This document shows positions 1-64,000 of a DNA stretch of 64,000 nucleotides, piece by piece. The notes beneath the pieces were generated by a model, which saw nothing but the letters and a program-made list of their open reading frames with translations, ran no database searches and had not been told where the DNA came from. The stretch comes from Capnocytophaga bilenii. GTDB taxonomy: Bacteria; Bacteroidota; Bacteroidia; Flavobacteriales; Flavobacteriaceae. Both the position numbers and the translations under genes were made by a program. How positions within the stretch are numbered: the first letter of the stretch is position 1; every line of letters begins with the position of its first letter. The stretch is from contig NZ_JAGDYP010000004.1 in the NCBI RefSeq assembly GCF_017565765.1, positions 160,606 through 224,605 on the forward strand. Reading direction: 5' to 3'.

Positions 1-496
1 GTACTAAAAGAAGCCCAAAAACAATGCTTATGGTAGCAAAAGTATCCGATTGTAAGTGTTTCCCAGCACTCATTAGCACCAAAGAGTTTTCTTTCTTACC
101 TTTTTGGTACGAAATATACCCCATAATGTAGTTTACTACTGCTGTAGAAGCAAAAAGAGCTATTCCCCAGTCTAATTTATCTAAGTTGATGCCGAAAATG
201 ATAGCCGAAATCGCTTCTATAAGTATCAATATACCTGCTAAAACAATCAAGATGCCCTCAATTCCTGAGGTTACGAACTCTACTTTGCCGTGCCCATAGG
301 GGTGGTCGGTGTCGCGTGGTTTAGCACACAAGTGCAGCGAATACCACCCCATAAAGGCAGCTACAATATTCACTGTACTTTCCATAGTATCTGAGAAAAT
401 AGCATTAGAGCCCGTAATGCGCCACGCTATTAGTTTTATCCCAAAAAGTACCACCCCTAGTAGGGTTACCAACTTCTGAAACTGCAAACTCTTCAT
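1..496 (-). CDS. Cation diffusion facilitator family transporter (partial, N-terminal 165 residues)
   Basis: Read by hand from the reverse strand; the ATG is at 496 and the gene runs off the left edge. CDF proteins export divalent metals such as Zn, Fe or Mn across the inner membrane in exchange for protons. The visible part has the CDF hallmarks: a first membrane helix, the metal-site segment SNAIFSDTMESTVNIVAA in the second helix, the loop motif HPYGHGKVEF, then two more hydrophobic helices and the start of a fifth (SAGKHLQSDTFATI). Only 3 bases separate it from the alkaline phosphatase stop, so the two are likely cotranscribed. The metal specificity cannot be told from this part. Confidence 0.88.
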   Translation of the reverse strand, partial: MKSLQFQKLVTLLGVVLFGIKLIAWRITGSNAIFSDTMESTVNIVAAFMGWYSLHLCAKPRDTDHPYGHGKVEFVTSGIEGILIVLAGILILIEAISAIIFGINLDKLDWGIALFASTAVVNYIMGYISYQKGKKENSLVLMSAGKHLQSDTFATISIVFGLLLV

Positions 497-499
497 CTA

Positions 500-1909
500 C
501 TAACGACTTACTTCAGCTACTTCCAACAAGAACGTATGCAGTTCGGTATTGCGCATAAAAGGTTTCAGTTTTTCGCTACCAGGTCCGTACATTCCCAGTT
601 CGGTATAGTCTGATGAGTGATCCATACTTATCCAGCCCACCGAAGTGTGTGCTTTTTGTATTTCGGCAAAAAGACGATAAGGCAGATGCTTGTAGTTATA
701 CAATCCATCTTCTTTTCTTTCAGTTTTAGCGTAATATCCCAATAATTCTTTAGCCTGTTCCTCGCTGATAGTCATACCACCACAATGCTGAGCCACGTGT
801 TCTTTTACTTTGGCTACCGAGTCGTTAGCGTTTATTTGTTGTAATATCCAGTCGTTAGAATGTGTGAATTTTTGGAGTCTATCAAAATTGTCGTTACACT
901 CTTTACCATAGATAAGTCCGGGGTTGGCATTGCCGTGGTCGGAAGTAATAACAACTAGAGTGTTACCATCAGCTTTGGCAAAGTCTAAAGCTACTTTTAC
1001 AGCCTCATCAAAAGCTACTTGGTCGTAAAGTAGTGCGCCAATGTCGTTGCCGTGAGCAGCCCAATCTACCTTACCGCCTTCCACTTGTATTACAAAGCCA
1101 TTAGGGTGGTTTTTAAGCTGGTCTATAGCCTTAGCAGTCATTTCGGCAAGAGTAGGAATAGAAGCCTGTTCTTCAGCGCTTTGAGCGCGGTCTATAGAAT
1201 AAGGAAGTGCTTCCTCAGCAAATACACCATACAAAGGCTTGTTGGCAGGAGCTTTTAGCATTTCGTTGCGCGTGCGAGCTATGGTATAGCCTTTCTTTTT
1301 CAGCATATCAAAAACATCTTTTTTGTCTTTGCGTTGTGCAGCATCAAAGTAATTACTACCACCCCCTAACATCACGTCCAAGCCTAATTCGGTGTAGTTG
1401 AGGGCAATTTCATTCATTGCATTGCGGCTTTTGCTCCAAGTACAGAATCCAGCAGGAGTAGCGTGGGTAATCATCACGGTTGTTACACAGCCTACTTTTT
1501 TGCCAGCATTCTTAAACTTCTGTAAAATAGGCATATTCTCCTTGCCATTAGGACTTATATTCAAGCTACCATTATTTACTCGTACACCTCCGCCCCACGA
1601 TGAACTTGCTGCTGAAGAATCAGTTACTACCGAGCTTGCGGAAGCCATATCCATCAAGGCGCGTTGCCCAAGGTTACTTTCGTATAAATCCATCCAGCTT
1701 GAAGGGCGACCATATTTGCGTTTCAGATACAAATCAGCCATTACCATAGTGCCTGTGCTCATACCATCGCTCACCAAAAAGATAATATTTTTAGTACGTT
1801 TGTTGCGATGAGCTTCGCCCATTGTTTGTGCTTTTAGGTCGAATGAAGGTAGTATCAATCCGCCTAAAGCTGCTAATGTTCCGTTTTTAAAAAATGCTCT
1901 TCTTTTCAT
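500..1909 (-). CDS. Alkaline phosphatase, exported
   Basis: 469 residues, normal length for a PhoA-type alkaline phosphatase, which releases phosphate from monoesters outside the inner membrane. The N-terminus RRAFFKNG followed by a hydrophobic stretch resembles a Tat signal. Visible active-site parts: the metal-binding SDGM (Asp48), nucleophile segment TDSSAA (Ser98 by analogy with PhoA Ser102), a metal-ligand block EGGKVDWAAHGND, and ITSDHGN. It lies 8 bases after the small 56-residue gene and 3 bases before the cation efflux gene, so it is probably in one transcript. The start codon and its upstream sequence lie in a 31-bp direct repeat shared with the gene at 2093-2545. Confidence 0.93.
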   Translation of the reverse strand: MKRRAFFKNGTLAALGGLILPSFDLKAQTMGEAHRNKRTKNIIFLVSDGMSTGTMVMADLYLKRKYGRPSSWMDLYESNLGQRALMDMASASSVVTDSSAASSSWGGGVRVNNGSLNISPNGKENMPILQKFKNAGKKVGCVTTVMITHATPAGFCTWSKSRNAMNEIALNYTELGLDVMLGGGSNYFDAAQRKDKKDVFDMLKKKGYTIARTRNEMLKAPANKPLYGVFAEEALPYSIDRAQSAEEQASIPTLAEMTAKAIDQLKNHPNGFVIQVEGGKVDWAAHGNDIGALLYDQVAFDEAVKVALDFAKADGNTLVVITSDHGNANPGLIYGKECNDNFDRLQKFTHSNDWILQQINANDSVAKVKEHVAQHCGGMTISEEQAKELLGYYAKTERKEDGLYNYKHLPYRLFAEIQKAHTSVGWISMDHSSDYTELGMYGPGSEKLKPFMRNTELHTFLLEVAEVSR

Positions 1910-1934
1910 AATCTTGTTATAAGATGTTTAATTT
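1904..1934. repeat. 31-bp direct repeat, copy 1
   Basis: The 31 bases here are identical to 2540-2570 (offset 636). This copy covers the start codon of the alkaline phosphatase gene, its upstream spacer, and the stop codon and last residues of the 56-residue gene. The two copies bracket the two-gene unknown module. Confidence 0.9.
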
Positions 1935-2087
1935 TTCCTTTAATTCTGCAGGAAATTTGGCACGTTGCAAGAGTTCTTCTGCAAGAGCTAATTTCTTAGG
2001 AAAAAGAACTTTTCCTTTAAACTTATCAAGTTTTTTATCTATTTTTACTAAAGGTGTTTTTGTCTTGTTTAAATCTTGGACACTCAT
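1917..2087 (-). CDS. Small hypothetical protein (56 aa), partner of the DUF6934-like gene
   Basis: A 56-residue lysine- and leucine-rich protein starting MSVQDLNKTKTPLVKIDKKL and ending EKLNIL. It begins 5 bases after the stop of the 2093-2545 gene and stops 7 bases before the phosphatase start. The tight spacing, matching strand and intact frame support a real gene. I do not recognise a family. Its size and basic helical character fit the small partner of a toxin-antitoxin-like or other two-gene module, which is inference. Its last codons lie in the 31-bp direct repeat. Confidence 0.65.
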   Translation of the reverse strand: MSVQDLNKTKTPLVKIDKKLDKFKGKVLFPKKLALAEELLQRAKFPAELKEKLNIL

Positions 2088-2092
2088 AATAA

Positions 2093-2545
2093 TTAGTTGT
2101 TTTTTCGGGTTACTAAAAAGCCTATATAATCTTCACCTAAAATAAACTCTTCAAAGATTTCATCTTCTTTTCTCAAACCATAAACATAAAAGTCTTTTTT
2201 CAATTCTTCCAAGTTATTAGAAATTCCCATTCTATATAGGCGAGTTCTTGCTTCGGTACTTCCTGTTGCAAAAACATTAGATTGTTTATATTTATTAGTA
2301 AAAGCATAAAGTGTAGAAACTACAGTTGCTAATACTTTCTGACCATCACCATTATTGCTTCTTACTTCATCGTCAATTTCATTAGTTTCCTCATTGTAAT
2401 CGCCAAAACCCAAATTGAAAAAACCTTCTACTGACATTTCAGTGTACTGAACCATTTTCTTGATTTTTCCTTTTCGTCCAACACTTTCAAACATAAAAGA
2501 ATGTAGTTCATTTTCAGCAGAATAATTATATCTTGGATATTTCAT
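2093..2545 (-). CDS. Hypothetical protein, resembles DUF6934 family
   Basis: 150 residues, soluble, no signal peptide. The pattern of an N-terminal Tyr-rich segment, then FESVGRKGKIKKMVQYT, GFGDYNEETNEIDD, a VLATVVSTLYAFTNKY helix and GSTEARTRLYRMGISNN matches what I recall of DUF6934, a Bacteroidota family without known function. The family assignment is from memory. It is followed by a 56-residue gene on the same strand. Both are enclosed by 31-bp direct repeats between thiL and the phosphatase gene, which suggests a module that has been inserted or duplicated in. Confidence 0.6.
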   Translation of the reverse strand: MKYPRYNYSAENELHSFMFESVGRKGKIKKMVQYTEMSVEGFFNLGFGDYNEETNEIDDEVRSNNGDGQKVLATVVSTLYAFTNKYKQSNVFATGSTEARTRLYRMGISNNLEELKKDFYVYGLRKEDEIFEEFILGEDYIGFLVTRKNN

Positions 2546-2570
2546 AATCTTGTTATAAGATGTTTAATTT
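2540..2570. repeat. 31-bp direct repeat, copy 2
   Basis: Identical to 1904-1934. It covers the start codon of the DUF6934-like gene and its upstream region, so both the inserted gene and the phosphatase share the same start context. Confidence 0.9.
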
Positions 2571-2587
2571 CTCCATTTTGTATTTCA

Positions 2588-3637
2588 TTAATCTTTGCTT
2601 AAAGCGTTCCACCCTCTTGCTATTATAGGGATAAACTGTCCTGCACGGGTTACCAAGTTTACGCCATCGTCTTTAGGGGTGATATGACCAATCACACTAA
2701 AGTGCGGATTGCCCTTTATCTTGTCGTAATCTGCTTGAGCAATGGTAAAAAGCAATTCGTAATCTTCGCCTCCACTGAGGGCAATGGTAGTACTATCTAA
2801 ATTAAACTCCTCGCAGGTACTAATCACTTGGGGGTCAAGAGGTATTTTATCTTCGTAAAGCCTACAACCTACGCCCGATTGACTACAAATATGCAGTATT
2901 TCGGACGAAAGCCCATCGCTTACATCCATCATAGCGGTAGGTTTTACCCCCAATGCCTTTAGCAAGGGTGGAATATCCTTGCGAGCTTCGGGTTTCAGCT
3001 GTCGTTCCAAGATATAAGTATACATATCAAGGTCGGGTTGTGAATGCGGATTAACTTGAAATACAGCTTTTTCGCGTTCTAATATCTGCAATCCCATATA
3101 AGCCCCTCCGATGTCGCCTGTCAGGACGATAAGGTCGTTTTCTTTAGCTCCATTGCGGTATACAAGTTCATCTTCTTGCGCTTCACCTATCGCTGTAACC
3201 GAAATGATAAGTCCGCGAGTAGAAGAAGTTGTATCTCCTCCTACCAAATCAACCTCATAGCGCTCGCAAGCCAAGTAGATACCAGCATAAAGCTCTTCCA
3301 AAGCCTCCAACGGGAAACGATTAGAAACTGCAATTGATACTGTTATTTGGGTAGCACGAGCGTTCATTGCGTAAATATCGGATACATTTACAGAAACTGC
3401 TTTATAGCCCAAGTGTTTCAGTGGCACATAGCTAAGGTCAAAATGGACGCCCTCAATGAGCAGGTCGGTTGATACGACTGTTTTTTTATCATCAAAATTC
3501 ATTACCGCAGCATCATCTCCTATTCCTTTTAGGGTTGAAGGCTGCTTTGTTTTGAAGTCGGCAGTTAAGTGAGCAATCAGTCCAAACTCACCTAAGTCGC
3601 TCAGCTGGGTGCGATGTGGAGTTTTATCTTCTATCAT
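2588..3637 (-). CDS. thiL: Thiamine-monophosphate kinase
   Basis: 349 residues, within the usual range. ThiL phosphorylates thiamine monophosphate to thiamine diphosphate, the last step of cofactor synthesis, in the cytoplasm. Family marks are visible: GIGDDAAV (residues 38-45), STDLLIEGVHF (57-66), a VGGDTTSS block and DVSDGLS near residue 240, all parts of the AIR-synthase-like ATP and Mg site. The start overlaps the upstream DinB-like gene by 4 bases (translational coupling). No other thiamine genes are in the window. Confidence 0.96.
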   Translation of the reverse strand: MIEDKTPHRTQLSDLGEFGLIAHLTADFKTKQPSTLKGIGDDAAVMNFDDKKTVVSTDLLIEGVHFDLSYVPLKHLGYKAVSVNVSDIYAMNARATQITVSIAVSNRFPLEALEELYAGIYLACERYEVDLVGGDTTSSTRGLIISVTAIGEAQEDELVYRNGAKENDLIVLTGDIGGAYMGLQILEREKAVFQVNPHSQPDLDMYTYILERQLKPEARKDIPPLLKALGVKPTAMMDVSDGLSSEILHICSQSGVGCRLYEDKIPLDPQVISTCEEFNLDSTTIALSGGEDYELLFTIAQADYDKIKGNPHFSVIGHITPKDDGVNLVTRAGQFIPIIARGWNALSKD

Positions 3638-4098
3638 TTAGCAAAATAGTTTAAAGCAATCACCACCCCAAGGTGCATTCCTTCGTGAGTATTATTAAAG
3701 TTGATAGCATCTTCAATACAAGTGAGCGTATAGCCATAGCTGGTGGTATAAGGGGTAAAGTTGCTGAATACCCCACGCTCATAGTCAGCTTGCAGTTGTT
3801 TTTGAGTACTGATAAGCAAGGCGCGTAGCGATTGTATTTCTTCGGCTGTAGGCACGTGCCCATCGGGGTGAGTACCTTTTTTGTAAGTTTCTATAAACTC
3901 ATCGACAACTACGGGTTTCACCCCTGATAGTTTATAACAAAGAATTTGCTGAGTTGCTACACAATGAGCAATATTCCAAAGAATACTATTGTGAAAACCA
4001 GCAGGTATCTGTGCTAATTTTTCAGGTGATACATTTTCTAAATAGGTAAGTAGGTTGTTGCGAGTAGCCAAGTGTAAGGCAAATACTTGTTCTGTCAT
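3634..4098 (-). CDS. DinB-superfamily protein
   Basis: 154 residues forming a predicted four-helix protein. The three histidines typical of the DinB metal site are present: His45 in NIAH, and His138 and His142 in THEGMH. DinB-fold proteins are often metal-dependent thiol transferases or of unknown role; the substrate is unknown here. It overlaps thiL by 4 bases and is first in the minus-strand cluster behind a good Bacteroidota promoter at 4158-4187. Confidence 0.85.
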   Translation of the reverse strand: MTEQVFALHLATRNNLLTYLENVSPEKLAQIPAGFHNSILWNIAHCVATQQILCYKLSGVKPVVVDEFIETYKKGTHPDGHVPTAEEIQSLRALLISTQKQLQADYERGVFSNFTPYTTSYGYTLTCIEDAINFNNTHEGMHLGVVIALNYFAK

Positions 4099-4157
4099 AT
4101 TATTTAGTTATTAGTATAAAGTTGTTAGGTGCGAGCTGCATAGGCAGTTTCTATCGG

Positions 4158-4187
4158 CAAAGGTACGAAATAATGTTTAATTGTCAA
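4158..4187 (-). promoter_or_regulatory. Bacteroidota-type promoter for the DinB-thiL cluster
   Basis: On the minus strand the -7 element TACCTTTG (4158-4165) is preceded after exactly 19 bases by TTG (4185-4187). It lies about 60 bases before the DinB-like start. Confidence 0.7.
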
Positions 4188-4229
4188 TGATTGATGATTA
4201 ATTTTTCTTACTAATTTTTAAACGAATGG

Positions 4230-4270
4230 TAAGGGGAAGATAAGGGGAAGATAAGGGGAAGATAAGGGGT
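4230..4270. repeat. 11-bp tandem repeat TAAGGGGAAGA
   Basis: Three full copies plus a partial of the 11-base unit, directly tandem. It opens the repeat-filled spacer that runs to about 4660. Confidence 0.85.
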
Positions 4271-4280
4271 GAGTGGGGGA

Positions 4281-4327
4281 GAATTATGAATTTTGAATTA
4301 TGAATTTTGAATTATGAATTTTGAATT
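4281..4327. repeat. Heptad microsatellite GAATTWT
   Basis: About six to seven tandem 7-base units alternating GAATTAT and GAATTTT. The same heptad is found at about 36246-36260, 60050-60089, 60150-60169, 60362-60392 and 60562-60592. It is followed here by a short shared module GCTGCAAGCTTGCGCCAGC (4336-4354), also seen near 36268 and, diverged, near 60127. Confidence 0.8.
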
Positions 4328-4368
4328 GGGCACAAGCTGCAAGCTTGCGCCAGCGAGGGAGAACCTTG

Positions 4369-4412
4369 AGCGAAGGATAAGCGAAGGATAAGCGAAGGAT
4401 AAGCGAAGGATA
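4369..4412. repeat. Four tandem 11-bp units AGCGAAGGATA
   Basis: Four perfect tandem copies. Related 11-mers (AGCGAAGGATA and AGCGAAGGTTG) recur at 4502-4534 and 4564-4596, and in reverse orientation at 32821-32845 and near 60310-60345. Confidence 0.85.
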
Positions 4413-4455
4413 GTCGACGAGCTGGCACAGCCGAGTATGTGACGAAGGTTGAACA

Positions 4456-4486
4456 ACTTTGTCAAACTCTGAAAGTTTGACAAAGT
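4456..4486. repeat. Perfect 13-bp-stem hairpin, type T:A (copy 1)
   Basis: ACTTTGTCAAACT, loop CTGAA, then the perfect complement AGTTTGACAAAGT. It has no T-run after it, so it is not a standard terminator. It recurs at 4600-4630 and, with a paired base change, three times at 60 kb. Confidence 0.9.
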
Positions 4487-4523
4487 GTGTGGCGCATAGT
4501 AAGCGAAGGATAAGCGAAGGATA

Positions 4524-4563
4524 AGCGAAGGAAAGTCGGCGAGCTGGCACAGCCGAGTATGTG
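4524..4563 (+). repeat. 40-bp interspersed repeat core (copy 1)
   Basis: The 40 bases ending in GAGCTGGCACAGCCGAGTAT and GTG are identical, in reverse orientation, to 32847-32886 and 60504-60543. A near-identical copy is at 32786-32825, a diverged one at 4413-4444, and more distant relatives lie in each 110-bp unit at 48.5 kb. Confidence 0.9.
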
Positions 4564-4599
4564 ACGAAGGTTGAGCGAAGGTTGAGCGAAGGTTGAACA

Positions 4600-4630
4600 A
4601 CTTTGTCAAACTCTGAAAGTTTGACAAAGT
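4600..4630. repeat. Perfect 13-bp-stem hairpin, type T:A (copy 2)
   Basis: Same sequence as 4456-4486. A half-site AGTTTGACAAAGT follows at 4648-4660. From 4661 to the promoter near 4782 the spacer is AT-rich without further repeats I can name, apart from GCGAGTTGTACTATAAA at 4680, which resembles the GCAATTGTACTAT core seen at 47.9 and 60.3 kb. Confidence 0.9.
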
Positions 4631-4781
4631 GTGGGAGGGGGAAGAGAAGTTTGACAAAGTAGGGAGGCAAAGAGGGAGTGCGAGTTGTACTATAAATATA
4701 ATCTATATTATAGCTATAATTTATGGAAAATCAGTGTTAAAAAATGTTAATAAAAAAAAAAACGATTTAAACATCAATTTT

Positions 4782-4816
4782 TTTGATAGTTTATTGGAAA
4801 AAAGTTGTATCTTTGC
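4782..4816 (+). promoter_or_regulatory. Probable promoter for the lipoprotein pair
   Basis: A -7 element TATCTTTG (4809-4816) with TTTG 23 bases upstream (4782-4785). The spacing is at the long end for this promoter class; the -7 match is perfect. The gene starts 28 bases later. Confidence 0.55.
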
Positions 4817-4843
4817 CGCAGAAAATTTTAAAAACATTTCAGA

Positions 4844-5452
4844 ATGAAAAAAGTAACTTTTTTGGCTGGGCTTATCATCGCCCTTGTACTTACCGCTTGT
4901 GGTAAAAAAAACACACCATTTGGTGAGGAACTCCTTAGCGAAGTTTCTATCAACAACGCTAAACAAATCCTTACCAATCCTCCTTTTGCTGATAAGCAAT
5001 TCCGTTGGATAGAAATCAGAACCAATGGTGCGCTTAACTCAGACTTCCACGAATTGGAAGCAAAATACGAAGATCCTGCTGCTGGTGGGAAACTCGTAGT
5101 GCAAAAACAAGACAGCTCTTCAGGCTTGGGCGACCCTACCGTTAGCACTATTCCTGAAATAAACAAAAACTTTGAACTTTTCAAAGTTTCTGAACTTGAC
5201 TTTACTAAAGTATTGAGCCAAGCTAAAGGGGCTATTGAGTTCCTTAGCAGTTTGCAAGACGCTAAAGAGTACGAAAATTTCAACGTAAACAAGATTAGCA
5301 TTGAAAAGTTGGACGGTAAAATCGTTACTACTTACGGAATTGATATGACTAAAAAAGGTGAAGGTACTCAACGCCAAGGTAGAAAACGCGTTACTAACTA
5401 CTACACGCTTACAATAAAACTTGTAGACGGTGGTAAATATGAAATAGACTAA
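4844..5452 (+). CDS. Hypothetical lipoprotein
   Basis: 202 residues. The N-terminus MKKVTFLAGLIIALVLTACG is a classical SPII signal with lipobox LTAC, so the mature protein is membrane-anchored, probably in the outer membrane or periplasm. The rest is soluble, mixed alpha/beta and rich in Lys and Glu; I do not recognise a domain. A second lipoprotein gene follows after 11 bases, so they form an operon with a promoter just upstream. Confidence 0.8.
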   Translation: MKKVTFLAGLIIALVLTACGKKNTPFGEELLSEVSINNAKQILTNPPFADKQFRWIEIRTNGALNSDFHELEAKYEDPAAGGKLVVQKQDSSSGLGDPTVSTIPEINKNFELFKVSELDFTKVLSQAKGAIEFLSSLQDAKEYENFNVNKISIEKLDGKIVTTYGIDMTKKGEGTQRQGRKRVTNYYTLTIKLVDGGKYEID

Positions 5453-5463
5453 TAAGTAGAACG

Positions 5464-6057
5464 ATGAAAAAACTATTATCAGCTTTATTTGCATTGGCTT
5501 TGGCAAGCTGTGTGCCCAGCACTGGCAGCACTAACGCGAGCCTTACTTCTCCTGAAGGGCTAAAAGATGCTCAGGCTCTTTTGGCAGATAACTTTGCTAA
5601 ATATGACGGGAAGATAGTGGCTGTAGGCTTTAGTGTAGATGCTGACGACCATATAGATATGGTGGATGTAACCTATAAAGAAGGCAGTAAAGCTACTGCA
5701 GCTTCTTATGTAGTATATACCAAGCAAGTGATAGAATCTAACCCTTATGCAGGTTTGGAAGCAGAAAAGGGTTTAAAGGTAAGCGATTTTAAGGTTACTG
5801 AACTTACTTCTTTGGTAGAAAAAGCAAAAGCTCTTATTGCTGAAAAAGATAAGAACTTTACTGATTTCCGCGCTCATAAGTTGGAATACGAAGTACAAGC
5901 TGATGGCAGCTTGCTTACACGCTTTGTGGTATATGCCAACAATGCTAATACTTCTTATTTTGGCAAACGCGTAGATGCAGGAAAACCTGTATTTGCCTTC
6001 TCATTTGAAGCTGATACAGCGGGTAACGTAAAAGCAGTTTCGGGATTAGAACTATAA
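5464..6057 (+). CDS. Hypothetical lipoprotein
   Basis: 197 residues with an SPII-type signal (lipobox LASC around residue 16). No recognisable domain; the sequence is a soluble alpha/beta protein with regular Asp and Lys rich stretches. It resembles its upstream neighbour in architecture (signal, then a segment describing a single small domain) and may be an old duplicate, but I see no clear sequence identity. A strong hairpin follows at 6064-6106. Confidence 0.78.
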   Translation: MKKLLSALFALALASCVPSTGSTNASLTSPEGLKDAQALLADNFAKYDGKIVAVGFSVDADDHIDMVDVTYKEGSKATAASYVVYTKQVIESNPYAGLEAEKGLKVSDFKVTELTSLVEKAKALIAEKDKNFTDFRAHKLEYEVQADGSLLTRFVVYANNANTSYFGKRVDAGKPVFAFSFEADTAGNVKAVSGLEL

Positions 6058-6063
6058 TCATAG

Positions 6064-6106
6064 TTGAGGCTGTCTGAAAAACTTTTTTGGGCAGCCTCAA
6101 TTTTTT
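6064..6106 (+). terminator. Rho-independent terminator
   Basis: Stem TTGAGGCTG (6064-6072) with CAGCCTCAA (6092-6100) followed by six T. The loop carries GAAAAACTTTTTT, itself partly self-complementary. The following gene starts only 18 bases later, so some read-through is possible. Confidence 0.8.
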
Positions 6107-6123
6107 AAAACAAACATTTAATA

Positions 6124-7713
6124 ATGAATATTACAGAAGCTAAAGCACTCGTACTACAAGAGTGCCAACGTGAAAAGAAAATTACCATCCGCAACCTTGT
6201 AGTGGTTGCGGTTTTGGTTCTAATAGTAGTGGTTTTGGTGGTACTTTACGCACTGCCTTTTGTAACCCAATTTGCCAGCAACCTTGCCAGCTCTGCCAAC
6301 GAAAATCAGCCTTTTTATTACAAACTTATTATCCCATTGGTGATAGTAATGTCGTTATACTATCCTGTGATGCGCACTTGGACTGTATTCAATAGAAGGA
6401 AAAAGGTAGATGAGTTTTTTGCACAATTGGAACAAGGTGCTGAAGCGCGTATCCATAACGAAATTGAAAGTTACCTTACTGTAATTCCTTTAGGAAAAAT
6501 AAAATTTCAAATGGATGCTGTAACGCTCTTGCAGGTATCTATAGGCAGCAAAAACTACGAATTGCCCATCTATAAATACGCAGCAGCTGATGTGAAACGT
6601 GCTTTGAGCGCACCACAAGGTAGCGAAACTTACGACCAAGTGATGAAAGAGCTCTTCAATAAAGAAGCGACCACGGCTACCAGTGCCGCAACTACAACTA
6701 ATGAGCCTCCTATTACCTTGAAACCTGTAGAGGAATTTAGGCATTATGCCCAAGAGCATCTTGCTACTGACCTTACCGCTATGGAACAGGGGCGCAGCAC
6801 TAGCAAAAATATGTTGTACATACAGATGGCTTTTGCCATAGGGATAGTGGCTTTGGTGTTCTTTTTGTTTTCATCGGGGGTGTTCTCAGCAGGCAATTCT
6901 ACTGGCGTATTTATACTGATAGGGGGCTTTGTAGGGGTAACATTCTTGTGGAGTATGTTCTCTAAACGCTATGCTCAAAACAAAATGGCGGGTACTGCCG
7001 ATTATACCCAAGTAAAAAGCAAAGTGTTTGGCAAGTTGGTACATTACATCAGCGATAATTTCCAATACTTTGAAAAGGGACACGTGAATATAGGCGAATT
7101 CTTGTCGTCATACCTCTTTAAAGTGGAGCGTTACAACATCACAGGGGGCGACCAAATAGTGGGTAGATACAACGGCGTGCCTTTCCAATCGTGTAACCTT
7201 TCGGTTACTTATCGCCCGAACCTGCGCAACGAAAAAGAAGGCGATGATGTGGCTTTCTACGGCAATTTCTTTATGGCTCGTTCGCCTAAAACCTTTGAGC
7301 ACCCTATTGTTATTCACCCTAAAAAGAGTTTTTGGGGCGATATGAAGGACAACGAAATAAGTACTTATTTGAATATTGGAGGTGAAAAAATACGCCTTGA
7401 AGACCCTGAGTTTCAAAAGCTATTTGAGGTGTATTGCGATGACCAAATAACAGCGCGCTATGTGCTTACACCTGCCTTTATGGAACGCCTTAAAAAGCTG
7501 AACGAAAAGCACAAAGGCGAGGTGTATATAGGTATTAATAATGACAATATAGTTATAGCTACCAATCGTGGCAATGCCCTTATGAAAGCTGACTACTCGC
7601 CTACGGCTATGCTTTTCCAAAAGATAGATTTGGCAATGGTGGAAGATGTATATAGCGAGCTGGTAGCTCAATTGCAAATGATTGATACTTTGAAATTAGC
7701 AGATAACAAATAA
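6124..7713 (+). CDS. DUF3137-family membrane protein
   Basis: 529 residues. Two N-terminal membrane helices (about 23-48 and 67-84), a soluble domain, two further helices (about 231-248 and 258-277), then a large cytosolic-type C-terminal domain with the YNGVPFQSCNLSVTYR and FYGNFFMARSPKTF blocks of DUF3137. The function of the family is not known; it is regularly encoded beside LemA, as here, where LemA starts 11 bases downstream. That pairing supports a joint role at the inner membrane. Confidence 0.8.
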   Translation: MNITEAKALVLQECQREKKITIRNLVVVAVLVLIVVVLVVLYALPFVTQFASNLASSANENQPFYYKLIIPLVIVMSLYYPVMRTWTVFNRRKKVDEFFAQLEQGAEARIHNEIESYLTVIPLGKIKFQMDAVTLLQVSIGSKNYELPIYKYAAADVKRALSAPQGSETYDQVMKELFNKEATTATSAATTTNEPPITLKPVEEFRHYAQEHLATDLTAMEQGRSTSKNMLYIQMAFAIGIVALVFFLFSSGVFSAGNSTGVFILIGGFVGVTFLWSMFSKRYAQNKMAGTADYTQVKSKVFGKLVHYISDNFQYFEKGHVNIGEFLSSYLFKVERYNITGGDQIVGRYNGVPFQSCNLSVTYRPNLRNEKEGDDVAFYGNFFMARSPKTFEHPIVIHPKKSFWGDMKDNEISTYLNIGGEKIRLEDPEFQKLFEVYCDDQITARYVLTPAFMERLKKLNEKHKGEVYIGINNDNIVIATNRGNALMKADYSPTAMLFQKIDLAMVEDVYSELVAQLQMIDTLKLADNK

Positions 7714-7724
7714 ACGTAAGAAAA

Positions 7725-8282
7725 ATGATAGCAATAATTGTAGCGATTGCTATTGTTGTACTGCCACTGTTATACATAGTAGTACAATACAATAGCATTA
7801 CCCGTAGGCGTAACCAGATAGAGAATGCGATCTCGTCATTAGATTCGCTATTTATACAGCGTGCTGACTTGATACCTAACTTGGTAGAGACGGTAAAACA
7901 ATACGCTAATTTTGAGAAGGAAACACTCACCAAGATAGCCGAGCTTCGCCGTCCTAAAACTATAGGGGATATTACGGAGAACGATAACCCTTATGTGCAG
8001 ACTGATGAGGCTACGGTATCGCTAAAATCGTTTATGTTGCAGGCAGAGGCTTATCCTGACTTGAAGAGTAGTACGCAATTTACCTACTTGCAACGCCAGC
8101 TTACTGATTGTGAAGAACAAATAGCAGCAGGACGCCGATATTTGAGTGCCTCTATTACGGATTATAACGATAAAATAGTGGTGTTCCCGTCTAATCTTAT
8201 CGCTTCTCTTTTTGGGCTGAAGAAATACCAATGGCAATATGCTACTAAAGAGCAACGCGAAGCTGTGAAAGTAAAGTTTTAA
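7725..8282 (+). CDS. lemA: LemA family protein
   Basis: 185 residues, standard LemA length. One N-terminal membrane helix (about 2-20) is followed by the family signature NSITRRRNQIENAISSLDSL and FIQRADLIPNLVETVKQYA, then a long antiparallel helical domain. LemA proteins are membrane-anchored coiled-coil proteins of unclear function. It is in an operon with the upstream DUF3137 gene. Confidence 0.93.
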   Translation: MIAIIVAIAIVVLPLLYIVVQYNSITRRRNQIENAISSLDSLFIQRADLIPNLVETVKQYANFEKETLTKIAELRRPKTIGDITENDNPYVQTDEATVSLKSFMLQAEAYPDLKSSTQFTYLQRQLTDCEEQIAAGRRYLSASITDYNDKIVVFPSNLIASLFGLKKYQWQYATKEQREAVKVKF

Positions 8283-8285
8283 GTT

Positions 8286-8449
8286 AAAAAAGAGGCTGTT
8301 CGAAAAGTTTTGTTTTTAAAGTAAAAATCTTATTAACAGATGAAGTATTTTCTATAACTATCTGATTATTAACATCCCCCCCTTCCCCCCTTCAAAAGGG
8401 GGGGAGATGATGCAGTTATACTATTAAAGACTTTTTGAACAGCTTTTTT
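8286..8449. repeat. Terminator-like inverted repeat split by an inserted palindromic element
   Basis: The left arm (8286-8308, ending AGGCTGTTCGAAAAGT) pairs with the right arm (8430-8449, ACTTTTTGAACAGC plus T-run). The arms lie between convergent lemA and trpA where a bidirectional terminator is expected, but are 121 bases apart. The gap holds the C/G-rich repeat at 8373-8424 and AT-rich DNA. Confidence 0.65.
8373..8424 (+). repeat. Solo copy of the CATCCCCCC palindromic repeat
   Basis: Begins CATCCCCCCC, has the hairpin CCCCCCTTC/AAAAGGGGGGG and ends in GATGCAGTTATACTA. It aligns over its whole length with the two inverted ends of the DUF559 element at 47887-47934 and 48791-48835. The ten bases upstream (TGATTATTAA) also match the outside flank of the right end there. 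Confidence 0.85.
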
Positions 8450-8460
8450 ACAGCTTTTTT

Positions 8461-9222
8461 TTAATTTTTAAATAGAGTATTGATAGCTTCTATAGTTTCT
8501 TTTACGCTATGCTGTGCTGTGAGTGCTACGATGCTGGTGCCTACAATTACGGCATCGGCATATTGGCGCATTTGTGCTACATCGGCTTGTGTTTTGATTC
8601 CAAAACCTAAAGCTATAGGTAGGTGGGTTTGCTGCCTAATATCTTCTACAAAGGAGGCTAATCGGGGTAGGGCTACTTGCTGGCTGCCCGTAACGCCCAA
8701 TGAACCTACAGCATAAATAAAACCATCACCTAAACGGGCAATCTTCTTTATTCTCTCGCCCGAAGTAACGCTTACTAAAGGAATAAAGGCTAATTGTTTT
8801 TCCCTGAGGAGGCTTACTACTTCATCGGCTTCTTCATAAGGCAAATCGGGAATGATAAGTCCGCTGATACCTACCGCTGCGCATTTATCAATAAAAGCCG
8901 CTACCCCATAAGCTAATACGAGATTGTAATAGACCAAGAAGACGAGTGGTTTTTGCACTTCTCCTTTTACTTCGGCTAATAGATTGAAAACGGTATCGGT
9001 AGTAACGCCTGCCTGTGAGGCTGTGAAAGAGGCTTGCGAAATGAGTTTGCCATCGGCTAGAGGGTCGGAGTAGGGGATACCTATTTCTAAAATATCAATA
9101 GCTGAATGGTTGAGATTTTGCAAGAACTCTTTGGTGAAGGTTACGCTGGGGTATCCTGCTACGATGTAGCCGATGTTTACTTTTTGTTGTTGAGCGAAGA
9201 TACTTTGTATATTATTAGTCAT
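8461..9222 (-). CDS. trpA: Tryptophan synthase alpha subunit
   Basis: 253 residues. TrpA cleaves indole-3-glycerol phosphate to indole, which passes to TrpB. The catalytic acids are visible: Glu46 in [10 protein letters not shown] and Asp57 in DPLADG, and the phosphate-binding loop region IALGFGIKT is near residue 205. The start overlaps trpB by 8 bases, so the two are coupled and in the usual BA order. The rest of the pathway is not adjacent: trpE and trpGD are about 48 kb away, and trpC and trpF are not in the window. Confidence 0.97.
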
Positions 9223-10417
9223 AATGTTCGTTTTTTAGGATTGAAAATACGGTGTGCATATCTTTGTCGCCTCTTCCTGAAACGTTTACTACGATGTTTT
9301 GAGGCTGCCCAGCAGGTAGGGTGGGGCATAGCTTGCTGAGGTAGGCTAAGGCGTGTGCACTTTCTATGGCAGGGATGATGCCTTCTTGCTGGGTAGTGAG
9401 CAAGAGGGCTTCCATAGCCTCGTCATCGGTGATGGGGGCATAGGTTACTCGCCCTGATTGGAACAGATGGGCGTGCTGAGGTCCTACCCCTGGGTAATCT
9501 AATCCTGCAGAAATGGAGTGTACGGGGCTTATTTGTCCGTATTTATCTTGTAGGACATAGGTTTTCATACCGTGTATGATTCCTTCTTTGCCCAAAGTGA
9601 GGCTAGCGGCGTGCTCATCAGTATCAATACCTTTGCCGCCTGCCTCTACGCCATAGAGTTTTACGGAGGGGTCATTGAGGAAAGCCGAAAAAATGCCAAT
9701 GGCATTGCTGCCCCCGCCTACGCAGGCGATAATGTGTTGCGGCTTGATGCCGAGTGTAGCGAGTTGTTGCTGGGTTTCGTTGCCAATCACCGACTGGAAG
9801 TCGCGGACGATAGCAGGGTAGGGGTGGGGTCCTACTGCCGAGCCGATAACGTAAAACACTTCTTCTATTTGAGCTACCCAAGCTTGTATAGCAGCGGTGG
9901 TGGCTTCTTTGAGCGTTTGTAGTCCGTCAGTAATAGCTACCACTTTAGCACCGAGTAGTTCCATACGGAAAACGTTTAGTTTTTGTCGTTCTATATCGGT
10001 AGCTCCCATATAGATGTTGCATTCTAATCCTAAAAGGGCGGCTGCGGTGGCAGTGGCTACGCCGTGTTGCCCAGCGCCGGTTTCGGCAATGACTTTCTTT
10101 TTGCCCATACGTTTGGCGAGGAGTACTTGTCCTAATGCATTGTTGATTTTGTGTGCGCCTGTATGGTTGAGGTCTTCGCGCTTTAGGTAGATATGGTGTT
10201 GGTAGTGTTGGCTTAGGTTTTTGGCATAGTAGAGCGGTGTAGGTCGCCCTACGTAGTTTTTGAGTAGGTCGTTGAGTTGTTCAGAAAAAGAGGGGTCTTT
10301 TTTAGCTTCGTTATAGGCGTTTTCTAGTGAAGTGAGTGCAAACATAGCGGTTTCGGGGACGAACTGTCCGCCGAAGTTGCCGTAATAAGCCTTGTTGTTT
10401 TTGTGATTATTGTTCAT
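9215..10417 (-). CDS. trpB: Tryptophan synthase beta subunit
   Basis: 400 residues, standard length. TrpB joins indole and serine in a PLP-dependent reaction. The PLP lysine is Lys90 in [13 protein letters not shown], and the phosphate-binding glycine loop [12 protein letters not shown] is near residue 232. It is first in a trpBA operon. Upstream on the minus strand a -7 element TATCTTTG sits at 10435-10442, giving a very short leader. Confidence 0.98.
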
Positions 10418-10434
10418 TGTTCTTAAATTTGCGA

Positions 10435-10442
10435 CAAAGATA
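10435..10442 (-). promoter_or_regulatory. -7 element for trpBA
   Basis: TATCTTTG on the minus strand, 18 bases before the trpB start. No TTG is found at the usual distance, so only the -7 part is supported. Confidence 0.5.
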
Positions 10443-10464
10443 CGGAATATATGTTAATAAAGAC

Positions 10465-10494
10465 TTGTTACTTGTGATTTATTTTATACCTTTG
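10465..10494 (+). promoter_or_regulatory. Promoter for the susC-susD operon
   Basis: TTG (10465-10467), 19 bases, TACCTTTG (10487-10494). It implies a leader of about 120 bases before the SusC start. The leader contains the tandem AATTAGCAAATT-type repeat at 10506-10560. Confidence 0.65.
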
Positions 10495-10505
10495 CGGCTG
10501 TTTTT

Positions 10506-10560
10506 AAAAATTAGCAAATTAGCAAATTTGAGAATTAGGGAATTAGCAAATTTGAGAATT
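10506..10560. repeat. AT-rich AATTAGCAAATT repeat
   Basis: Several units of GAATTAGCAAATT and TTAGCAAATTTGAG. The same words recur at 34971-34985 and 62823-62868, always in spacers. Confidence 0.7.
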
Positions 10561-10621
10561 TGATAGAAATAAATAACTGATTAATAAATAAATAACTAAT
10601 TAATAAACAATCATAATAGCG

Positions 10622-13600
10622 ATGAACATTTTGAAGCGATTTTGCTTATGGGCATTGTGCTTATTGCCGCTACTAGCGGGGGCACAAAGCGTAGATTTAC
10701 AGGGGACTGTAAAGGATACGAAAGGTGAGCCCTTATTGGGGGTTTTTATTTTGGTGAAGGGTACCCAACGAGGTGCTACTACTGATTTTGATGGTAACTA
10801 CAGTTTGCAAGCAAATGTAGGGGATGTGCTTAAGTTTTCATTTTTGGGGCTTAAGACGGTAGAAAAGAAAGTAGCAGCAGGGGTTACCCATATAAATATT
10901 ACAATGGAAGACGATGTGCAAGAACTGGAAGGTACAGTAGTAACGGGCTACGGGGGCAAGAAGATAGCCAGCCGTACGGTAGCATCGGTAGCCACAGTGC
11001 AGGGAAAAGAATTTGCACAAACGCCTAACGCCAATGCCATTGACGCACTACAAGGGAAAGTAGCGGGGATGGTGGTTACCACTGAATCTGGAAAACCAGG
11101 GGCTGGCTCTTCGGTATTGATACACGGGCTGAATACTTATTTTTCGGTATTTGACCCTAAAATAGTGTCAGAACCTTTATACGTAGTGGATGGAGCTACT
11201 GTAAGTGGTGATATAATGACGATGTATAACCCTAATGACATAGAGAGTGTAACGGTACTAAAAGACGCTGCTTCTACTTCTATTTACGGGGCACGTGCTG
11301 CCAATGGGGTAATACTCATCACTACTAAAAAAGGAAAACGCAATGAGCGTACTAATGTTACTATCAGTCACCAATTAGGTTTCTCTATCCCTACCAATGT
11401 GATGAATAAGTTTTTTGACAATATGGTTACGCCCCGCGAATATATGGACTTTTGGATCAAAAAGGAACCAAGAGCAATTACTTCATTGGGCAGACGCTTG
11501 GGGTATACCGAGACGACACCAGAAGCTATTACTGATAGAATATTGGCAGAAAACCCACACAATACCCGTTGGGATAAGGTTTTCTTTCACGGGTATGCAC
11601 CAGTTTCGCGTACCGATATATCTTTATCGGGTGGGAGTTTAAACACTTCGTATTACTTATCGTTTGGCTATTTAGACCAACAGGGGATGAAAACGCGTTC
11701 TGCTTACCAGCGTTATACACTTAATGCGAATATAGATACCCAAGTGGCAGAATGGCTAAAGGCGGGAATTTCAGTTTCGTTAGGGCATAGTAGTGCAGAG
11801 AGTGTAGCAGGCGATGCTTCTACCGATATTTTATCATTGCCTATTTATTCACCTACCGATAACAAAGGCAAACGAAAAGATTATATTTTCTCAATCTTGG
11901 GAGTAGAACAAGGTTTTTACCACCCCGATTATTTGGCTGAAAAACGTCCTGGTGATAGTTATGGAGAGAATATTATGCCTATAGGTTATTTGCAAATAGA
12001 ACCAATTAAAAACCTGACTTTTAAAACACAATTGGGGATACAATACAATATAGGTGAGGGATACAACCGAAATTTGCCTTCTTTTGTGGAATATCGTGGG
12101 ACAGGTGAAACAGTATCAAGCGCCTCTCGTAATATCAATAAGAACTTGCAACGTACCTATACCAACTTATTGGAATACAAATGGAATATAGCGAATTTGC
12201 ACAATTTTGATTTTCTTTTAGGACAAGAGTCGTTGGAATCAGTAGGACGTTCGTTTAGCGGAAGGTCATTAGGACAGCCATCGGACGGGCTAATGATGCT
12301 AAGTCTCGGAACCCAACAATTGGAATTGAAAGATAGCCAAGAGGAAAGTGGTTTTAACTCTTATTTTGGACGAGTGGAATATTCGTATAAAAACCGTTAC
12401 TTTTTAGACCTATCGGCACGCCGTGATGGCTCATCGGCATTTGGGGCTAATAACCGGTATGCCAACTTTTGGGCGTTTGGAGCGATGTGGAAGCTAAAAG
12501 AAGAGGCATTTTTGAAACAAGTAGACTGGCTTACCAGCTTAGACTTGCGCTTTAGTACTGGACTTTCGGGTAATTCATCTATAGGGCAATATAACAACAG
12601 AACTCTTATAAGCCCGTCTAACAATTACAGAGAGCGTCCTGGTTATTTTCTTTCATCACTTGGCAACCCCGATATTATGTGGGAGGAACAACAAAAAACG
12701 ACTTTGGGGCTGAATGTTTCTATAATGAAAGGAACCAACCTGAATGTAGAAGTGTATGAACGTAACACTTATAAAACGCTTGGAAGAGGTTATATCAATT
12801 CGGCTTCGGGCTTTACCTTTATTTCTGACAATATAGGCAATATGCAGAACCGAGGGATAGATATTACCTTCTCTACCATTGCTTATAGAAGCCAAAACAA
12901 CGACTGGAATATACGTCCGTATTTCAATATGAACTACAATCAACAAAAAGTAAAGTCGTTGCACCTAAACAAGGAGTTTTTTGCGAATAGTTTTAATTAT
13001 GCGGGTTATAAGCTAAATGAGGAATTGCAATGGGCAATGCCTATATTTAAAGGTTTAGACAAGAATGGTTATGCACAATGGTATTTACCTAAAGAGAACT
13101 ATATGGAGCAACAAACAGATGATAGCAAGGTTACCTATCAGTACGATCCGAAAAAATTGATGCAAAATACTAATAAGAAAATGTTTGCCCCAGTGAATGG
13201 AGGCTTTGGGCTTACCGCTACATACCGCAATGTATCGTTAGATTTGGCATTTTCTTATTCGTTGGGCAAATGGATGATAAATGAAGATAGGTATTATACC
13301 CTTAACCCAGGTGTTTTTGGTACGAAAAACTTTAGCCGAGAATTGCTAAACTATTGGAAACAAGAGGGCGATGATACCGAAATACCAGCACTAAACAGCT
13401 CACGCTTTATGGAGAAGGATACGCGCTTATTGGAGAATGCTTCGTATGTGCGATTGAAGAGTTTGGGCTTGAGCTATTCGTTGCCACAACAGGCTATTGA
13501 AGATATGCGTTTCTTTACAGGAGTACGTTTGTACGCTTCGGCACGTAACCTCTTTACTATTACCAAATATACAGGAGCAGATCCTGAATTTGCAAATACA

Positions 13601-13663
13601 ATATCACGTGGGGGTTACCCACCTACTCGTCAGTTTACTATAGGTGTAGAACTTAAATTTTAA
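10622..13663 (+). CDS. SusC/RagA-family TonB-linked outer membrane receptor
   Basis: 1013 residues. Signal peptide ending LLAGAQS; a carboxypeptidase-D-like regulatory domain (about 24-105, with LQGTVKDTKGEPLLGVFI and GATTDFDGNYSL); a plug domain starting near GTVVTGYGGKKIASRTVASV and containing LKDAASTSIYGARAANGVI; then a beta-barrel ending in a terminal Phe (GVELKF). Such proteins import glycans or peptides together with a SusD lipoprotein, powered by TonB/ExbBD. The SusD gene follows after 12 bases. No glycosidase or sensor gene is adjacent, so the substrate is unknown. This is a minimal pair rather than a full polysaccharide utilisation locus. Confidence 0.96.
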   Translation: MNILKRFCLWALCLLPLLAGAQSVDLQGTVKDTKGEPLLGVFILVKGTQRGATTDFDGNYSLQANVGDVLKFSFLGLKTVEKKVAAGVTHINITMEDDVQELEGTVVTGYGGKKIASRTVASVATVQGKEFAQTPNANAIDALQGKVAGMVVTTESGKPGAGSSVLIHGLNTYFSVFDPKIVSEPLYVVDGATVSGDIMTMYNPNDIESVTVLKDAASTSIYGARAANGVILITTKKGKRNERTNVTISHQLGFSIPTNVMNKFFDNMVTPREYMDFWIKKEPRAITSLGRRLGYTETTPEAITDRILAENPHNTRWDKVFFHGYAPVSRTDISLSGGSLNTSYYLSFGYLDQQGMKTRSAYQRYTLNANIDTQVAEWLKAGISVSLGHSSAESVAGDASTDILSLPIYSPTDNKGKRKDYIFSILGVEQGFYHPDYLAEKRPGDSYGENIMPIGYLQIEPIKNLTFKTQLGIQYNIGEGYNRNLPSFVEYRGTGETVSSASRNINKNLQRTYTNLLEYKWNIANLHNFDFLLGQESLESVGRSFSGRSLGQPSDGLMMLSLGTQQLELKDSQEESGFNSYFGRVEYSYKNRYFLDLSARRDGSSAFGANNRYANFWAFGAMWKLKEEAFLKQVDWLTSLDLRFSTGLSGNSSIGQYNNRTLISPSNNYRERPGYFLSSLGNPDIMWEEQQKTTLGLNVSIMKGTNLNVEVYERNTYKTLGRGYINSASGFTFISDNIGNMQNRGIDITFSTIAYRSQNNDWNIRPYFNMNYNQQKVKSLHLNKEFFANSFNYAGYKLNEELQWAMPIFKGLDKNGYAQWYLPKENYMEQQTDDSKVTYQYDPKKLMQNTNKKMFAPVNGGFGLTATYRNVSLDLAFSYSLGKWMINEDRYYTLNPGVFGTKNFSRELLNYWKQEGDDTEIPALNSSRFMEKDTRLLENASYVRLKSLGLSYSLPQQAIEDMRFFTGVRLYASARNLFTITKYTGADPEFANTISRGGYPPTRQFTIGVELKF

Positions 13664-13675
13664 AAAGAAAAGCAA

Positions 13676-15181
13676 ATGAAAAAAATACTATATATAACAT
13701 CTTTACTGTTGGTTATTAGTGTGTTGCCAACGGCTTGTGCCCGTTTAGATTTAGAACCTTATAACGAGGTAGATGAGAGCAAAACCTTTAACAGTAAGCG
13801 CGATGCTGAGCTGTGGGTGAATGGAATGTACAATGCCTTGCGCGATGCTAACCAAGGAAAACAGATGTACGCTTCGGACGTGCAAGCTGATTACCTAAAT
13901 GCTGCACAGGGGATGGAAAAAGTGCCTAATATGCACCGCTGGTCGCTTTTTAATACTTCAGAAGAAACAACAGCTACCATTTGGAAAGAACGTTTTTTGA
14001 TTATTCAGGATATAAATATTGCCCTTAAAGGCTTTCCTAAAATACCTGAACAAAATGAAATAAAAGGACTTACGGGAGCGTTGTACTTAGGGCGTGCTTA
14101 TTGTTATACCTATTTGGTTACTCACTTTTGTAAGCCTTACAAAGCTGCTACAGCTGCTACCGATTTAGGTTTGCCTATTCTTACTGATACTACGCTTAAG
14201 AACTTTCCTCCTCGTAGTAGTGTGAAAGATACTTATGCCTTTATCTTGAGTGATATTGCCCAAGCGGAAACCTTATTGGCTTCTGAAACTGGTGAGGAGG
14301 GAGCTGATACTTTTACCATAGATGCGGTAAAAGCCCTAAAAGCACGTGTATTACTTTACCAAAATGATTGGGCACAAGCATACCAAGTGGCAGAACAGCT
14401 TATTGCTACAGGACATTACCCCTTAGCAAGTTCGGCAACGGCTTTTGGGAAAATATGGACAGAAGATAGCAATACCGAAAACATCACTCAACTATATGCT
14501 GCTATTAGTGCAGGAGTATCGGAAGTTTCAAATAATACGAATGACCTTTACTTATCAGAACAAGAAAGTTTCTTTATACCAGGACAAATAGAGGCGAGCC
14601 CTAATGTGCTACCTACACAAGATTTTGTAGATTTATTTGAGGCTGACGACTGGCGCAAAGATGTGTTTTTAAAATCGGTAGATATAGGTTTCTTTAGTCT
14701 TTATGCGGTAAATAAATACCCTAGGAATGAAAAATTGGAGCTTGCTAATAGTGTTTTCTTTTACTACGGACATAAGGCAAAACTCTTCCGTATAGCCGAA
14801 ACCTACCTCATAGCTGCTGAAGCAGCTTTTAAGAATAATGACGAAACGAATGCTAAGCGCTATTTGAATTTATTGCGTGCAGCACGTGGACTAGCAGCGG
14901 TAACTACTACAGGTAACGACCTTTTTACCGATATACAAAACGAACGCAGTCGTGAGCTTTGTTTTGAAGACTTTAGGCTGTATGACCTTAGTCGTTGGGG
15001 ACTGCCTGTAAAGCGCGGTACTCCTCAGGACTTGAGCTCTATCAGAAGTACCCCAGCCGAAGACTACAATGAGCTCAATATACAAGTGGGCAGTGCTTAC
15101 TATCACAAAATAGTATGGCCTATTCCTGCTGATGATATAGACTACGAACGCGGTAAATGGAAACAGAACCCAGGTTGGTAA
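13676..15181 (+). CDS. SusD/RagB-family outer membrane lipoprotein
   Basis: 501 residues with an SPII signal (lipobox LPTAC near residue 21). The N-terminal ARLDLEPYNEVDESKTF, the tetratricopeptide-like helical part (LTGALYLGRAYCYTYLVTHF) and the C-terminal RSRELCFEDFRLYDLSRWG and RGKWKQNPGW are typical of SusD. It caps the SusC channel and binds the ligand at the cell surface. It is the second gene of the pair. Confidence 0.95.
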   Translation: MKKILYITSLLLVISVLPTACARLDLEPYNEVDESKTFNSKRDAELWVNGMYNALRDANQGKQMYASDVQADYLNAAQGMEKVPNMHRWSLFNTSEETTATIWKERFLIIQDINIALKGFPKIPEQNEIKGLTGALYLGRAYCYTYLVTHFCKPYKAATAATDLGLPILTDTTLKNFPPRSSVKDTYAFILSDIAQAETLLASETGEEGADTFTIDAVKALKARVLLYQNDWAQAYQVAEQLIATGHYPLASSATAFGKIWTEDSNTENITQLYAAISAGVSEVSNNTNDLYLSEQESFFIPGQIEASPNVLPTQDFVDLFEADDWRKDVFLKSVDIGFFSLYAVNKYPRNEKLELANSVFFYYGHKAKLFRIAETYLIAAEAAFKNNDETNAKRYLNLLRAARGLAAVTTTGNDLFTDIQNERSRELCFEDFRLYDLSRWGLPVKRGTPQDLSSIRSTPAEDYNELNIQVGSAYYHKIVWPIPADDIDYERGKWKQNPGW

Positions 15182-15187
15182 TAATTA

Positions 15188-15262
15188 GAGGTTGGTGATT
15201 AGTGGTTAGTTTTAATTCATTAAAAGAGTTGCTTTCTAACGACTAATGACTAACCTCCAATT
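15188..15262. repeat. Imperfect inverted repeat built of ACTAATG heptads
   Basis: AGGTTGGTGATTAGTGGTTAG on the left pairs, with four mismatches, with CTAACGACTAATGACTAACCT on the right. The right arm is made of 7-base ACTAATG/ACTAACG units, which also form a tandem array near 35632-35665. It lies between susD and the hydrolase gene. Confidence 0.6.
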
Positions 15263-15292
15263 ACTGATTACTAATTTCTAATTTATAAAAAT

Positions 15293-16507
15293 ATGGAATA
15301 CTATCAATTACACAACAAACTAAAAGAAGCGTTTGATACAAACAACAATGTGGCATTGCCTGATTTGGGGGTGCGTATCACTCATAACAATTTCTTCTCG
15401 GAAGGGGCTAAAAATTACTTGCCCGGTAGTGAACATTTATTTTGCAAAGAGCACAACCTTGCTTTTACCTCGCAAAGTGCTCGTACCCAAGACGATTTGG
15501 ACTGGGTGGACTATGAAGTGGAGTGCAATATCAGCTTTCAGTATCATATAGTGCAACCTATAGATGATACCCAAGCGAATGGGGTGATTATTGTATTTCA
15601 CGGGCTGAATGAAAAGAAATGGGACAAGTATTTGCCTTGGGCATACGCCCTTAGTAAGCATACGGGTAAGGCGGTTATCCTTTTTCCGATAGCCTTTCAT
15701 ATGAGTCGTGCGCCTGAACGCTGGAGCTCACGCCAAGAGATGTATGTTATTGCCCAAAAACGTATGGAAGAACATCTTGACAACAGCGAAACTTCCTATG
15801 TGAATGCTGCTACAAGTACTCGCTTAGAGGCATATCCGCAAAGGCTATTCTGGTCGGGATTGCAAACGTATAACGATATTGTACAGCTCATTACCGACCT
15901 AAGAGCAGGGGTATTGCCTGCTATAGCTTCTACGGCTACAGTAGACCTTTTTGGTTACTCTATAGGTTCGTTTCTCTCGGTAATACTAATGATGGCAAAC
16001 CCCAAGGGCTATTTTACTAACGCTAAGCTTTTTTGTTTTTGCGGCGGTATGACCATAGACCGTATGTTTCCTATTTCCAAATATATAATGGACGGGCGTG
16101 CAGCTATTACGATGCAGAAAACTTTTGCGGAGCTACTGAGTACTAACTTCAAAACTGACCCACGCTTAAAACATTATCAGGATAGTAATTTGCATTTTGA
16201 AGAAGGTTGGTTTAAAACGATGTTGCGATATAACTACTACCAAAAGGAGCGAGAAAAACGCTTTTCGCAGTTGGAAAATCAGATAAAAGCTTTGGTATTG
16301 GAACAAGACGAAGTAACGCCTCCTATAGAGGCACTCAACACGCTGAAAGGCGGTTATCGGAATATCAATATAGAGATAGAAATAGATGATTTTCAGTATC
16401 CTTATACTCATATGAATCCGTTTGCACTCACTACGAAGAATGCTACTGAAGTAACGGAGGCATTTGAGCGGTTTGTAAAATCGGCAACAGAGTTTTATAA
16501 TAAATGA
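15293..16507 (+). CDS. Putative alpha/beta-hydrolase (DUF6051-like)
   Basis: 404 residues, no signal peptide, so cytoplasmic. The alpha/beta-hydrolase fold is indicated by VIIVFHGLNEKKW (98-110, oxyanion region) and the nucleophile elbow LFGYSIGSF with Ser223; a late acid and His could be EQDEVTPP and YTHMNP. I recall similar Bacteroidota proteins listed as DUF6051, but that name is from memory. It follows susD by 111 bases containing an inverted repeat, so it may not share the transcript. Substrate unknown. Confidence 0.65.
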   Translation: MEYYQLHNKLKEAFDTNNNVALPDLGVRITHNNFFSEGAKNYLPGSEHLFCKEHNLAFTSQSARTQDDLDWVDYEVECNISFQYHIVQPIDDTQANGVIIVFHGLNEKKWDKYLPWAYALSKHTGKAVILFPIAFHMSRAPERWSSRQEMYVIAQKRMEEHLDNSETSYVNAATSTRLEAYPQRLFWSGLQTYNDIVQLITDLRAGVLPAIASTATVDLFGYSIGSFLSVILMMANPKGYFTNAKLFCFCGGMTIDRMFPISKYIMDGRAAITMQKTFAELLSTNFKTDPRLKHYQDSNLHFEEGWFKTMLRYNYYQKEREKRFSQLENQIKALVLEQDEVTPPIEALNTLKGGYRNINIEIEIDDFQYPYTHMNPFALTTKNATEVTEAFERFVKSATEFYNK

Positions 16508-16528
16508 TTAAAATGAAGAAAAACAAAA

Positions 16529-16561
16529 CCCGATAGTTTGATTGCTCAGAGACCTATCGGG
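16529..16561. terminator. Inverted repeat, possible terminator
   Basis: CCCGATAG (16529-16536) pairs with CTATCGGG (16554-16561), a strong 8-bp stem, between the hydrolase and TatD genes. The T-run after it is poor, so termination is uncertain. Confidence 0.5.
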
Positions 16562-16620
16562 AATAAAACTTGGTGCAAAGGTATAAATAATTTTGTAACT
16601 AAGTACTAATTAATAAACAA

Positions 16621-17382
16621 ATGATAGATACGCATACACATTTATATTCAGAAGAGTTTGATAAAGATCGTGCTGAGATGATAGCGCGGGCAAAAGCTGC
16701 GGGGGTAACGCGTTGCTTTATTCCTGCTATTGATAGCAGTTATACAGAGCGGATGTTTCAACTAAAAAACGAATATCCTGATTATGTGTTCCTGATGAAC
16801 GGCTTACACCCTTGCAACGTGAAAGAAAACTATAAAGAGGAGCTCACCCACGTAGAAAACTTGATGCCGACACACTCTTTTTGCGCTATTGGCGAAATAG
16901 GGATTGACCTTTATTGGGATAAAACTTTTCTCAAAGAGCAACAAGAGGCTTTTGCGTGGCAAATACAGCTGGCTAAAAAACATCAGTTGCCTATAGTGAT
17001 ACACTGTAGGGAGGCTTTTGACGAAGTGTTTGAGGTGCTGGAAAGTGAGAAAGGAGATGACCTCTTTGGTATTTTTCACTGTTTTAGTGGTACGGAAACT
17101 CAAGCGCATAGGGCAATTGGCTATGGACTGCACTTAGGGATAGGAGGTGTGGTGACTTTTAAGAATGGGAATATAGATAAGTTTTTGAGAAATATAGATT
17201 TGCAGCATATTGTTTTAGAAACTGATAGTCCGTATTTAGCCCCTGTACCTTATAGAGGCAAACGCAACGAAAGTGCTTATATAGTGCAAGTTGCAGATAA
17301 GCTGTCGGATATATATGAATTGCCCGTAGATGAAATAAAAAGAATTACGACAGAGAACGCTACAAAAATATTTAAGATTTAA
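16621..17382 (+). CDS. TatD-family metal-dependent hydrolase
   Basis: 253 residues. TatD proteins are cytoplasmic metal-dependent nucleases. Metal-site blocks are all present: DTHTH at residues 3-7, GEIGIDLYWD near 97, PIVIHCREA near 125, FHCFSGT near 146 and LETDSPYLAP near 200. The next gene (acyltransferase) starts about 85 bases downstream. Confidence 0.94.
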   Translation: MIDTHTHLYSEEFDKDRAEMIARAKAAGVTRCFIPAIDSSYTERMFQLKNEYPDYVFLMNGLHPCNVKENYKEELTHVENLMPTHSFCAIGEIGIDLYWDKTFLKEQQEAFAWQIQLAKKHQLPIVIHCREAFDEVFEVLESEKGDDLFGIFHCFSGTETQAHRAIGYGLHLGIGGVVTFKNGNIDKFLRNIDLQHIVLETDSPYLAPVPYRGKRNESAYIVQVADKLSDIYELPVDEIKRITTENATKIFKI

Positions 17383-17466
17383 TTAGGTATTTTCAAAATT
17401 ATTTTGTTATTTTGCACTTGTTATAGGATTGATTTTAGTGAAAACAATAGAGCGAAACTTTTGAAA

Positions 17467-18594
17467 ATGGAAGATTATTTTAAGTCTATACGTCCGTATT
17501 ACGACCACGAGGTACCACAGGCATTACAGCGAATAAAGAAGAATTCATTGATAGCTGCGATGCTTGCTTATGCCTTTCCTAATGATACAGAGGAGGAAAG
17601 GATAGCACGGCTCCTTAGTTGCCAAACAGTAGCTGATTTTCAGGTATCTATAATGGTACAAGTGGTGGAAAAAGCAATAGAGAAAAGTATGTCGGGTTTT
17701 ACCTACGAGGGGTTTGAGTATTTAGACCCTTCGAAGGCTTATGTGTTTATCTCAAATCATCGGGATATTATTCTGGATACTTCGCTGCTAAATGTGGCAT
17801 TACATAGGAATGGACTTGGAATGACAGCTTCGGCAATGGGTGATAACTTGTTGCGCAAGAGGCATCTAAAAACTTTGGCAATGCTCAATAGGAATATTAT
17901 CATCTATAGGAGTTTGCCACCACGTGAGGCACTTGAACACTCGCGCTTGGTATCGGAATATATACACGATTGCATTACACATCATAGAAATGTATGGCTG
18001 GCGCAACGTGAGGGGCGTACTAAAAACGGTGATGACCGCACGCAGCAAGGGGTGCTGAAAATGCTTTCGCTGAGTGCGCCTGATGATATAACCCCTTTGC
18101 AATACCTAAAACAATTGCACTTAGTACCAATGGCTATATCGTATGAATTTGACCCTACGGATGTGCTGAAACTGCCTGCACTGGTAGCTCAACATCAAGG
18201 GGTAGCCTATGTAAAATCACAAAAAGAAGATTTTGAGAACATCATACAAGGACTTTTGGGGCAGAAAGGGCGCGTACATATTTCGGTAGGGAAACCACTT
18301 AATGAAGCATTGGATGTGATAGAGCAAGAACACAAGCACCTGAATAAACAACTGCAAGCTGTAGCAGAGCGCTTGGATAAAGAAATACATCAGCAATACA
18401 AATTGTTTCCTGCCAATTATGTAGCGTATGACCTGCTTCACCAGACTTCAGCCTATAAGGATTATTACAACGAAAAAGAATTTAGGCAATTTGAACGTAG
18501 AATGAACAATAGGAGCAAATCGGGGGATATTTCACAAGAAAAGTTCTTGGAGATGTATGCAAACCCTGTAAAAAATAAAACAAATGGAAACTAA
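17467..18594 (+). CDS. 1-acyl-sn-glycerol-3-phosphate acyltransferase-like protein
   Basis: 375 residues from the ATG at 17467 (MEDYFKSIRPYYDHEVPQAL); upstream in-frame codons exist but only with a TTG start and no protein-like sequence. PlsC-type acyltransferase region: FISNHRDIILD carries the catalytic His and Asp, and LAQREGRTKNGDDRTQQG carries the substrate-binding EGR motif. Such enzymes acylate lysophosphatidic acid or related lipids at the inner membrane; this long variant is a Bacteroidota form with extra C-terminal helices. The 3' end overlaps the asparaginase start by 11 bases. Confidence 0.83.
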   Translation: MEDYFKSIRPYYDHEVPQALQRIKKNSLIAAMLAYAFPNDTEEERIARLLSCQTVADFQVSIMVQVVEKAIEKSMSGFTYEGFEYLDPSKAYVFISNHRDIILDTSLLNVALHRNGLGMTASAMGDNLLRKRHLKTLAMLNRNIIIYRSLPPREALEHSRLVSEYIHDCITHHRNVWLAQREGRTKNGDDRTQQGVLKMLSLSAPDDITPLQYLKQLHLVPMAISYEFDPTDVLKLPALVAQHQGVAYVKSQKEDFENIIQGLLGQKGRVHISVGKPLNEALDVIEQEHKHLNKQLQAVAERLDKEIHQQYKLFPANYVAYDLLHQTSAYKDYYNEKEFRQFERRMNNRSKSGDISQEKFLEMYANPVKNKTNGN

Positions 18595-19615
18595 TAATTC
18601 TAAAGTACTACTGATTTATACAGGGGGTACCATTGGAATGATCAAGGATTACGAAACAGGGGTACTTCGCGCCTTTGAATTTGATAATTTGTACAAGCGT
18701 ATTCCTGAGCTTTCTCATTTAGATTGTGAGATTTCGGTACATTCGTTTGAAAAGGTAATAGATTCATCGGATATGAATCCGAGGCATTGGATAACAATGG
18801 CTGAGGTAATAGAACGTGAATACGAACACTACGATGGTTTTGTGGTGCTGCACGGGAGTGATACGATGAGCTATTCGGCATCGGCACTTAGTTTTATGCT
18901 GCAGGGGCTTACCAAACCTGTAATATTTACGGGCTCACAACTACCTATAGGTGATTTGCGCACCGATGCTAAGGAAAATCTTATAACATCCATACAATTG
19001 GCAGCCCTAAAAGAAAATGGAGTATCGGTAATACAAGAAGTGGGATTGTACTTTGAATATAAACTATATAGGGGTAATCGCACTACGAAGATTAATGCAG
19101 AGCAGTTTCGTGCTTTTGCTTCGCCTAATTATCCTATATTGGTGGAGAGTGGGGTGCATCTGAAAGTAATGAAGGAGAATTTGTTGCCACACCCAGTGGG
19201 GGAAAAGTTGGAAGTGTGGAAAGAATTTGATACTAATGTAGCTATTATAAAGATGTTTCCGGGGATTACATCTCAATTTTTGGAAGGAGTATTTGCTATA
19301 GAGGGGTTGAAGGCGGTAGTACTTGAGACTTATGGTTCGGGGAATGCGCCTACCAATGAAGATTTTTTGAAGGCATTGGAAGGAGCTATAGGCAGAGGGA
19401 TACATATAGTAAATGTTACACAATGCTCTGGCGGTAGTGTGATAATGGGCAAGTATGAGGCGAGTGAAGGGTTGCGAAAGATGGGAATCATAGATGGGAA
19501 AGACATCACGAGCGAGTCGGCAATTACAAAATTAATGATTTTATTATCAAAAAATATTTCTTCTAAAACACTAAAAATCAAGTTTGAAGAAAGTATGGTA
19601 GGAGAAATTTCATAA
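18584..19615 (+). CDS. ansA: Type I asparaginase
   Basis: 343 residues, no signal peptide, as for the cytoplasmic type I enzyme that converts asparagine to aspartate and ammonia. The first catalytic threonine lies in YTGGTIGM (Thr16), and the second motif is VVLHGSDTMSYSASAL. The start overlaps the acyltransferase gene. A tRNA-Ser follows 60 bases later. Confidence 0.94.
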   Translation: METNNSKVLLIYTGGTIGMIKDYETGVLRAFEFDNLYKRIPELSHLDCEISVHSFEKVIDSSDMNPRHWITMAEVIEREYEHYDGFVVLHGSDTMSYSASALSFMLQGLTKPVIFTGSQLPIGDLRTDAKENLITSIQLAALKENGVSVIQEVGLYFEYKLYRGNRTTKINAEQFRAFASPNYPILVESGVHLKVMKENLLPHPVGEKLEVWKEFDTNVAIIKMFPGITSQFLEGVFAIEGLKAVVLETYGSGNAPTNEDFLKALEGAIGRGIHIVNVTQCSGGSVIMGKYEASEGLRKMGIIDGKDITSESAITKLMILLSKNISSKTLKIKFEESMVGEIS

Positions 19616-19631
19616 AAAAAACAGAAAAAAA

Positions 19632-19663
19632 TTTGCGAGGTACAAAAAAATTTTGTTACTTTG
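19632..19663 (+). promoter_or_regulatory. Promoter for tRNA-Ser
   Basis: TTTG (19632-19635) and a shortened -7 element TACTTTG (19657-19663), 12 bases before the mature tRNA 5' end. The same TACTTTGGCAT word precedes both TonB-like genes near 45.9 and 46.5 kb. Confidence 0.5.
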
Positions 19664-19675
19664 GCATTTGGAAAT

Positions 19676-19762
19676 AGAGAGGTGTCCGAGTGGTTGAAGG
19701 AGTACGCCTGGAAAGTGTATATACACGAGAGTGTATCGAGGGTTCGAATCCCTTCCTCTCTG
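19676..19762 (+). tRNA. tRNA-Ser (anticodon GGA)
   Basis: 87 bases. Acceptor strands AGAGAGG (19676-19682) and CCTCTCT (19755-19761) pair perfectly, followed by discriminator G. The anticodon stem TACGC/GTGTA encloses loop CTGGAAA with GGA at 19710-19712. A long variable arm (TATACAC GAGA GTGTAT) and the T-loop GGTTCGAATC identify serine. The CCA end is not encoded (CCT follows). Confidence 0.96.
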
Positions 19763-19811
19763 CCTCGATAGAAATAGTAATTATTAACTAACAATTTAAA
19801 AGATTAAACAA

Positions 19812-20543
19812 ATGAGAAAAATGACATCTAAGCTACTATTAGTAGCAATGTTAATCGTAAATGTAGCAGTGGTTAGTGCTCAAGAAGTAGCAGATACTGC
19901 ACAACAAAGCAAGGGCTTTCACCAAGTATTCAAAGAGCGTTTCATTGAAGGGGGACCTATGTATATGGCGCCAATACTATTGTGCTTGATTATTGGTTTG
20001 GCAGTAGCAATAGAAAGGATTATTTACCTTAATATGGCTACAACAAACACCAAGAAACTTCTTGTAGAAATAGAAGGAGCTTTGGAAAGCAAAGGTGTAG
20101 AAGGAGCTAAAGAAGTGTGCCGTGATACAAAAGGTCCTGTAGCATCTATATTCTATCAAGGGCTTGATCGTGCCTCAGAGGGTATTGATATGGTAGAGAA
20201 ATCGGTAGTATCATACGGTGGTGTACAAATGGGGCAATTAGAAAAGAACGTTACTTGGATTTCGTTGTTCATTGCTATTGCACCGATGCTTGGGTTTATG
20301 GGTACGGTAATTGGTATGATTGAGGCGTTTGACAAGATTAGTACAGCGGGAGGCTTGGATGCATCATTGATTGCTGGTGATATCAAAGTGGCGTTGCTTA
20401 CTACAGTATTCGGTCTAATCGTAGCGATGATTTTGCAAGTGTTCTACAACTACATTATCGCTAAGATAGATGCAATTGTAAACGATATGGAAGATGCATC
20501 AATCTCATTGATTGATATATTGGTAGCTAAAAAAGTAAAATAA
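19812..20543 (+). CDS. exbB: MotA/TolQ/ExbB proton channel protein
   Basis: 243 residues. N-terminal hydrophobic signal-like segment, one membrane helix near 54-75 and two more in the conserved C-terminal domain (about 153-175 and 195-220, with IAPMLGFMGTVIGMIEAF and LLTTVFGLIVAMI). It forms the proton channel that powers TonB and so the SusC-type receptors. It leads a four-gene operon with a small membrane protein and two ExbD proteins; TonB itself is not adjacent. Confidence 0.93.
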   Translation: MRKMTSKLLLVAMLIVNVAVVSAQEVADTAQQSKGFHQVFKERFIEGGPMYMAPILLCLIIGLAVAIERIIYLNMATTNTKKLLVEIEGALESKGVEGAKEVCRDTKGPVASIFYQGLDRASEGIDMVEKSVVSYGGVQMGQLEKNVTWISLFIAIAPMLGFMGTVIGMIEAFDKISTAGGLDASLIAGDIKVALLTTVFGLIVAMILQVFYNYIIAKIDAIVNDMEDASISLIDILVAKKVK

Positions 20544-20571
20544 TAATAATCACCCATTAAAAAGAGATAAT

Positions 20572-21003
20572 ATGTATAAGATAGCAAAATATACAGCACT
20601 TGGCTTGGGTGTTATAGGGGTTATTTTATGGGCAGTACTTTCACTATCGGACAATGCTAATAATCCTGAAAATGGGGTAATGGGGGCACTATTTGCACTT
20701 ACTTACATTTTATTGGCGATAGCATTTGCAGCAGTGTTGGTATCAGGAACATTGAATATCTTGTCTTCACCTAAGGCATTGAAAAAGACGCTTATCTATA
20801 CAGGGGCATTTGTAGTAGTACTATTGTTGGCATACGTATTCTCATCAGGAGATGTAGAAGCTAATGCGAGCGAAGAGGTAAAGAAAGCAAGTGAGTCTGT
20901 AAGGAAATGGACAAGCACAGGTTTAATCGCTTTGTATATATTAGTAGCAGGTGCTATAGTAGCACTAATAGTTTCTAATGTAAAGAAAGCACTAATGAGA
21001 TAA
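20572..21003 (+). CDS. Small membrane protein in the exbBD operon
   Basis: 143 residues with four hydrophobic helices (about 7-24, 38-60, 75-92 and 116-135). No named domain recognised. It is placed between exbB and the first exbD with gaps of 28 and 9 bases, so it very likely works with the ExbB/ExbD complex at the inner membrane. Genes of this kind sit in the same position in other Bacteroidota, as far as I recall. Confidence 0.75.
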   Translation: MYKIAKYTALGLGVIGVILWAVLSLSDNANNPENGVMGALFALTYILLAIAFAAVLVSGTLNILSSPKALKKTLIYTGAFVVVLLLAYVFSSGDVEANASEEVKKASESVRKWTSTGLIALYILVAGAIVALIVSNVKKALMR

Positions 21004-21012
21004 AAGAATAAT

Positions 21013-21627
21013 ATGGCAAAACGTTCAATACCTGAGGTAAATGCAGGGTCTATGGCTGACATCGCTTTCCTTTTGTTGATATTTTTCTTGGTAACAACAA
21101 CAATAGAAAGCAATTCAGGGATTACTGTAAAATTGCCTCCAAAACAGCCTGCTGACGCACCGGAACCTCCTCCTGTGAAGGAAAAGAATGTGTTGGTAGT
21201 GATAGTGAATAAAAACAATCAGTTGCTTATAAATAACAAGATAAGTGAGCTGAAAGATGTAAAACAGACGGCTATAGACTTTTTGGATAATAATGATGAT
21301 GGTAGCTGCAAGTATTGTAAAGGTGCTGGTAATGACCTTTCATCTGATAATCCGGACAAGGCTATAATATCATTGCGCAACGACCGAGAAACTTCATACA
21401 AGACTTATGTTGCGGTGCAAAATGAGCTAGTGAAGGCTTATAATGAGTTGCGTGAGCGAGAAAGAAAGCGTTTGTATCCTAATGAAGTGGAATACAATAA
21501 GATGGAAGAGGAGTTTGGTGCAGCTCGTACGCCTAAGGCGCGCAAAGATGCATTGGAGCCTAAAATATTGAAACTGCAGGAGCTTTTCCCAAGAAAGCTG
21601 ATAGAAACTGCGCCTAAGAAACACTAA
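21013..21627 (+). CDS. exbD: ExbD/TolR biopolymer transport protein, long form
   Basis: 204 residues; typical ExbD is about 135-150. The N-terminus PEVNAGSMADIAFLLLIFFL carries the membrane helix with the critical Asp20. The periplasmic part is extended, with an inserted DDGSCKYCKGAGND segment containing a Cys pair and a Lys/Glu-rich helical C-terminus. It stands 9 bases after the small membrane gene and 11 bases before a second ExbD, so two different ExbD subunits are made together. Confidence 0.9.
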   Translation: MAKRSIPEVNAGSMADIAFLLLIFFLVTTTIESNSGITVKLPPKQPADAPEPPPVKEKNVLVVIVNKNNQLLINNKISELKDVKQTAIDFLDNNDDGSCKYCKGAGNDLSSDNPDKAIISLRNDRETSYKTYVAVQNELVKAYNELRERERKRLYPNEVEYNKMEEEFGAARTPKARKDALEPKILKLQELFPRKLIETAPKKH

Positions 21628-21638
21628 AATTAAAGAGT

Positions 21639-22118
21639 ATGTCAAAATTTACGAAAAAGAAGAGTGGTGATTTGCCACCAATCTCTACGGCATCTTTGCC
21701 TGACATTATTTTTATGCTTTTGTTTTTCTTTATGACAGTAACGGAGTCAAAAGATAGTGATTTGATGGTTCAGAATAAGTTGCCTGTAGCGGATCAAGTA
21801 CAGAAGCTGGACAAGAAAGACCCTGTGGTGTATATATACGCTGGGAAGCCTCTACCGAAGTATCAATCTAAATTTGGTGCGAATGCGAAAATACAAGTAA
21901 ATGATAAATTTATAGATGTAGCAGAAGTGAGTCATTACATACTAAACTATCGTGATGGATTGCGTGAGGAGTTACAAAATATGTTTATTACTGCACTAAA
22001 GGTGGATGCTGACACAAATATGGGACTTGTGAGCGATATTCGTGAGAAATTGCAAGATGTGAATGCTCTTAAGCTTTCATACATTGTACACGAGGGCTCT
22101 CCACTTAACCAGAAATAG
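21639..22118 (+). CDS. exbD: ExbD/TolR biopolymer transport protein, second copy
   Basis: 159 residues. Membrane helix with the key Asp in TASLPDIIFMLLFFFMT, then a periplasmic domain. Last gene of the operon; a terminator follows at 22139-22172. It differs from the upstream ExbD in length and sequence, so the pair probably forms a mixed complex. Confidence 0.9.
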   Translation: MSKFTKKKSGDLPPISTASLPDIIFMLLFFFMTVTESKDSDLMVQNKLPVADQVQKLDKKDPVVYIYAGKPLPKYQSKFGANAKIQVNDKFIDVAEVSHYILNYRDGLREELQNMFITALKVDADTNMGLVSDIREKLQDVNALKLSYIVHEGSPLNQK

Positions 22119-22138
22119 GTTTTTAAATTAATATTGTA

Positions 22139-22172
22139 GGAAAAGACGTATTATTATTTATGCGTCTTTTTC
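22139..22172 (+). terminator. Rho-independent terminator of the exb operon
   Basis: AAAAGACG (22141-22148) pairs with CGTCTTTT (22163-22170), followed by T. Confidence 0.8.
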
Positions 22173-22212
22173 TATTATAAGGTGAATAATAACAAATTAA
22201 ATAAAAAAAGAA

Positions 22213-22764
22213 ATGAAGAAGATTTTATTTTTAGTAGGGTTACTTTTTACAGTGGCTACAGCATCAGCGCAGGCTGTTTTGGATAAAGGGGGCTTGCAAC
22301 TTAATGGTAAATTGGGTATTTCGGGCTGGGGTGTTCCTGTTGCTATAGGGGTTGATTATGGTATTACTCCTGAAATAACAGTGGGCGGTGAGCTTTCGGC
22401 TCGTTTTTACAATACAACGGGTTATAAATTTGTAGAAGAAGATTTTGGATATGGAGTGAAAATAAGAAGAGCTAAACCTACTGATTTTACGCACTCTATA
22501 TTTGGTATTTTTGCTAATGGGAATTATCATTTTCACAAGTTGTTTAAGTTGCCTTCGCAAGTGGATGTGTATGCGGGTGCGAGTTTAGGATTTTTTGTAG
22601 CTTCAAATCCTTCGGGCTATGAAGGTAGTAGTTTTTCTGGCTTTGGCTGGGGAATACAAACTGGTGGTCGTTATTTCTTTACTGACAAATTTGGTGTGCT
22701 CTTAGAAATAGGAGGTGGCTTGGTGGGTCACGAGATAAAAGCAGGGGTTACCTATAAATTATAA
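22213..22764 (+). CDS. Outer-membrane beta-barrel protein
   Basis: 183 residues. Signal peptide ending TASAQ, then alternating hydrophobic and polar strands rich in Gly and aromatic residues (GWGIQTGGRYFF, GVLLEIGGGLVGHEI) and a terminal strand. It resembles small OmpW/OMP_b-brl-type barrels of about eight strands. Its role is unknown. It has its own terminator after the stop. Confidence 0.8.
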   Translation: MKKILFLVGLLFTVATASAQAVLDKGGLQLNGKLGISGWGVPVAIGVDYGITPEITVGGELSARFYNTTGYKFVEEDFGYGVKIRRAKPTDFTHSIFGIFANGNYHFHKLFKLPSQVDVYAGASLGFFVASNPSGYEGSSFSGFGWGIQTGGRYFFTDKFGVLLEIGGGLVGHEIKAGVTYKL

Positions 22765-22799
22765 TTTGGAGTAATTAAAATAATCAGTTCATAGGAGGG

Positions 22800-22838
22800 A
22801 GGCTATCTAAATGGAAACGTTTAGATAGCTTCTTTTTT
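22800..22838 (+). terminator. Rho-independent terminator
   Basis: Stem GCTATCTAAA (22802-22811) with TTTAGATAGC (22820-22829), then TTCTTTTTT. It overlaps the end of the convergent helicase gene. Confidence 0.85.
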
Positions 22839-25092
22839 ATGGGGTTGTTTCTTGTGCTGCTTTGTGGCAGGCTTGGAATAGATGTAGCTGGTTGTAGCTG
22901 TATTTATCGCCTGTTTGCTGTATGAAATCTTTGAGGGTGGTATTTTCGGTTTGATTGTTGAAAAAGGTGGTTAGTTCTTGTATTTCATCTTGGTTGAGTA
23001 TTTGTTGGATAATGGTGGGTGGTAGTTTGCCTTGTGTTACTAATCGTTGTAGGTGGTTGTATATGGTGCTTTCGGTGTATTTTCGTTCTTGGGCGATTTG
23101 AGTGATGGTTTTTCCTTCTTGCCAAAGTTGTAGGGTTTGGTCGTAGGTATTTGGTTTTTCTTTTTTTTCGTCTTCTTGATTGGGTTTTGTTTTCTCGGTG
23201 AATAGTTGTTCTTTTTCTATTTGTTGTAGGGCTTTTTCAAATAATTGGTTGTATTGTTCGTTTAAGGCTTGGTTGTTTATTTCTTCTTTGGTGAGTGTTT
23301 TTTCTTCTTGTAGGAGCTGTATGATTTGTTGTAATTTATAGAGTTTTTTTAGGGTTTCGGATAGGGAATCGTTGAGCTCATAGAGTTCTTTGGTGTATTC
23401 TTTTACTTTTTTGAGTTGCTTGATTTTGAGGATTTGGTATATAACTTGGTACCACACTTGGGATAGGAGTGGTATAAAGTAGGAGATGGCTTTTTGGGTT
23501 CGTTGGAATATTTGGGTGATGGTGTTGGAGCCAGTGAAATAGGTGTTGAGTTGCTTGGTAAATTTTTGGGCTATTTGGTGGATGTGGTCTATTTGGTGGA
23601 GTTGTTGTTGCGCCCAGTTTTTGTGAATATTTTTAGTACCTATTTCGCCGTTGTAACTGTTGGCGTGTATGATCCATTCTTCGAGGAGGGGTTGCCATTG
23701 GAATGCTTTGATGATATTGGCTTGCAGGTATTGATTTTTTCCTATTTGGCAGGCTTGTTGTACTTGTTTTTCGGTAGCTTTGTTGTGTGCGTAGGTAATG
23801 ACTTCTTCGTCGTTGTCGATGCCTTCTTGTGGTATTGGGGAGAGCAATACAAGTCCGGAGAGGGAACGGAGGCGAGAGAAGGCTACGTAGGCTTGTCCTG
23901 AGGCGAATACGCTGTTGATGTCGATAATAGCTTTATCGAAGGTGAGACCTTGGCTTTTATGGATGGTGATTGCCCAAGCGAGGCGTAGTGGATATTGTGT
24001 GAAGGTGCCGAGTTTTTCTTCTTCTATGTCTTTGGTAAGTTCGTTGGTTTTAAATCGTTTGTTTTCCCATACGTATTGTTCAACGTTGATGGGGTCTTGG
24101 CTGTCATCAGGGAGGACTTGGATGTGGTTTTCGGAGAGAGTGACGATGGTACCCATTTTTCCGTTGAAAAATAGGTGTTCGCCAGAGGGGTCGTTTTTGA
24201 TGAACATTACTCTTGCGCCTTGTTTTAGTTGGATAGTTTTTTCGGTAGGGTAGATGTATTCTGGAAAGTCGTCTATAACGGTGGCTTGGTAGGTGTAGGT
24301 GGGTGAGGTGAGTTGTTGCATTTCGTATTGGTTGATAGTATCGGCTTTGTGGTTGTGAGTGGTGAGGGTGATGTAGCTTTTGTCGGTATTTTGTTGGGTA
24401 AAATTGGGTTTTACGTGGTCGTTTAGGAATTGTATATCTTGCTGGGTGAGTTTGTTTTCGCGCAGGTGGTTTAGTATGGATATGAATAGGGGGTCGGTTT
24501 GCCGGTATATTTTTTCAAGTTCTATGTATAGGAGCGGGTTTTGTGTGATGACTTGCGATTGGAAGAAGTACATTCCTTTGTAATAGTGCTGTAGGACATT
24601 CCATTCTTCTTGTTTTACGACTGGGGGAAGCTGTAGTAGGTCGCCTATAAAGAGCATTTGTAAGCCTCCGAAGGGTTGTTTGTTTCGGCGGATGTGTTGT
24701 AGGATATGATTGATAGCATCGAGGGTATCGGCGCGTAGCATACTGACTTCGTCTATGATGAGGAGTTCGAGGTTTCTGATGAGTTGTAGTTTCCTTTGTT
24801 GCATTTGTGTGTGTGCGAGTATAGACTTTTGGTTTTCAAACCGCTGGTACTGAGGGGTTGGGGGTGGTGTGTATGTGGGTAGGAAGGAGGCGAAGGGCAA
24901 CTGGAATAGGGAATGTAGGGTTACGCCGCCTGCATTGAGTGCGGCGATGCCTGTGGGCGCTGCTACGATGGTATTTTTATAGGTGGTATTGATAATTTTG
25001 TGTAGAAGAGTGGTTTTTCCTGTTCCTGCTTTTCCTGTGAGGAATAGGCTGGTGTTTGTTTGATTGATGAGGGTGAGTATGTATTCTTCCAT
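22837..25092 (-). CDS. PIF1-like SF1 helicase with C-terminal helix-turn-helix domain
   Basis: 751 residues from ATG 25092 (MEEYILTLINQTNTSLFLTG). A longer in-frame start would place the beginning inside the divergent fur promoter, so the inner start is preferred. Helicase motifs: Walker A GKAGTGKTTLL (about 20-30), DEVSML Walker B, GDLLQLPPV, the late UvrD-type block AITIHKSQGLTFDKAII and VAFSRLRSL. The C-terminal part has a helix-turn-helix unit (LWQEGKTITQIAQERKYTES) of the kind seen in HTH_40 domains. PIF1-like helicases unwind DNA 5' to 3' and act on G-rich structures; the role here is not known. It is divergent from fur. Confidence 0.88.
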   Translation of the reverse strand: MEEYILTLINQTNTSLFLTGKAGTGKTTLLHKIINTTYKNTIVAAPTGIAALNAGGVTLHSLFQLPFASFLPTYTPPPTPQYQRFENQKSILAHTQMQQRKLQLIRNLELLIIDEVSMLRADTLDAINHILQHIRRNKQPFGGLQMLFIGDLLQLPPVVKQEEWNVLQHYYKGMYFFQSQVITQNPLLYIELEKIYRQTDPLFISILNHLRENKLTQQDIQFLNDHVKPNFTQQNTDKSYITLTTHNHKADTINQYEMQQLTSPTYTYQATVIDDFPEYIYPTEKTIQLKQGARVMFIKNDPSGEHLFFNGKMGTIVTLSENHIQVLPDDSQDPINVEQYVWENKRFKTNELTKDIEEEKLGTFTQYPLRLAWAITIHKSQGLTFDKAIIDINSVFASGQAYVAFSRLRSLSGLVLLSPIPQEGIDNDEEVITYAHNKATEKQVQQACQIGKNQYLQANIIKAFQWQPLLEEWIIHANSYNGEIGTKNIHKNWAQQQLHQIDHIHQIAQKFTKQLNTYFTGSNTITQIFQRTQKAISYFIPLLSQVWYQVIYQILKIKQLKKVKEYTKELYELNDSLSETLKKLYKLQQIIQLLQEEKTLTKEEINNQALNEQYNQLFEKALQQIEKEQLFTEKTKPNQEDEKKEKPNTYDQTLQLWQEGKTITQIAQERKYTESTIYNHLQRLVTQGKLPPTIIQQILNQDEIQELTTFFNNQTENTTLKDFIQQTGDKYSYNQLHLFQACHKAAQETTP

Positions 25093-25132
25093 AGGTTGTT
25101 TTATTTGGTGAGGCAAATTTATAAAAAAAATA

Positions 25133-25162
25133 TTGAATATTGAAATAAAAATATTATCTTTG
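25133..25162 (+). promoter_or_regulatory. Promoter for fur-purA
   Basis: TTG (25133-25135), 19 bases, TATCTTTG (25155-25162), followed by the Fur-family start 15 bases later. The region also lies directly in front of the divergent helicase gene. Confidence 0.75.
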
Positions 25163-25176
25163 CCACTCAAAATAAA

Positions 25177-25671
25177 ATGACTATGAATAAGCCTGCAACA
25201 GAGGAAAGTTTAGAGATAGTAAGGAAGGTTCTTACTAATTATTTGGAGGAGAATGCGCATCGCAAAACTCCTGAGCGGTATGCTATTTTGAAGGAGATTT
25301 ATGAGTATAATGATCATTTTGACATAGAGACTCTCTATGTGAATATGAAGAATAAGAAGTATAGGGTGAGTCGTGCAACGCTTTACAATACGATGGAATT
25401 GTTATTGGAGTGTGGTTTGGTGCGAAAGCATCAGTTTGGGCAGAATCAGGCGTATTATGAGAAGTCGTATTTTGACAAGCAACACGATCACGTGATTCTT
25501 ACGGATACGGGTGAGATTGTGGAGTTTTGCGATCCTCGTATTCAGACGATTCAGAAGACGATAGAGGAGGTGTTTAACATTGATATTACGCATCATTCTT
25601 TGTATTTTTACGGTACACGTAGGGGGGGTGATGGTGTAAAGAAAGCTGAAAAAGTAACTGATAAAGATTAA
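25177..25671 (+). CDS. fur: Fur-family transcriptional regulator
   Basis: 164 residues; ATG at 25177 or 25183 both possible. The winged-helix part ([30 protein letters not shown]) and the metal-sensing part HDHVIL...[10 protein letters not shown] are Fur-like. The CxxC of the structural zinc site is absent (the usual position reads ILTDTGE) and there is no C-terminal Cys pair. The metal it senses cannot be told. purA starts 6 bases after the stop, so the two are in one transcript with a promoter just upstream. Confidence 0.88.
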
Positions 25672-25677
25672 AATATT

Positions 25678-26949
25678 ATGGCTGTAGATTTATTATTGGG
25701 TTTGCAATGGGGGGACGAAGGCAAGGGTAAAATTGTGGACGTTCTAACACAAGGATATGATATTATTGCGCGCTTTCAAGGAGGTCCTAATGCGGGTCAT
25801 ACGCTTGAATTTAATGGTATAAAACACGTGCTTCATACAATTCCTTCGGGGATTTTTCACGAAAGTGCTGTGAATGTGATAGGTAACGGTGTTGTGATAG
25901 ACCCTGTTATTTTTAGGAAGGAAATTAAGGGGCTCAAGAAATATGGGATTGATTTTGCTGGGCGTTTGCTGATTTCGCGTAAGGCGCACTTGATTTTGCC
26001 TACACATAGGTTGCTGGATGCCGCTTCGGAAACTTCTAAGGGAAAGGCTAAGATTGGTTCTACACTTAAGGGTATTGGGCCTACATATATGGATAAAACA
26101 GGGCGTAATGGCTTGCGTGTGGGCGATATAGAGCTTGATGATTTTGAGGAGCGTTATCGTGTGCTGGTGGAGAAGCATTTAGAATTGCTTGGACATTATG
26201 GCGTGGATATTCAGTTTAATCTTGACGAGCTTGAGGCTGATTTTTTTGCGGCTATTGAGGTGTTGCGTGGCTTTGAACTTATTGATAGTGAGGAGTATTT
26301 GTATGGGGCACTGAAGAGTGGCAAGCGAATTTTGGCTGAAGGGGCTCAAGGCTCATTGTTGGATATTGATTTTGGTACTTATCCTTTTGTAACCTCATCA
26401 AACACTACGGCTGCGGGTGCTTGTACAGGTTTGGGTGTTGCACCTAATAGTATTGGGCGTGTGATAGGTATTTTTAAGGCTTATACTACACGTGTGGGTA
26501 GTGGGCCTTTTCCTACAGAGTTGTTTGATGAAGTGGGTGATACGATGACTGAAGTGGGTAGAGAATATGGTGCTACTACAGGCAGGCGTAGGCGTACGGG
26601 CTGGCTGGATTTGGTAGCATTGCGTTATGCGGTTAGGGTGAATGGTGTTACAGAACTTGTGATGATGAAGGCTGATGTGCTAAGTGGTTTTGAGACGCTG
26701 AAGGTGTGTACGGAATATTTGTATAAGGGAAAGAAGATTGGGCATTTGCCTTATAATATTGAACCTCAAAATGTATCGCCTGTTTATACTGAATTGAAAG
26801 GGTGGCATCAGGATTTGATGGGAATTAAGGAGTATGGAGCACTTCCAAAGGAGCTTTTGGATTATATTGCTTTTTTGGAGAAGGAATTGGAGGTGCCTAT
26901 TACGCTGGTTTCGGTGGGGCCTGATAGGACACAAACGATTGTGCGTTAG
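25678..26949 (+). CDS. purA: Adenylosuccinate synthase
   Basis: 423 residues, full length. PurA makes adenylosuccinate from IMP and aspartate with GTP, the first step to AMP. The N-terminal LQWGDEGKGK GTP loop with catalytic Asp and the GGPNAGHT motif are visible; TSSNTTAAGACTGLG and TGRRRRTGWLDL complete the family pattern. It is cotranscribed with the Fur-family regulator. Confidence 0.98.
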   Translation: MAVDLLLGLQWGDEGKGKIVDVLTQGYDIIARFQGGPNAGHTLEFNGIKHVLHTIPSGIFHESAVNVIGNGVVIDPVIFRKEIKGLKKYGIDFAGRLLISRKAHLILPTHRLLDAASETSKGKAKIGSTLKGIGPTYMDKTGRNGLRVGDIELDDFEERYRVLVEKHLELLGHYGVDIQFNLDELEADFFAAIEVLRGFELIDSEEYLYGALKSGKRILAEGAQGSLLDIDFGTYPFVTSSNTTAAGACTGLGVAPNSIGRVIGIFKAYTTRVGSGPFPTELFDEVGDTMTEVGREYGATTGRRRRTGWLDLVALRYAVRVNGVTELVMMKADVLSGFETLKVCTEYLYKGKKIGHLPYNIEPQNVSPVYTELKGWHQDLMGIKEYGALPKELLDYIAFLEKELEVPITLVSVGPDRTQTIVR

Positions 26950-26967
26950 TATTTTAGTATATGGGTT

Positions 26968-28335
26968 ATGGGGAGTATTGTAAGGGATTTTTTGGATACT
27001 TTATTGGAGTATGCTACACCTTTAGTGGCTACTTTTAACAAGGGTGCTACGGAGGAGGAGCTTGCGGATTTTGAGACGGAGATGGGGGTGAGGCTTCCTG
27101 CGGAGGTTCGGGAGATGTATATGATGTTTAATGGACAGCGTGCGGGGGATAACGATGTGTTTTTTTTGGATGGGTTGCGTTTTCTTCCGTTAGGGGAAAT
27201 AAAGGTTGCCCAAAGGCATTGGCAGGAATTATTGGAAGAAGTATCTGACTTGAAGTCGCTTAGCTTTGATAAGGAAGAGGCAATAGATATGGGCTGGCAT
27301 AGGGTGATTAGAAATCAGTTTTATGATGGGAAATGGCTTCCTTTTCTTACAAATGGGGCTCGTTTTTTGTTTATTGATTTGAATCCTGACAAGAATGGCC
27401 GGCTGGGACAGATTGCTGAGATTGATCTTTTATTACATTCTGTAAAGGAATCATTTATGGATATTCAGGCTTCTTCGCTTGAAGATTGGCTTGAGGACTT
27501 GATAGAGAGTATTGAGGTAGGGATTGTATATTATGATGAGGAGCGTCATTCGCTGGTGGATAGTAGTTTGTACGTAGAAGATGGGCTTGGTATTCCGAAT
27601 TTCTTTGCACCTGAGCCTGATTATATTTCGGAAGGTGGTTCTAATGTGTATCATTATTCTGATGAGAATTTGAGTGACTGGGTAATTCCTGATAGAGAAA
27701 ATGTGTATTGTGATGAGATTTGTGCTCATTTTGAGCGTTATATTGGCAAAGAGGAAGGTGTATTCAGAGATTTAAAGCCTGAATATGTGCATATAGATGT
27801 GCATTGGATTGCACCAACGCCTGATAGACCTTATCACGTACTTTTTACTACAGGAATGAGTGATTACCCGATGTATTTACCACAAAATTTAGAAGACCCT
27901 AATGACTATAGCTACGCCGAACTGATGGTGTATTTGCCTGAAGATTGGAAAATTGGCGATGAGGCATTTGAGGATTTTAATAATTACTGGCCTATTTATT
28001 TTATGAAGATGTTGGCACGCTTTCCGCATCAATATAAAACTTGGATGGGTGAGGGGCATACAATTCCTAATGGGAATGATGCTGCACCTATAGCAAATAC
28101 AGATTTTGGGTGCCTGCTTTTATTACCTCCATACACTATGGAAGATAAAGACTTCTTGAAGCTTACCACTGAAGATGGCACTACGATTAATTTTTATGCT
28201 ATTATACCTATTTACAACGAAGAGATGGAGGTTAAATTGGAAAAGGGGCTGGAGCCTCTTCTTTTGCTTTTTGACAATTATAAGGTGAAAGAGCTGATTG
28301 ACACTCACAGGAGGAATGTGGCTCTTGATAAATAG
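26968..28335 (+). CDS. SMI1/KNR4 plus SUFU two-domain protein (immunity-like)
   Basis: 455 residues, cytoplasmic. The N-terminal half (about 1-175) has the SMI1/KNR4 pattern FNKGATEEELADFETEMGVRLPAE with VREMYMMFNGQ and the DGLRFLPLGEI block. The C-terminal half (about 240-450) matches the SUFU (suppressor-of-fused) domain: VLFTTGMSDYPMYLP, YAELMVYLPEDW and YTMEDKDFLKLT. Both domains are known as immunity proteins against polymorphic toxins, and fusions of several immunity domains are known. No toxin gene is nearby, so it would be an orphan immunity protein; that is inference. It starts 18 bases after purA and ends 2 bases from the convergent TamB-like gene. Confidence 0.8.
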   Translation: MGSIVRDFLDTLLEYATPLVATFNKGATEEELADFETEMGVRLPAEVREMYMMFNGQRAGDNDVFFLDGLRFLPLGEIKVAQRHWQELLEEVSDLKSLSFDKEEAIDMGWHRVIRNQFYDGKWLPFLTNGARFLFIDLNPDKNGRLGQIAEIDLLLHSVKESFMDIQASSLEDWLEDLIESIEVGIVYYDEERHSLVDSSLYVEDGLGIPNFFAPEPDYISEGGSNVYHYSDENLSDWVIPDRENVYCDEICAHFERYIGKEEGVFRDLKPEYVHIDVHWIAPTPDRPYHVLFTTGMSDYPMYLPQNLEDPNDYSYAELMVYLPEDWKIGDEAFEDFNNYWPIYFMKMLARFPHQYKTWMGEGHTIPNGNDAAPIANTDFGCLLLLPPYTMEDKDFLKLTTEDGTTINFYAIIPIYNEEMEVKLEKGLEPLLLLFDNYKVKELIDTHRRNVALDK

Positions 28336-28337
28336 GG

Positions 28338-31300
28338 TTATTTTTGCTTATTGAATATTTTGTGCATTAGTTCTTTAAAGGTGCTGAAATCAACGGTGTA
28401 GGTGATTCCGGCACCTTGTGCATATCCAATGCGGTCAAGCATATATTGTTGCCATTCGTTTTCGCGGTTGAATATTTTGGCTGTTAGGTTTCCGTTTGGG
28501 GTAAGCCTGAAGAGTACTTCTATATTGCCAGCAACGGCGGTGCGTGTGATACCTCCTACAGGGATACCTACTTTGGCATTAACGCTTGCCCAGTCGGTGA
28601 TTTGAGTGGATACGGTAAAGCCTAAGCGGTCGCTATTGATGTCGGAACGCCCGTCATTGATGCCCGCCTCATAGGATACCCCTAAATTGAGTTTGTTATC
28701 CTCGTCTGAGAGGAGTTGGTTGAACAGTCCGGCAGCGGTCTCGAATAAGTTATAGGCTACGAGACGGTTGTCGGTATTTTTTTCGCTCATAAACGAGCCT
28801 TGCGCCAAGAGCGAGAAGGCTTGTAGCTGCTTGCGGTCTTGGTCTTCTAATTTGTAGTTAAGTTCTGAAACGAGGCTTGGGCTGCTATCGGGGAAGGTGA
28901 TGTCGAAAAGGGTTTCGGGGTGCATCAATTCGCCTTCGAGTTTTATGATTACCTGCGTGTTTATTTTTCGGTTGTACTGAGAGCTTTCAAGCAAGGTACT
29001 TGGATTGGCACTAAGGGTATAAGCGGCTTTTAGGTTTCGTAGGGTAGCGGTAAGCGGGTCGCCACTCCAAGAGATAGAGCCCCCAGGTAGTACAGTAAAG
29101 CGTTTATCGATGAAGTTTTCGTACTTGAAGTTGTAGAATCCTGAATAAGTGATAAAGTCGCCCCACATATTAAATTTTCCGTTGGTATTAATTTCTATCA
29201 GCAGGGTTCCTTCACCACGCCCTACGAGGCTGCTACCTGTTTTTCTATCCATTACTATTTCTACTTCGGCAGTGGGTTGTACGTTTAGCTCAAAGTTGAG
29301 TTCCAGCCCTTTAATGGATTCTAAATCTCGTTGTATTTTTACTTTTTTCTGTCCTTTTTCTACAAAGGTGATGAATGAGTCATCGCCTACGCTTTCGGTG
29401 TCGCTAAGGGGGATTTTAAAGGCGGTGCCTTCTTCGGTTTGGGCGTTTACTTTGATGGCTATTTCGTCTAATGCGCCTTTAATGGTAGCCTCGCCTTTCA
29501 TAAAGGCGGTGCCATAGAATAAAGATTCATCGGTATAGGGGGTATTGAGCACCATAAAGCGCTTGCCGAGTGTTTTGAGTTTAAGGTCGAGGAACCAGTC
29601 TAACAATCGGTTGTGGCGTATGGAGCCATTGAGGGTAGCTTTTGTTTTGTAGGCGGTATCAGTGAGCAGCCAATTATCTATAATAAAGTTTTTATTGTTT
29701 ACTTTTATGCGTGAACCGTCATTAATATCGGCATTTAGGAGCAGATAGCTGATGCCTGCTCCTGCTTTGTTTAGGGTGAGCTCACCGTCCATTTGTGGGT
29801 TGGTAATACTACCTGTTATATCTACTTTACCGCTCATAGTACCCCTAATATCGTAGAAAATGCCTTCCATAAAGGGGTTGAAGGGGGATAGGGCAAAGTC
29901 TTGGAAGTAGGCTTTGAGGTCTAACAAAGTACCTTTTTTCTTATCGATATTTATTTTACCACGAGTAGCGAAACCTGGGGTGCGCCCATTGGAAAAGAAA
30001 GCGGCGACATCAAAGGAACTAAGGTCGTTGTTGCCAAAAATACTCATTTCTAAATCGCCGTAATCATAGCCATTGAGCTTGAAGTATTGTATAAACAAAT
30101 CGGCTGAGGGGTAATATAGTTCTCCTTTTTGGGTGAGTGATACGTTGCCGTTTACCTTACCTGTGAGGTTAAGACCTTTTACTTCGGGGGTTATTTTTTC
30201 TAAGGCTACGTTGTGGGCTACCAAGTGTAGGTTTTTGTAATCTTTACTAGTAAGCAGACCGCTAAGGTTGATATATTGGTTTTGGTGAGCCATTTTAAAG
30301 TTGTTGATTTTGATACTATCAGCGGTGCGGTTTAGTACTATTTTGTTATAGTCGTTCATTTGGTTGTCTCGGTTGATGAACCACTCGTTTCCTTTGAAAT
30401 TGATGAGTGATTTTTTGATGCCTATGATAGACTCTTGTTTTTCGTTTAGGGTGTGGAAGAAACTGAGTTCGTAGTTATCTTTGGCAGTTTCGCCGCCTTT
30501 AAACTCGCTACGGAAGAAGAGCGTATCTTTGATAGTAGTATTGATAAGGTTGAAGTTATGAATGGTATATACGCCCAAATCTACCTTTTTGGCTTCTAAG
30601 AAAGCGTTGTAGAATGGGTTTTTGTTGTCTATTTCAACACTTAGGCTATCGATTAGGTTGTCGTAGGCATTGATATGTGGTGATTTTATTTGTAGCCTAA
30701 AACTTTCTTTATCGGGGTTGATACTACCATTGATAAAGGTATTGCTACCCAATTTTACTTTGGGCAGGAATACTTCTACGATTTTGTTGTAGATATTAAA
30801 ATGAAAGTCTACGTATTGGTTGGGGTCTATTTTATAGGGGTTGTAATGTGTATAGATGCTTCCTAAGGCGTTTTGCATCATATGTTTTATTTCGGCGAGT
30901 TTAAACTGTCCTTTGATGTTACCGCTTACAATATCGGGTGAGTTGATACTGATTTCTTTGATGCCCTCATTGAGTGTAGAATACACTTCAAAATCTTTGA
31001 AGGTGAAATCGCCAGCGGAGTTGATATAGTTTGTATTTTTGAAGGATATTTTTCCTACGATGTTGTCTATATCGTTTCCTTCAATATCAATGATTACTTT
31101 GCCGCAGAATTGTGAAATACTATCGTTTTCGACAAAGTGGAGTGCGTGTAGGTCGGCAATGGCTATATTGGCTTGGAAGTCATATTGGGTCTTTTTATCG
31201 GAGAGGTCGGCAATTCCATTTACGCTCATTGTGAGGTTGGGGTCGTAGGTATCAATTTTTCCGCTGAATACTTGTTGTTTCATTTCGCCATTTACAGCAA

Positions 31301-32696
31301 TACGATGATACTGATAGCCATTGAAAAGCAAGTTGTGGATATTTCCGCTGGCATAGAGTTGCATTGTTTGTGGGGTGAAGCCTTTGCCTTTCACTTTTAA
31401 ATCGGCTGTAATATCACCGATAGTGGGGGTACTGAGGAGTCGTCCTAAATGTAGTTGCTGGGCGTTGATAGTACCGCTATATTCTATTTCATCGGTATTG
31501 AGCAGATTGTCTAACACACCGTTGATATGTGCTTCGCCTTGGTTAGTACTCAGTAGCATATCGGTAGTGAGTGCTGTGGTAGTATAGCTAAAATCGCCGT
31601 TTAGATGGAAATAATCCAGCTTTCGGAGGTCGTCTGGGATATTTTTGCCTAATATATTGGGCATAAGATAGGCAAAATCGTTATAGAAAGCTCCTGCGGT
31701 TATGTTATTGCCTGTGATAATGATATTTTTGTGGTCGTTTAATAGGTTTTTAAATTCAAAATTGCCTTTTACTTCGGTACTTTGGTGTGTGATATTGCCT
31801 TGTAGTTTGAAATTGTTGAGGGGTCCGTACATAGAGGCTTTATTCACGATAATTTGGCGTTGGGGGGCAAATTCGTTGTAGAAGACATTCAGGTCGGTGG
31901 TATTGATGTTGGATTGTTGTAAATCTGCCTGAAAAGCGACATCGTTGATGAAGTTGGAATAGCTATTGTTATGGGCGTGCAGGGTGATATTGCCTTGCAG
32001 CTTGGTTTTGTTGGGTGTTTTGAGCTGTAAGTCTTTGGCTTGTATAAGGCTATCGGAATAGATGAATTGTGAGGTGCTAAGGTGATTTACTTGTAATTGC
32101 TTGTCATATAACAAACTGCCTTCATCGAGTGATAGGGTTACTTTGCTGCCGTGTATGCCAAAATTTTTTACTATGGCATCGAGGTTGTCTATGCGTAACA
32201 TAGCGGGCTGGGCATCATTTTCATCGGTGATGTAGCATTTGCTGTTGTGTAGTTTAATTTTGGAGGCAGTCATAATAAAGCTGCCTGTGCTGGGCTCATC
32301 GGAATCGAAGCGACTTACAAAAACATCGAGGTTGGAGAGTGTGTCGCCTTTATGAGTTTTCATATTGAAAATGAGCTTGTCGCCTTCTATATTTCCGAAG
32401 AAGAGGTTCCCTTCGGTGAGCTGTTTGAGGGATAGGATAGAAGTATTGAGTTTTTGAGCTGCGATGAGCGTATCGCCTTTATGGTCGGCAATGAGTACTC
32501 CTTTGATATCGACAAAAAGCCAAGGTTTTATGTGGATTTTTTCAATATTGATATTGATATTGTAAGAATCATTCAGGTAACGGGTTACCTTTTGGGCAAT
32601 GAAAGTTTGCACTGCGGGTAAAAGCAGTAGCCCCCCTATGACAGCTATTGGGAGCACGAAGAAGTAGAGAAGTTTTTTTAATATTTTTTTGCCCAA
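28338..32696 (-). CDS. tamB: TamB-like translocation/assembly module protein (DUF490)
   Basis: About 1452 residues. I place the start at TTG 32696 (LGKKILKKLLYFFVLPIAVI) because a good promoter lies at 32721-32751, downstream of any longer start; longer frames would translate the interspersed repeat at 32.8 kb. One N-terminal membrane helix, then a very long run of beta-strand repeats of AsmA/TamB type (NGxL, GxI motifs), and the C-terminal DUF490 domain with VMDRKTGSSLVGRGEGTLLI and WQQYMLDRIGYAQGAGITYT. TamB-like proteins bridge the periplasm and help move lipids or assemble outer-membrane proteins; the partner TamA is not in the window. Confidence 0.87.
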   Translation of the reverse strand: MGKKILKKLLYFFVLPIAVIGGLLLLPAVQTFIAQKVTRYLNDSYNININIEKIHIKPWLFVDIKGVLIADHKGDTLIAAQKLNTSILSLKQLTEGNLFFGNIEGDKLIFNMKTHKGDTLSNLDVFVSRFDSDEPSTGSFIMTASKIKLHNSKCYITDENDAQPAMLRIDNLDAIVKNFGIHGSKVTLSLDEGSLLYDKQLQVNHLSTSQFIYSDSLIQAKDLQLKTPNKTKLQGNITLHAHNNSYSNFINDVAFQADLQQSNINTTDLNVFYNEFAPQRQIIVNKASMYGPLNNFKLQGNITHQSTEVKGNFEFKNLLNDHKNIIITGNNITAGAFYNDFAYLMPNILGKNIPDDLRKLDYFHLNGDFSYTTTALTTDMLLSTNQGEAHINGVLDNLLNTDEIEYSGTINAQQLHLGRLLSTPTIGDITADLKVKGKGFTPQTMQLYASGNIHNLLFNGYQYHRIAVNGEMKQQVFSGKIDTYDPNLTMSVNGIADLSDKKTQYDFQANIAIADLHALHFVENDSISQFCGKVIIDIEGNDIDNIVGKISFKNTNYINSAGDFTFKDFEVYSTLNEGIKEISINSPDIVSGNIKGQFKLAEIKHMMQNALGSIYTHYNPYKIDPNQYVDFHFNIYNKIVEVFLPKVKLGSNTFINGSINPDKESFRLQIKSPHINAYDNLIDSLSVEIDNKNPFYNAFLEAKKVDLGVYTIHNFNLINTTIKDTLFFRSEFKGGETAKDNYELSFFHTLNEKQESIIGIKKSLINFKGNEWFINRDNQMNDYNKIVLNRTADSIKINNFKMAHQNQYINLSGLLTSKDYKNLHLVAHNVALEKITPEVKGLNLTGKVNGNVSLTQKGELYYPSADLFIQYFKLNGYDYGDLEMSIFGNNDLSSFDVAAFFSNGRTPGFATRGKINIDKKKGTLLDLKAYFQDFALSPFNPFMEGIFYDIRGTMSGKVDITGSITNPQMDGELTLNKAGAGISYLLLNADINDGSRIKVNNKNFIIDNWLLTDTAYKTKATLNGSIRHNRLLDWFLDLKLKTLGKRFMVLNTPYTDESLFYGTAFMKGEATIKGALDEIAIKVNAQTEEGTAFKIPLSDTESVGDDSFITFVEKGQKKVKIQRDLESIKGLELNFELNVQPTAEVEIVMDRKTGSSLVGRGEGTLLIEINTNGKFNMWGDFITYSGFYNFKYENFIDKRFTVLPGGSISWSGDPLTATLRNLKAAYTLSANPSTLLESSQYNRKINTQVIIKLEGELMHPETLFDITFPDSSPSLVSELNYKLEDQDRKQLQAFSLLAQGSFMSEKNTDNRLVAYNLFETAAGLFNQLLSDEDNKLNLGVSYEAGINDGRSDINSDRLGFTVSTQITDWASVNAKVGIPVGGITRTAVAGNIEVLFRLTPNGNLTAKIFNRENEWQQYMLDRIGYAQGAGITYTVDFSTFKELMHKIFNKQK

Positions 32697-32720
32697 AGTA
32701 TAATGATTTTGTAACGGCTG

Positions 32721-32751
32721 CAAAGTTATAAAAGAAAAATGATATTGCAAA
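32721..32751 (-). promoter_or_regulatory. Promoter for the tamB-like gene
   Basis: On the minus strand TTTG (32748-32751), 19 bases, TAACTTTG (32721-32728). It supports a start near 32696. Confidence 0.75.
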
Positions 32752-32785
32752 AAAAACTTTCCTTCGGTACGAGCCGCACAGGCTT

Positions 32786-32886
32786 CACATACTCGGCTGC
32801 GCCAGCTCGCCGACTTTCCTTCGCTCAACCTTCGCTCAACCTTCGTCACATACTCGGCTGTGCCAGCTCGCCGACTTTCCTTCGCT
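32786..32886 (-). repeat. Two copies of the 40-bp interspersed repeat, 61 bp apart
   Basis: 32786-32825 and 32847-32886 differ at one base. The second is identical to 60504-60543 and to the reverse complement of 4524-4563. Between them are 11-bp CTCAACCTTCG units. A remnant GTACGAGCCGCACAGGC precedes them at 32768. This fills most of the divergent spacer between tamB and gyrB. Confidence 0.9.
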
Positions 32887-32936
32887 GCGGTATAGCTGTA
32901 CAAAATGGCACTTTTAGGGTGGGTATAAAAACTAAA

Positions 32937-32968
32937 TTTGCACGTTTGCTAATTATTTTGTACCTTTG
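32937..32968 (+). promoter_or_regulatory. Promoter for gyrB
   Basis: TTTG (32937-32940), 20 bases, TACCTTTG (32961-32968), 26 bases before the gyrB start. Confidence 0.75.
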
Positions 32969-32982
32969 TGCCCTTGATTTGA

Positions 32983-34968
<1,986 letters not shown>

Positions 34969-35069
34969 GGGAATTAGCAAATTGTAATTGTGCGGCTGAC
35001 TTCTAATGACTAATTTAAAGCTCTGATAATCAATAATCGCCACATTGGTACATCAATAAATAAACTTAT

Positions 35070-35285
35070 ATGGAAACAATTACAACTAAAAAGAGGCTTT
35101 ATCACCCACCAATGGTGAAAAGCATCGAAAAAGAACAAGAAGACGACTTTTATTATGAACTTTCGGCTGAAGATATTCAAAAAATAGAGATAGGACGTGA
35201 GCAATGTAGAATAGGGATGACAATAAGTAGTGAGGAACTACAAAAAGAAACAAGAGAAAAGTATGGTAATAAGATGGTCATTTGA
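35070..35285 (+). CDS. Putative antitoxin of a RelE/ParE-type module
   Basis: 71 residues, acidic (many Glu), no recognised domain: ETITTKKRLYHPPMVKSIEK at the start and many Glu-Glu/Lys patches later. It overlaps the following RelE/ParE-like gene by 23 bases, the usual antitoxin-first arrangement. Assignment rests on the context. The spacer before it holds short AATTAGCAAATT and ACTAATGA words. Confidence 0.6.
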   Translation: METITTKKRLYHPPMVKSIEKEQEDDFYYELSAEDIQKIEIGREQCRIGMTISSEELQKETREKYGNKMVI

Positions 35286-35556
35286 GGCTAAAAAAGATTA
35301 CCATAATAGCCTTGATTATTGGGAAGAACATAATGGCTCGTTTGAATATTCTTCAAAAATAATAAAAGCAGTAGAAGAATTGGAACTTGAACTCTCTAAT
35401 ACTCCTCTTTATTTAGGCAGATATAGTAGGGAATTACAGATGTATGTAAGGGATATTCTCAAAGGGCGTTTTCTGATTTATTTTACTGTAAATGAAGCTG
35501 AAGATTTAATTGAAATACACTATTTTAGGGGGGTAAAACAGCAGTCTATAGAATAG
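35263..35556 (+). CDS. RelE/ParE-type toxin
   Basis: 97 residues from ATG 35263 (MVIRWSFEAKKDYHNSLDYW); starts further upstream would lie deep in the antitoxin gene. RelE/ParE-like features: an N-terminal strand then WSFEAKKDY, a helical hairpin with W-E-E-H-N, and the C-terminal YVRDILKGRFLIYFTVNEAE strands. Toxins of this fold block translation or gyrase; which one is not clear. It forms an overlapping pair with the upstream gene. After the stop lies a short module GAGGTGTTTGAGAAGTTTTG (about 35565) related to the 60092 repeat, and heptads ACTAATG to 35690. Confidence 0.72.
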   Translation: MVIRWSFEAKKDYHNSLDYWEEHNGSFEYSSKIIKAVEELELELSNTPLYLGRYSRELQMYVRDILKGRFLIYFTVNEAEDLIEIHYFRGVKQQSIE

Positions 35557-35559
35557 GTA

Positions 35560-35690
35560 TACAGAGGTGTTTGAGAAGTTTTGTGAGGACAATTCGGGAA
35601 TTAGGAAATTGTAATTGTGTGGTTGACTCTAATGACTAATGACTAACGACTAATAATTACTAACGTAACTAACAAATAATAAAAATAAAC
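35560..35690. repeat. Spacer with ACTAATG heptads and a GTGTTTGAGAAGTTTTG module
   Basis: 35571-35586 resembles the arm GGGTGTCCGAAAAGTTTT found at 60092. 35595-35620 has GAATTAGGAAATTGTAATTGTG, similar to 34971-34994. 35632-35665 is an array of ACTAATG/ACTAACG heptads. The following gene starts at 35693. Confidence 0.6.
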
Positions 35691-35692
35691 GT

Positions 35693-36187
35693 ATGAAAAA
35701 AGGACTTTTTTTGATAGCAACAGCTATGTTTTTAGCTTCGTGTAGCTTTTTTGTAGACCAAGCAAAAGAAACGGCTAAGAAAGTGAGTGATATTAGTGAA
35801 GAGGCTGCTAATCAGGCTGCTACTAAAGCTGGCGAGATAGTGGGTGGCTCGGCGCGCTCTTTTGGCGATGGACTTGGTGAAGGTATTGACAAATCCGGCA
35901 ATATGACTTTGCAACTTTCAGAAGAACTATCTAATGCTGGTGTAAAACTTGGTGCACACACTATTAGTAGCACTGATGATGGTAACGATAACAAACTTTC
36001 TATTTACTTTATCTTTGATAAAGATTTTGAGAGAACTGTATCTGTAAAGGTATTCAACAAACAACAAATAGAGGTAGGACGTATAAAACAAACCGTAAAA
36101 GGTAAAAAAGACGAAGCTACTTACGTGGATTTTGTATTTGACCCTCGCACTAATATAGATCCTAAATATACCATATTAGTGGATTAA
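35693..36187 (+). CDS. Hypothetical lipoprotein
   Basis: 164 residues with an SPII signal (lipobox LASC near residue 14). An amphipathic helical segment rich in Ala, Lys and Glu (about 21-60) is followed by a beta-rich domain (THTISSTDDGNDNKLSIYFI). No family recognised. It probably sits in the periplasm or at the outer membrane. Confidence 0.78.
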   Translation: MKKGLFLIATAMFLASCSFFVDQAKETAKKVSDISEEAANQAATKAGEIVGGSARSFGDGLGEGIDKSGNMTLQLSEELSNAGVKLGAHTISSTDDGNDNKLSIYFIFDKDFERTVSVKVFNKQQIEVGRIKQTVKGKKDEATYVDFVFDPRTNIDPKYTILVD

Positions 36188-36195
36188 GTTCCTCA

Positions 36196-36292
36196 CCCCA
36201 GTTCCCCCTCCCCAAAAGGGAGGGGGGCAAAACGCAGTTGTGCGGTGAATTTTGAATTCTGAATTGGGCACAAACTGCAAGCTTGCGCCAGC
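36196..36292. repeat. Degenerate palindromic repeat plus GAATTYT heptad and GCTTGCGCC module
   Basis: TTCCCCCTCCCC/GGGAGGGGGG forms a short G/C hairpin (36203-36227) like the CATCCCCCC family, followed by CGCAGTTGTGCGGTG, then GAATTTTGAATTCTGAATT (36246-36262) and CTGCAAGCTTGCGCCAGCG (36269-36287), the same order as at 4281-4354. These are remnants of the interspersed families. Confidence 0.6.
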
Positions 36293-36320
36293 GGGGGAAA
36301 GAGATAGGAAAAACAAAAAT

Positions 36321-36359
36321 AAAAAAAGCGCAACATTCGTAGGGGTGTTGCGCTTTTTT
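36321..36359. terminator. Bidirectional rho-independent terminator
   Basis: GCGCAACA (36328-36335) with TGTTGCGC (36346-36353), flanked by A-run and T-run, between the convergent lipoprotein gene and hemC. Confidence 0.88.
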
Positions 36360-36373
36360 ATTTATTCAATAAA

Positions 36374-37243
36374 CTAAGCCATTAGTTTTTGTGCGAGTTC
36401 TTCGCCTGTATGGTCGTTGAGGCTGGTAAGGACTTCGTTGATAAGGCGTTCTTCTTTGCCGTCTTCGCTCCAAATACCGCCTTTGAAATATATTTTCTGC
36501 TGTCCGTCAAATTTAGCTATAGCACCGATGGGTGCACTACAACCGCCTTCTAAAGCGCGCAAAAAGGCTCGCTCTACCTGAGTTTCAACATAGGTGTTGC
36601 CATCGTGCAAACGCAATAGGGCTTCTTGCATTGCTAAATTGTCTTCGTGCAATAATACTACAATAGCTCCTTGTGCGGGGGCGGGTAACATCCAATCGAG
36701 GGTGAGGTAATCTACGCTTGAAGCTCCTAAACGTTCTAAGCCTGCGGCTGCAAAAATACCTCCATCGTAATTATTGCTGATGATGGTTTTTAGTCGGGTT
36801 TGTACATTACCACGTAGGTTTTCAATGGTGTGGTGTGGGTAGCGATGTAGCCATTGGGCTTTGCGGCGCAAGCTGCCTGTGGCAATGGTGGCTTGAGGTG
36901 CTTCTAAAAAAGAAAGGTCGTTGTTGTAAACTAATACATCAAAGGGATTGCCGCGCTTGAGTACAGCCCCTACTGCAAGTCCTTGGGGGAGTAGGGTAGG
37001 GACATCTTTCATACTATGAACTGCGATGTCTATATCTTTATTGAGCAGGGCAATATCTAAGGCTTTGGTGAATATGCCTGTAATACCCATTTCGTATAGG
37101 GGCTGGGTGAGGTTTAGGTCGCCTTCAGACTTTATAGGTACTAATTCGGTAGTATACCCTAAGGCTTCTAATTGTTGTTGTACGGTTTGCGCTTGCCATA
37201 GGGCGAGGGCGCTGTCGCGTGTTCCGATACGTATTGTTTTCAT
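36374..37243 (-). CDS. hemC: Porphobilinogen deaminase (hydroxymethylbilane synthase)
   Basis: 289 residues. HemC joins four porphobilinogen into hydroxymethylbilane on the way to heme. Start MKTIRIGTRDSALALWQ is typical. The dipyrromethane cofactor cysteine is in LEGGCSAPIGA (near residue 238), and the substrate Asp motif is in VHSMKDVPT. The gene stands alone; other hem genes are not in the window. A -7 element TATCTTTG at 37267-37274 (minus strand) lies 24 bases before the start. Confidence 0.97.
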   Translation of the reverse strand: MKTIRIGTRDSALALWQAQTVQQQLEALGYTTELVPIKSEGDLNLTQPLYEMGITGIFTKALDIALLNKDIDIAVHSMKDVPTLLPQGLAVGAVLKRGNPFDVLVYNNDLSFLEAPQATIATGSLRRKAQWLHRYPHHTIENLRGNVQTRLKTIISNNYDGGIFAAAGLERLGASSVDYLTLDWMLPAPAQGAIVVLLHEDNLAMQEALLRLHDGNTYVETQVERAFLRALEGGCSAPIGAIAKFDGQQKIYFKGGIWSEDGKEERLINEVLTSLNDHTGEELAQKLMA

Positions 37244-37266
37244 TGTATATATTCTATTTAAGGGGA

Positions 37267-37274
37267 CAAAGATA
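37267..37274 (-). promoter_or_regulatory. -7 element for hemC
   Basis: TATCTTTG on the minus strand; no good -33 at the usual spacing. The rest of the spacer up to 37450 has AT-rich GAATTAT/GATTTTT words and the matching -7 of the ABC-F gene (TAATTTTG at 37359-37366). Confidence 0.5.
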
Positions 37275-37451
37275 GTAAATATTAATGAAATTATGAATTA
37301 TGATTTTTGAATTATAAATTTTATCTGTTTTTATTACATTCATTTCAGAAAAATGATGTAATTTTGCAGGCTGTAATTATTAATGACAAGCGGCAAATGA
37401 TAAATGGCGAATGATTGATAATTAATTGATGTTTTTTAAAAATATATTGCA

Positions 37452-39347
37452 ATGCTAAATGTACATAACTTATCGGTTTCTTTTCAGGGTGAGTATCTTT
37501 TTGAAGAGGTAGCTTTTATGCTTAATGGGGGCGACAGGGTAGGGCTTATTGGGAAAAATGGAGCTGGAAAATCGACTATGCTTAAGCTTTTGGCACGTGA
37601 AATAAAACCTGACTCGGGGATTATTGCTACTGATAAGGAGGTGCGTATTGGCTTTTTAAAACAGGATATTGACTTTGTAAAAGGACGTACGATACTTGAA
37701 GAGGCTTATCAGGCTTTTGACGAAATTAAACGCTTGGAATTGCAGCTGGATGATATTCATCATCAACTTGAAACTCGTACTGACTACGAAAGTGAAGCGT
37801 ATCACAACTTATTGAACAACTTAAGCGATTATACGCATCATTATGAGCTTATTGGTGGTTATCAATATCAGGGGGATACTGAAAAGGTGTTGCTGGGCTT
37901 GGGCTTTAAACGCGATGACTTTAATAAACTTACCGATACTTTTTCGGGGGGCTGGCGTATGCGTATTGAATTGGCAAAGCTGTTGTTGCAAAACAATGAT
38001 ATATTGCTACTGGACGAGCCTACGAACCACCTTGATATTGAGTCGATTATATGGTTGGAACAATTTCTTACTACTTATAGCGGGGCGGTGGTGATTGTAT
38101 CGCACGACAAGATGTTTTTAGACAATGTTACTAATCGCACTATTGAGATTTCGGTAGGGAAAATATACGATTATCCTAAGCCTTATAGTAAGTTTTTGGA
38201 GCTTAGGCAGGAAATACGCGAGCAGCAACTTGCTTCGCAGAAAAATCAGGAGAAGAAAATACAGCAAACGGAGAAGCTGATAGAGAAGTTTCGGGCAAAA
38301 GCTTCAAAAGCTTCAATGGCACAATCGCTGATTAAGAAATTAGACAAAATAGAGCGCATAGAGGTAGATGAAGAGGATAATGCAGTGATGAATGTGCGTT
38401 TTCCTGTATCGGTAACCCCTGGTAAGGTGGTGCTTGAAATTGATGAGGTAAGCAAAAATTACGCTGAGAAGCAAGTGTTGGAACGGGTTAGTTTGCTAGT
38501 GGAGCGCGGTAGTAAGATTGCTTTTGTAGGACAAAACGGACAGGGAAAAACTACGCTGGCTAAAATGATTGTGGGTGAAATTCCTTATGAAGGGACTATT
38601 AAGCTGGGGCACAATGTGCAGTTGGGTTATTTTGCCCAAAACCAAGCTGATTACTTGGATGGCGAAATAACAGTGTTGGACACTATGTATAACGCTGCTA
38701 ACGATACGAACCGCATAAAGGTGCGCGATATACTGGGGTCATTTCTTTTCAGGGGTGATGAGGTAGATAAAAAGGTGAAGGTGCTATCGGGGGGCGAGCG
38801 CAACCGCTTGGCACTGGCTAAAATGTTGCTATCGGACTTTAACGTGCTGGTAATGGACGAGCCTACGAACCACTTGGATATCAAGAGTAAAAATGTGCTA
38901 AAAAAGGCACTGCAACAGTTTGAGGGTACGCTTATAATTGTATCGCACGACCGAGACTTTTTGCAGGGGCTTACTGATAAAGTATACGAATTTAAAGATA
39001 GGCACTTGAAAGAATATTTGGGTGATATTGATTTTTATTTGGAACAGCGTGCTGCGGCTAATTTCAGAGAAATAGAACAGAACAAAGAAGCCGCAACTGT
39101 AGTAGAAACTAAAAATGTGGCTACAACTGATGAAAAATTGAGCTTTGAACAGCAAAAACAACAAAAATCGGTGCAAAATAAGCTCAATAAAATAGAAAAT
39201 AATATTACTTTATTGGAAAAAGAGTTGAAAGAAATGGATATATTGATGGGAGAACAGGTACAAAGTGATGTTTTTTATAAAGAATATGAACAAAAAAAGC
39301 AAATGTTGGAGGATTTGATGACAGAGTGGGAAGCCTTAATAAGCTAA
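37452..39347 (+). CDS. ABC-F family ATPase
   Basis: 631 residues, two ABC domains and no membrane part: first Walker A GKNGAGKST, LDEPTNHLD and FSGGWRMRIELAKLLL; second Walker A GQNGQGKTT, LSGGERNRLALAKML and VMDEPTNHLD. A long linker lies between them (about residues 250-300, Lys/Gln/Glu-rich helical), and a C-terminal coiled coil occupies about 560-631. ABC-F proteins act on the ribosome as translation factors or give antibiotic protection; this Uup-like form is most likely housekeeping. The next gene starts 4 bases later. Confidence 0.93.
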   Translation: MLNVHNLSVSFQGEYLFEEVAFMLNGGDRVGLIGKNGAGKSTMLKLLAREIKPDSGIIATDKEVRIGFLKQDIDFVKGRTILEEAYQAFDEIKRLELQLDDIHHQLETRTDYESEAYHNLLNNLSDYTHHYELIGGYQYQGDTEKVLLGLGFKRDDFNKLTDTFSGGWRMRIELAKLLLQNNDILLLDEPTNHLDIESIIWLEQFLTTYSGAVVIVSHDKMFLDNVTNRTIEISVGKIYDYPKPYSKFLELRQEIREQQLASQKNQEKKIQQTEKLIEKFRAKASKASMAQSLIKKLDKIERIEVDEEDNAVMNVRFPVSVTPGKVVLEIDEVSKNYAEKQVLERVSLLVERGSKIAFVGQNGQGKTTLAKMIVGEIPYEGTIKLGHNVQLGYFAQNQADYLDGEITVLDTMYNAANDTNRIKVRDILGSFLFRGDEVDKKVKVLSGGERNRLALAKMLLSDFNVLVMDEPTNHLDIKSKNVLKKALQQFEGTLIIVSHDRDFLQGLTDKVYEFKDRHLKEYLGDIDFYLEQRAAANFREIEQNKEAATVVETKNVATTDEKLSFEQQKQQKSVQNKLNKIENNITLLEKELKEMDILMGEQVQSDVFYKEYEQKKQMLEDLMTEWEALIS

Positions 39348-39351
39348 AAAT

Positions 39352-40806
39352 ATGCATCCTAAGAAAATATTACTCTTCATAGTTAGTACGCTTATTACGC
39401 TGTTTGCGTTGACGCTTTTCAGTAGTTATCACACTACCGATGGCGGTATGGTGCGTGAGGGCATAGTGTTTGGCAATAGCACTATGTTGCGTTATCCTAC
39501 CCCTGAGATACTGGGGATGCTCTTTAAAAATGAAAAAGAGAACAATACACTGGATAAGCTCATCAGAGATACTAAAACAATAGTAGATGAGAAAACAGAT
39601 GCTTTGGCGGAGGCTGATACCATTGTAAAAGATACGCTTGCCTCTGAAACGAATAAGGAGGGGAAGATTTATTACCCTGGTAATCCTAAGGATTTTATCC
39701 GTAGGCTGAAGAACAAGTTGTGCCAAAACTCGTGCCAGATAGTGCATTACGGCGATTCGCAAATTGAGGGCGATCGTATTACAGGCTATGTGCGCAACAG
39801 GCTACAGCTGGCTTTTGAAGGTGGAGGTCCTGGGTTTTTCCCTATAAAGGTGGTGTATAACCAAAATAGTATAGATATTACGGCAAGTAATAATTGGGTG
39901 CGCTATGCTTTCTTTGACCGTAAACAACGCAAAAAAGTGGGGCACGACAAATATGGGCTTTTTGCTACCTATTCGCGCTTTACTCCTTATGCTAAAGATA
40001 GTGCTTCGCTACCTGTAAGCAAGGCTTGGTTTACCCTGAAACCTTCAAAAAAATCGTATGCACGCTTGCAGCACTACACTCGTTTTGGGCTACACTATGG
40101 CAATGCTACCAGCAGAATTGCTATCAGGGTATATGAAGATGGTAACCTGATAAGTTCGGACACTTTAATAGCTGACAACCGATATCATAGCTATAAGCTA
40201 AACTTCAACAATACACCTAAAGAATTGCGGGTGGAACTAGAAGGTAGGCTAAGTGCTGACTTTTATGGGGTTACCCTTGATGCTGCTACGGGAATACGAA
40301 TGGATAACGTGGCGATGCGCGGTGAGGCAGGACGTATATTTACGCGTATGAATTACGAAAACTATAGGCAGATGAGCGAGGAACGCAAGCCTGATGTTTT
40401 TATCTTTCAGTATGGTGGCAATACAATACCTTATATGAAAACTGAAGCACAATTGAGGGAATATGTAGAGGGACTTATATTCAATATGAAATTGGTGAAG
40501 CGTGCCAACCCGACGGCTATGTTTATGCTTTTAGGTCCTGGTGATATGACAACTTCGCGCAATGGCAAGCGAATTACGTATCCTTTTTTACCTAAACTCA
40601 ATGACTTGATGAAAGAAGAGTGCTTGAAGAACGATATAGCTTATTTTAGTATGTACGAAGCTATGGGGGGTGAGAACTCTATGATTAACTGGGTGAAGCA
40701 AGGAATGGCAGCTTCTGATTATGTACATTTTAGTTCTAAGGGAACAAAACTTATTTCGGAAGTGTTTTATCAATGCCTTCATAACGACCTTGCCTCGGTA
40801 GAATAA
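39352..40806 (+). CDS. SGNH-type hydrolase/esterase, likely partner of the MBOAT protein
   Basis: 484 residues. An N-terminal signal or anchor helix (about 5-22), then an SGNH fold: block I HYGDSQIEGDRI near residue 131, a beta-domain insertion, block III QYGGNTI near 355, and the late block ASDYVHFSSKG near 459 carrying Asp and His of the catalytic set. Genes of this kind beside MBOAT acyltransferases take part in acetylation of a surface polysaccharide. It is in an operon with ABC-F (4 bases) and MBOAT (6 bases). Confidence 0.82.
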   Translation: MHPKKILLFIVSTLITLFALTLFSSYHTTDGGMVREGIVFGNSTMLRYPTPEILGMLFKNEKENNTLDKLIRDTKTIVDEKTDALAEADTIVKDTLASETNKEGKIYYPGNPKDFIRRLKNKLCQNSCQIVHYGDSQIEGDRITGYVRNRLQLAFEGGGPGFFPIKVVYNQNSIDITASNNWVRYAFFDRKQRKKVGHDKYGLFATYSRFTPYAKDSASLPVSKAWFTLKPSKKSYARLQHYTRFGLHYGNATSRIAIRVYEDGNLISSDTLIADNRYHSYKLNFNNTPKELRVELEGRLSADFYGVTLDAATGIRMDNVAMRGEAGRIFTRMNYENYRQMSEERKPDVFIFQYGGNTIPYMKTEAQLREYVEGLIFNMKLVKRANPTAMFMLLGPGDMTTSRNGKRITYPFLPKLNDLMKEECLKNDIAYFSMYEAMGGENSMINWVKQGMAASDYVHFSSKGTKLISEVFYQCLHNDLASVE

Positions 40807-40812
40807 CAAACT

Positions 40813-42474
40813 ATGATAGATTTTTTTAATAATTTCTTTACTTTCAATCCCGAGCATCCGCTTACATTTGTGCGAATAGACTTTTGGATATTCTTTGCCT
40901 TGCTGTATGCGGTATTCGCCTTTATATATAATCGCCGGCACGTGCGCAACTTGTTCTTGCTACTTGCGAGCTTTTACTTTTACTATAAAGCGAGTGGGCT
41001 TTTTGTGCTTTTGCTTATTTTTAGTACTGTAACCGATTTTTATTTGGGGCACTACATTTACCGCCAAGTGGAGGACTCACGTAGGAGAATAGCTGTAACT
41101 ATAAGCGTTTGTTTGAACTTGCTGGTGCTGAGCTATTTTAAATACGCTTACTTTTTTACAGATACTTACAATGCGTTGTTTCAAACGCATCACCAAACGT
41201 TCAATTACTTGGCTTATTGGGCTAATGGTTTTAGCAATAAAGGATATTTTACGGTAGATAAAATTATCTTGCCTGTGGGGATTTCGTTCTATACCTTCCA
41301 AACGATTAGCTATACAATGGATGTGTATAGAAATAAAATAAAACCTTTAAGCTCTATATTAGATTTTGGTTTTTATGTGAGTTTCTTTCCGCAACTGGTA
41401 GCGGGTCCTATAGTGCGTGCTGAAGAGTTTGTACCACAAATTCTGAAAAAAACACGCATTAGCAAAGAGGAGTTCAACAAAGCTATCTTTTTGATACTAA
41501 AAGGGCTTATCAAGAAAATGATTTTTGCAGACTTTATAGCATTGCATTTCTTGGATAAGGTGTTTGATGCCCCTACGATGTATACAGGCTTTGCGAATCT
41601 TTCGGCACTTATAGGCTATTCGTTGCAGATTTATGGTGATTTTTCGGGCTATACCGATATTGCTATAGGGGTGGCGCTCTTGATGGGCTTCCATCTTCCT
41701 ACGAACTTTAATTCGCCTTACAAGGCTTTGAACTGCGGTGATTTTTGGAAACGTTGGCATATTTCGCTTTCTACTTGGCTGAAAGATTATCTTTACATTC
41801 CTTTGGGAGGTAATCGCAATAGTTCTTTGGGTACGTTTGTATTTTCGCTACTATTTGTGGTTATTTTGGTAGTGGCTATTGGTAATAGTACTTTTACAAT
41901 TATTACGGGTTTGCTGCTTATTATAGGCTCTATAATAGCCTTGGTGTATAAACCTTTTGAACGTTATTTAACTACCAATATCAATATAATGCTCACGATG
42001 CTCATCGGGGGGCTGTGGCACGGGGCTGCTTGGAAATTTGCTATTTGGGGCGGACTTAACGGCTTGGGGGTAGTAGCCTATAAGTATTGGCGCAAAGTGA
42101 GTCCGTATGAGAATAGCCAACTGTGGATTGCCCGCTTTTGGAAGATAGCGTTTACGTTTGCTTTTATTACTTTTACCCGTATATTCTTCCGCAGTAACGA
42201 TATGGAGAGCGTACAACAATGGTTTGACCAAGTGATGCACAATATGCATTGGGCTTCGGCAATGCAAATTATTAAATACAACAATATTGCTTTTGGGATT
42301 ATTCTAATAGGTTATATTACACACTGGCTACCACAGCGTTGGAAAGATGAAATAGAACATATTTTTGCCGAAAGCCATTACGTGGTGAAAGTGGCTATAG
42401 CTTTGGTAGTGGTACTGATATGTTACCAAGCTTATTCTACCGATTTGCAACCATTTATATATTTTCAGTTTTAA
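40813..42474 (+). CDS. MBOAT-family O-acyltransferase (AlgI/DltB-like)
   Basis: 553 residues with about ten or more membrane helices. MBOAT marks: FNSPYKALNCGDFWKRWHIS (helical lipid-binding segment), and the essential His403 in GGLWHGAAWKFAIWG. Such proteins move acyl groups from the cytoplasm to extracellular polymers. With the SGNH protein upstream this suggests O-acetylation of a cell-surface glycan. The acceptor is unknown. Confidence 0.93.
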   Translation: MIDFFNNFFTFNPEHPLTFVRIDFWIFFALLYAVFAFIYNRRHVRNLFLLLASFYFYYKASGLFVLLLIFSTVTDFYLGHYIYRQVEDSRRRIAVTISVCLNLLVLSYFKYAYFFTDTYNALFQTHHQTFNYLAYWANGFSNKGYFTVDKIILPVGISFYTFQTISYTMDVYRNKIKPLSSILDFGFYVSFFPQLVAGPIVRAEEFVPQILKKTRISKEEFNKAIFLILKGLIKKMIFADFIALHFLDKVFDAPTMYTGFANLSALIGYSLQIYGDFSGYTDIAIGVALLMGFHLPTNFNSPYKALNCGDFWKRWHISLSTWLKDYLYIPLGGNRNSSLGTFVFSLLFVVILVVAIGNSTFTIITGLLLIIGSIIALVYKPFERYLTTNINIMLTMLIGGLWHGAAWKFAIWGGLNGLGVVAYKYWRKVSPYENSQLWIARFWKIAFTFAFITFTRIFFRSNDMESVQQWFDQVMHNMHWASAMQIIKYNNIAFGIILIGYITHWLPQRWKDEIEHIFAESHYVVKVAIALVVVLICYQAYSTDLQPFIYFQF

Positions 42475-42497
42475 ATAAGAAGTAAAAAAATAGAGTT

Positions 42498-43928
42498 ATG
42501 TTATACATCAAGCAATTATTACAAGAAGGAAAAACTATAGAAGGTGAGGTTACCCTTCAAGGATGGGTGCGTACCTTTCGTAGCAATCGCTTTATTGCAC
42601 TGAATGATGGTTCTACCATACACAATTTGCAAGTAGTGGTTGATTTTGAAAATACCCCTGAAGAAACGCTGAAACGCATTACTACAGGAGCGGCTATAGA
42701 AGTGAAAGGGCAAGTAGTGGAAAGCCAAGGAAAAGGACAAAACGTAGAACTACAAGCCTCTGAAGTGATTATCTTGGGCGATAGTAACCCCGAAGAATAC
42801 CCTATACAGCCTAAAAAACACTCACTTGAGTTCTTGCGTGAAAACGCTCACTTGCGCGTGCGTACCAATGCCTTTGGAGCGATTATGCGTGTGCGTTCAA
42901 CATTGGCATACGCTATACATAAATACTTTCAAGACAATGGCTTTTTCTACGTGAATACGCCTATTATTACGGGTAGCGATGCTGAAGGAGCTGGCGAAAT
43001 GTTTCGCGTAACTACTTTAGATGCTAAAAAACCTCCTCTTAACGAAAATGGTGAGGTTGATTACAAAAAAGACTTCTTTGGACGCGAAACTAACCTTACT
43101 GTATCGGGGCAGTTGGAAGGCGAAACTTTTGCAATGGCACTTGGTAAAATCTATACCTTTGGGCCTACCTTCCGTGCTGAAAACTCTAATACTTCACGAC
43201 ACTTGGCTGAGTTTTGGATGATAGAACCCGAAATGGCTTTCTTCGACCTAATTGATAATATGAATTTAGCCGAAGACTTTATTAAAAGTGTACTAAAATA
43301 CACCTTAGAGGTACGCCGTGATGATATAGAGTTTCTCAATGCAAGGTTTTTGGAAGAAGAAAAAAGCAAACCACAGCAAGAGCGTAGCAGTATGTCGCTT
43401 ATTGAGAAATTAGAGTTTGTAATACACAACGATTTCAAACGCGTAAGCTATACTGAGGCTATTGATATACTGAAAAACTGCAATCACAACAAGAAGAAGA
43501 AATTCCAATACCTGATAGACGAATGGGGGGTAGACTTGCAAAGCGAACACGAGCGCTATTTGGTGGAAAAACACTTTGGTTGCCCTGTGATACTTTACGA
43601 TTATCCTGCTAAAATTAAAGCGTTTTATATGCGCCTGAACGACGATGGCAAGACAGTGCGCGCTATGGATATTCTTTTCCCTGGTATTGGTGAGATTGTA
43701 GGAGGCTCGCAACGTGAAGAACGCTATGAGGTACTAAAACAAAAAATTGCCGACTTGGGTATGGATGAACAAACCCTTTGGTGGTACTTAGACCTCCGTA
43801 AGTTTGGTACAGCTACACATAGTGGTTTTGGTTTGGGCTTTGAGCGTTTGGTACTTTTTGCTACGGGTATGACCAACATACGCGATGTAATTCCTTACCC
43901 ACGTACTCCACAAAGTGCTGAGTTTTAA
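42498..43928 (+). CDS. asnS: Asparaginyl-tRNA synthetase
   Basis: 476 residues. Class II synthetase: an N-terminal OB-fold ([20 protein letters not shown]), motif 2 [20 protein letters not shown], and motif 3 [15 protein letters not shown]. Asn rather than Asp is chosen because of the short size and the N-terminal domain pattern. Gap of 23 bases to the MBOAT gene, so it may be the last gene of the ABC-F operon; terminator follows. Confidence 0.96.
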
Positions 43929-43948
43929 TTGAAAAATTAAGTCATATA

Positions 43949-43987
43949 AAAAGGGCTACCTGATACAATTTCAGATAGCCCTTTTTT
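43949..43987. terminator. Terminator between convergent asnS and the Ala/Lys-rich gene
   Basis: GGGCTA with CTGA on the left pairs with TCAG and TAGCCC on the right, followed by TTTTTT and preceded by A-run. Confidence 0.85.
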
Positions 43988-43999
43988 GTTGAGTAGCTA

Positions 44000-44746
44000 T
44001 TAGTTGCCGTATTTGTTTACTTTAGCTTTAGCTTTTACAAGTTCAAGGTTTAATTCGTTGATTTTTTGTTGTTTTTCAAGTAATTTTCCTTTGTACTTTG
44101 TATCGTCATTAGGAGACAAATTACCTTTGGCTTTTTTGCTATTGTATTTGTTTTCTTCTTTAGCCAAATCAGTTTTAGCTTTGGTAATTTTAGCTTCTAT
44201 TTTAGATACTTCACCTTGTGCTTTAGCTAAGCGCTCTTGTTGTTTTTTAGCAGCTTTTTCAGCTTTAGCTTTTTCTTTAGCGGCTTTTTCTTCAGCTTTT
44301 TTAGCGGCTTTTTCAGCTTTAGCTTTTTCTTTAGCGGCTTTTTCTTCAGCTTTTTTAGCGGCTTTTTCAGCTTTAGCTTTTTCTTTAGCGGCTTTTTCTT
44401 CAGCTTTTTTAGCGGCTGCTTCGGCTTTAGCTTTTTCTTTAGCAGCTTTCTCTTGCTCTTTTTTAGCTTTTTCCTCTGCTTTTTTAGCAGCTTCTTCGGC
44501 TTTAGTTTTTTCTTTGATTGCTTTTTCTTCAGCCTTCAAAGCTTTTTCTTGCTCTTTCTGAAGTTGTTGCTGTTGTTTTAGCTGCTCTTCTTGTGCTTTT
44601 AGCTCGGCATCGCTACTGCCGCTCATATCTACTGTATTAGTAACAGTACCTACAGGAAGTACTTCATTGACAATGGGATCTACTTGAGCCATTGAGATTT
44701 GGGCTACTAAAAGCCCTGCGAAAAATGTAATACTCTTTAATTTCAT
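44000..44746 (-). CDS. Secreted Ala/Lys/Glu-rich repeat protein (coiled coil)
   Basis: 248 residues from ATG 44746. Signal peptide ending ISMAQ. The centre (about 50-175) is a charged helix dominated by Ala, Lys and Glu with an 18-residue unit containing AAKEKAKAEKAAKKAEEK repeated about three times; the 54-bp DNA unit is almost identical between copies (starts 44281, 44335, 44389). The composition resembles the periplasm-spanning part of TolA but there is no TolA C-domain or membrane anchor. The C-terminal end is a further Lys-rich coiled coil. A -7 element TAACTTTG lies upstream at 44780-44787 on the minus strand. Role unknown. Confidence 0.75.
   Translation of the reverse strand: MKLKSITFFAGLLVAQISMAQVDPIVNEVLPVGTVTNTVDMSGSSDAELKAQEEQLKQQQQLQKEQEKALKAEEKAIKEKTKAEEAAKKAEEKAKKEQEKAAKEKAKAEAAAKKAEEKAAKEKAKAEKAAKKAEEKAAKEKAKAEKAAKKAEEKAAKEKAKAEKAAKKQQERLAKAQGEVSKIEAKITKAKTDLAKEENKYNSKKAKGNLSPNDDTKYKGKLLEKQQKINELNLELVKAKAKVNKYGN
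44281..44442. repeat. 54-bp tandem repeat inside the Ala/Lys-rich gene
   Basis: About three units starting at 44281, 44335 and 44389, nearly identical in DNA as well as in protein, so recent copy-number change is likely. Confidence 0.85.
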
Positions 44747-44833
44747 ACGCAATTTTTAGTTATTTAGTTTTCTCGGCGACAAAGTTATACAAAATAAGTG
44801 TATTGCCGATTATTTTTAAGAATACTTTAACAC

Positions 44834-44872
44834 TAAAAAAACCACCTATATAATAGTGATAGGTGGCTTTTT
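44834..44872 (-). terminator. Terminator after the DUF1573 gene
   Basis: CCACCTAT (44842-44849) with ATAGGTGG (44859-44866); reading on the minus strand it ends in a T-run. Confidence 0.82.
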
Positions 44873-44901
44873 GGAGTAATTAAAATATAAATAGTTATGG
44901 A

Positions 44902-45276
44902 TTATTTTTGTTGTACATTACCCCTGATGCGCAATCCTTTTACAGGATTTTCTTTTGCATTAGATGTTACGGTAATGGTTTTGCTGATAGGACCAACACG
45001 ATTAGTATCGTATTTTACCTCAATTTTCCCTTTAGCACCAGGAGCTACAGGTTGGTTTGTCCAAGAAGGAACGGTGCAACCGCAAGACGAAGTTACGTTG
45101 CTGATTACTAGCGGAGCTTTACCAGTGTTAGTAAACTCAAACACGCGTATACCATCAGCGCCTTGCTGGATGTTACCATAGTCAATTTCTTCTGCTTTGA
45201 AAGAAATTTCAGCGTCTTGTGCAAATGCTACTGCACCAAAAAATGCTAAAAATACAAATGTTAAAAACTTTTTCAT
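44902..45276 (-). CDS. DUF1573 family secreted protein
   Basis: 124 residues. Signal peptide ending VAFAQ, then one Ig-like DUF1573 domain: FEFTNTGKAPLVISNVTSSC with the conserved CGCT, and a C-terminal GLRIRGNV strand. DUF1573 proteins are exported and of unclear function. It is behind its own terminator and begins a group of minus-strand secreted proteins. The spacer to the next gene has a short AT-rich part and TTAGTCGTTAGCC words. Confidence 0.88.
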   Translation of the reverse strand: MKKFLTFVFLAFFGAVAFAQDAEISFKAEEIDYGNIQQGADGIRVFEFTNTGKAPLVISNVTSSCGCTVPSWTNQPVAPGAKGKIEVKYDTNRVGPISKTITVTSNAKENPVKGLRIRGNVQQK

Positions 45277-45378
45277 AGTATAAAAAAATTAAATGATTTA
45301 TTATTCGTTACACTTACTACGTTACAATAACCGTGCCAAAGTGTGTTTTACTAGTCGTTAGCCATTAGCTATTGGCAG

Positions 45379-45867
45379 TTAGTTTTTGCCTTTTACGCAA
45401 TTAAAAAAATCTTCTGAAAGCTTGAAAATGAGAGGATAAGAAAAAGTAACGGCAGTGGGGACTCCTCTTATTTTACCAGGGATAAGGCAGGGTAGGCTTC
45501 TGATGAGGAAGGCAGCTTCTTCTTCCAATATTTTGTGAGCACCTCGCTTCCCTATTATACTGACAGTGCCATCAGTATTGATGCGAAAAATAATAATCAC
45601 TTTTCCTTCTATACCCTCAGCAAGGGCTTCAGGAGGATATTTAAAATGTATCTTCACGTGCTTGTCTAACTGCTCTTTAAAACATTGATATTGCCTGTCG
45701 TTAGGAACTTCTTTGCAGGCTTCGAACATAGGTTTTTCATCAACAATAAAATAGGGAATCTCAATAGGTACTTCTTCGTCTGAAGGAGCAATAATTTCTT
45801 CTTGTGCATAGCTATTGGCTACTACTGCTAAACATAGTACTAAAAGGACTTTTGGTAAGAGTTTCAT
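45379..45867 (-). CDS. Secreted TonB C-terminal-domain-like protein A
   Basis: 162 residues. Signal peptide ending NSYAQ, then a region with VDEKPMFEACKEVP and CFKEQLDKHVKIHFKYPPEA, typical of TonB C-terminal domain proteins (TonB_C), with the FRINTDGTVSI and IPGKIRGVPTAVTFSYPLIF strands. Unlike true TonB it has no membrane anchor or Pro-rich spacer, so it is not a normal energy transducer. It is a paralogue of the gene at 45947-46417, and the upstream 85 bases of both are also alike, so the two arose by tandem duplication of about 550 bp. Confidence 0.8.
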   Translation of the reverse strand: MKLLPKVLLVLCLAVVANSYAQEEIIAPSDEEVPIEIPYFIVDEKPMFEACKEVPNDRQYQCFKEQLDKHVKIHFKYPPEALAEGIEGKVIIIFRINTDGTVSIIGKRGAHKILEEEAAFLIRSLPCLIPGKIRGVPTAVTFSYPLIFKLSEDFFNCVKGKN

Positions 45868-45950
45868 TGTCTATCTGTTTTCAAAAAAAGCACAATAAAT
45901 ATGCCAAAGTACTCCCTATATTCACCATAGCTTAAAGCCTATGCAGCTAC
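45862..45950. repeat. Tandem-duplicated upstream region, copy 1
   Basis: Matches 46413-46500 with few changes, from the start codon through TCTGTTTTCAAAAAAAGC and AATATGCCAAAGTAC to the CATAGCT segment. Contains the shared -7 element in front of both TonB-like genes. Confidence 0.8.
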
Positions 45951-46417
45951 TCACTAAGCATAAAGTAAATAGGATAAACAAAAGAAACCGTAACTATTTC
46001 ACCCCGATGTTTGCCAGGGGTAAAGCAAGGCAAGCTCTCTATCAAAAAAATAGCTTCTTTTTCAAGGCTTTTATTGATGCTTCGCACCTGAGTTACATTA
46101 GTAGTACCATCGGGGTTGATGTTAAATCTTATATACACTTTGCCTTGTACACATTCTTCTGTGTCAGAGGGATATCTTAGGTGCGTATAGATGTATTTGT
46201 CTAATTCTGTCTTAAAACATTTCAATTGCAGCTCTTTGGGAACTCCTTTGCAAGCTTCAAACATAGGTTTTTCATCTACCAATACATAAGGAACCAACAA
46301 AGGTTCTTTCACTTCTTGGGGTGGTATATAAGGAGTGAGCTTGCTTTCTTTTTGAGCATAACCGCTAGCAGCACCTACTAATAATAGCGTAAAAAAGATT
46401 TTCTTTAAGGATTTCAT
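45947..46417 (-). CDS. Secreted TonB C-terminal-domain-like protein B
   Basis: 156 residues from ATG 46417 (MKSLKKIFFTLLLVGAASGY); the longer in-frame version begins inside the upstream repeat. Same build as its neighbour: signal peptide, then VDEKPMFEACKGVPKELQLK, FNINPDGTTNVTQV and FTPGKHRGEIVTVSFVYPIYF. Two tandem copies with conserved upstream DNA. The TACTTTGGCATA -7 element is kept in both (45905-45911 and 46456-46462, minus strand), so both should be transcribed alike. Confidence 0.8.
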   Translation of the reverse strand: MKSLKKIFFTLLLVGAASGYAQKESKLTPYIPPQEVKEPLLVPYVLVDEKPMFEACKGVPKELQLKCFKTELDKYIYTHLRYPSDTEECVQGKVYIRFNINPDGTTNVTQVRSINKSLEKEAIFLIESLPCFTPGKHRGEIVTVSFVYPIYFMLSE

Positions 46418-46500
46418 TGTTTGTCTGTTTTCAAAAAAAAGCACAATAAATATGCCAAAGTACCCCTATATTCCCCCATAGCTAAAAGCCCGTGCGGCTC
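46413..46500. repeat. Tandem-duplicated upstream region, copy 2
   Basis: See 45862-45950. The far end (46488-46510) also carries the dispersed word GTGCGGCTCGCACCGAAGG, related to GAGCCGCACAGGC at 32771. Confidence 0.8.
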
Positions 46501-46533
46501 GCACCGAAGGATAAGAACAATTGTTTTTGGCAC

Positions 46534-46541
46534 TATCTTTG
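46534..46541 (+). promoter_or_regulatory. -7 element for the TolC-family gene
   Basis: TATCTTTG, 25 bases before the start; no clear -33. Confidence 0.5.
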
Positions 46542-46566
46542 TGTTTTATAACGAAAAGAAAAAACA

Positions 46567-47880
46567 ATGAAAAGAACTTGGCAATTATTACTCTTCTTAA
46601 TGCCTCTATTAGCAACTTCACAAGCCAAACAGTGGTCATTAGAGGATTGCATCAACTATGCGGTGCAACACAACATTAGTGTAAAAAAAACAGAACTAAA
46701 TCAGCAAACAGCTGAAATTAACCTACAGCAGGCAAAAGACAACCGTTTGCCCACCATCAGTGGTTCGGCATCGGCAAACCTCAATAATGGTTCAGCAATT
46801 AACCAAATTACTAACGAACGAGTCTCGCGCCGTACCTTTTCCAACAACTTTGGCATATCGGCTTCTATGCCGCTCTATCAAGGCAATAAGCTCAATTTGC
46901 AAACAGACCGCAGCCAGCTGCTCTTAGAGCAAAACGAACTCTATGTGCAAGAGGCGAAGAACAACATCACCCTGAGTGTGCTCGAAGCCTATCTGCAAGC
47001 CCTCTACAGCTATGAAGGGATAGAGGTAGCCAAGAATGCAGCAAGCTCTTCTGCTGAAGAATTGAAACAAGCACAAACTAAGTTTGCCAATGGTGCGATA
47101 GCCAAGCTCAGTTTGGCAGAGATAGAAACCCGTCACGCCAATAATCAGTACGCTATCATTCAGGCTGAAAATCAATACGCCAACCGCGTGCTTACCCTCA
47201 AGCAACTTTTAGAGCTTCCCCCCAATAGCGATTTTGCTATAGCACTCAACCTGCAAGAAGATGACTATGTGGCAATTATCCCCAATAAAAACGAAGTATT
47301 TGCAGAAGCTAAACAAACGCTTCCTAATCTGAAAATCTATCAATCACAACAAAAGATAGCCGAAAAAGATGTTGCAATAGCCAGAGCGGGTGCGTTGCCT
47401 TCCCTTAGCCTGCAAGCAGGAGTCAATACAGGCTATTCCAACCTTAATGATTTGGGGTATGCTACCCAGTTAGATAGTAATTTTGGTCAGACGATAGGCG
47501 CTTCGCTCAATATACCTATTTTTTCGCAAAACAAAAATAAGAGCAATGTCAAGTTAGCAAAGCTTACACAACAGCAGGCAGTATTAGAAGAACAACAAGC
47601 CGAAAAAGAGCTTTATGCTAAAATAGAAACCGCTTGGCAAAATGCCACCACACACCAAGCACAACAAGCGGCTTCGCGTACAGCTCGCGACAATGCCAAA
47701 TTGGCATATGATTTAGCAGTGAAAAAACACGAGTTCGGCGGACTTACCAATACCGAACTGCTCGTAAGCCAAAATTCCTACCTAAGTGCAGAACAAACTT
47801 ATCTACAGAATAAATATATGTCGGCACTATATGTTCAGTTGCTCAATTTTTATCAAGGAAAAGAAATAACATTTCCATAG
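46567..47880 (+). CDS. TolC-family outer membrane efflux protein
   Basis: 437 residues. Signal peptide (MKRTWQLLLFLMPLLATSQA), then two TolC repeats of long helices and strands (WSLEDCINYAVQHNISVKK and later LAYDLAVKKHEFGGLTNTEL). It is the outer-membrane channel of a tripartite pump whose adaptor and ATPase follow at 48929 and 50159. The expected neighbour starts only after about 1050 bases, because the DUF559 element is in between. Confidence 0.93.
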   Translation: MKRTWQLLLFLMPLLATSQAKQWSLEDCINYAVQHNISVKKTELNQQTAEINLQQAKDNRLPTISGSASANLNNGSAINQITNERVSRRTFSNNFGISASMPLYQGNKLNLQTDRSQLLLEQNELYVQEAKNNITLSVLEAYLQALYSYEGIEVAKNAASSSAEELKQAQTKFANGAIAKLSLAEIETRHANNQYAIIQAENQYANRVLTLKQLLELPPNSDFAIALNLQEDDYVAIIPNKNEVFAEAKQTLPNLKIYQSQQKIAEKDVAIARAGALPSLSLQAGVNTGYSNLNDLGYATQLDSNFGQTIGASLNIPIFSQNKNKSNVKLAKLTQQQAVLEEQQAEKELYAKIETAWQNATTHQAQQAASRTARDNAKLAYDLAVKKHEFGGLTNTELLVSQNSYLSAEQTYLQNKYMSALYVQLLNFYQGKEITFP

Positions 47881-47886
47881 AAGAGA

Positions 47887-47934
47887 CATCCCCCCTTCCC
47901 CCCTTCAAAGGGGGGGAGATGCTGCAATTGTACT
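47887..47934 (+). repeat. Left inverted end of the DUF559 element
   Basis: CATCCCCCCTTCCCCCCTTC with hairpin to GGGGGGG, then GATGCTGCAATTGTACTA. It begins 7 bases after the tolC stop. Aligns with the reverse complement of 48791-48835 at about 43 of 49 positions. Confidence 0.9.
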
Positions 47935-48058
47935 AATAAAAACTTTCTAGGTAGTCTTATGCGATGCAAAAGCGAAAATACTCCTGTTATTCAGGAATTA
48001 TTTTTTTAACTCTTGATTCATATATAGAAAATGTTAAAAAATGAAATATTAATCATTT

Positions 48059-48460
48059 ATGCCGAATAAAATTATTCCATATAATTCTAAACTAAAAGAT
48101 TTTGCACGATATTTGCGAAATCATAGTACATTAAGTGAAATAATTCTTTGGAATCACATAAGGAAAAAAGCCTTAGGTGTAGAATTTCACAGGCAAGTTC
48201 CTATTTTGGAGTATATAGTAGATTTCTATTGCCATGAATTGGCTTTAGCAATTGAAGTAGATGGTAATATACACGAATTTAGTTTTTTAGAAGATTGTCA
48301 GCGACAAGAAGCTATAGAAAAATATGGAGTAACATTTGTTCGCTTTTCAAATGAAGAAATAAATACTAATCTCTTTGAAGTGATATCATTACTAAAAAGT
48401 ATTGTTAATACACTGAAAGAAGATAGAATTGAGGAAAATGAGAGAATTCCACAAGAATAG
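48059..48460 (+). CDS. DUF559 (Vsr-like endonuclease-fold) protein
   Basis: 133 residues. DUF559 is a small PD-(D/E)XK/Vsr-like nuclease-fold family. The core is visible: EYIVDFYCHELALAIEVDGN with Asp55, Glu66 and Asp68 as likely catalytic acids, preceded by the basic helix RNHSTLSEIILWNHIRKKAL and followed by GVTFVRFSNEEI. The ending is a charged tail. Members are often solitary or near repeats. Here it lies inside an operon and between two inverted palindromic repeats, immediately followed by a tandem repeat array whose units begin with the same core as the repeat ends. DNA nicking or cleavage is plausible but not shown. Confidence 0.85.
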   Translation: MPNKIIPYNSKLKDFARYLRNHSTLSEIILWNHIRKKALGVEFHRQVPILEYIVDFYCHELALAIEVDGNIHEFSFLEDCQRQEAIEKYGVTFVRFSNEEINTNLFEVISLLKSIVNTLKEDRIEENERIPQE

Positions 48461-48461
48461 T

Positions 48462-48790
48462 ACAATTGCGGCATATCCCCCTTTGAAGAAAGTCCGTGAG
48501 CTGGTGCGGCGGAGTATGTGTTAGGGGAATTTTAATAATCATATGAAATTGCCCAAAAGTCCTTATACAGAACAATTGCGGCATATCCCCTTTTAAAGAA
48601 AGTCCGTGAGCTGGTGCAGCGGAGTATGTGTTAGGGGAATTTTAATAATCATATGAAATTGCCCAAAAGTCCTTATACAGAACAATTGCGGCATATCCCC
48701 TTTTAAAGGAAGTCCGTGAGCTGATGCAGCGGAGTATGTGTTAGGGAATTTTAATAATCATATGAAATTGCTCAAAAGTCTTTATACAGA
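48462..48790 (+). repeat. 110-bp tandem repeat array (three units)
   Basis: Units start at 48462, 48572 and 48682, with periods 110, 110 and 109; the start word ACAATTGCGGCATATCCCC occurs a fourth time in the right end at 48791. Each unit has an internal segment AGTCCGTGAGCTGGTGCAGC related to the 40-bp repeat core at 4.5 and 60.5 kb. No spacers or CRISPR layout. Confidence 0.95.
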
Positions 48791-48835
48791 ACAATTGCGG
48801 CATATCCCCCCTTTGAAGGGGGGTAGGGGGGGATG
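48791..48835 (-). repeat. Right inverted end of the DUF559 element
   Basis: ACAATTGCGGCATATCCCCC, hairpin to GAAGGGGGG, then TAGGGGGGGATG. Reverse complement matches 47887-47934. The outside flank TTAATAATCA matches the flank of the solo copy at 8.4 kb. Confidence 0.9.
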
Positions 48836-48928
48836 TTAATAATCAAACTTTTTAAACAGTTTAAGGGAAAATGTCTCTTAAATAAATACTTACACAAACA
48901 TTTATATATTAATTTTAGAACTTACACA

Positions 48929-50158
48929 ATGAAAAAGAAAATCAAAAAAATCATTATTATAGCCCTATTAGCTGTAGTGGCTTTTGCAGCATATCACTTC
49001 TTTATGAAAGAAAAACCAATGCCTATTGTACTCCAAACCGATGAAGTTACCCAAGGTGACGTTACTACCGAAGTAACCGCTACGGGTAGTGTACAACCGG
49101 TAGACGAGGTGGAAGTAGGTACCCAAGTATCGGGTTTGGTGAGCAAAATATATGTAGATTACAATAGCCAAGTAAAAAAAGGACAGCTCTTGGCAGAGCT
49201 CGATAAAACAAATCTACAAGAGAACGTTATCAATGCTACTGCCAACTACAATTCGGCACTTAACGAACTGAACTACTATCAGCAAAACTACGACCGCCAA
49301 AAGAAAATGTACGATGCCCAAGTAATTAGCAAATCCGATTACGAGCAGGCTACTTACCAGCTCACCAATGCCAAAGCAATGGTTACCCAACGCCTTACGA
49401 CCCTCAATCAGGCGAAAACGAACTTAGGTTATGCGAATATCTATTCGCCTATCGATGGGATTATCCTTAGCAAAGAGGTAGAAGAAGGGCAAACAGTGGC
49501 TGCTTCTATAAGTGCGCCTACACTCTTCAAAATAGCTAAGAACATCAAGCGTATGCAGGTAGAGGTAAATGTAGACGAAGCCGATATAGGACAAGTGAAA
49601 GTAGGACAACGCGTGAGCTTTACCGTTGATGCTTACCCTCAAGAGGAATTTTCAGGACGCGTTACCCAAGTGCGCCTATCGCCCACCACCTCGTCCAACG
49701 TAGTAACTTACAAGGTGATAGTAGAGGCAGAAAACCCCGATGAAAAGCTAAAACCTGGGCTTACTGCTACCATTGCTATTTATACCAATGAACTAAAAGG
49801 CGTAACCATAGTGCCCGCTAAGGCTATCAACTTTACGCCCGATACCGATGTGCTAATGCAATATTACGCCCAAAAAGATATTACAGCCGAAGCTCCTAAA
49901 GTACAGCATGGCAAGGGTAAAAACAAATACGTGTGGGTAGTGAATGCCGATGGCAGTCTTGCTCAAAAAGCCGTAACCATAGGCAGCAATGATGGTATCA
50001 ACGTGCAAGTAGTAAGCGGACTAACGGTTGGCGAAAAAGTAGCTACCAGCTTGCAGGGTAGCGCTCCGCAAATAGCAGGAGGCGATAAGAAAAGTGGAGA
50101 GAGCAGCAGTCCGTTTATGCCAAAACGCCCTAGTAGAAACAATTCAAAAGCTAAATAA
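48929..50158 (+). CDS. Periplasmic adaptor (MacA/HlyD-type) of a tripartite efflux pump
   Basis: 409 residues from ATG 48929; an upstream in-frame stretch is just spacer. One N-terminal membrane helix (IIIIALLAVVAFAAYHFF), lipoyl domain (VGTQVSGLVSKIYVDYNSQV), coiled coil, then GYANIYSPIDGIILSKEVEE and the C-terminal barrel and membrane-proximal domains. MacA-type adaptors link the MacB ATPase/permease to TolC. The ATPase gene begins at the base after the stop. About 90 bases of DNA outside the right end of the DUF559 element precede it. Confidence 0.93.
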   Translation: MKKKIKKIIIIALLAVVAFAAYHFFMKEKPMPIVLQTDEVTQGDVTTEVTATGSVQPVDEVEVGTQVSGLVSKIYVDYNSQVKKGQLLAELDKTNLQENVINATANYNSALNELNYYQQNYDRQKKMYDAQVISKSDYEQATYQLTNAKAMVTQRLTTLNQAKTNLGYANIYSPIDGIILSKEVEEGQTVAASISAPTLFKIAKNIKRMQVEVNVDEADIGQVKVGQRVSFTVDAYPQEEFSGRVTQVRLSPTTSSNVVTYKVIVEAENPDEKLKPGLTATIAIYTNELKGVTIVPAKAINFTPDTDVLMQYYAQKDITAEAPKVQHGKGKNKYVWVVNADGSLAQKAVTIGSNDGINVQVVSGLTVGEKVATSLQGSAPQIAGGDKKSGESSSPFMPKRPSRNNSKAK

Positions 50159-50905
50159 ATGAAAAAAGCCATTATAGACATACGCGATATGAAGCGCAAC
50201 TTCCAGATGGGCAACGAAACGGTACACGCCCTGAAAGGCATCAACCTCACCATCCGCGAAGGCGAGTTTGTAACTATTATGGGACCGAGTGGGTCGGGCA
50301 AATCAACTTTGCTCAACATATTAGGCTGCTTAGACCGTCCCTCTTCTGGCGATTACATTTTGGACGGCATCTCGGTAAAAAATATGAGCAAGAATGATTT
50401 GGCGCATATACGCAACACCAAAATAGGTTTTATCTTTCAGTCGTACAACCTATTAGCCCGTACCTCAGCCATTGAGAATGTAGAGCTCCCACTGATGTAT
50501 AACCCAAAAGTATCAGCCAAAGAACGCCGCGAGCGCGCTATCGAAGCTCTCATCAGTGTAGGCTTAGAAAGCCGACTGAACCACTTGCCTAGTGAGCTAT
50601 CGGGGGGACAGCAACAACGGGTAGCGATTGCACGCTCGTTAGTAAATAACCCTGTTATCCTCCTTGCCGATGAGGCTACCGGTAACCTCGATACCAAAAC
50701 CTCGTACGAGGTAATGGAGCTTTTCCAACGCCTCAACGACCAAGGTAGCACCATAGGTTTCGTAACCCACGAAGACGATATTGCCCAATTTAGCAAACGC
50801 ACGGTAGTGCTGAAAGACGGACATATCATCAGCGATAAAGAAGTAACCGATAGGCTAAATGCGAAGGAACAGCTGGCACAATTACGAAATACAAATGACG
50901 AATGA
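50159..50905 (+). CDS. ABC transporter ATP-binding protein (MacB/LolD-type)
   Basis: 248 residues: Walker A MGPSGSGKST (Lys48), Q-loop FQSYNLL, signature ELSGGQQQRVAIARSL, Walker B VILLADEATGNLD and the H-loop FVTHE. It is a separate ATPase subunit, so the permease must be another gene; the matching permease is at 54522. The two are now 3.6 kb apart because five genes lie between them. It starts directly after the adaptor stop. Confidence 0.95.
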   Translation: MKKAIIDIRDMKRNFQMGNETVHALKGINLTIREGEFVTIMGPSGSGKSTLLNILGCLDRPSSGDYILDGISVKNMSKNDLAHIRNTKIGFIFQSYNLLARTSAIENVELPLMYNPKVSAKERRERAIEALISVGLESRLNHLPSELSGGQQQRVAIARSLVNNPVILLADEATGNLDTKTSYEVMELFQRLNDQGSTIGFVTHEDDIAQFSKRTVVLKDGHIISDKEVTDRLNAKEQLAQLRNTNDE

Positions 50906-50916
50906 CGGTGCGAGCC

Positions 50917-50949
50917 TTTGGCATAATAGAAAAGAAATTAGTATCTTTG
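50917..50949 (+). promoter_or_regulatory. Promoter at the start of the inserted gene run
   Basis: TTTG (50917-50920), 21 bases, TATCTTTG (50942-50949), 19 bases before the YARHG gene start. The upstream side (50903-50918) holds the dispersed word GGTGCGAGCC seen also at 4128 and 46494. Confidence 0.7.
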
Positions 50950-50968
50950 CCCAAAAAATTACTTTACA

Positions 50969-51673
50969 ATGAAACACTTATACTTCTTATCAATAGTGTT
51001 ATTCTCACTAAACGCTACGGCACAGCTAAAAGATTGCACCACTTGTGCCTCCCAAGTGATTAAGGAACAACAAATCAGCAAATTGAGCATAGATGAATTG
51101 CGCTTCCTCACTAACGACCTTTACGCTCGCAAAGGTTATAAGTTTAAAGACTATGAAATAAGCAATTACTTTAATGAAAAACCGTGGTATAAGCCTGTGA
51201 GTGACAATAGTAAGGTGAAACTCAACGCAGTGGAAGAGCAGAATGTGAAGCTATTTCAAGAACGTACGGCAATACTAAAAGCTGATAGAGAAAAACTATT
51301 AGAAGCATTGCAAAGTTTAAAAGCAGAAGCTCAAAAAGGTAATAGTCCTATTCCTAAAGACAACTATAATGAGCATTTTAGTAAAACCATTGCTAAAATA
51401 GATATAGATGATATTCATTGGATTAAAAATCAAGGGTATTATAGTATAAAAGTTGATAACTTTAAGGGGACTAACAAATATTCTATATCTATAGAAGGCA
51501 ATGAGGTAGAGATTGTGTGGTTTGAAGATGGCTATTCTGAAAAAGTATCTGAAGATAAAATCAAAGAAGTATACGATATTGGTGAATACGAAGTTATAGA
51601 AAGCGCTACTTATTGGAAATTCAAATGGAAAAATCAAAAATTGGTATTTATAGAGTCTGTAATGGCAGGATAA
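50969..51673 (+). CDS. Secreted YARHG-domain protein
   Basis: 234 residues. Signal peptide ending NATAQ, then a YARHG domain (LSIDELRFLTNDLYARKGYK and FNEKPWYKPVSDNS). The rest has coiled-coil and beta parts (KSLKAEAQKGNSPIP, DIDDIHWIKNQGYYSIKVDN), no further family seen. YARHG proteins are extracellular or periplasmic with unclear function. First gene of the run that separates ATPase and permease, behind its own promoter. Confidence 0.78.
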   Translation: MKHLYFLSIVLFSLNATAQLKDCTTCASQVIKEQQISKLSIDELRFLTNDLYARKGYKFKDYEISNYFNEKPWYKPVSDNSKVKLNAVEEQNVKLFQERTAILKADREKLLEALQSLKAEAQKGNSPIPKDNYNEHFSKTIAKIDIDDIHWIKNQGYYSIKVDNFKGTNKYSISIEGNEVEIVWFEDGYSEKVSEDKIKEVYDIGEYEVIESATYWKFKWKNQKLVFIESVMAG

Positions 51674-51770
51674 AGAGAAAAAGTGCGAACAGTGTTCGCA
51701 CAATTCAATATTGCAAAACTGAGATTTGAAAATCAGTGATTTCTAAATTATAAAATATTGATAATTAGGT

Positions 51771-52166
51771 ATGACTGAACTTGAAAAAGCATTAAAAGAT
51801 ATTGATACTACCCCACATCCTAACGGACTCAGAGATGGAATAATTTACTATAATGAGGAGGGTGATTTCTGTGTGTATAACCACTATTCCGCTTGTGAGT
51901 GGCTTAAGCATTTGGCAGTGCATTATGGTGGGGTGACTATGGAAGAAGCTACTCGATTGGTAGAAAACTCAGACTGGATGCGTATGCCTGAATCTATTAA
52001 TGAAGTAGCATTTATCACTCATCAAGAACAATATCATTGGGCGATGTTGCTTGTAAAAGGTGATATGTATTGGTTAAAAGGGTATCCTTCTGGTATTATT
52101 GATTTTAAAGAAGAATATATTGATTGGGAAGAACAAATAGCAAAACAATATCAGCTAAATGATTAA
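51771..52166 (+). CDS. Hypothetical cytoplasmic protein
   Basis: 131 residues, acidic and without a signal. No family recognised. The block LKHLAVHYGGVTMEEATRLV and tryptophan-rich parts (YWLKGYPSGIIDFKEEYIDW) suggest one small alpha/beta domain. Context with SH3, YARHG and KilA-N genes and the SMI1/SUFU-type protein elsewhere would fit an immunity-like protein, but that is only a guess. After it (52170-52250) a short stretch GDLESADYESGILDNAIKLI reads like a gene remnant. Confidence 0.6.
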   Translation: MTELEKALKDIDTTPHPNGLRDGIIYYNEEGDFCVYNHYSACEWLKHLAVHYGGVTMEEATRLVENSDWMRMPESINEVAFITHQEQYHWAMLLVKGDMYWLKGYPSGIIDFKEEYIDWEEQIAKQYQLND

Positions 52167-52167
52167 T

Positions 52168-52265
52168 ATATATATGGTGATTTAGAGTCTGCCGACTATG
52201 AAAGTGGCATACTTGATAACGCTATAAAACTTATTAGCAACAACAATCATTCCTATGCAAGCACA
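52168..52265 (+). pseudogene. Possible coding remnant between two unknown genes
   Basis: In the frame beginning TAT GGT GAT the stretch reads YGDLESADYESGILDNAIKL then ISNNNHSYASTRS and a stop. It has no start codon and is closed upstream by TAA. Composition is protein-like, so it may be the tail of a lost gene. It is short, so chance is possible. Confidence 0.3.
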
Positions 52266-52791
52266 AGAAGTTAAAGAGAATTTTTCTCAGTATTTCATTA
52301 AAGCCTTTACAACAGACCAGCAAGTGATAGAGGCTACTATTACTTTTTATAGAGAAGATAGAGAAAATCCCACAATGGTAGATATGTTTTCTAAAGATGA
52401 AACATTCACCTATACAGGCGGAAAAGTAAAGATTTTTGTAATGACTTATCACGATACGCAAAATCATCATTACGAAATGGTTTCAGATGAGGTAAGGTCG
52501 CTATTCTATATCCTTCGCAAGCGTTTAGAACAGCAAGGTATAAAACTATTGATACAAGGGGCAAGGCGTCATTATTATATGATTCGGCATTTCAAACAGA
52601 ATTTCCGAGCGGTAAGGTTAGTTTTAGGAAAAAGGTATGATTATAATACTGCTGAAATAATAAATATCTTTGACCCTGAAAACGATTTTTCACAAATAGC
52701 TACCGTTCAGGAGCAAGAAGAATACTTTAACCAATGGATTGAAAGTATTACAGGAGTAAAATACGATGAAAATAAGAGAGATAGTGAATAA
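52255..52791 (+). CDS. Hypothetical protein
   Basis: 178 residues, cytoplasmic, charged, no known domain. Contains ITFYREDRENPTMVDMFSKD, VKIFVMTYHDTQNHHYE and GARRHYYMIRHFKQNF; no motif that I can place. ATG at 52255 is assumed; it overlaps the 3' end of the possible remnant upstream. The end overlaps a 39-residue reading frame. Confidence 0.6.
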   Translation: MQAQEVKENFSQYFIKAFTTDQQVIEATITFYREDRENPTMVDMFSKDETFTYTGGKVKIFVMTYHDTQNHHYEMVSDEVRSLFYILRKRLEQQGIKLLIQGARRHYYMIRHFKQNFRAVRLVLGKRYDYNTAEIINIFDPENDFSQIATVQEQEEYFNQWIESITGVKYDENKRDSE

Positions 52792-52885
52792 TAACAATTT
52801 GATAGACCTTATTACCGATAACCACAATACTCCTTTTTGGGAAATTACCTACTATTGGTATAGAACGTATCAGGCGATAGAGTAG
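52766..52885 (+). CDS. Possible small protein (39 aa)
   Basis: A 39-residue frame MKIREIVNNNNLIDLITDNH followed by NTPFWEITYYWYRTYQAIE and a stop, overlapping the previous gene by 26 bases. The aromatic composition is protein-like, but there is no independent support. Could be a fragment of a once longer gene. Confidence 0.3.
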   Translation: MKIREIVNNNNLIDLITDNHNTPFWEITYYWYRTYQAIE

Positions 52886-52918
52886 ATTTTTGTATTGTAG
52901 AGAATAATTAGAAATTTT

Positions 52919-53605
52919 ATGAAACACTTACTTATTTTATTCTTTTTCCTCAGCACCAACGCTTTTGCGCAAGGTCCTTTAGGAGATTATGCCGTAGTAA
53001 AAGACAAAGACGGCTATGTAAACATTCGCGCCAAAGAAAATGTAAAAAGCAAAATTGTAGGTACTTTGCCTAACAATACACTTGTGTATGGTTTCTTTGA
53101 TAAAGAATTTAACCCTACTAACTGGATTGAAGTTGATAAAGGGTATGTGCATCAAAGTCGCTTGAAAAAAATATTTGACTTTCGTACTATAGAAGGAAAA
53201 GTGCAAGGCAATAGTGTTATTTTTGATGATAAGGACGTAAAAGTGACCATTACCAAACAGAAGTTCGACAAAACCAAGCACAAGATTACTAAGAAAGGCC
53301 AGGGAAGTTATGAACAATTAATCATTGATGGTAAAGAAATAATATATGGATGGGACGGTTCACTAGCTCAAGACCATTACAAAAGTATTACTGTAACTAT
53401 GAAAGGCAAAAATGTACCTATCCCTAAAAGTGCTTATGATGATTTGTATGAAATTTCCTATTTTAGCAGTTCCATATACTACGATGAGGAAGCGGAGGCA
53501 CTTTATATTTATGCAGTTAATGGCGAAGCTGGTTTAGCTTACCAAGTGTGCTGGCAAATAGTAAAAGGCGAGTATAAAACCCGTATTATAGGGCAACCAC
53601 TTTAA
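52919..53605 (+). CDS. Secreted SH3-like domain protein
   Basis: 228 residues. Signal peptide (MKHLLILFFFLSTNAFAQ), then a bacterial SH3 domain (about 22-80: GYVNIRAKENVKSKIVGTL and GYVHQSRLKK). The rest is beta-rich with KVTITKQKFDKTKHKITKKG and an IIYGWDGSLAQDHY part, no family named. Signal peptide resembles that of the YARHG gene (MKHLyFL/MKHLliLF), so the two exported proteins may belong together. Confidence 0.75.
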   Translation: MKHLLILFFFLSTNAFAQGPLGDYAVVKDKDGYVNIRAKENVKSKIVGTLPNNTLVYGFFDKEFNPTNWIEVDKGYVHQSRLKKIFDFRTIEGKVQGNSVIFDDKDVKVTITKQKFDKTKHKITKKGQGSYEQLIIDGKEIIYGWDGSLAQDHYKSITVTMKGKNVPIPKSAYDDLYEISYFSSSIYYDEEAEALYIYAVNGEAGLAYQVCWQIVKGEYKTRIIGQPL

Positions 53606-53631
53606 TGATGTAACTAAAATTTACCAAAAAT

Positions 53632-54513
53632 ATGACACCAACAAATAATAAACTTAAAGTACAAGATGTTGAAATAAATATCAGAGTGATTAATGAAGCT
53701 GATTATATAAGTTTAACTGATATGACTATAAATCAGGAAGAGGGAAGTCGTTTGATAGAGAAATGGCTTACCAATAAGAATACTATTGAGTATTTAGGTG
53801 TATGGGAAGAGTTGAACAATCCTAATTTTAATTCCCCTGAATTCGGGGGAATTAAAAATGAAGCAGGGGTTAATCGCTTCTATATGTCGGTTAAACGATG
53901 GATTGAAAGGACTAATGCTATTGGTATTGTTTCAAAGGTTGGAAAATACGGAGGTACTTATGCTCATAAAGATATTGCTTTTCATTTTGCTATGTGGATT
54001 AGCCCTATTTTTCAGTTATACATAGTAAAAGAATATCAACGTCTAAAGGAGTTAGAGAGCAATCAATACAACTTAGAATGGAATGTAAAAAGGATTTTAA
54101 GTAAAGCTAACTATTATATCCATACCGATGCTGTTAAAACTTATATACTTCCTACTCTTTCTGAGCTAAAAGAGACTTTTGTTTATGCTGATGAAGCCGA
54201 TTTGCTAAATCTTGCTATGTTTGGCTGTACTGCTAAACAATGGAAAGCAGCTAATCCTGAAAGAGTATTAAAGGGGGAAAATATAAGAGACATCGCTAGC
54301 ATTAACGAATTAGCTATACTCAGCAATATAGAAAGTCTTAATGCTTCTCTGATTAAAAACAATGTTGCTAAAGAAGAACGTTTTAAAATTTTAGTAGAAA
54401 CCATCAAAGAACAACGTGCTGTTTTAGACAAAGTAGATTATCTGAAATCTATTAAAAAACTTTCAAATGAAACTTATACAAGTATTCAAGGAAATAAACA
54501 ACTTGATAAATAG
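53632..54513 (+). CDS. KilA-N domain protein
   Basis: 293 residues, cytoplasmic. The N-terminal ~120 residues match a KilA-N DNA-binding domain: INIRVINEADYISLTDMTIN, SRLIEKWLTNKNTIEYLGVW and the AHKDIAFHFAMWISPIFQL block. The C-terminal part is helical (LSELKETFVYADEADLLNLA, NVAKEERFKILVETIKEQRA). KilA-N proteins are frequent in phages and mobile elements, so this gene supports the view that the run of genes here was inserted. The permease gene starts 8 bases after its stop. Confidence 0.85.
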   Translation: MTPTNNKLKVQDVEINIRVINEADYISLTDMTINQEEGSRLIEKWLTNKNTIEYLGVWEELNNPNFNSPEFGGIKNEAGVNRFYMSVKRWIERTNAIGIVSKVGKYGGTYAHKDIAFHFAMWISPIFQLYIVKEYQRLKELESNQYNLEWNVKRILSKANYYIHTDAVKTYILPTLSELKETFVYADEADLLNLAMFGCTAKQWKAANPERVLKGENIRDIASINELAILSNIESLNASLIKNNVAKEERFKILVETIKEQRAVLDKVDYLKSIKKLSNETYTSIQGNKQLDK

Positions 54514-54521
54514 TTTATAAA

Positions 54522-55742
54522 ATGAATATACAAAACCTTTTTAAAATAGCGTGGCGTGCCCTTTTACTCAATAAAACAAGGGCTATGCTTACGATGCTGG
54601 GCATCATCATTGGGGTGGGCTCAGTGATAACAATGCTTGCCATTGGCGAGGGCTCTAAGAAGAGCATCAAGGAAAATATCTCTAAAATGGGTACTAATAT
54701 GCTCAATATCCGTCCGGGGGCAGGTATGATGGGCGGGGTGCGTATGAGTATGAGCGATATGCAATCGCTGAAGATGACCGATTACGAAGCCCTCAAAAAA
54801 GAAGGTACTCTGCTGAAATATGTGTCGCCGGTGGTAAGTGGCAACGGACAAAGTATAGCAGGGGGCAACAACTGGCCTACCTCTATCTACGGCGTAAATA
54901 CGGAATACTTGCCTATACGCGAGTGGAGTGTGGCTGAAGGGAGTATGTTTGGTGAAGATGAAATTACTAACTTTGCTAAAGTAGCCGTGATAGGGCAAAC
55001 AGTGGCAAAGAACCTCTTTACTAATGGCGAAAACCCTATAGGGCAAACCATACGCTTTAAGAATATCCCTTTTAAAGTGATTGGTATCCTTACCAAAAAA
55101 GGAGAAAGCAACTTTGGTCAAGACCAAGACGATGTGATTATCGCTCCTTACACTACGGTACAAAAGCGTATTTTGGCACAAACATTCTTGCAGAGTATTG
55201 TGGCTTCGGTGATAGAAGAAAGCCAGTCGGAGAATGCGGTAAACCAAGTGAAGAAGATTTTGGAGCGCACGCATAACCTTTCGGCTGCGCAAGAGAATGA
55301 TTTCAATGTGTTTTCGCAACAAGAGCTCATCAGTACATTTAGCTCTACCAGCGAGATGCTTACCGTGTTATTGGTAGCTATTGCTAGCATTTCGCTCATC
55401 GTGGGGGGTATAGGCATTATGAACATTATGTACGTATCGGTAAAAGAGCGTACTAAGGAAATAGGCTTGCGTATGGCTATTGGGGCTAAGGGTAAGGACA
55501 TCTTGGCGCAGTTTCTTATCGAGTCGGTGCTTATTAGTATTACGGGGGGTGTTCTGGGGGTAATTATTGGCTTATTGGCAACGATAGGTGTATCGTTGTT
55601 TATAGGCTGGCCTGTAAGTATCACCTTGTATTCTATTGTAATATCCTTTTTGGTATGTACTATTACAGGGGTATTCTTTGGTTGGTATCCTGCCCGCAAA
55701 GCAGCCGAGTTAGAGCCTATTAGTGCATTGAGATACGAGTAA
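54522..55742 (+). CDS. ABC transporter permease (MacB-type)
   Basis: 406 residues. N-terminal membrane helix at about 20-42 (LTMLGIIIGVGSVITML), a large periplasmic MacB core domain (about 50-245), then the FtsX-like three helices (ISLIVGGIGIMNIMYVSVKE, GVLGVIIGLLATIGVSL, GVFFGWYPARKAAELEPISA). Partner of the ATPase at 50159. It has lost its direct link with the ATPase gene; transcription now depends on the KilA-N gene upstream or on an unseen promoter. Confidence 0.93.
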   Translation: MNIQNLFKIAWRALLLNKTRAMLTMLGIIIGVGSVITMLAIGEGSKKSIKENISKMGTNMLNIRPGAGMMGGVRMSMSDMQSLKMTDYEALKKEGTLLKYVSPVVSGNGQSIAGGNNWPTSIYGVNTEYLPIREWSVAEGSMFGEDEITNFAKVAVIGQTVAKNLFTNGENPIGQTIRFKNIPFKVIGILTKKGESNFGQDQDDVIIAPYTTVQKRILAQTFLQSIVASVIEESQSENAVNQVKKILERTHNLSAAQENDFNVFSQQELISTFSSTSEMLTVLLVAIASISLIVGGIGIMNIMYVSVKERTKEIGLRMAIGAKGKDILAQFLIESVLISITGGVLGVIIGLLATIGVSLFIGWPVSITLYSIVISFLVCTITGVFFGWYPARKAAELEPISALRYE

Positions 55743-55759
55743 CAATAATATATTAAAAG

Positions 55760-56968
55760 ATGAATCAGAAAGAAGAGTTTTTGAAATACCAAGCACCTAC
55801 TTCGCCTTATCCAAGGTTGTTGGAGGTAGAGCGCGCTGAGGGTAGCTATATTTACACTACCGATGGCAAAAAGTACTTAGATTTTGTAGCAGGAGTATCG
55901 GCTTGTACTTTAGGGCATTGCCACCCCAAAGTAGTAGAAGCTATACAAAAACAGTGTGCTACTTATATGCACGTAATGGTGTATGGTGAGTATGTGCAAA
56001 AGCCAGCAGTAGATTTTTGCCAGCTTCTTGCCCAGCAACTTCCTCCTTCGCTCAATACTACTTATTTGGTTAATTCGGGTACTGAAGCTATTGAAGGTTC
56101 GCTGAAGTTGGCTAAGCGCATTACAGGCAGAACACAACTAATAGCTGCTAAGAATGCTTATCACGGCAATACGCAAGGCTCAATGAGCCTAATGGGGTAT
56201 GAAGAGCGCAAACGCCCCTTCCGCCCTTTATTGCCCGATGTAGATTTTATAGAGTTTAACAACGAAGCCGATTTGGCTAAAATTACTGAGCGTACCGCAG
56301 GTGTATTATTAGAGAGTATTCAAGGAGGGGCAGGCTTTATAGAACCTGTGAATGATTATCTTATCAAGGTAAAAAAACGCTGTGAAGAAGTAGGGGCTAT
56401 GCTTATTATAGATGAAATACAACCAGGTTTTGGTCGTACGGGTAAGCTCTTTGGTTTTCAAAACTATGGTATTGTACCTGATATTATTGCCATAGGGAAG
56501 GGAATGGCAAGTGGTATGCCTGTTGGGGCTTTTGTATCGTCATACGAGCGTATGCAGCTTTTGGCGCATAATCCTAAGATGGGGCATATTACTACTTTTG
56601 GCGGTAACCCTGTAATAGCAGCAGCCTCATTGGTTACATTACAAGAACTGCTCACTACCAACCTGATGGAAGATACACTTCGCAAAGAACGCCTTTTTAG
56701 GCAATACCTTCAGCACCCTCTTATTGAGAGCATCAATGGTCGCGGACTAATGCTTGCTGTGATAGTACCTTCTGCTGAAATAGCTAATTACGTGGTTGAA
56801 TATTGTCAAGATAACGGACTGATAGTTTATTGGTTACTTTTTGAGCTTCGTGCTGTACGACTATCGCCACCGCTTACCCTTACCGATGAAGAAATTAAGG
56901 AGGGTTGTGATATTATTATTGAAGCTTTAGAGAGTTACACACTTCAGTGTAAAGCTATTGGTGATTAA
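55760..56968 (+). CDS. Class III PLP aminotransferase (acetylornithine/ornithine type)
   Basis: 402 residues. PLP fold type I: LVNSGTEAIEGSLKLAKR (105-120), LIIDEIQPGFGRTGKL with Asp218, and Schiff-base Lys247 in IAIGKGMASG. Family members transfer amino groups from ornithine-like substrates; ArgD-like, but arginine genes are not near, so the substrate is open. Terminator follows. Confidence 0.92.
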   Translation: MNQKEEFLKYQAPTSPYPRLLEVERAEGSYIYTTDGKKYLDFVAGVSACTLGHCHPKVVEAIQKQCATYMHVMVYGEYVQKPAVDFCQLLAQQLPPSLNTTYLVNSGTEAIEGSLKLAKRITGRTQLIAAKNAYHGNTQGSMSLMGYEERKRPFRPLLPDVDFIEFNNEADLAKITERTAGVLLESIQGGAGFIEPVNDYLIKVKKRCEEVGAMLIIDEIQPGFGRTGKLFGFQNYGIVPDIIAIGKGMASGMPVGAFVSSYERMQLLAHNPKMGHITTFGGNPVIAAASLVTLQELLTTNLMEDTLRKERLFRQYLQHPLIESINGRGLMLAVIVPSAEIANYVVEYCQDNGLIVYWLLFELRAVRLSPPLTLTDEEIKEGCDIIIEALESYTLQCKAIGD

Positions 56969-56990
56969 TAATACTAACTATCAGAATCAT

Positions 56991-57027
56991 AAAAAAAGAG
57001 GCTGCTTTTTAAGGCAGCCTTTTTTTA
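56991..57027. terminator. Bidirectional terminator between aminotransferase and trpGD
   Basis: AGGCTGC (56999-57005) with GCAGCCT (57014-57020), A-run before and T-run after. Confidence 0.85.
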
Positions 57028-58656
57028 TTACATTATGTATTTCAGGTAATACTCATATACTTTTCCGCTTTCTAAAGCCTCTTCTATCAATGCTTTAGCA
57101 TCAGCGGGGTGTTTTACTACTTCAGCAGTATAAAGAGCAAACATAGCATTTAGTACAATTATATCGCGTTTAGCCGATTTTTCTTCGCCTTTCAAAATAC
57201 GCAATAGTATTTCGGCATTTTCATCGGGAGAACCTCCTTCAATATCGGCGTGAAAAGCCCGCTTGAAGCCAAACATTTCGGGGGCAATGGTATATTCTAA
57301 AATCTTACCATCTTTTATCTCTACTATTTTAGTTTCATCGCAGATAGAAATCTCGTCTAAGCCATCATTACCTCGCACCACTAAGGCGTGTTTTCTGCCT
57401 AAAAGTTTTAGTGTTTCGGCATAGAGGCGCATTACGGGTTCGTGGTATAAGCCTACTAACTGGTATTTTAGTTTTGTATTGGGGTGCAATAAAGGTCCTA
57501 ATACATTGAACACTGTGCGTATTCCTAATCGCTGGCGTACCTCTTTCACTTCGCCTACTAAAGGGTGGAAGAAAGGAGCGTGAAAGAAAGCTAATCCTTT
57601 GCTGTCTAACAGGTTTAGTTGCTTCATTAGCGAGGTTACTACCTCTACTCCCAACGAATCTAACACATCGGTACTACCACTTTTGCTTGTAACTGAGCGA
57701 TTGCCGTGTTTAGCTACCTTTACGCCCAAAGCCCCCACAATAAAGGCTACAGAAGTAGAGATATTAATCGTTTTAAGTCCATCGCCACCTGTACCACAAA
57801 GGTCTATCATAGGGCGTTCATCGGCGAAAGTAGTACTATAAGCCAAAATGTTCTTTACAAAAGCGGTAAGCGACTCGGGGTATAGGCTTTTTTCAGAAAT
57901 CAATACTAAAAGGGCTCCTAATTGCACTATATCGTAGTGTTTTTTGTTGATAACGGCGCATATTTCCTTAAAGTCGGTGTCTGAAAGGGGTAGGTTATCT
58001 TGCAGTTTTTTCAAGTACTTGCTACATACGGCATTAGCTATAAGGCGTTCGCGCTCGTTATTGGCATCTACGTTTTCATCGGGCAGTGTGCCCACCAAGA
58101 AGTTTTTGATGATATTTTTGCCGTATTGTGTAAAGAACGATTCGGGGTGAAACTGTATGCTGTAAATGGGTTTCCAACGGTGTTCCATCGCCATAATTAC
58201 CCCATCGGTAGAAAGGGCAGTAACTTTGAGGGTATCGGGTAACCCACGTTTGCTCACGTAGAGTGAGTGATAGCGCATTACCTCGAAGTTTTTAGGCAAT
58301 CCTCTAAAAAGCACTGAATTTTCATCAGTGACGGTAATTTCGGAAGTTTTGCCGTGCAAAGGTTCGCTTAGTCGTGCTACAGTAGCACCATTTACCAGTC
58401 CTAATGCTTGATGTCCTAAACAAATGCCCAAGATAGGAATATTATCTATCTGCTGTAGTATCTCTAAGCAGACCTTGCTGTTTTTAGGGTGTTTAGGTCC
58501 TGGAGAGAGGACTATATGCGAGGGGTTCATCTTTCTGATGTCGGTAAGGGTAATTTGGTCGTTGCGCACTGTTTTGACCTCCTCTACAGTAAGTTCTTGC
58601 AAGTATTGCGCTACGTTATATACAAAAGAGTCGTAATTATCTATTAGTAAAATCAT
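57028..58656 (-). CDS. trpGD: Fused anthranilate synthase component II / anthranilate phosphoribosyltransferase
   Basis: 542 residues. Residues 1-185 are a TrpG glutaminase with nucleophile Cys79 (GICLGHQAL), and His170 and Glu172 (SIQFHPES). Residues 205-542 are TrpD with CGTGGDGLKTINIS (288-300) and RGNDGLDEIS; the linker is short. TrpG feeds ammonia to TrpE and TrpD makes phosphoribosyl anthranilate. Separate trpG and trpD genes are the rule in this phylum as far as I recall, so the fusion is worth noting. The start overlaps the trpE stop by 4 bases. Confidence 0.95.
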   Translation of the reverse strand: MILLIDNYDSFVYNVAQYLQELTVEEVKTVRNDQITLTDIRKMNPSHIVLSPGPKHPKNSKVCLEILQQIDNIPILGICLGHQALGLVNGATVARLSEPLHGKTSEITVTDENSVLFRGLPKNFEVMRYHSLYVSKRGLPDTLKVTALSTDGVIMAMEHRWKPIYSIQFHPESFFTQYGKNIIKNFLVGTLPDENVDANNERERLIANAVCSKYLKKLQDNLPLSDTDFKEICAVINKKHYDIVQLGALLVLISEKSLYPESLTAFVKNILAYSTTFADERPMIDLCGTGGDGLKTINISTSVAFIVGALGVKVAKHGNRSVTSKSGSTDVLDSLGVEVVTSLMKQLNLLDSKGLAFFHAPFFHPLVGEVKEVRQRLGIRTVFNVLGPLLHPNTKLKYQLVGLYHEPVMRLYAETLKLLGRKHALVVRGNDGLDEISICDETKIVEIKDGKILEYTIAPEMFGFKRAFHADIEGGSPDENAEILLRILKGEEKSAKRDIIVLNAMFALYTAEVVKHPADAKALIEEALESGKVYEYYLKYIM

Positions 58657-59936
58657 TGTTCTATACAGTTTTTGGTAAAAATATTCAATATAGAGGCACG
58701 TTTGTGAGTGATTTCGGCATATTCACTATCCTGAGCTGAGTCATATACTATTCCTGCGCCTGCTTGGATGTATATTTTATGTTTTTCGTCCTCTTCTTCG
58801 TATCTATTTGCTTCAAAAAAGGCACTACGTATTACAATTGCGAGCTGTACATTGCCATTGAAGTGCAAAAATCCTATGCCTCCCCCATAAGCATTGCGTT
58901 TGTAGCTTTCGAGTTCAGCAATGATTTCCATAGCTCGTATTTTGGGTGCCCCGCTAAGCGTACCGGCAGGGAATACGGAAGCAATGACTTCAAATACTGA
59001 AACATCTTTTCGCATTTGCCCATATACATCTGAAACGATATGAATTACGTGCTCGAACTGCTTGATGTACATCATATTTCTTACTTGTACGCTTCCTGTT
59101 TCGGCAAACTTGCCAATATCGTTGCGTGCCAAATCTACCAGCATACGGTGTTCGGCACATTCTTTAGGGTTATTTAAAAGTTCTTCGGCAATAAGTACAT
59201 CTTCATTGGCATCTTTACCACGAGGGCGAGTTCCTGCAATAGGGGCTATATATATGGTATCGGATTTTATATCTACCAACACTTCGGGGCTTGAACCTAC
59301 CACATCGCCATAAGGGGTAGGGAAGTGAAACATATAGGGTGAAGGATTTGCTTCTGACAGCAAAGTGTAAAAATCTAACGAACTCATATCACTTTCTAAA
59401 CAAAGTTGTTCGCTGAGCACCACCTGAAACACATCGCCTGCCCCAATATACTCTTTTGCTCGTTGTACAGCCCTATAAAAGTGATTGCGCTCTTGGTTTA
59501 AATCGGTATGGATATGATAAAAAGGAGTTTTTTTATCTGTTGAGGTAATTGGGGTATTACTCTTGAGAAGTGGCTGGTAATAAGTAGCTTCATTGCCGTA
59601 GAACGAATATACTTTGCTCATCTTGGAATAGTGCAAGTAAGCCTTTGCATTGGCAAAGATAAAGGCAGGAAATTCATACTGTTGTTCTTCTTTTACGGGG
59701 AGTGTTTCGAAGAAATGAATACACTCATAAGCAAATACGCCGAAGAGTCCTGCAAAGGGAGCGATGGAGTTTTGTTGCTGGTAATAATGTTCTAAGGCGC
59801 TGTAAGAATAGTCGTTGGCGGTGATATAGTTGCAATCGATACCGATAATAATCTGGTTGATATCCTCAGCTAAATAGGAGTTGGGGAACTGTTCTCTAAT
59901 AATGTTGTAATAATAAAGGGGTTTCTCTGTAAGCAT
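58653..59936 (-). CDS. trpE: Anthranilate synthase component I
   Basis: 427 residues from ATG 59936 (MLTEKPLYYYNIIREQFPNS). A longer frame would begin before the promoter at 59985-60014, so it is rejected. Chorismate-binding signatures: ARNDIGKFAETGSVQV, PAGTLSGAPKIRAMEIIAEL, and YIQAGAGIVYDSAQDSEYAE. It uses chorismate and the ammonia from TrpG. First gene of a trpE-trpGD pair; trpB and trpA are about 48 kb away. Confidence 0.93.
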   Translation of the reverse strand: MLTEKPLYYYNIIREQFPNSYLAEDINQIIIGIDCNYITANDYSYSALEHYYQQQNSIAPFAGLFGVFAYECIHFFETLPVKEEQQYEFPAFIFANAKAYLHYSKMSKVYSFYGNEATYYQPLLKSNTPITSTDKKTPFYHIHTDLNQERNHFYRAVQRAKEYIGAGDVFQVVLSEQLCLESDMSSLDFYTLLSEANPSPYMFHFPTPYGDVVGSSPEVLVDIKSDTIYIAPIAGTRPRGKDANEDVLIAEELLNNPKECAEHRMLVDLARNDIGKFAETGSVQVRNMMYIKQFEHVIHIVSDVYGQMRKDVSVFEVIASVFPAGTLSGAPKIRAMEIIAELESYKRNAYGGGIGFLHFNGNVQLAIVIRSAFFEANRYEEEDEKHKIYIQAGAGIVYDSAQDSEYAEITHKRASILNIFTKNCIEQ

Positions 59937-59984
59937 AAATATAATTGTTAGATGCGAGCCGTAGGGGCTGTTTTTTATTAACTG

Positions 59985-60014
59985 CAAAGGTAGTAATAAC
60001 TTTTCAATTGGCAA
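59985..60014 (-). promoter_or_regulatory. Promoter for trpE-trpGD
   Basis: On the minus strand TTG (60012-60014), 19 bases, TACCTTTG (59985-59992), about 50 bases before the trpE start. The leader has a weak AGCC/GGCT hairpin; I see no tryptophan leader peptide. Confidence 0.75.
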
Positions 60015-60049
60015 TTACTATATCAAAAACAATTGGCTTTGGAGGGGGA

Positions 60050-60089
60050 GAATTTTGAATTCTGAATTTTGAATTTTGAATTTTGAATT
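60050..60089. repeat. GAATTTT heptad array
   Basis: Tandem GAATTTT/GAATTCT units. Further arrays lie at 60150-60169, 60362-60392 and 60562-60592 in this spacer, each in front of a GGGGGTAGAAAA segment and a hairpin. Confidence 0.85.
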
Positions 60090-60091
60090 GG

Positions 60092-60250
60092 GGGTGTCCG
60101 AAAAGTTTTGTTTTGTGAGGGCGATTGGCTGCAAGCTCGCACCAGCGGTGAATTTTGAATTTTGAATTGGGGGTAGAAAAACTTTGGCAAACTCTGAAAG
60201 TTTGCCAAAGTGTGTGGCGCAATCGTGCTTTTAAAACTTTTCGGACACCC
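60092..60250. repeat. 18-bp perfect inverted terminal repeats, 159-bp unit
   Basis: GGGTGTCCGAAAAGTTTT (60092-60109) is the exact reverse complement of 60233-60250. Between them lie a CTGCAAGCTCGCACCAGCG module, heptads and one covarying hairpin. Related arms occur at 8293-8308 and 35571-35586. The form is MITE-like. Confidence 0.8.
60181..60211. repeat. Perfect 13-bp-stem hairpin, type G:C (copy 1)
   Basis: ACTTTGGCAAACT, loop CTGAA, AGTTTGCCAAAGT. Same as the hairpins at 4.5 kb but with the T:A pair at stem position 7 replaced by G:C on both strands. Confidence 0.9.
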
Positions 60251-60252
60251 TC

Positions 60253-60319
60253 TGTGTGGCGCAATCTCTTCAAAAAAGGAGGTATGTCGCAATTGTACTA
60301 TTAATTCGCTTATCCTTCG
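60253..60319. repeat. 67-bp direct repeat, copy 1
   Basis: Identical to 60436-60502 (offset 183). It includes GGCGCAATCTCTTC and GGTATGTCGCAATTGTACTA, the reverse form of the start of the 48.5-kb tandem units. Confidence 0.9.
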
Positions 60320-60405
60320 CTAAACCTTCGCTAAACCTTCGCTCAAGGTTCGCTGGGGAATAATTTTGAATTTTGAATTCTGAATTTTGAATTGGGGGTA
60401 GAAAA

Positions 60406-60436
60406 ACTTTGGCAAACTCTGAAAGTTTGCCAAAGT
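60406..60436. repeat. Perfect 13-bp-stem hairpin, type G:C (copy 2)
   Basis: Same as 60181-60211. Confidence 0.9.
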
Positions 60437-60502
60437 GTGTGGCGCAATCTCTTCAAAAAAGGAGGTATGTCGCAATTGTACTATTAATTCGCTTATCCTT
60501 CG
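60436..60502. repeat. 67-bp direct repeat, copy 2
   Basis: Identical to 60253-60319, directly after a hairpin and before the 40-bp core. Confidence 0.9.
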
Positions 60503-60503
60503 T

Positions 60504-60543
60504 CACATACTCGGCTGTGCCAGCTCGCCGACTTTCCTTCGCT
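60504..60543 (-). repeat. 40-bp interspersed repeat core
   Basis: Identical to 32847-32886 and the reverse complement of 4524-4563. Confidence 0.9.
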
Positions 60544-60606
60544 TATCCTTCGCTCGCGAATAATTATGAATTATGAATTATGAATTTTGAATTGGGGGGT
60601 AGAAAA

Positions 60607-60637
60607 ACTTTGGCAAACTCTGAAAGTTTGCCAAAGT
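60607..60637. repeat. Perfect 13-bp-stem hairpin, type G:C (copy 3)
   Basis: Same as 60181-60211. From here to the -7 element TATCTTTG at 60719-60726 there is G-rich then AT-rich DNA without further repeats. Confidence 0.9.
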
Positions 60638-60718
60638 GTGTGGCGCACGGGTAGCGCACGGGGTGGCGGAGGGAGAGAAAATAATTTTGTGCAGAGCTAT
60701 ATATTCAATAAAAACGGG

Positions 60719-60726
60719 TATCTTTG
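60719..60726 (+). promoter_or_regulatory. -7 element for the esterase gene
   Basis: TATCTTTG 36 bases before the start. No clear -33. Confidence 0.5.
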
Positions 60727-60762
60727 CACCATAAACCAATAAGGCAATAAAAATAACCAACA

Positions 60763-62829
60763 ATGAAAAAACAATTATTTCTTCTTTTTCTGTTATTAAG
60801 CTTTATAGGCTGTGCGCAGAAAAAAACTATCAAAGTAGCTTGTGTGGGCAATAGCATTACTTATGGCTATTTGCTTGAAAACCGCGAACGCGATGCTTAT
60901 CCGGCGGTACTGCAACGCGCATTGGGAAAGCCGTATTTGGTGGGGAATTTTGGAAAATCGGGGGCTACCTTGCTAAGCAAAGGTCATCGCCCTTATATAG
61001 AACAAGAGGAATACAAGCAAGCGCTTGCTTTTGGGGCTGATATAGTGGTGATTCACTTGGGTATCAACGATACTGACCCGCGCAACTGGCCTAATTATCG
61101 CGATGATTTTATTACTGATTATCTCACTCTTATCAATAGTTTTAAGAAGGTAAACCCGAAGGTGCGCATTCTTATTGCCCTGATGACTCCTATAGGGCAT
61201 ACGCATCCGCGCTTTGAGTCGGGGACTCGTGATTGGCACGAAGAAATACAGGGGGCTATACAGCGCATTGCCGAAGAGGCGAAGGTGCAACTGATAGACT
61301 TCCACAGTCCTTTGTATGCTTACCCACAGCTTTTGCCCGATGCGGTGCACCCTAATGCTGAAGGGGCTGCAAGGATAGCGGAAGTGGTATACAAGGCTAT
61401 CACGGGTAATTATGGGGGGCTGCAACTGCCTGCTTTCTATAGTGATAATATGGTGCTTCAGCACGGCAGACCGCTGGTAATTGAGGGGATTGCTAATGCA
61501 AAGGCACGGGTAGCTATCAGCATAGGAGAACAACAGCTGAGCACTACGGCTACAGACAATGGGCAATGGCAGCTGATATTAGCTCCTTTGAAAGCTAAAG
61601 AAACTTATACGCTAAGCGTTGAGTCGGGGAAGGAGAAGAAGGTGTTTAAGAATATCATAGCGGGCGATGTATGGCTTTGCTCGGGGCAATCGAATATGGA
61701 ATTTACTCTTAGTCAGGCTTCTACAGGGGGTACTGACATTCCGCAAGCTACGTATCCTACTATTCGCTTTTGTGATATGAAAGCGCGCTGGCGTACTGAT
61801 GCTGTGGCGTGGGAGCCTTCAGCTCTTGATAGTATCAATCACTTGCAGTATTTCACTCCTGCCCAGTGGCAGGTGTGCAGCCCTGAGACGGCGGCTCAGT
61901 TTTCGGCAGTAGGCTACTATTTTGGCAAAAAACTTCAAGAAACAACTGATATGCCAATAGGGCTTATCTGTAATGCGGTAGGGGGGTCGCCTACGGAAGC
62001 GTGGGTGGATAGGCATACTCTTGAAAAGCATTTTCCTCGTATTCTCAACGATTGGCGCAACAACGATTTTATAATGGACTGGGTGCGCAAGCGCGCTGGT
62101 GAGAACATTGCTAAAGCAAGCGATAAGAGTCAGCGACATCCTTATGAGCCTTGTTATCTTTACGAGGCGGGGATAGCTCCGTTGAAATCATTGGCTATCA
62201 AGGGGGTAATATGGTATCAAGGGGAATCGAACGCTCATAATAAAGAGGCTTATAGCAAACTGTTTACCTTGCTTGTAGAGAGCTGGCGTGAAACTTGGCA
62301 TCAGCCTGATATGCCTTTTTATTACGTTCAATTATCGAGTATCAACAGACCTTCGTGGGGGTGGTTTAGAGAGGCACAGCGGCGTTTGCTTTACTCGGCT
62401 TCTCATCTGGGAATGGCGGTGTCTTACGACTATGGACACCCTACCGATGTGCACCCTCAAAACAAGCGCCCTATAGGGGAACGGCTGGCTTATTGGGCTC
62501 TTTACGATAGCTACGGGCGCAAAGATATAGTGCCTTCGGGTCCTTTGTGCAAGTCGGTTTCATTCAGAGGTAGTGTGGCTACTCTCTTTTTTGATTACGA
62601 TAAGGGAATGCATAGTGCTGATGGGAAGGCTTTGCGTAGTTTTGAAGTGGCGGGGCGCAATGGTATTTTCTATCCTGCTACAGCAAAAGTGGTGGGTGAA
62701 GCTATAGAGGTGAGCAGCCCTGAGGTTGCGTATCCGCAGCAGGTGCGTTATGGCTTTGCTCCGTTCACCGATGGCAATTTGGTGAATGGTGCGGGACTGC
62801 CTGCCAGCACGTTTGTAAAGGGAAATTAG
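60763..62829 (+). CDS. Two-domain SGNH esterase lipoprotein (GDSL plus sialate O-acetylesterase)
   Basis: 688 residues. SPII signal (lipobox IGCA near residue 17), so it is surface or periplasmic. Domain 1 (about 23-210): GDSL-type SGNH esterase with block I VGNSITYGY, block III HLGINDTDP and block V DAVHPNAEG. Domain 2 (about 220-688): sialate O-acetylesterase with WLCSGQSNMEF, GGSPTEAW and GVIWYQGESNA. Together they could remove acetyl groups from sialic acid or other sugars. No sialidase or nan genes are near. Confidence 0.9.
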   Translation: MKKQLFLLFLLLSFIGCAQKKTIKVACVGNSITYGYLLENRERDAYPAVLQRALGKPYLVGNFGKSGATLLSKGHRPYIEQEEYKQALAFGADIVVIHLGINDTDPRNWPNYRDDFITDYLTLINSFKKVNPKVRILIALMTPIGHTHPRFESGTRDWHEEIQGAIQRIAEEAKVQLIDFHSPLYAYPQLLPDAVHPNAEGAARIAEVVYKAITGNYGGLQLPAFYSDNMVLQHGRPLVIEGIANAKARVAISIGEQQLSTTATDNGQWQLILAPLKAKETYTLSVESGKEKKVFKNIIAGDVWLCSGQSNMEFTLSQASTGGTDIPQATYPTIRFCDMKARWRTDAVAWEPSALDSINHLQYFTPAQWQVCSPETAAQFSAVGYYFGKKLQETTDMPIGLICNAVGGSPTEAWVDRHTLEKHFPRILNDWRNNDFIMDWVRKRAGENIAKASDKSQRHPYEPCYLYEAGIAPLKSLAIKGVIWYQGESNAHNKEAYSKLFTLLVESWRETWHQPDMPFYYVQLSSINRPSWGWFREAQRRLLYSASHLGMAVSYDYGHPTDVHPQNKRPIGERLAYWALYDSYGRKDIVPSGPLCKSVSFRGSVATLFFDYDKGMHSADGKALRSFEVAGRNGIFYPATAKVVGEAIEVSSPEVAYPQQVRYGFAPFTDGNLVNGAGLPASTFVKGN

Positions 62830-62870
62830 CAAATTGGGGAATTAGCAAATTAGGGAATTAGCAAATTAGA

Positions 62871-62951
62871 TGTTTTGGTGTTATTCCTAAAAACCAAATA
62901 TTAGAAACACGAGAAGAGCTAGAAAAATGGAGAAAAAGAGAAAAATGTTAA
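62871..62951 (+). pseudogene. Possible gene remnant
   Basis: In one frame the bases read CFGVIPKNQILETREELEKW, then RKREKC and a stop, with no start codon and a TAG closing it just upstream. The helical, charged sequence looks like the C-terminal end of a protein. It lies directly between AATTAGCAAATT repeats (62823-62868) and the next lipoprotein gene. Confidence 0.3.
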
Positions 62952-63424
62952 AAAAGATGAGACAATTACTAAAAATTAAAGGAATTATAATCATAATTCT
63001 TTTTCTTTTTTCTTGCCAATATAACAAGAACCAAGAAAGTTTTTACATCCAAAGTAGAATAGAAATACGTAATTCTACAGGTTTTTCAGAGTATGAAATG
63101 TATTGTTTTAGGAATAAAGCATATGCTGTAAGAGAGAAAATATATTTTAATTCTTTGGGGAAAGTAGATTCAGTAATGATAAGTTCAGGAATATGCTTTT
63201 ATAGAACTCCTAAAGAAAAACAACTTTCTTTCTCCTTTAGTAATAACGAGGATAAATATCGGAAATATAGTATAAAATTAAATACTTTAAACCATTCTAT
63301 TATAGATGGAATGGATACAATATATAACTTTCAGCAAAAAGAAGGAAAACTATACTATGAGGACAAAAATAGAGGGTCTTTCTATATTTATGAGATAGGA
63401 TTTCTCTTTGGCAAAGAAATATGA
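62927..63424 (+). CDS. Hypothetical small lipoprotein
   Basis: 165 residues at most; ATG at 62927, 62945 or 62957 possible. The basic start is followed by a strong hydrophobic stretch (GIIIIILFLFSC) with lipobox LFSC near residue 30. The mature part is beta-rich, with no family seen. DNA is more AT-rich than the neighbours, which hints at foreign origin. If the upstream remnant is the tail of a lost toxin, this might be an immunity lipoprotein; that is speculation. Confidence 0.65.
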   Translation: MEKKRKMLKKMRQLLKIKGIIIIILFLFSCQYNKNQESFYIQSRIEIRNSTGFSEYEMYCFRNKAYAVREKIYFNSLGKVDSVMISSGICFYRTPKEKQLSFSFSNNEDKYRKYSIKLNTLNHSIIDGMDTIYNFQQKEGKLYYEDKNRGSFYIYEIGFLFGKEI

Positions 63425-63483
63425 CACCGACAATCTCACTTAGGGGTGGAATTGGCAGTTTGGCAGGAATTTAAAATTAATTA

Positions 63484-63513
63484 TTGGCAATTAAACATTA
63501 TTTTGTACCTTTG
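63484..63513 (+). promoter_or_regulatory. Promoter for topA
   Basis: TTG (63484-63486), 19 bases, TACCTTTG (63506-63513), 30 bases before the topA start. Confidence 0.8.
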
Positions 63514-63543
63514 CCCGCAATAACTAAAAAAACATAGAAGCGT

Positions 63544-64000
63544 ATGGCTAAAAATGTAGTGATTGTTGAGTCGCCAGCAAAAGCAAAAACTATTGAAAAA
63601 TTTCTTGGTAAAGACTATAAAGTAGTATCGAGTTATGGGCATATTGCTGACTTGCCTTCCAATGAATTGGGAGTAGATGTGCAAAACGGATTCAAACCAC
63701 AGTATTTGATTTCGAACGATAAAAAGAACTTGGTAAAAGAGCTCAAAGCACTTACATCTAAAGCCGAAATGGTATGGCTTGCATCGGATGAAGACCGCGA
63801 AGGAGAGGCTATTGCTTGGCATTTAGCGGAAACGCTTCATCTAAATGAAGCTAATACAAAACGTATTGTTTTCAACTCAATCACCAAAGCTGCTATTGAA
63901 AAAGCTATCAAGAACCCGCGAGGTATTGATTACAATTTAGTTAATGCACAACAAGCACGCCGCGTGCTTGACCGCTTGGTGGGGTACGAGCTTTCGCCTG
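63544..64000 (+). CDS. topA: DNA topoisomerase I (partial, N-terminal 152 residues)
   Basis: Read directly from the sequence; runs off the right edge. TopA relaxes negative supercoils. TOPRIM domain visible: NVVIVESPAKAKTIEKFLGK, VSSYGHIADLPSNELGV, WLASDEDREGEAIAWHLAET with the catalytic-site acids Asp-Glu-Asp, RIVFNSITKAAI and the start of the DNA-binding part NLVNAQQARRVLDRLVGYEL. Confidence 0.97.
   Translation, partial: MAKNVVIVESPAKAKTIEKFLGKDYKVVSSYGHIADLPSNELGVDVQNGFKPQYLISNDKKNLVKELKALTSKAEMVWLASDEDREGEAIAWHLAETLHLNEANTKRIVFNSITKAAIEKAIKNPRGIDYNLVNAQQARRVLDRLVGYELSP

Follow-up and report, generated by a model that had tools for sequence, protein, structure and literature searches.

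How did a gene for a DUF559 protein come to lie between two efflux genes of Capnocytophaga bilenii, and do the GC-rich hairpins around it belong to it? The locus lies in a 64,000-nt stretch of contig NZ_JAGDYP010000004.1, referred to here as the window. An earlier note regarded it as a REP/RAYT-like mobile system inserted into an operon, in which the DUF559 protein may move or maintain the repeat family.

A DUF559 gene between inverted hairpins

The unit and its neighbours comprise the following features.

46567..47880, + strand: tolC-like outer membrane efflux gene (PF02321), left neighbour
47886..47934, + strand: left hairpin arm, inverted-repeat match with the right arm
48059..48460, + strand: DUF559 gene, 133 aa (PF04480, E 4.4e-27)
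48462..48809, + strand: tandem array, 3.2 copies of a 110-bp unit, 96% matches (Tandem Repeats Finder)
48788..48836, + strand: right hairpin arm, inverted-repeat match with the left arm, overlapping the array end
48929..50158, + strand: HlyD/MacA-like adaptor gene (PF16576), right neighbour

The gene passes the curated PF04480 cut-off of 20.6 bits with a score of 94.5, and its immediate neighbours are the efflux genes. As the earlier note had described, inverted hairpin arms with outward tips surround it: the arms are 49 nt each and 82% complementary (96% over a 26-nt core), and both contain CCCCCC-TTTGAA-GGGGGG as a palindrome, with outward-directed tails that are runs of C or G. The left arm consists, in order, of the outward C-run tail ACATCCCCCC, TT, the hairpin CCCCCCTTCAAAGGGGGG and the foot GAGATG, and it is recovered by the palindrome pattern at 47898-47915 (- strand) with 0 mismatches. 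The right arm consists of the hairpin CCCCCCTTTGAAGGGGGG followed by the outward G-run tail GGGGGGGATGT.

The observation that three 110-bp units share their starting word with the repeat end is also confirmed. The word AATTGCGGCATATCCCC begins every unit of the array and the right arm, and the left arm has an inverted version with 2 mismatches. We read the 110-bp unit as a long-loop variant of the arm repeat. Distant versions of the word, with 3 mismatches, occur at 60278 and 60461 of the window, which also has clustered 7- and 11-bp tandem repeats at 4230-4596 and 60050-60593. Stable single-strand folding beyond composition is unsupported, as three stretches of the arms and array, treated as ssDNA, lacked extra stability relative to same-composition shuffles (z -1.4, -0.9 and -0.9).

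Empty sites in relatives

Of the 20 genomes in the junction survey, seven without an adaptor match at the cut-off were left out. Of the 12 relatives with a match, one (L079) is at a contig end and unreadable, so 11 were used. DUF559 is found at the tolC-adaptor junction in 0/11, and all 11 join both genes without it. This was the check that had been proposed for the tolC-macA junction, and its outcome supports the earlier claim of an insertion into the gene pair. By gene order, the DUF559 unit of the window is evidently an insertion between tolC and the adaptor gene.

At the tolC end, a solo C/G repeat without the gene is present in four of the relatives (L069, L070, L071 and L073). The spacers of the other seven likewise lack DUF559 and measure 83-228 nt as printed, including some coding ends. 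In the four relatives, the solo repeat apparently provides the final codons and stop of tolC (seen by eye in L070).

A second vacant site is found beside a tatA-like gene, which adjoins a free-standing DUF559 unit in genome G206. The site is empty in the window genome (41 nt as printed) and in G023 (157 nt), and is occupied by other sequence in G207, G210 and G215. Genome comparison establishes that the gene and its hairpins have inserted at sites that are empty in relatives. No exact element junction was found, and inspection by eye of the solo copies of the window genome and of the leuS and tolC sites gave nothing consistent with a target-site duplication.

Hairpins beside DUF559 domains across bacteria

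The earlier note predicted that DUF559 genes elsewhere would be associated with the repeat, and took a lack of such association as grounds to abandon its proposal. The association proves to be strong in many genera. A first set comprises 81 non-redundant DUF559 domains from Flavobacteriaceae and the window's genus, which remained of 101 domain rows once duplicates, weak fragments and loci with <200 nt on one side had been removed. Its loci represent part of all hits, namely 29 fetched automatically, the next 40 list entries lacking a locus, and the loci of the genus and of the window genome itself. The feature scored was a pyrimidine/purine hairpin, a criterion fixed after examples had been seen. 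Of the 81 domains, 58 have such a hairpin to the left, 49 have one to the right and 40 have both (limit 350 nt), compared with 5/152 control windows farther out from the same domains.

The second set, a genome-contig scan that yielded 75 domains from 73/80 loci, is mostly Bacteroidota and includes some Acidobacteria, Calditrichaeota and Neomarinimicrobiota, one Akkermansiaceae genome and one Acaryochloris genome. Hairpins flank 52/75 of these domains on both sides and are missing from both sides of 3/75; removal of the five domains common to the first set gives 48/70 and 3/70. For the full second set, hairpin density is 4.46 per kb near DUF559 and 1.00 per kb in the remaining intergenic DNA of these loci, of which 12/96 segments contain a hairpin.

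Plasmids and further chromosomes extend the sample. Among 10 plasmid loci, drawn from 42 records (six cyanobacterial, two Deinococcus, and one each from Sphingomonas and Azospirillum), a hairpin is marked on at least one side in 10/10 and on both sides in 6/10, as raw counts without control windows. Seven chromosomal loci were printed, of which L226, L227 and L228 repeat second-set loci and four count as new; hairpins are present on both sides in two of the four and absent from two (L222 and L230). The pairing of DUF559 with hairpins recurs in several phyla, the hairpin sequences differing. Counted in this way across genomes, the association is general and spans many genera and several phyla.

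Arrangement of the flanking hairpins

Matching flanks occur in more than one orientation. At free-standing loci, strong left-right matches (score >=18) are direct in 59/112 and inverted in 28/112, compared with 17/666 and 20/666 when partners are taken from other loci and with 1/106 and 0/106 at 700-1050 nt out. Since direct flanks are commoner than inverted ones, the inverted flanks of the window represent one arrangement among several. The expectation that DUF559 genes would generally lie between inverted copies thus holds for the 28/112 and fails as a universal rule, direct matches being twice as common. Left-right matches are less regular at loci in long frames (inverted 8/38, direct 4/38). 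Outward polarity of the tails on both sides also fails, as it is seen on the right only (34/47 in the first set; 28 versus 28 on the left).

Some loci have particularly clean ends. Two Pontibacter loci, L186 and L190, have an insertion-sequence-like organization, with the gene enclosed by inverted hairpins that end in CCAACCACCCC...GGGGTGGTTGG, and L242 (D. proteolyticus) has inverted ends of ~40 bp by eye. At L116, L159 and L214 the gene is embedded in an array or has direct copies of a gene-less doublet on its two sides.

The neighbours of these genes vary. On Deinococcus plasmids of two species, DUF559 occupies two different junctions of the same 4-hydroxyphenylacetate genes (hpa operon; L241 and L242), on the opposite strand and with hairpins present. 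On cyanobacterial plasmids it adjoins an annotated BREX PglX methylase (L237), has a short DUF1156 gene on one side and a hypothetical gene on the other (L238), or falls within a large annotated coding sequence (L240). In three species of the window's genus (L061, L063 and L064 in G202, G203 and G213), it adjoins recurring SusD-like or oxidoreductase-like genes at junctions that differ, as judged by eye.

In-frame insertions in host genes

Many strong DUF559 matches lie in frames of 850-1250 aa. The domain is found inside leuS at 19 loci, inside metH at 4 and inside recG at 4, here between the DEQHR and TATPIPRT motifs. It is N-terminal in hemD (6 loci) and C-terminal in hisD (1), and is also in frame in ileS, hsdR and two other restriction-modification genes. 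Host genes were labeled by motif or by eye, and a Pfam scan confirmed one example of each and two of the restriction-modification group. Matches to NCBIfam models exceed a cut-off for leuS, metH, recG, hisD, ileS and hsdR, and stay below the model's own cut-off for hemD. Hairpins are often translated in frame at the insert borders, yielding peptides such as PLAPSKGGG and PPSGARG. The leuS, metH, recG, hemD and hisD inserts have no intervening stops, with DUF559 flush with the host domains, and as read from the sequence they are apparently not spliced.

The leuS site is the most informative. The window genome's own leuS carries an insert and was its sole match in the leuS search. Among 19 leuS genes from 20 genomes of the genus, the stretch from GKSVG to FTTRPD measures 167-219 aa in the seven with an insert and 15-26 aa in the 12 that are empty, L091 (18 aa) among them. 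A hairpin is present in 18/19 leuS genes with an insert, two or more in 9, and in 1/12 empty leuS genes; because the empty stretches are much shorter, the inserts should also be compared with the 5/152 background. A host palindrome occupies the insertion site of one empty leuS, and solo repeats are found in frame just before KMSKS in 4/16 LeuRS proteins (by eye). In-frame insertions in essential genes, including leuS of the window genome, were not part of the earlier proposal and point to homing-like behavior. A weaker match in the same genome (L003; G000, C15:244673-244864, outside the window; E 7e-10) lies in a 1255-aa frame and was set aside as a member, being part of a larger frame with no C/G hairpins seen beside the match.

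History of the inserts and nature of the nuclease

In a midpoint-rooted tree, a clade of 28 domains (support 0.985) consists of exactly all leuS, metH, recG and hisD inserts. The metH, recG and hemD inserts are each monophyletic; the leuS inserts are not, because other host groups nest among them. Insert and host identities are also out of step. Between the window genome and G023, the leuS host sequences are 93% identical and the inserts 52%, while in another pair the values are 78 and 70%. Topology tests reject the host tree for the insert alignment (dlnL 116, AU p 3.7e-8) and the insert tree for the host alignment (dlnL 439, p 2e-69), and non-synonymous counts agree with the discordance in leuS. 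These alignments demonstrate that insert and host gene have discordant histories, as expected if inserts reached the same site repeatedly. The pattern is hard to reconcile with vertical descent and losses alone, although the insert alignment is short and fast-evolving.

Values of dN/dS for the nuclease are 0.10-0.18 in six pairs, rough figures since dS exceeds 1.2 in 4/6, and at the codon level they demonstrate purifying selection. Profiles of relatives match two structures, PDB 3hrl (endonuclease-like protein) and 3r3p, described as a 'mobile intron protein' (E 1.2e-5, and 0.0016 with another profile), which we take to be the Vsr-like EDxHD homing endonuclease I-Bth0305I. Residues D55, E66, G69, D79 and R82 are invariant in both DUF559 alignments, and D68 and H72 are invariant in one and conserved at >=90% in the other. 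An AlphaFold2 model of the window protein (pLDDT 88.3, pTM 0.80) has the order HH-EEE-H-E-HH, and the protein is expected to adopt a Vsr-like PD-(D/E)XK nuclease fold. In Caulobacter, the available portion of one report (PMC12907096) describes a DUF559 protein, VsrA (CCNA_02930), that cells require for the DNA damage response they mount after losing a cytosine methylase; the family may thus act on DNA in vivo.

Dispersed copies and their co-occurrence with the gene

Copies of the repeat are numerous, in answer to the check set out in the earlier note on whether solo copies exceed expectation. The window has seven matches to the palindrome (<=3 mismatches; 0.02 expected), and the window genome has 47 on both strands at the same threshold, where the reversed pattern gives 0. 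For the core word of the 110-bp unit, the window genome has 28 occurrences, 25 of them outside the array, G206 has 16, G204 (a genome lacking DUF559) has two and the other 17 genomes of the genus have none (reversed control 0). One solo copy in the window illustrates a further feature.

8385..8403, - strand: solo hairpin copy (L013), within a MITE-like repeat of ~157 bp that has terminal inverted repeats of its own

Seven solo copies in the window genome sit inside such ~157-bp repeats; as these have ends of their own, another transposase may have spread them. At L015, L016 and L018 of the same genome, the C/G hairpin adjoins a different repeat family (AGAGTTTGCCAAAGT / ACTTTGGCAAACT) where the usual right half would be.

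Genomes with the gene tend to have more hairpins. Within the genus, counts are higher in seven genomes with free-standing DUF559 than in eight with none or a degraded copy (one-sided Mann-Whitney p 0.003). Adding five leuS-only genomes as controls gives p 0.007, and counting them as DUF559 carriers gives p 0.027. After subtraction of 8 to 16 flanking matches per genome, p is 0.03-0.05, or 0.06-0.09 with the leuS-only genomes as controls. Across Flavobacteriaceae, where 64/199 genomes have DUF559 at E below 1e-20, one exact hairpin pattern is found in 16/199 genomes, and 14/16 have the gene (Fisher p 2.9e-6). Both hairpin patterns came from hairpins beside DUF559, so that copies beside the gene count in its favor and these co-occurrence tests are biased.

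Copies away from the gene address this bias in part. The gene is present in 6/8 genomes with a listed copy >2 kb from DUF559, compared with 64/199 overall (p 0.014), and in 6/6 with two or more such copies (p 0.0009); here "away" rests on the first places listed per genome, and the co-occurrence statistics ignore kinship. The places listed for genome G094, for example, include seven copies scattered over six contigs, one copy adjoining the DUF559 gene of that genome. Hairpins are also found without DUF559, with 37 matches in G209 and one place each, among those listed, in G024 and G105. The co-occurrence of DUF559 with dispersed gene-less copies is suggestive rather than strong. The proposal that the protein moves the solo copies has weak support from the 6/8 genomes (p 0.014).

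Gene-bearing copies show no sign of multiplication, in that within-genome domain pairs reach at most 59% identity (domains fetched from 14 genomes). The only exact copies among those compared are two identical domains 1392 bp apart at L134 (G073:C2:234561 and 235953), a recent tandem duplication.

A model for spread by cutting and repair, and its alternatives

The reading we favor, with a probability of roughly 0.6, is that the window unit is one representative of a widespread selfish mobile element, which consists of a DUF559 gene with GC-rich hairpins at its limits and spreads by cutting and repair. The DUF559 protein would cut or nick DNA at an unoccupied target, either a conserved gene site or a resident hairpin, and repair from an occupied copy would then install the gene with its hairpins. 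The same enzyme could disperse gene-less hairpins, as solo copies or doublets, in trans, in the manner proposed for RAYTs and REPs. Insertions within genes would survive only if the frame is kept and the site lies in a loop, so that the element would have an uninterrupted reading frame and appear in LeuRS, MetH, RecG and others as an additional domain. Cleavage, its target, copying by repair, movement and mobilization of solo copies in trans are all steps that we infer. Counting against this model are the single and diverse gene-bearing copies, the seven solo copies within MITE-like repeats, the failure to find a target-site duplication or exact junction, hairpins in genomes devoid of the gene, the drop in co-occurrence once flanking copies are omitted, the excess of direct over inverted flanks, left-hand tails of no preferred polarity and the hairpin-free loci L222 and L230.

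An unlikely alternative, yet one that several observations fit, is that DUF559 is a passenger in a hotspot. Hairpins spread by MITEs or other transposases would be recombination-prone and gather DUF559 by homologous exchange, with the protein inert on them. The seven solo hairpins within MITE-like repeats, the gene-less repeats at the tolC junction of four relatives and the richness of G209 in hairpins with DUF559 absent are all compatible with this idea, as are direct-repeat flanks, which recombination between copies could produce. The part available of a report on Legionella (PMC12308824) describes a recombination hotspot in the form of a repeated segment that carries a transposase and DUF559. 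However, the empty leuS genes are mostly hairpin-free and the inserts bring hairpins with them, hairpins occur in few other intergenic segments (12/96) and near only 1/12 Y1 transposases (within 500 nt), and the same pairing recurs in several phyla with hairpins that differ in sequence.

Rather less probable is that DUF559 homes into conserved gene sites only, hairpins serving as preferred landing pads and not as its ends. Resident solo repeats at the tolC junction and the host palindrome in one empty leuS would be such pads, and gene-bearing copies are single and diverse, as this explanation has it. Against it, most empty leuS sites are without such a hairpin, and the clean elements L186, L190 and L242 have matching inverted hairpins with tails at both ends.

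It is improbable that DUF559 is simply a Vsr-like mismatch-repair or defense enzyme beside which hairpins are incidental or regulate expression. The Caulobacter VsrA requirement in a methylase-less damage response, in the portion of that report at hand (PMC12907096), would suit such a role, as would weak PADLOC matches of the window gene to a type II enzyme and DpdF and the three in-frame hosts that are restriction-modification genes (L185, L204 and L217). A repair or restriction role leaves unexplained the in-frame leuS, metH, recG, hemD and hisD insertions with their hairpins and discordant histories, and the window gene has efflux genes as its immediate neighbors.

Very little speaks for a true REP/RAYT system or ordinary transcription terminators: inverted hairpins beside a nuclease gene with dispersed copies resemble REPtrons, hairpins near gene ends look terminator-like and Y1 transposases are present in 8/12 genomes checked, but Y1 was not found (E 0.001) in the window genome, G203, G129 or G120, the first three of which have many copies, and hairpins occur inside reading frames beside inserts and, near DUF559, are 4.5 times as dense as in other intergenic DNA.

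Relation to known systems

The selfish-element reading combines features of several known systems. REPtrons, as described in the accessible part of one paper (PMC3733652), consist of a nuclease gene between short hairpins, single-copy and diverse per genome, with hairpins that are dispersed and sometimes lie inside genes. The window unit is similar in that its gene is flanked by hairpins also found as dispersed copies; it differs in that the enzyme is a DUF559/Vsr-like nuclease rather than a Y1 HUH transposase and the gene itself enters reading frames in frame. A search of the window genome for Y1/HUH transposases (PF01797) found none at E 0.001, and hairpins are scarce at Y1 loci elsewhere; a RAYT is accordingly rejected as the enzyme in that genome. 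The term REP/RAYT-like, applied in the earlier note, stands as an analogy and not as a statement of mechanism, since the enzyme is missing and the relatives of DUF559 include the 'mobile intron protein'.

Homing endonucleases of the EDxHD type (I-Bth0305I) are similar in sequence, through 3r3p, and in behavior, with patchy occupation of one conserved site (leuS, 7 occupied and 12 empty) and a history discordant with that of the host. They differ in that no intron or intein is seen around DUF559, which is read as an unspliced extra domain, is bounded by hairpins and is linked to dispersed hairpins. Homing endonuclease genes spare the host coding sequence, a feature that the leuS, metH, recG, hemD and hisD inserts fail. 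The unit works like REPtrons and homing endonuclease genes yet fails one defining feature of each, the HUH enzyme and the sparing of host coding sequence, respectively.

Other systems share single features. We know of no enzyme for the Rickettsia palindromic elements (RPEs), whereas the DUF559 element has a nuclease domain between its palindromes. Both place palindromic repeats in frame within genes, as the accessible part of that same paper notes for RPEs (PMC3733652). Insertion sequences and MITEs are similar in that L186, L190 and L242 have a gene between terminal inverted repeats and gene-less doublets are MITE-like; the DUF559 unit is unlike insertion sequences in being without a known transposase, a target-site duplication among the sites inspected, or near-identical dispersed gene-bearing copies among those compared. 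Caulobacter VsrA has the DUF559 domain and genetic evidence of provoking DNA damage, and is proposed, unlike the element, to be a mismatch-repair enzyme tied to a methylase, to judge from the available part of the report (PMC12907096); the strings 'palindrom' and 'transpos' are absent from its text. In Legionella pneumophila, DUF559 lies within repeated DNA, in three segments that recombine with each other (PMC12308824, in part). These segments are larger and include a transposase, and the same part of that report names no hairpins, in-frame insertion or DUF559-driven movement. The DUF559 literature covered, available in part and with most subscription journals outside it, gave no account of hairpin ends, in-frame insertion or DUF559-driven movement.

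Implications

The presence of DUF559, whole and in frame, inside essential enzymes, and its position beside hairpins in many bacteria, suggest an overlooked kind of selfish mobile DNA, and there is a fair chance that the element deserves a class of its own. More tentatively, at somewhat less than even odds, DUF559 nucleases in several phyla may constitute a separate class of mobile elements that have C/G hairpin ends, home unspliced and in frame into essential enzymes and are the source of many scattered GC-rich hairpins.

DUF559 proteins are widespread without a settled role, and GC-rich hairpin repeats are common, often with no known enzyme. A link between them would provide a testable function for both. 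The in-frame inserts suggest that a selfish nuclease can persist as a loop domain of LeuRS or RecG without introns or inteins. To our knowledge, such persistence of mobile DNA in coding sequence has not previously been described together with its enzyme, and it would account for unexpected additional domains in tRNA synthetases and helicases as annotated.
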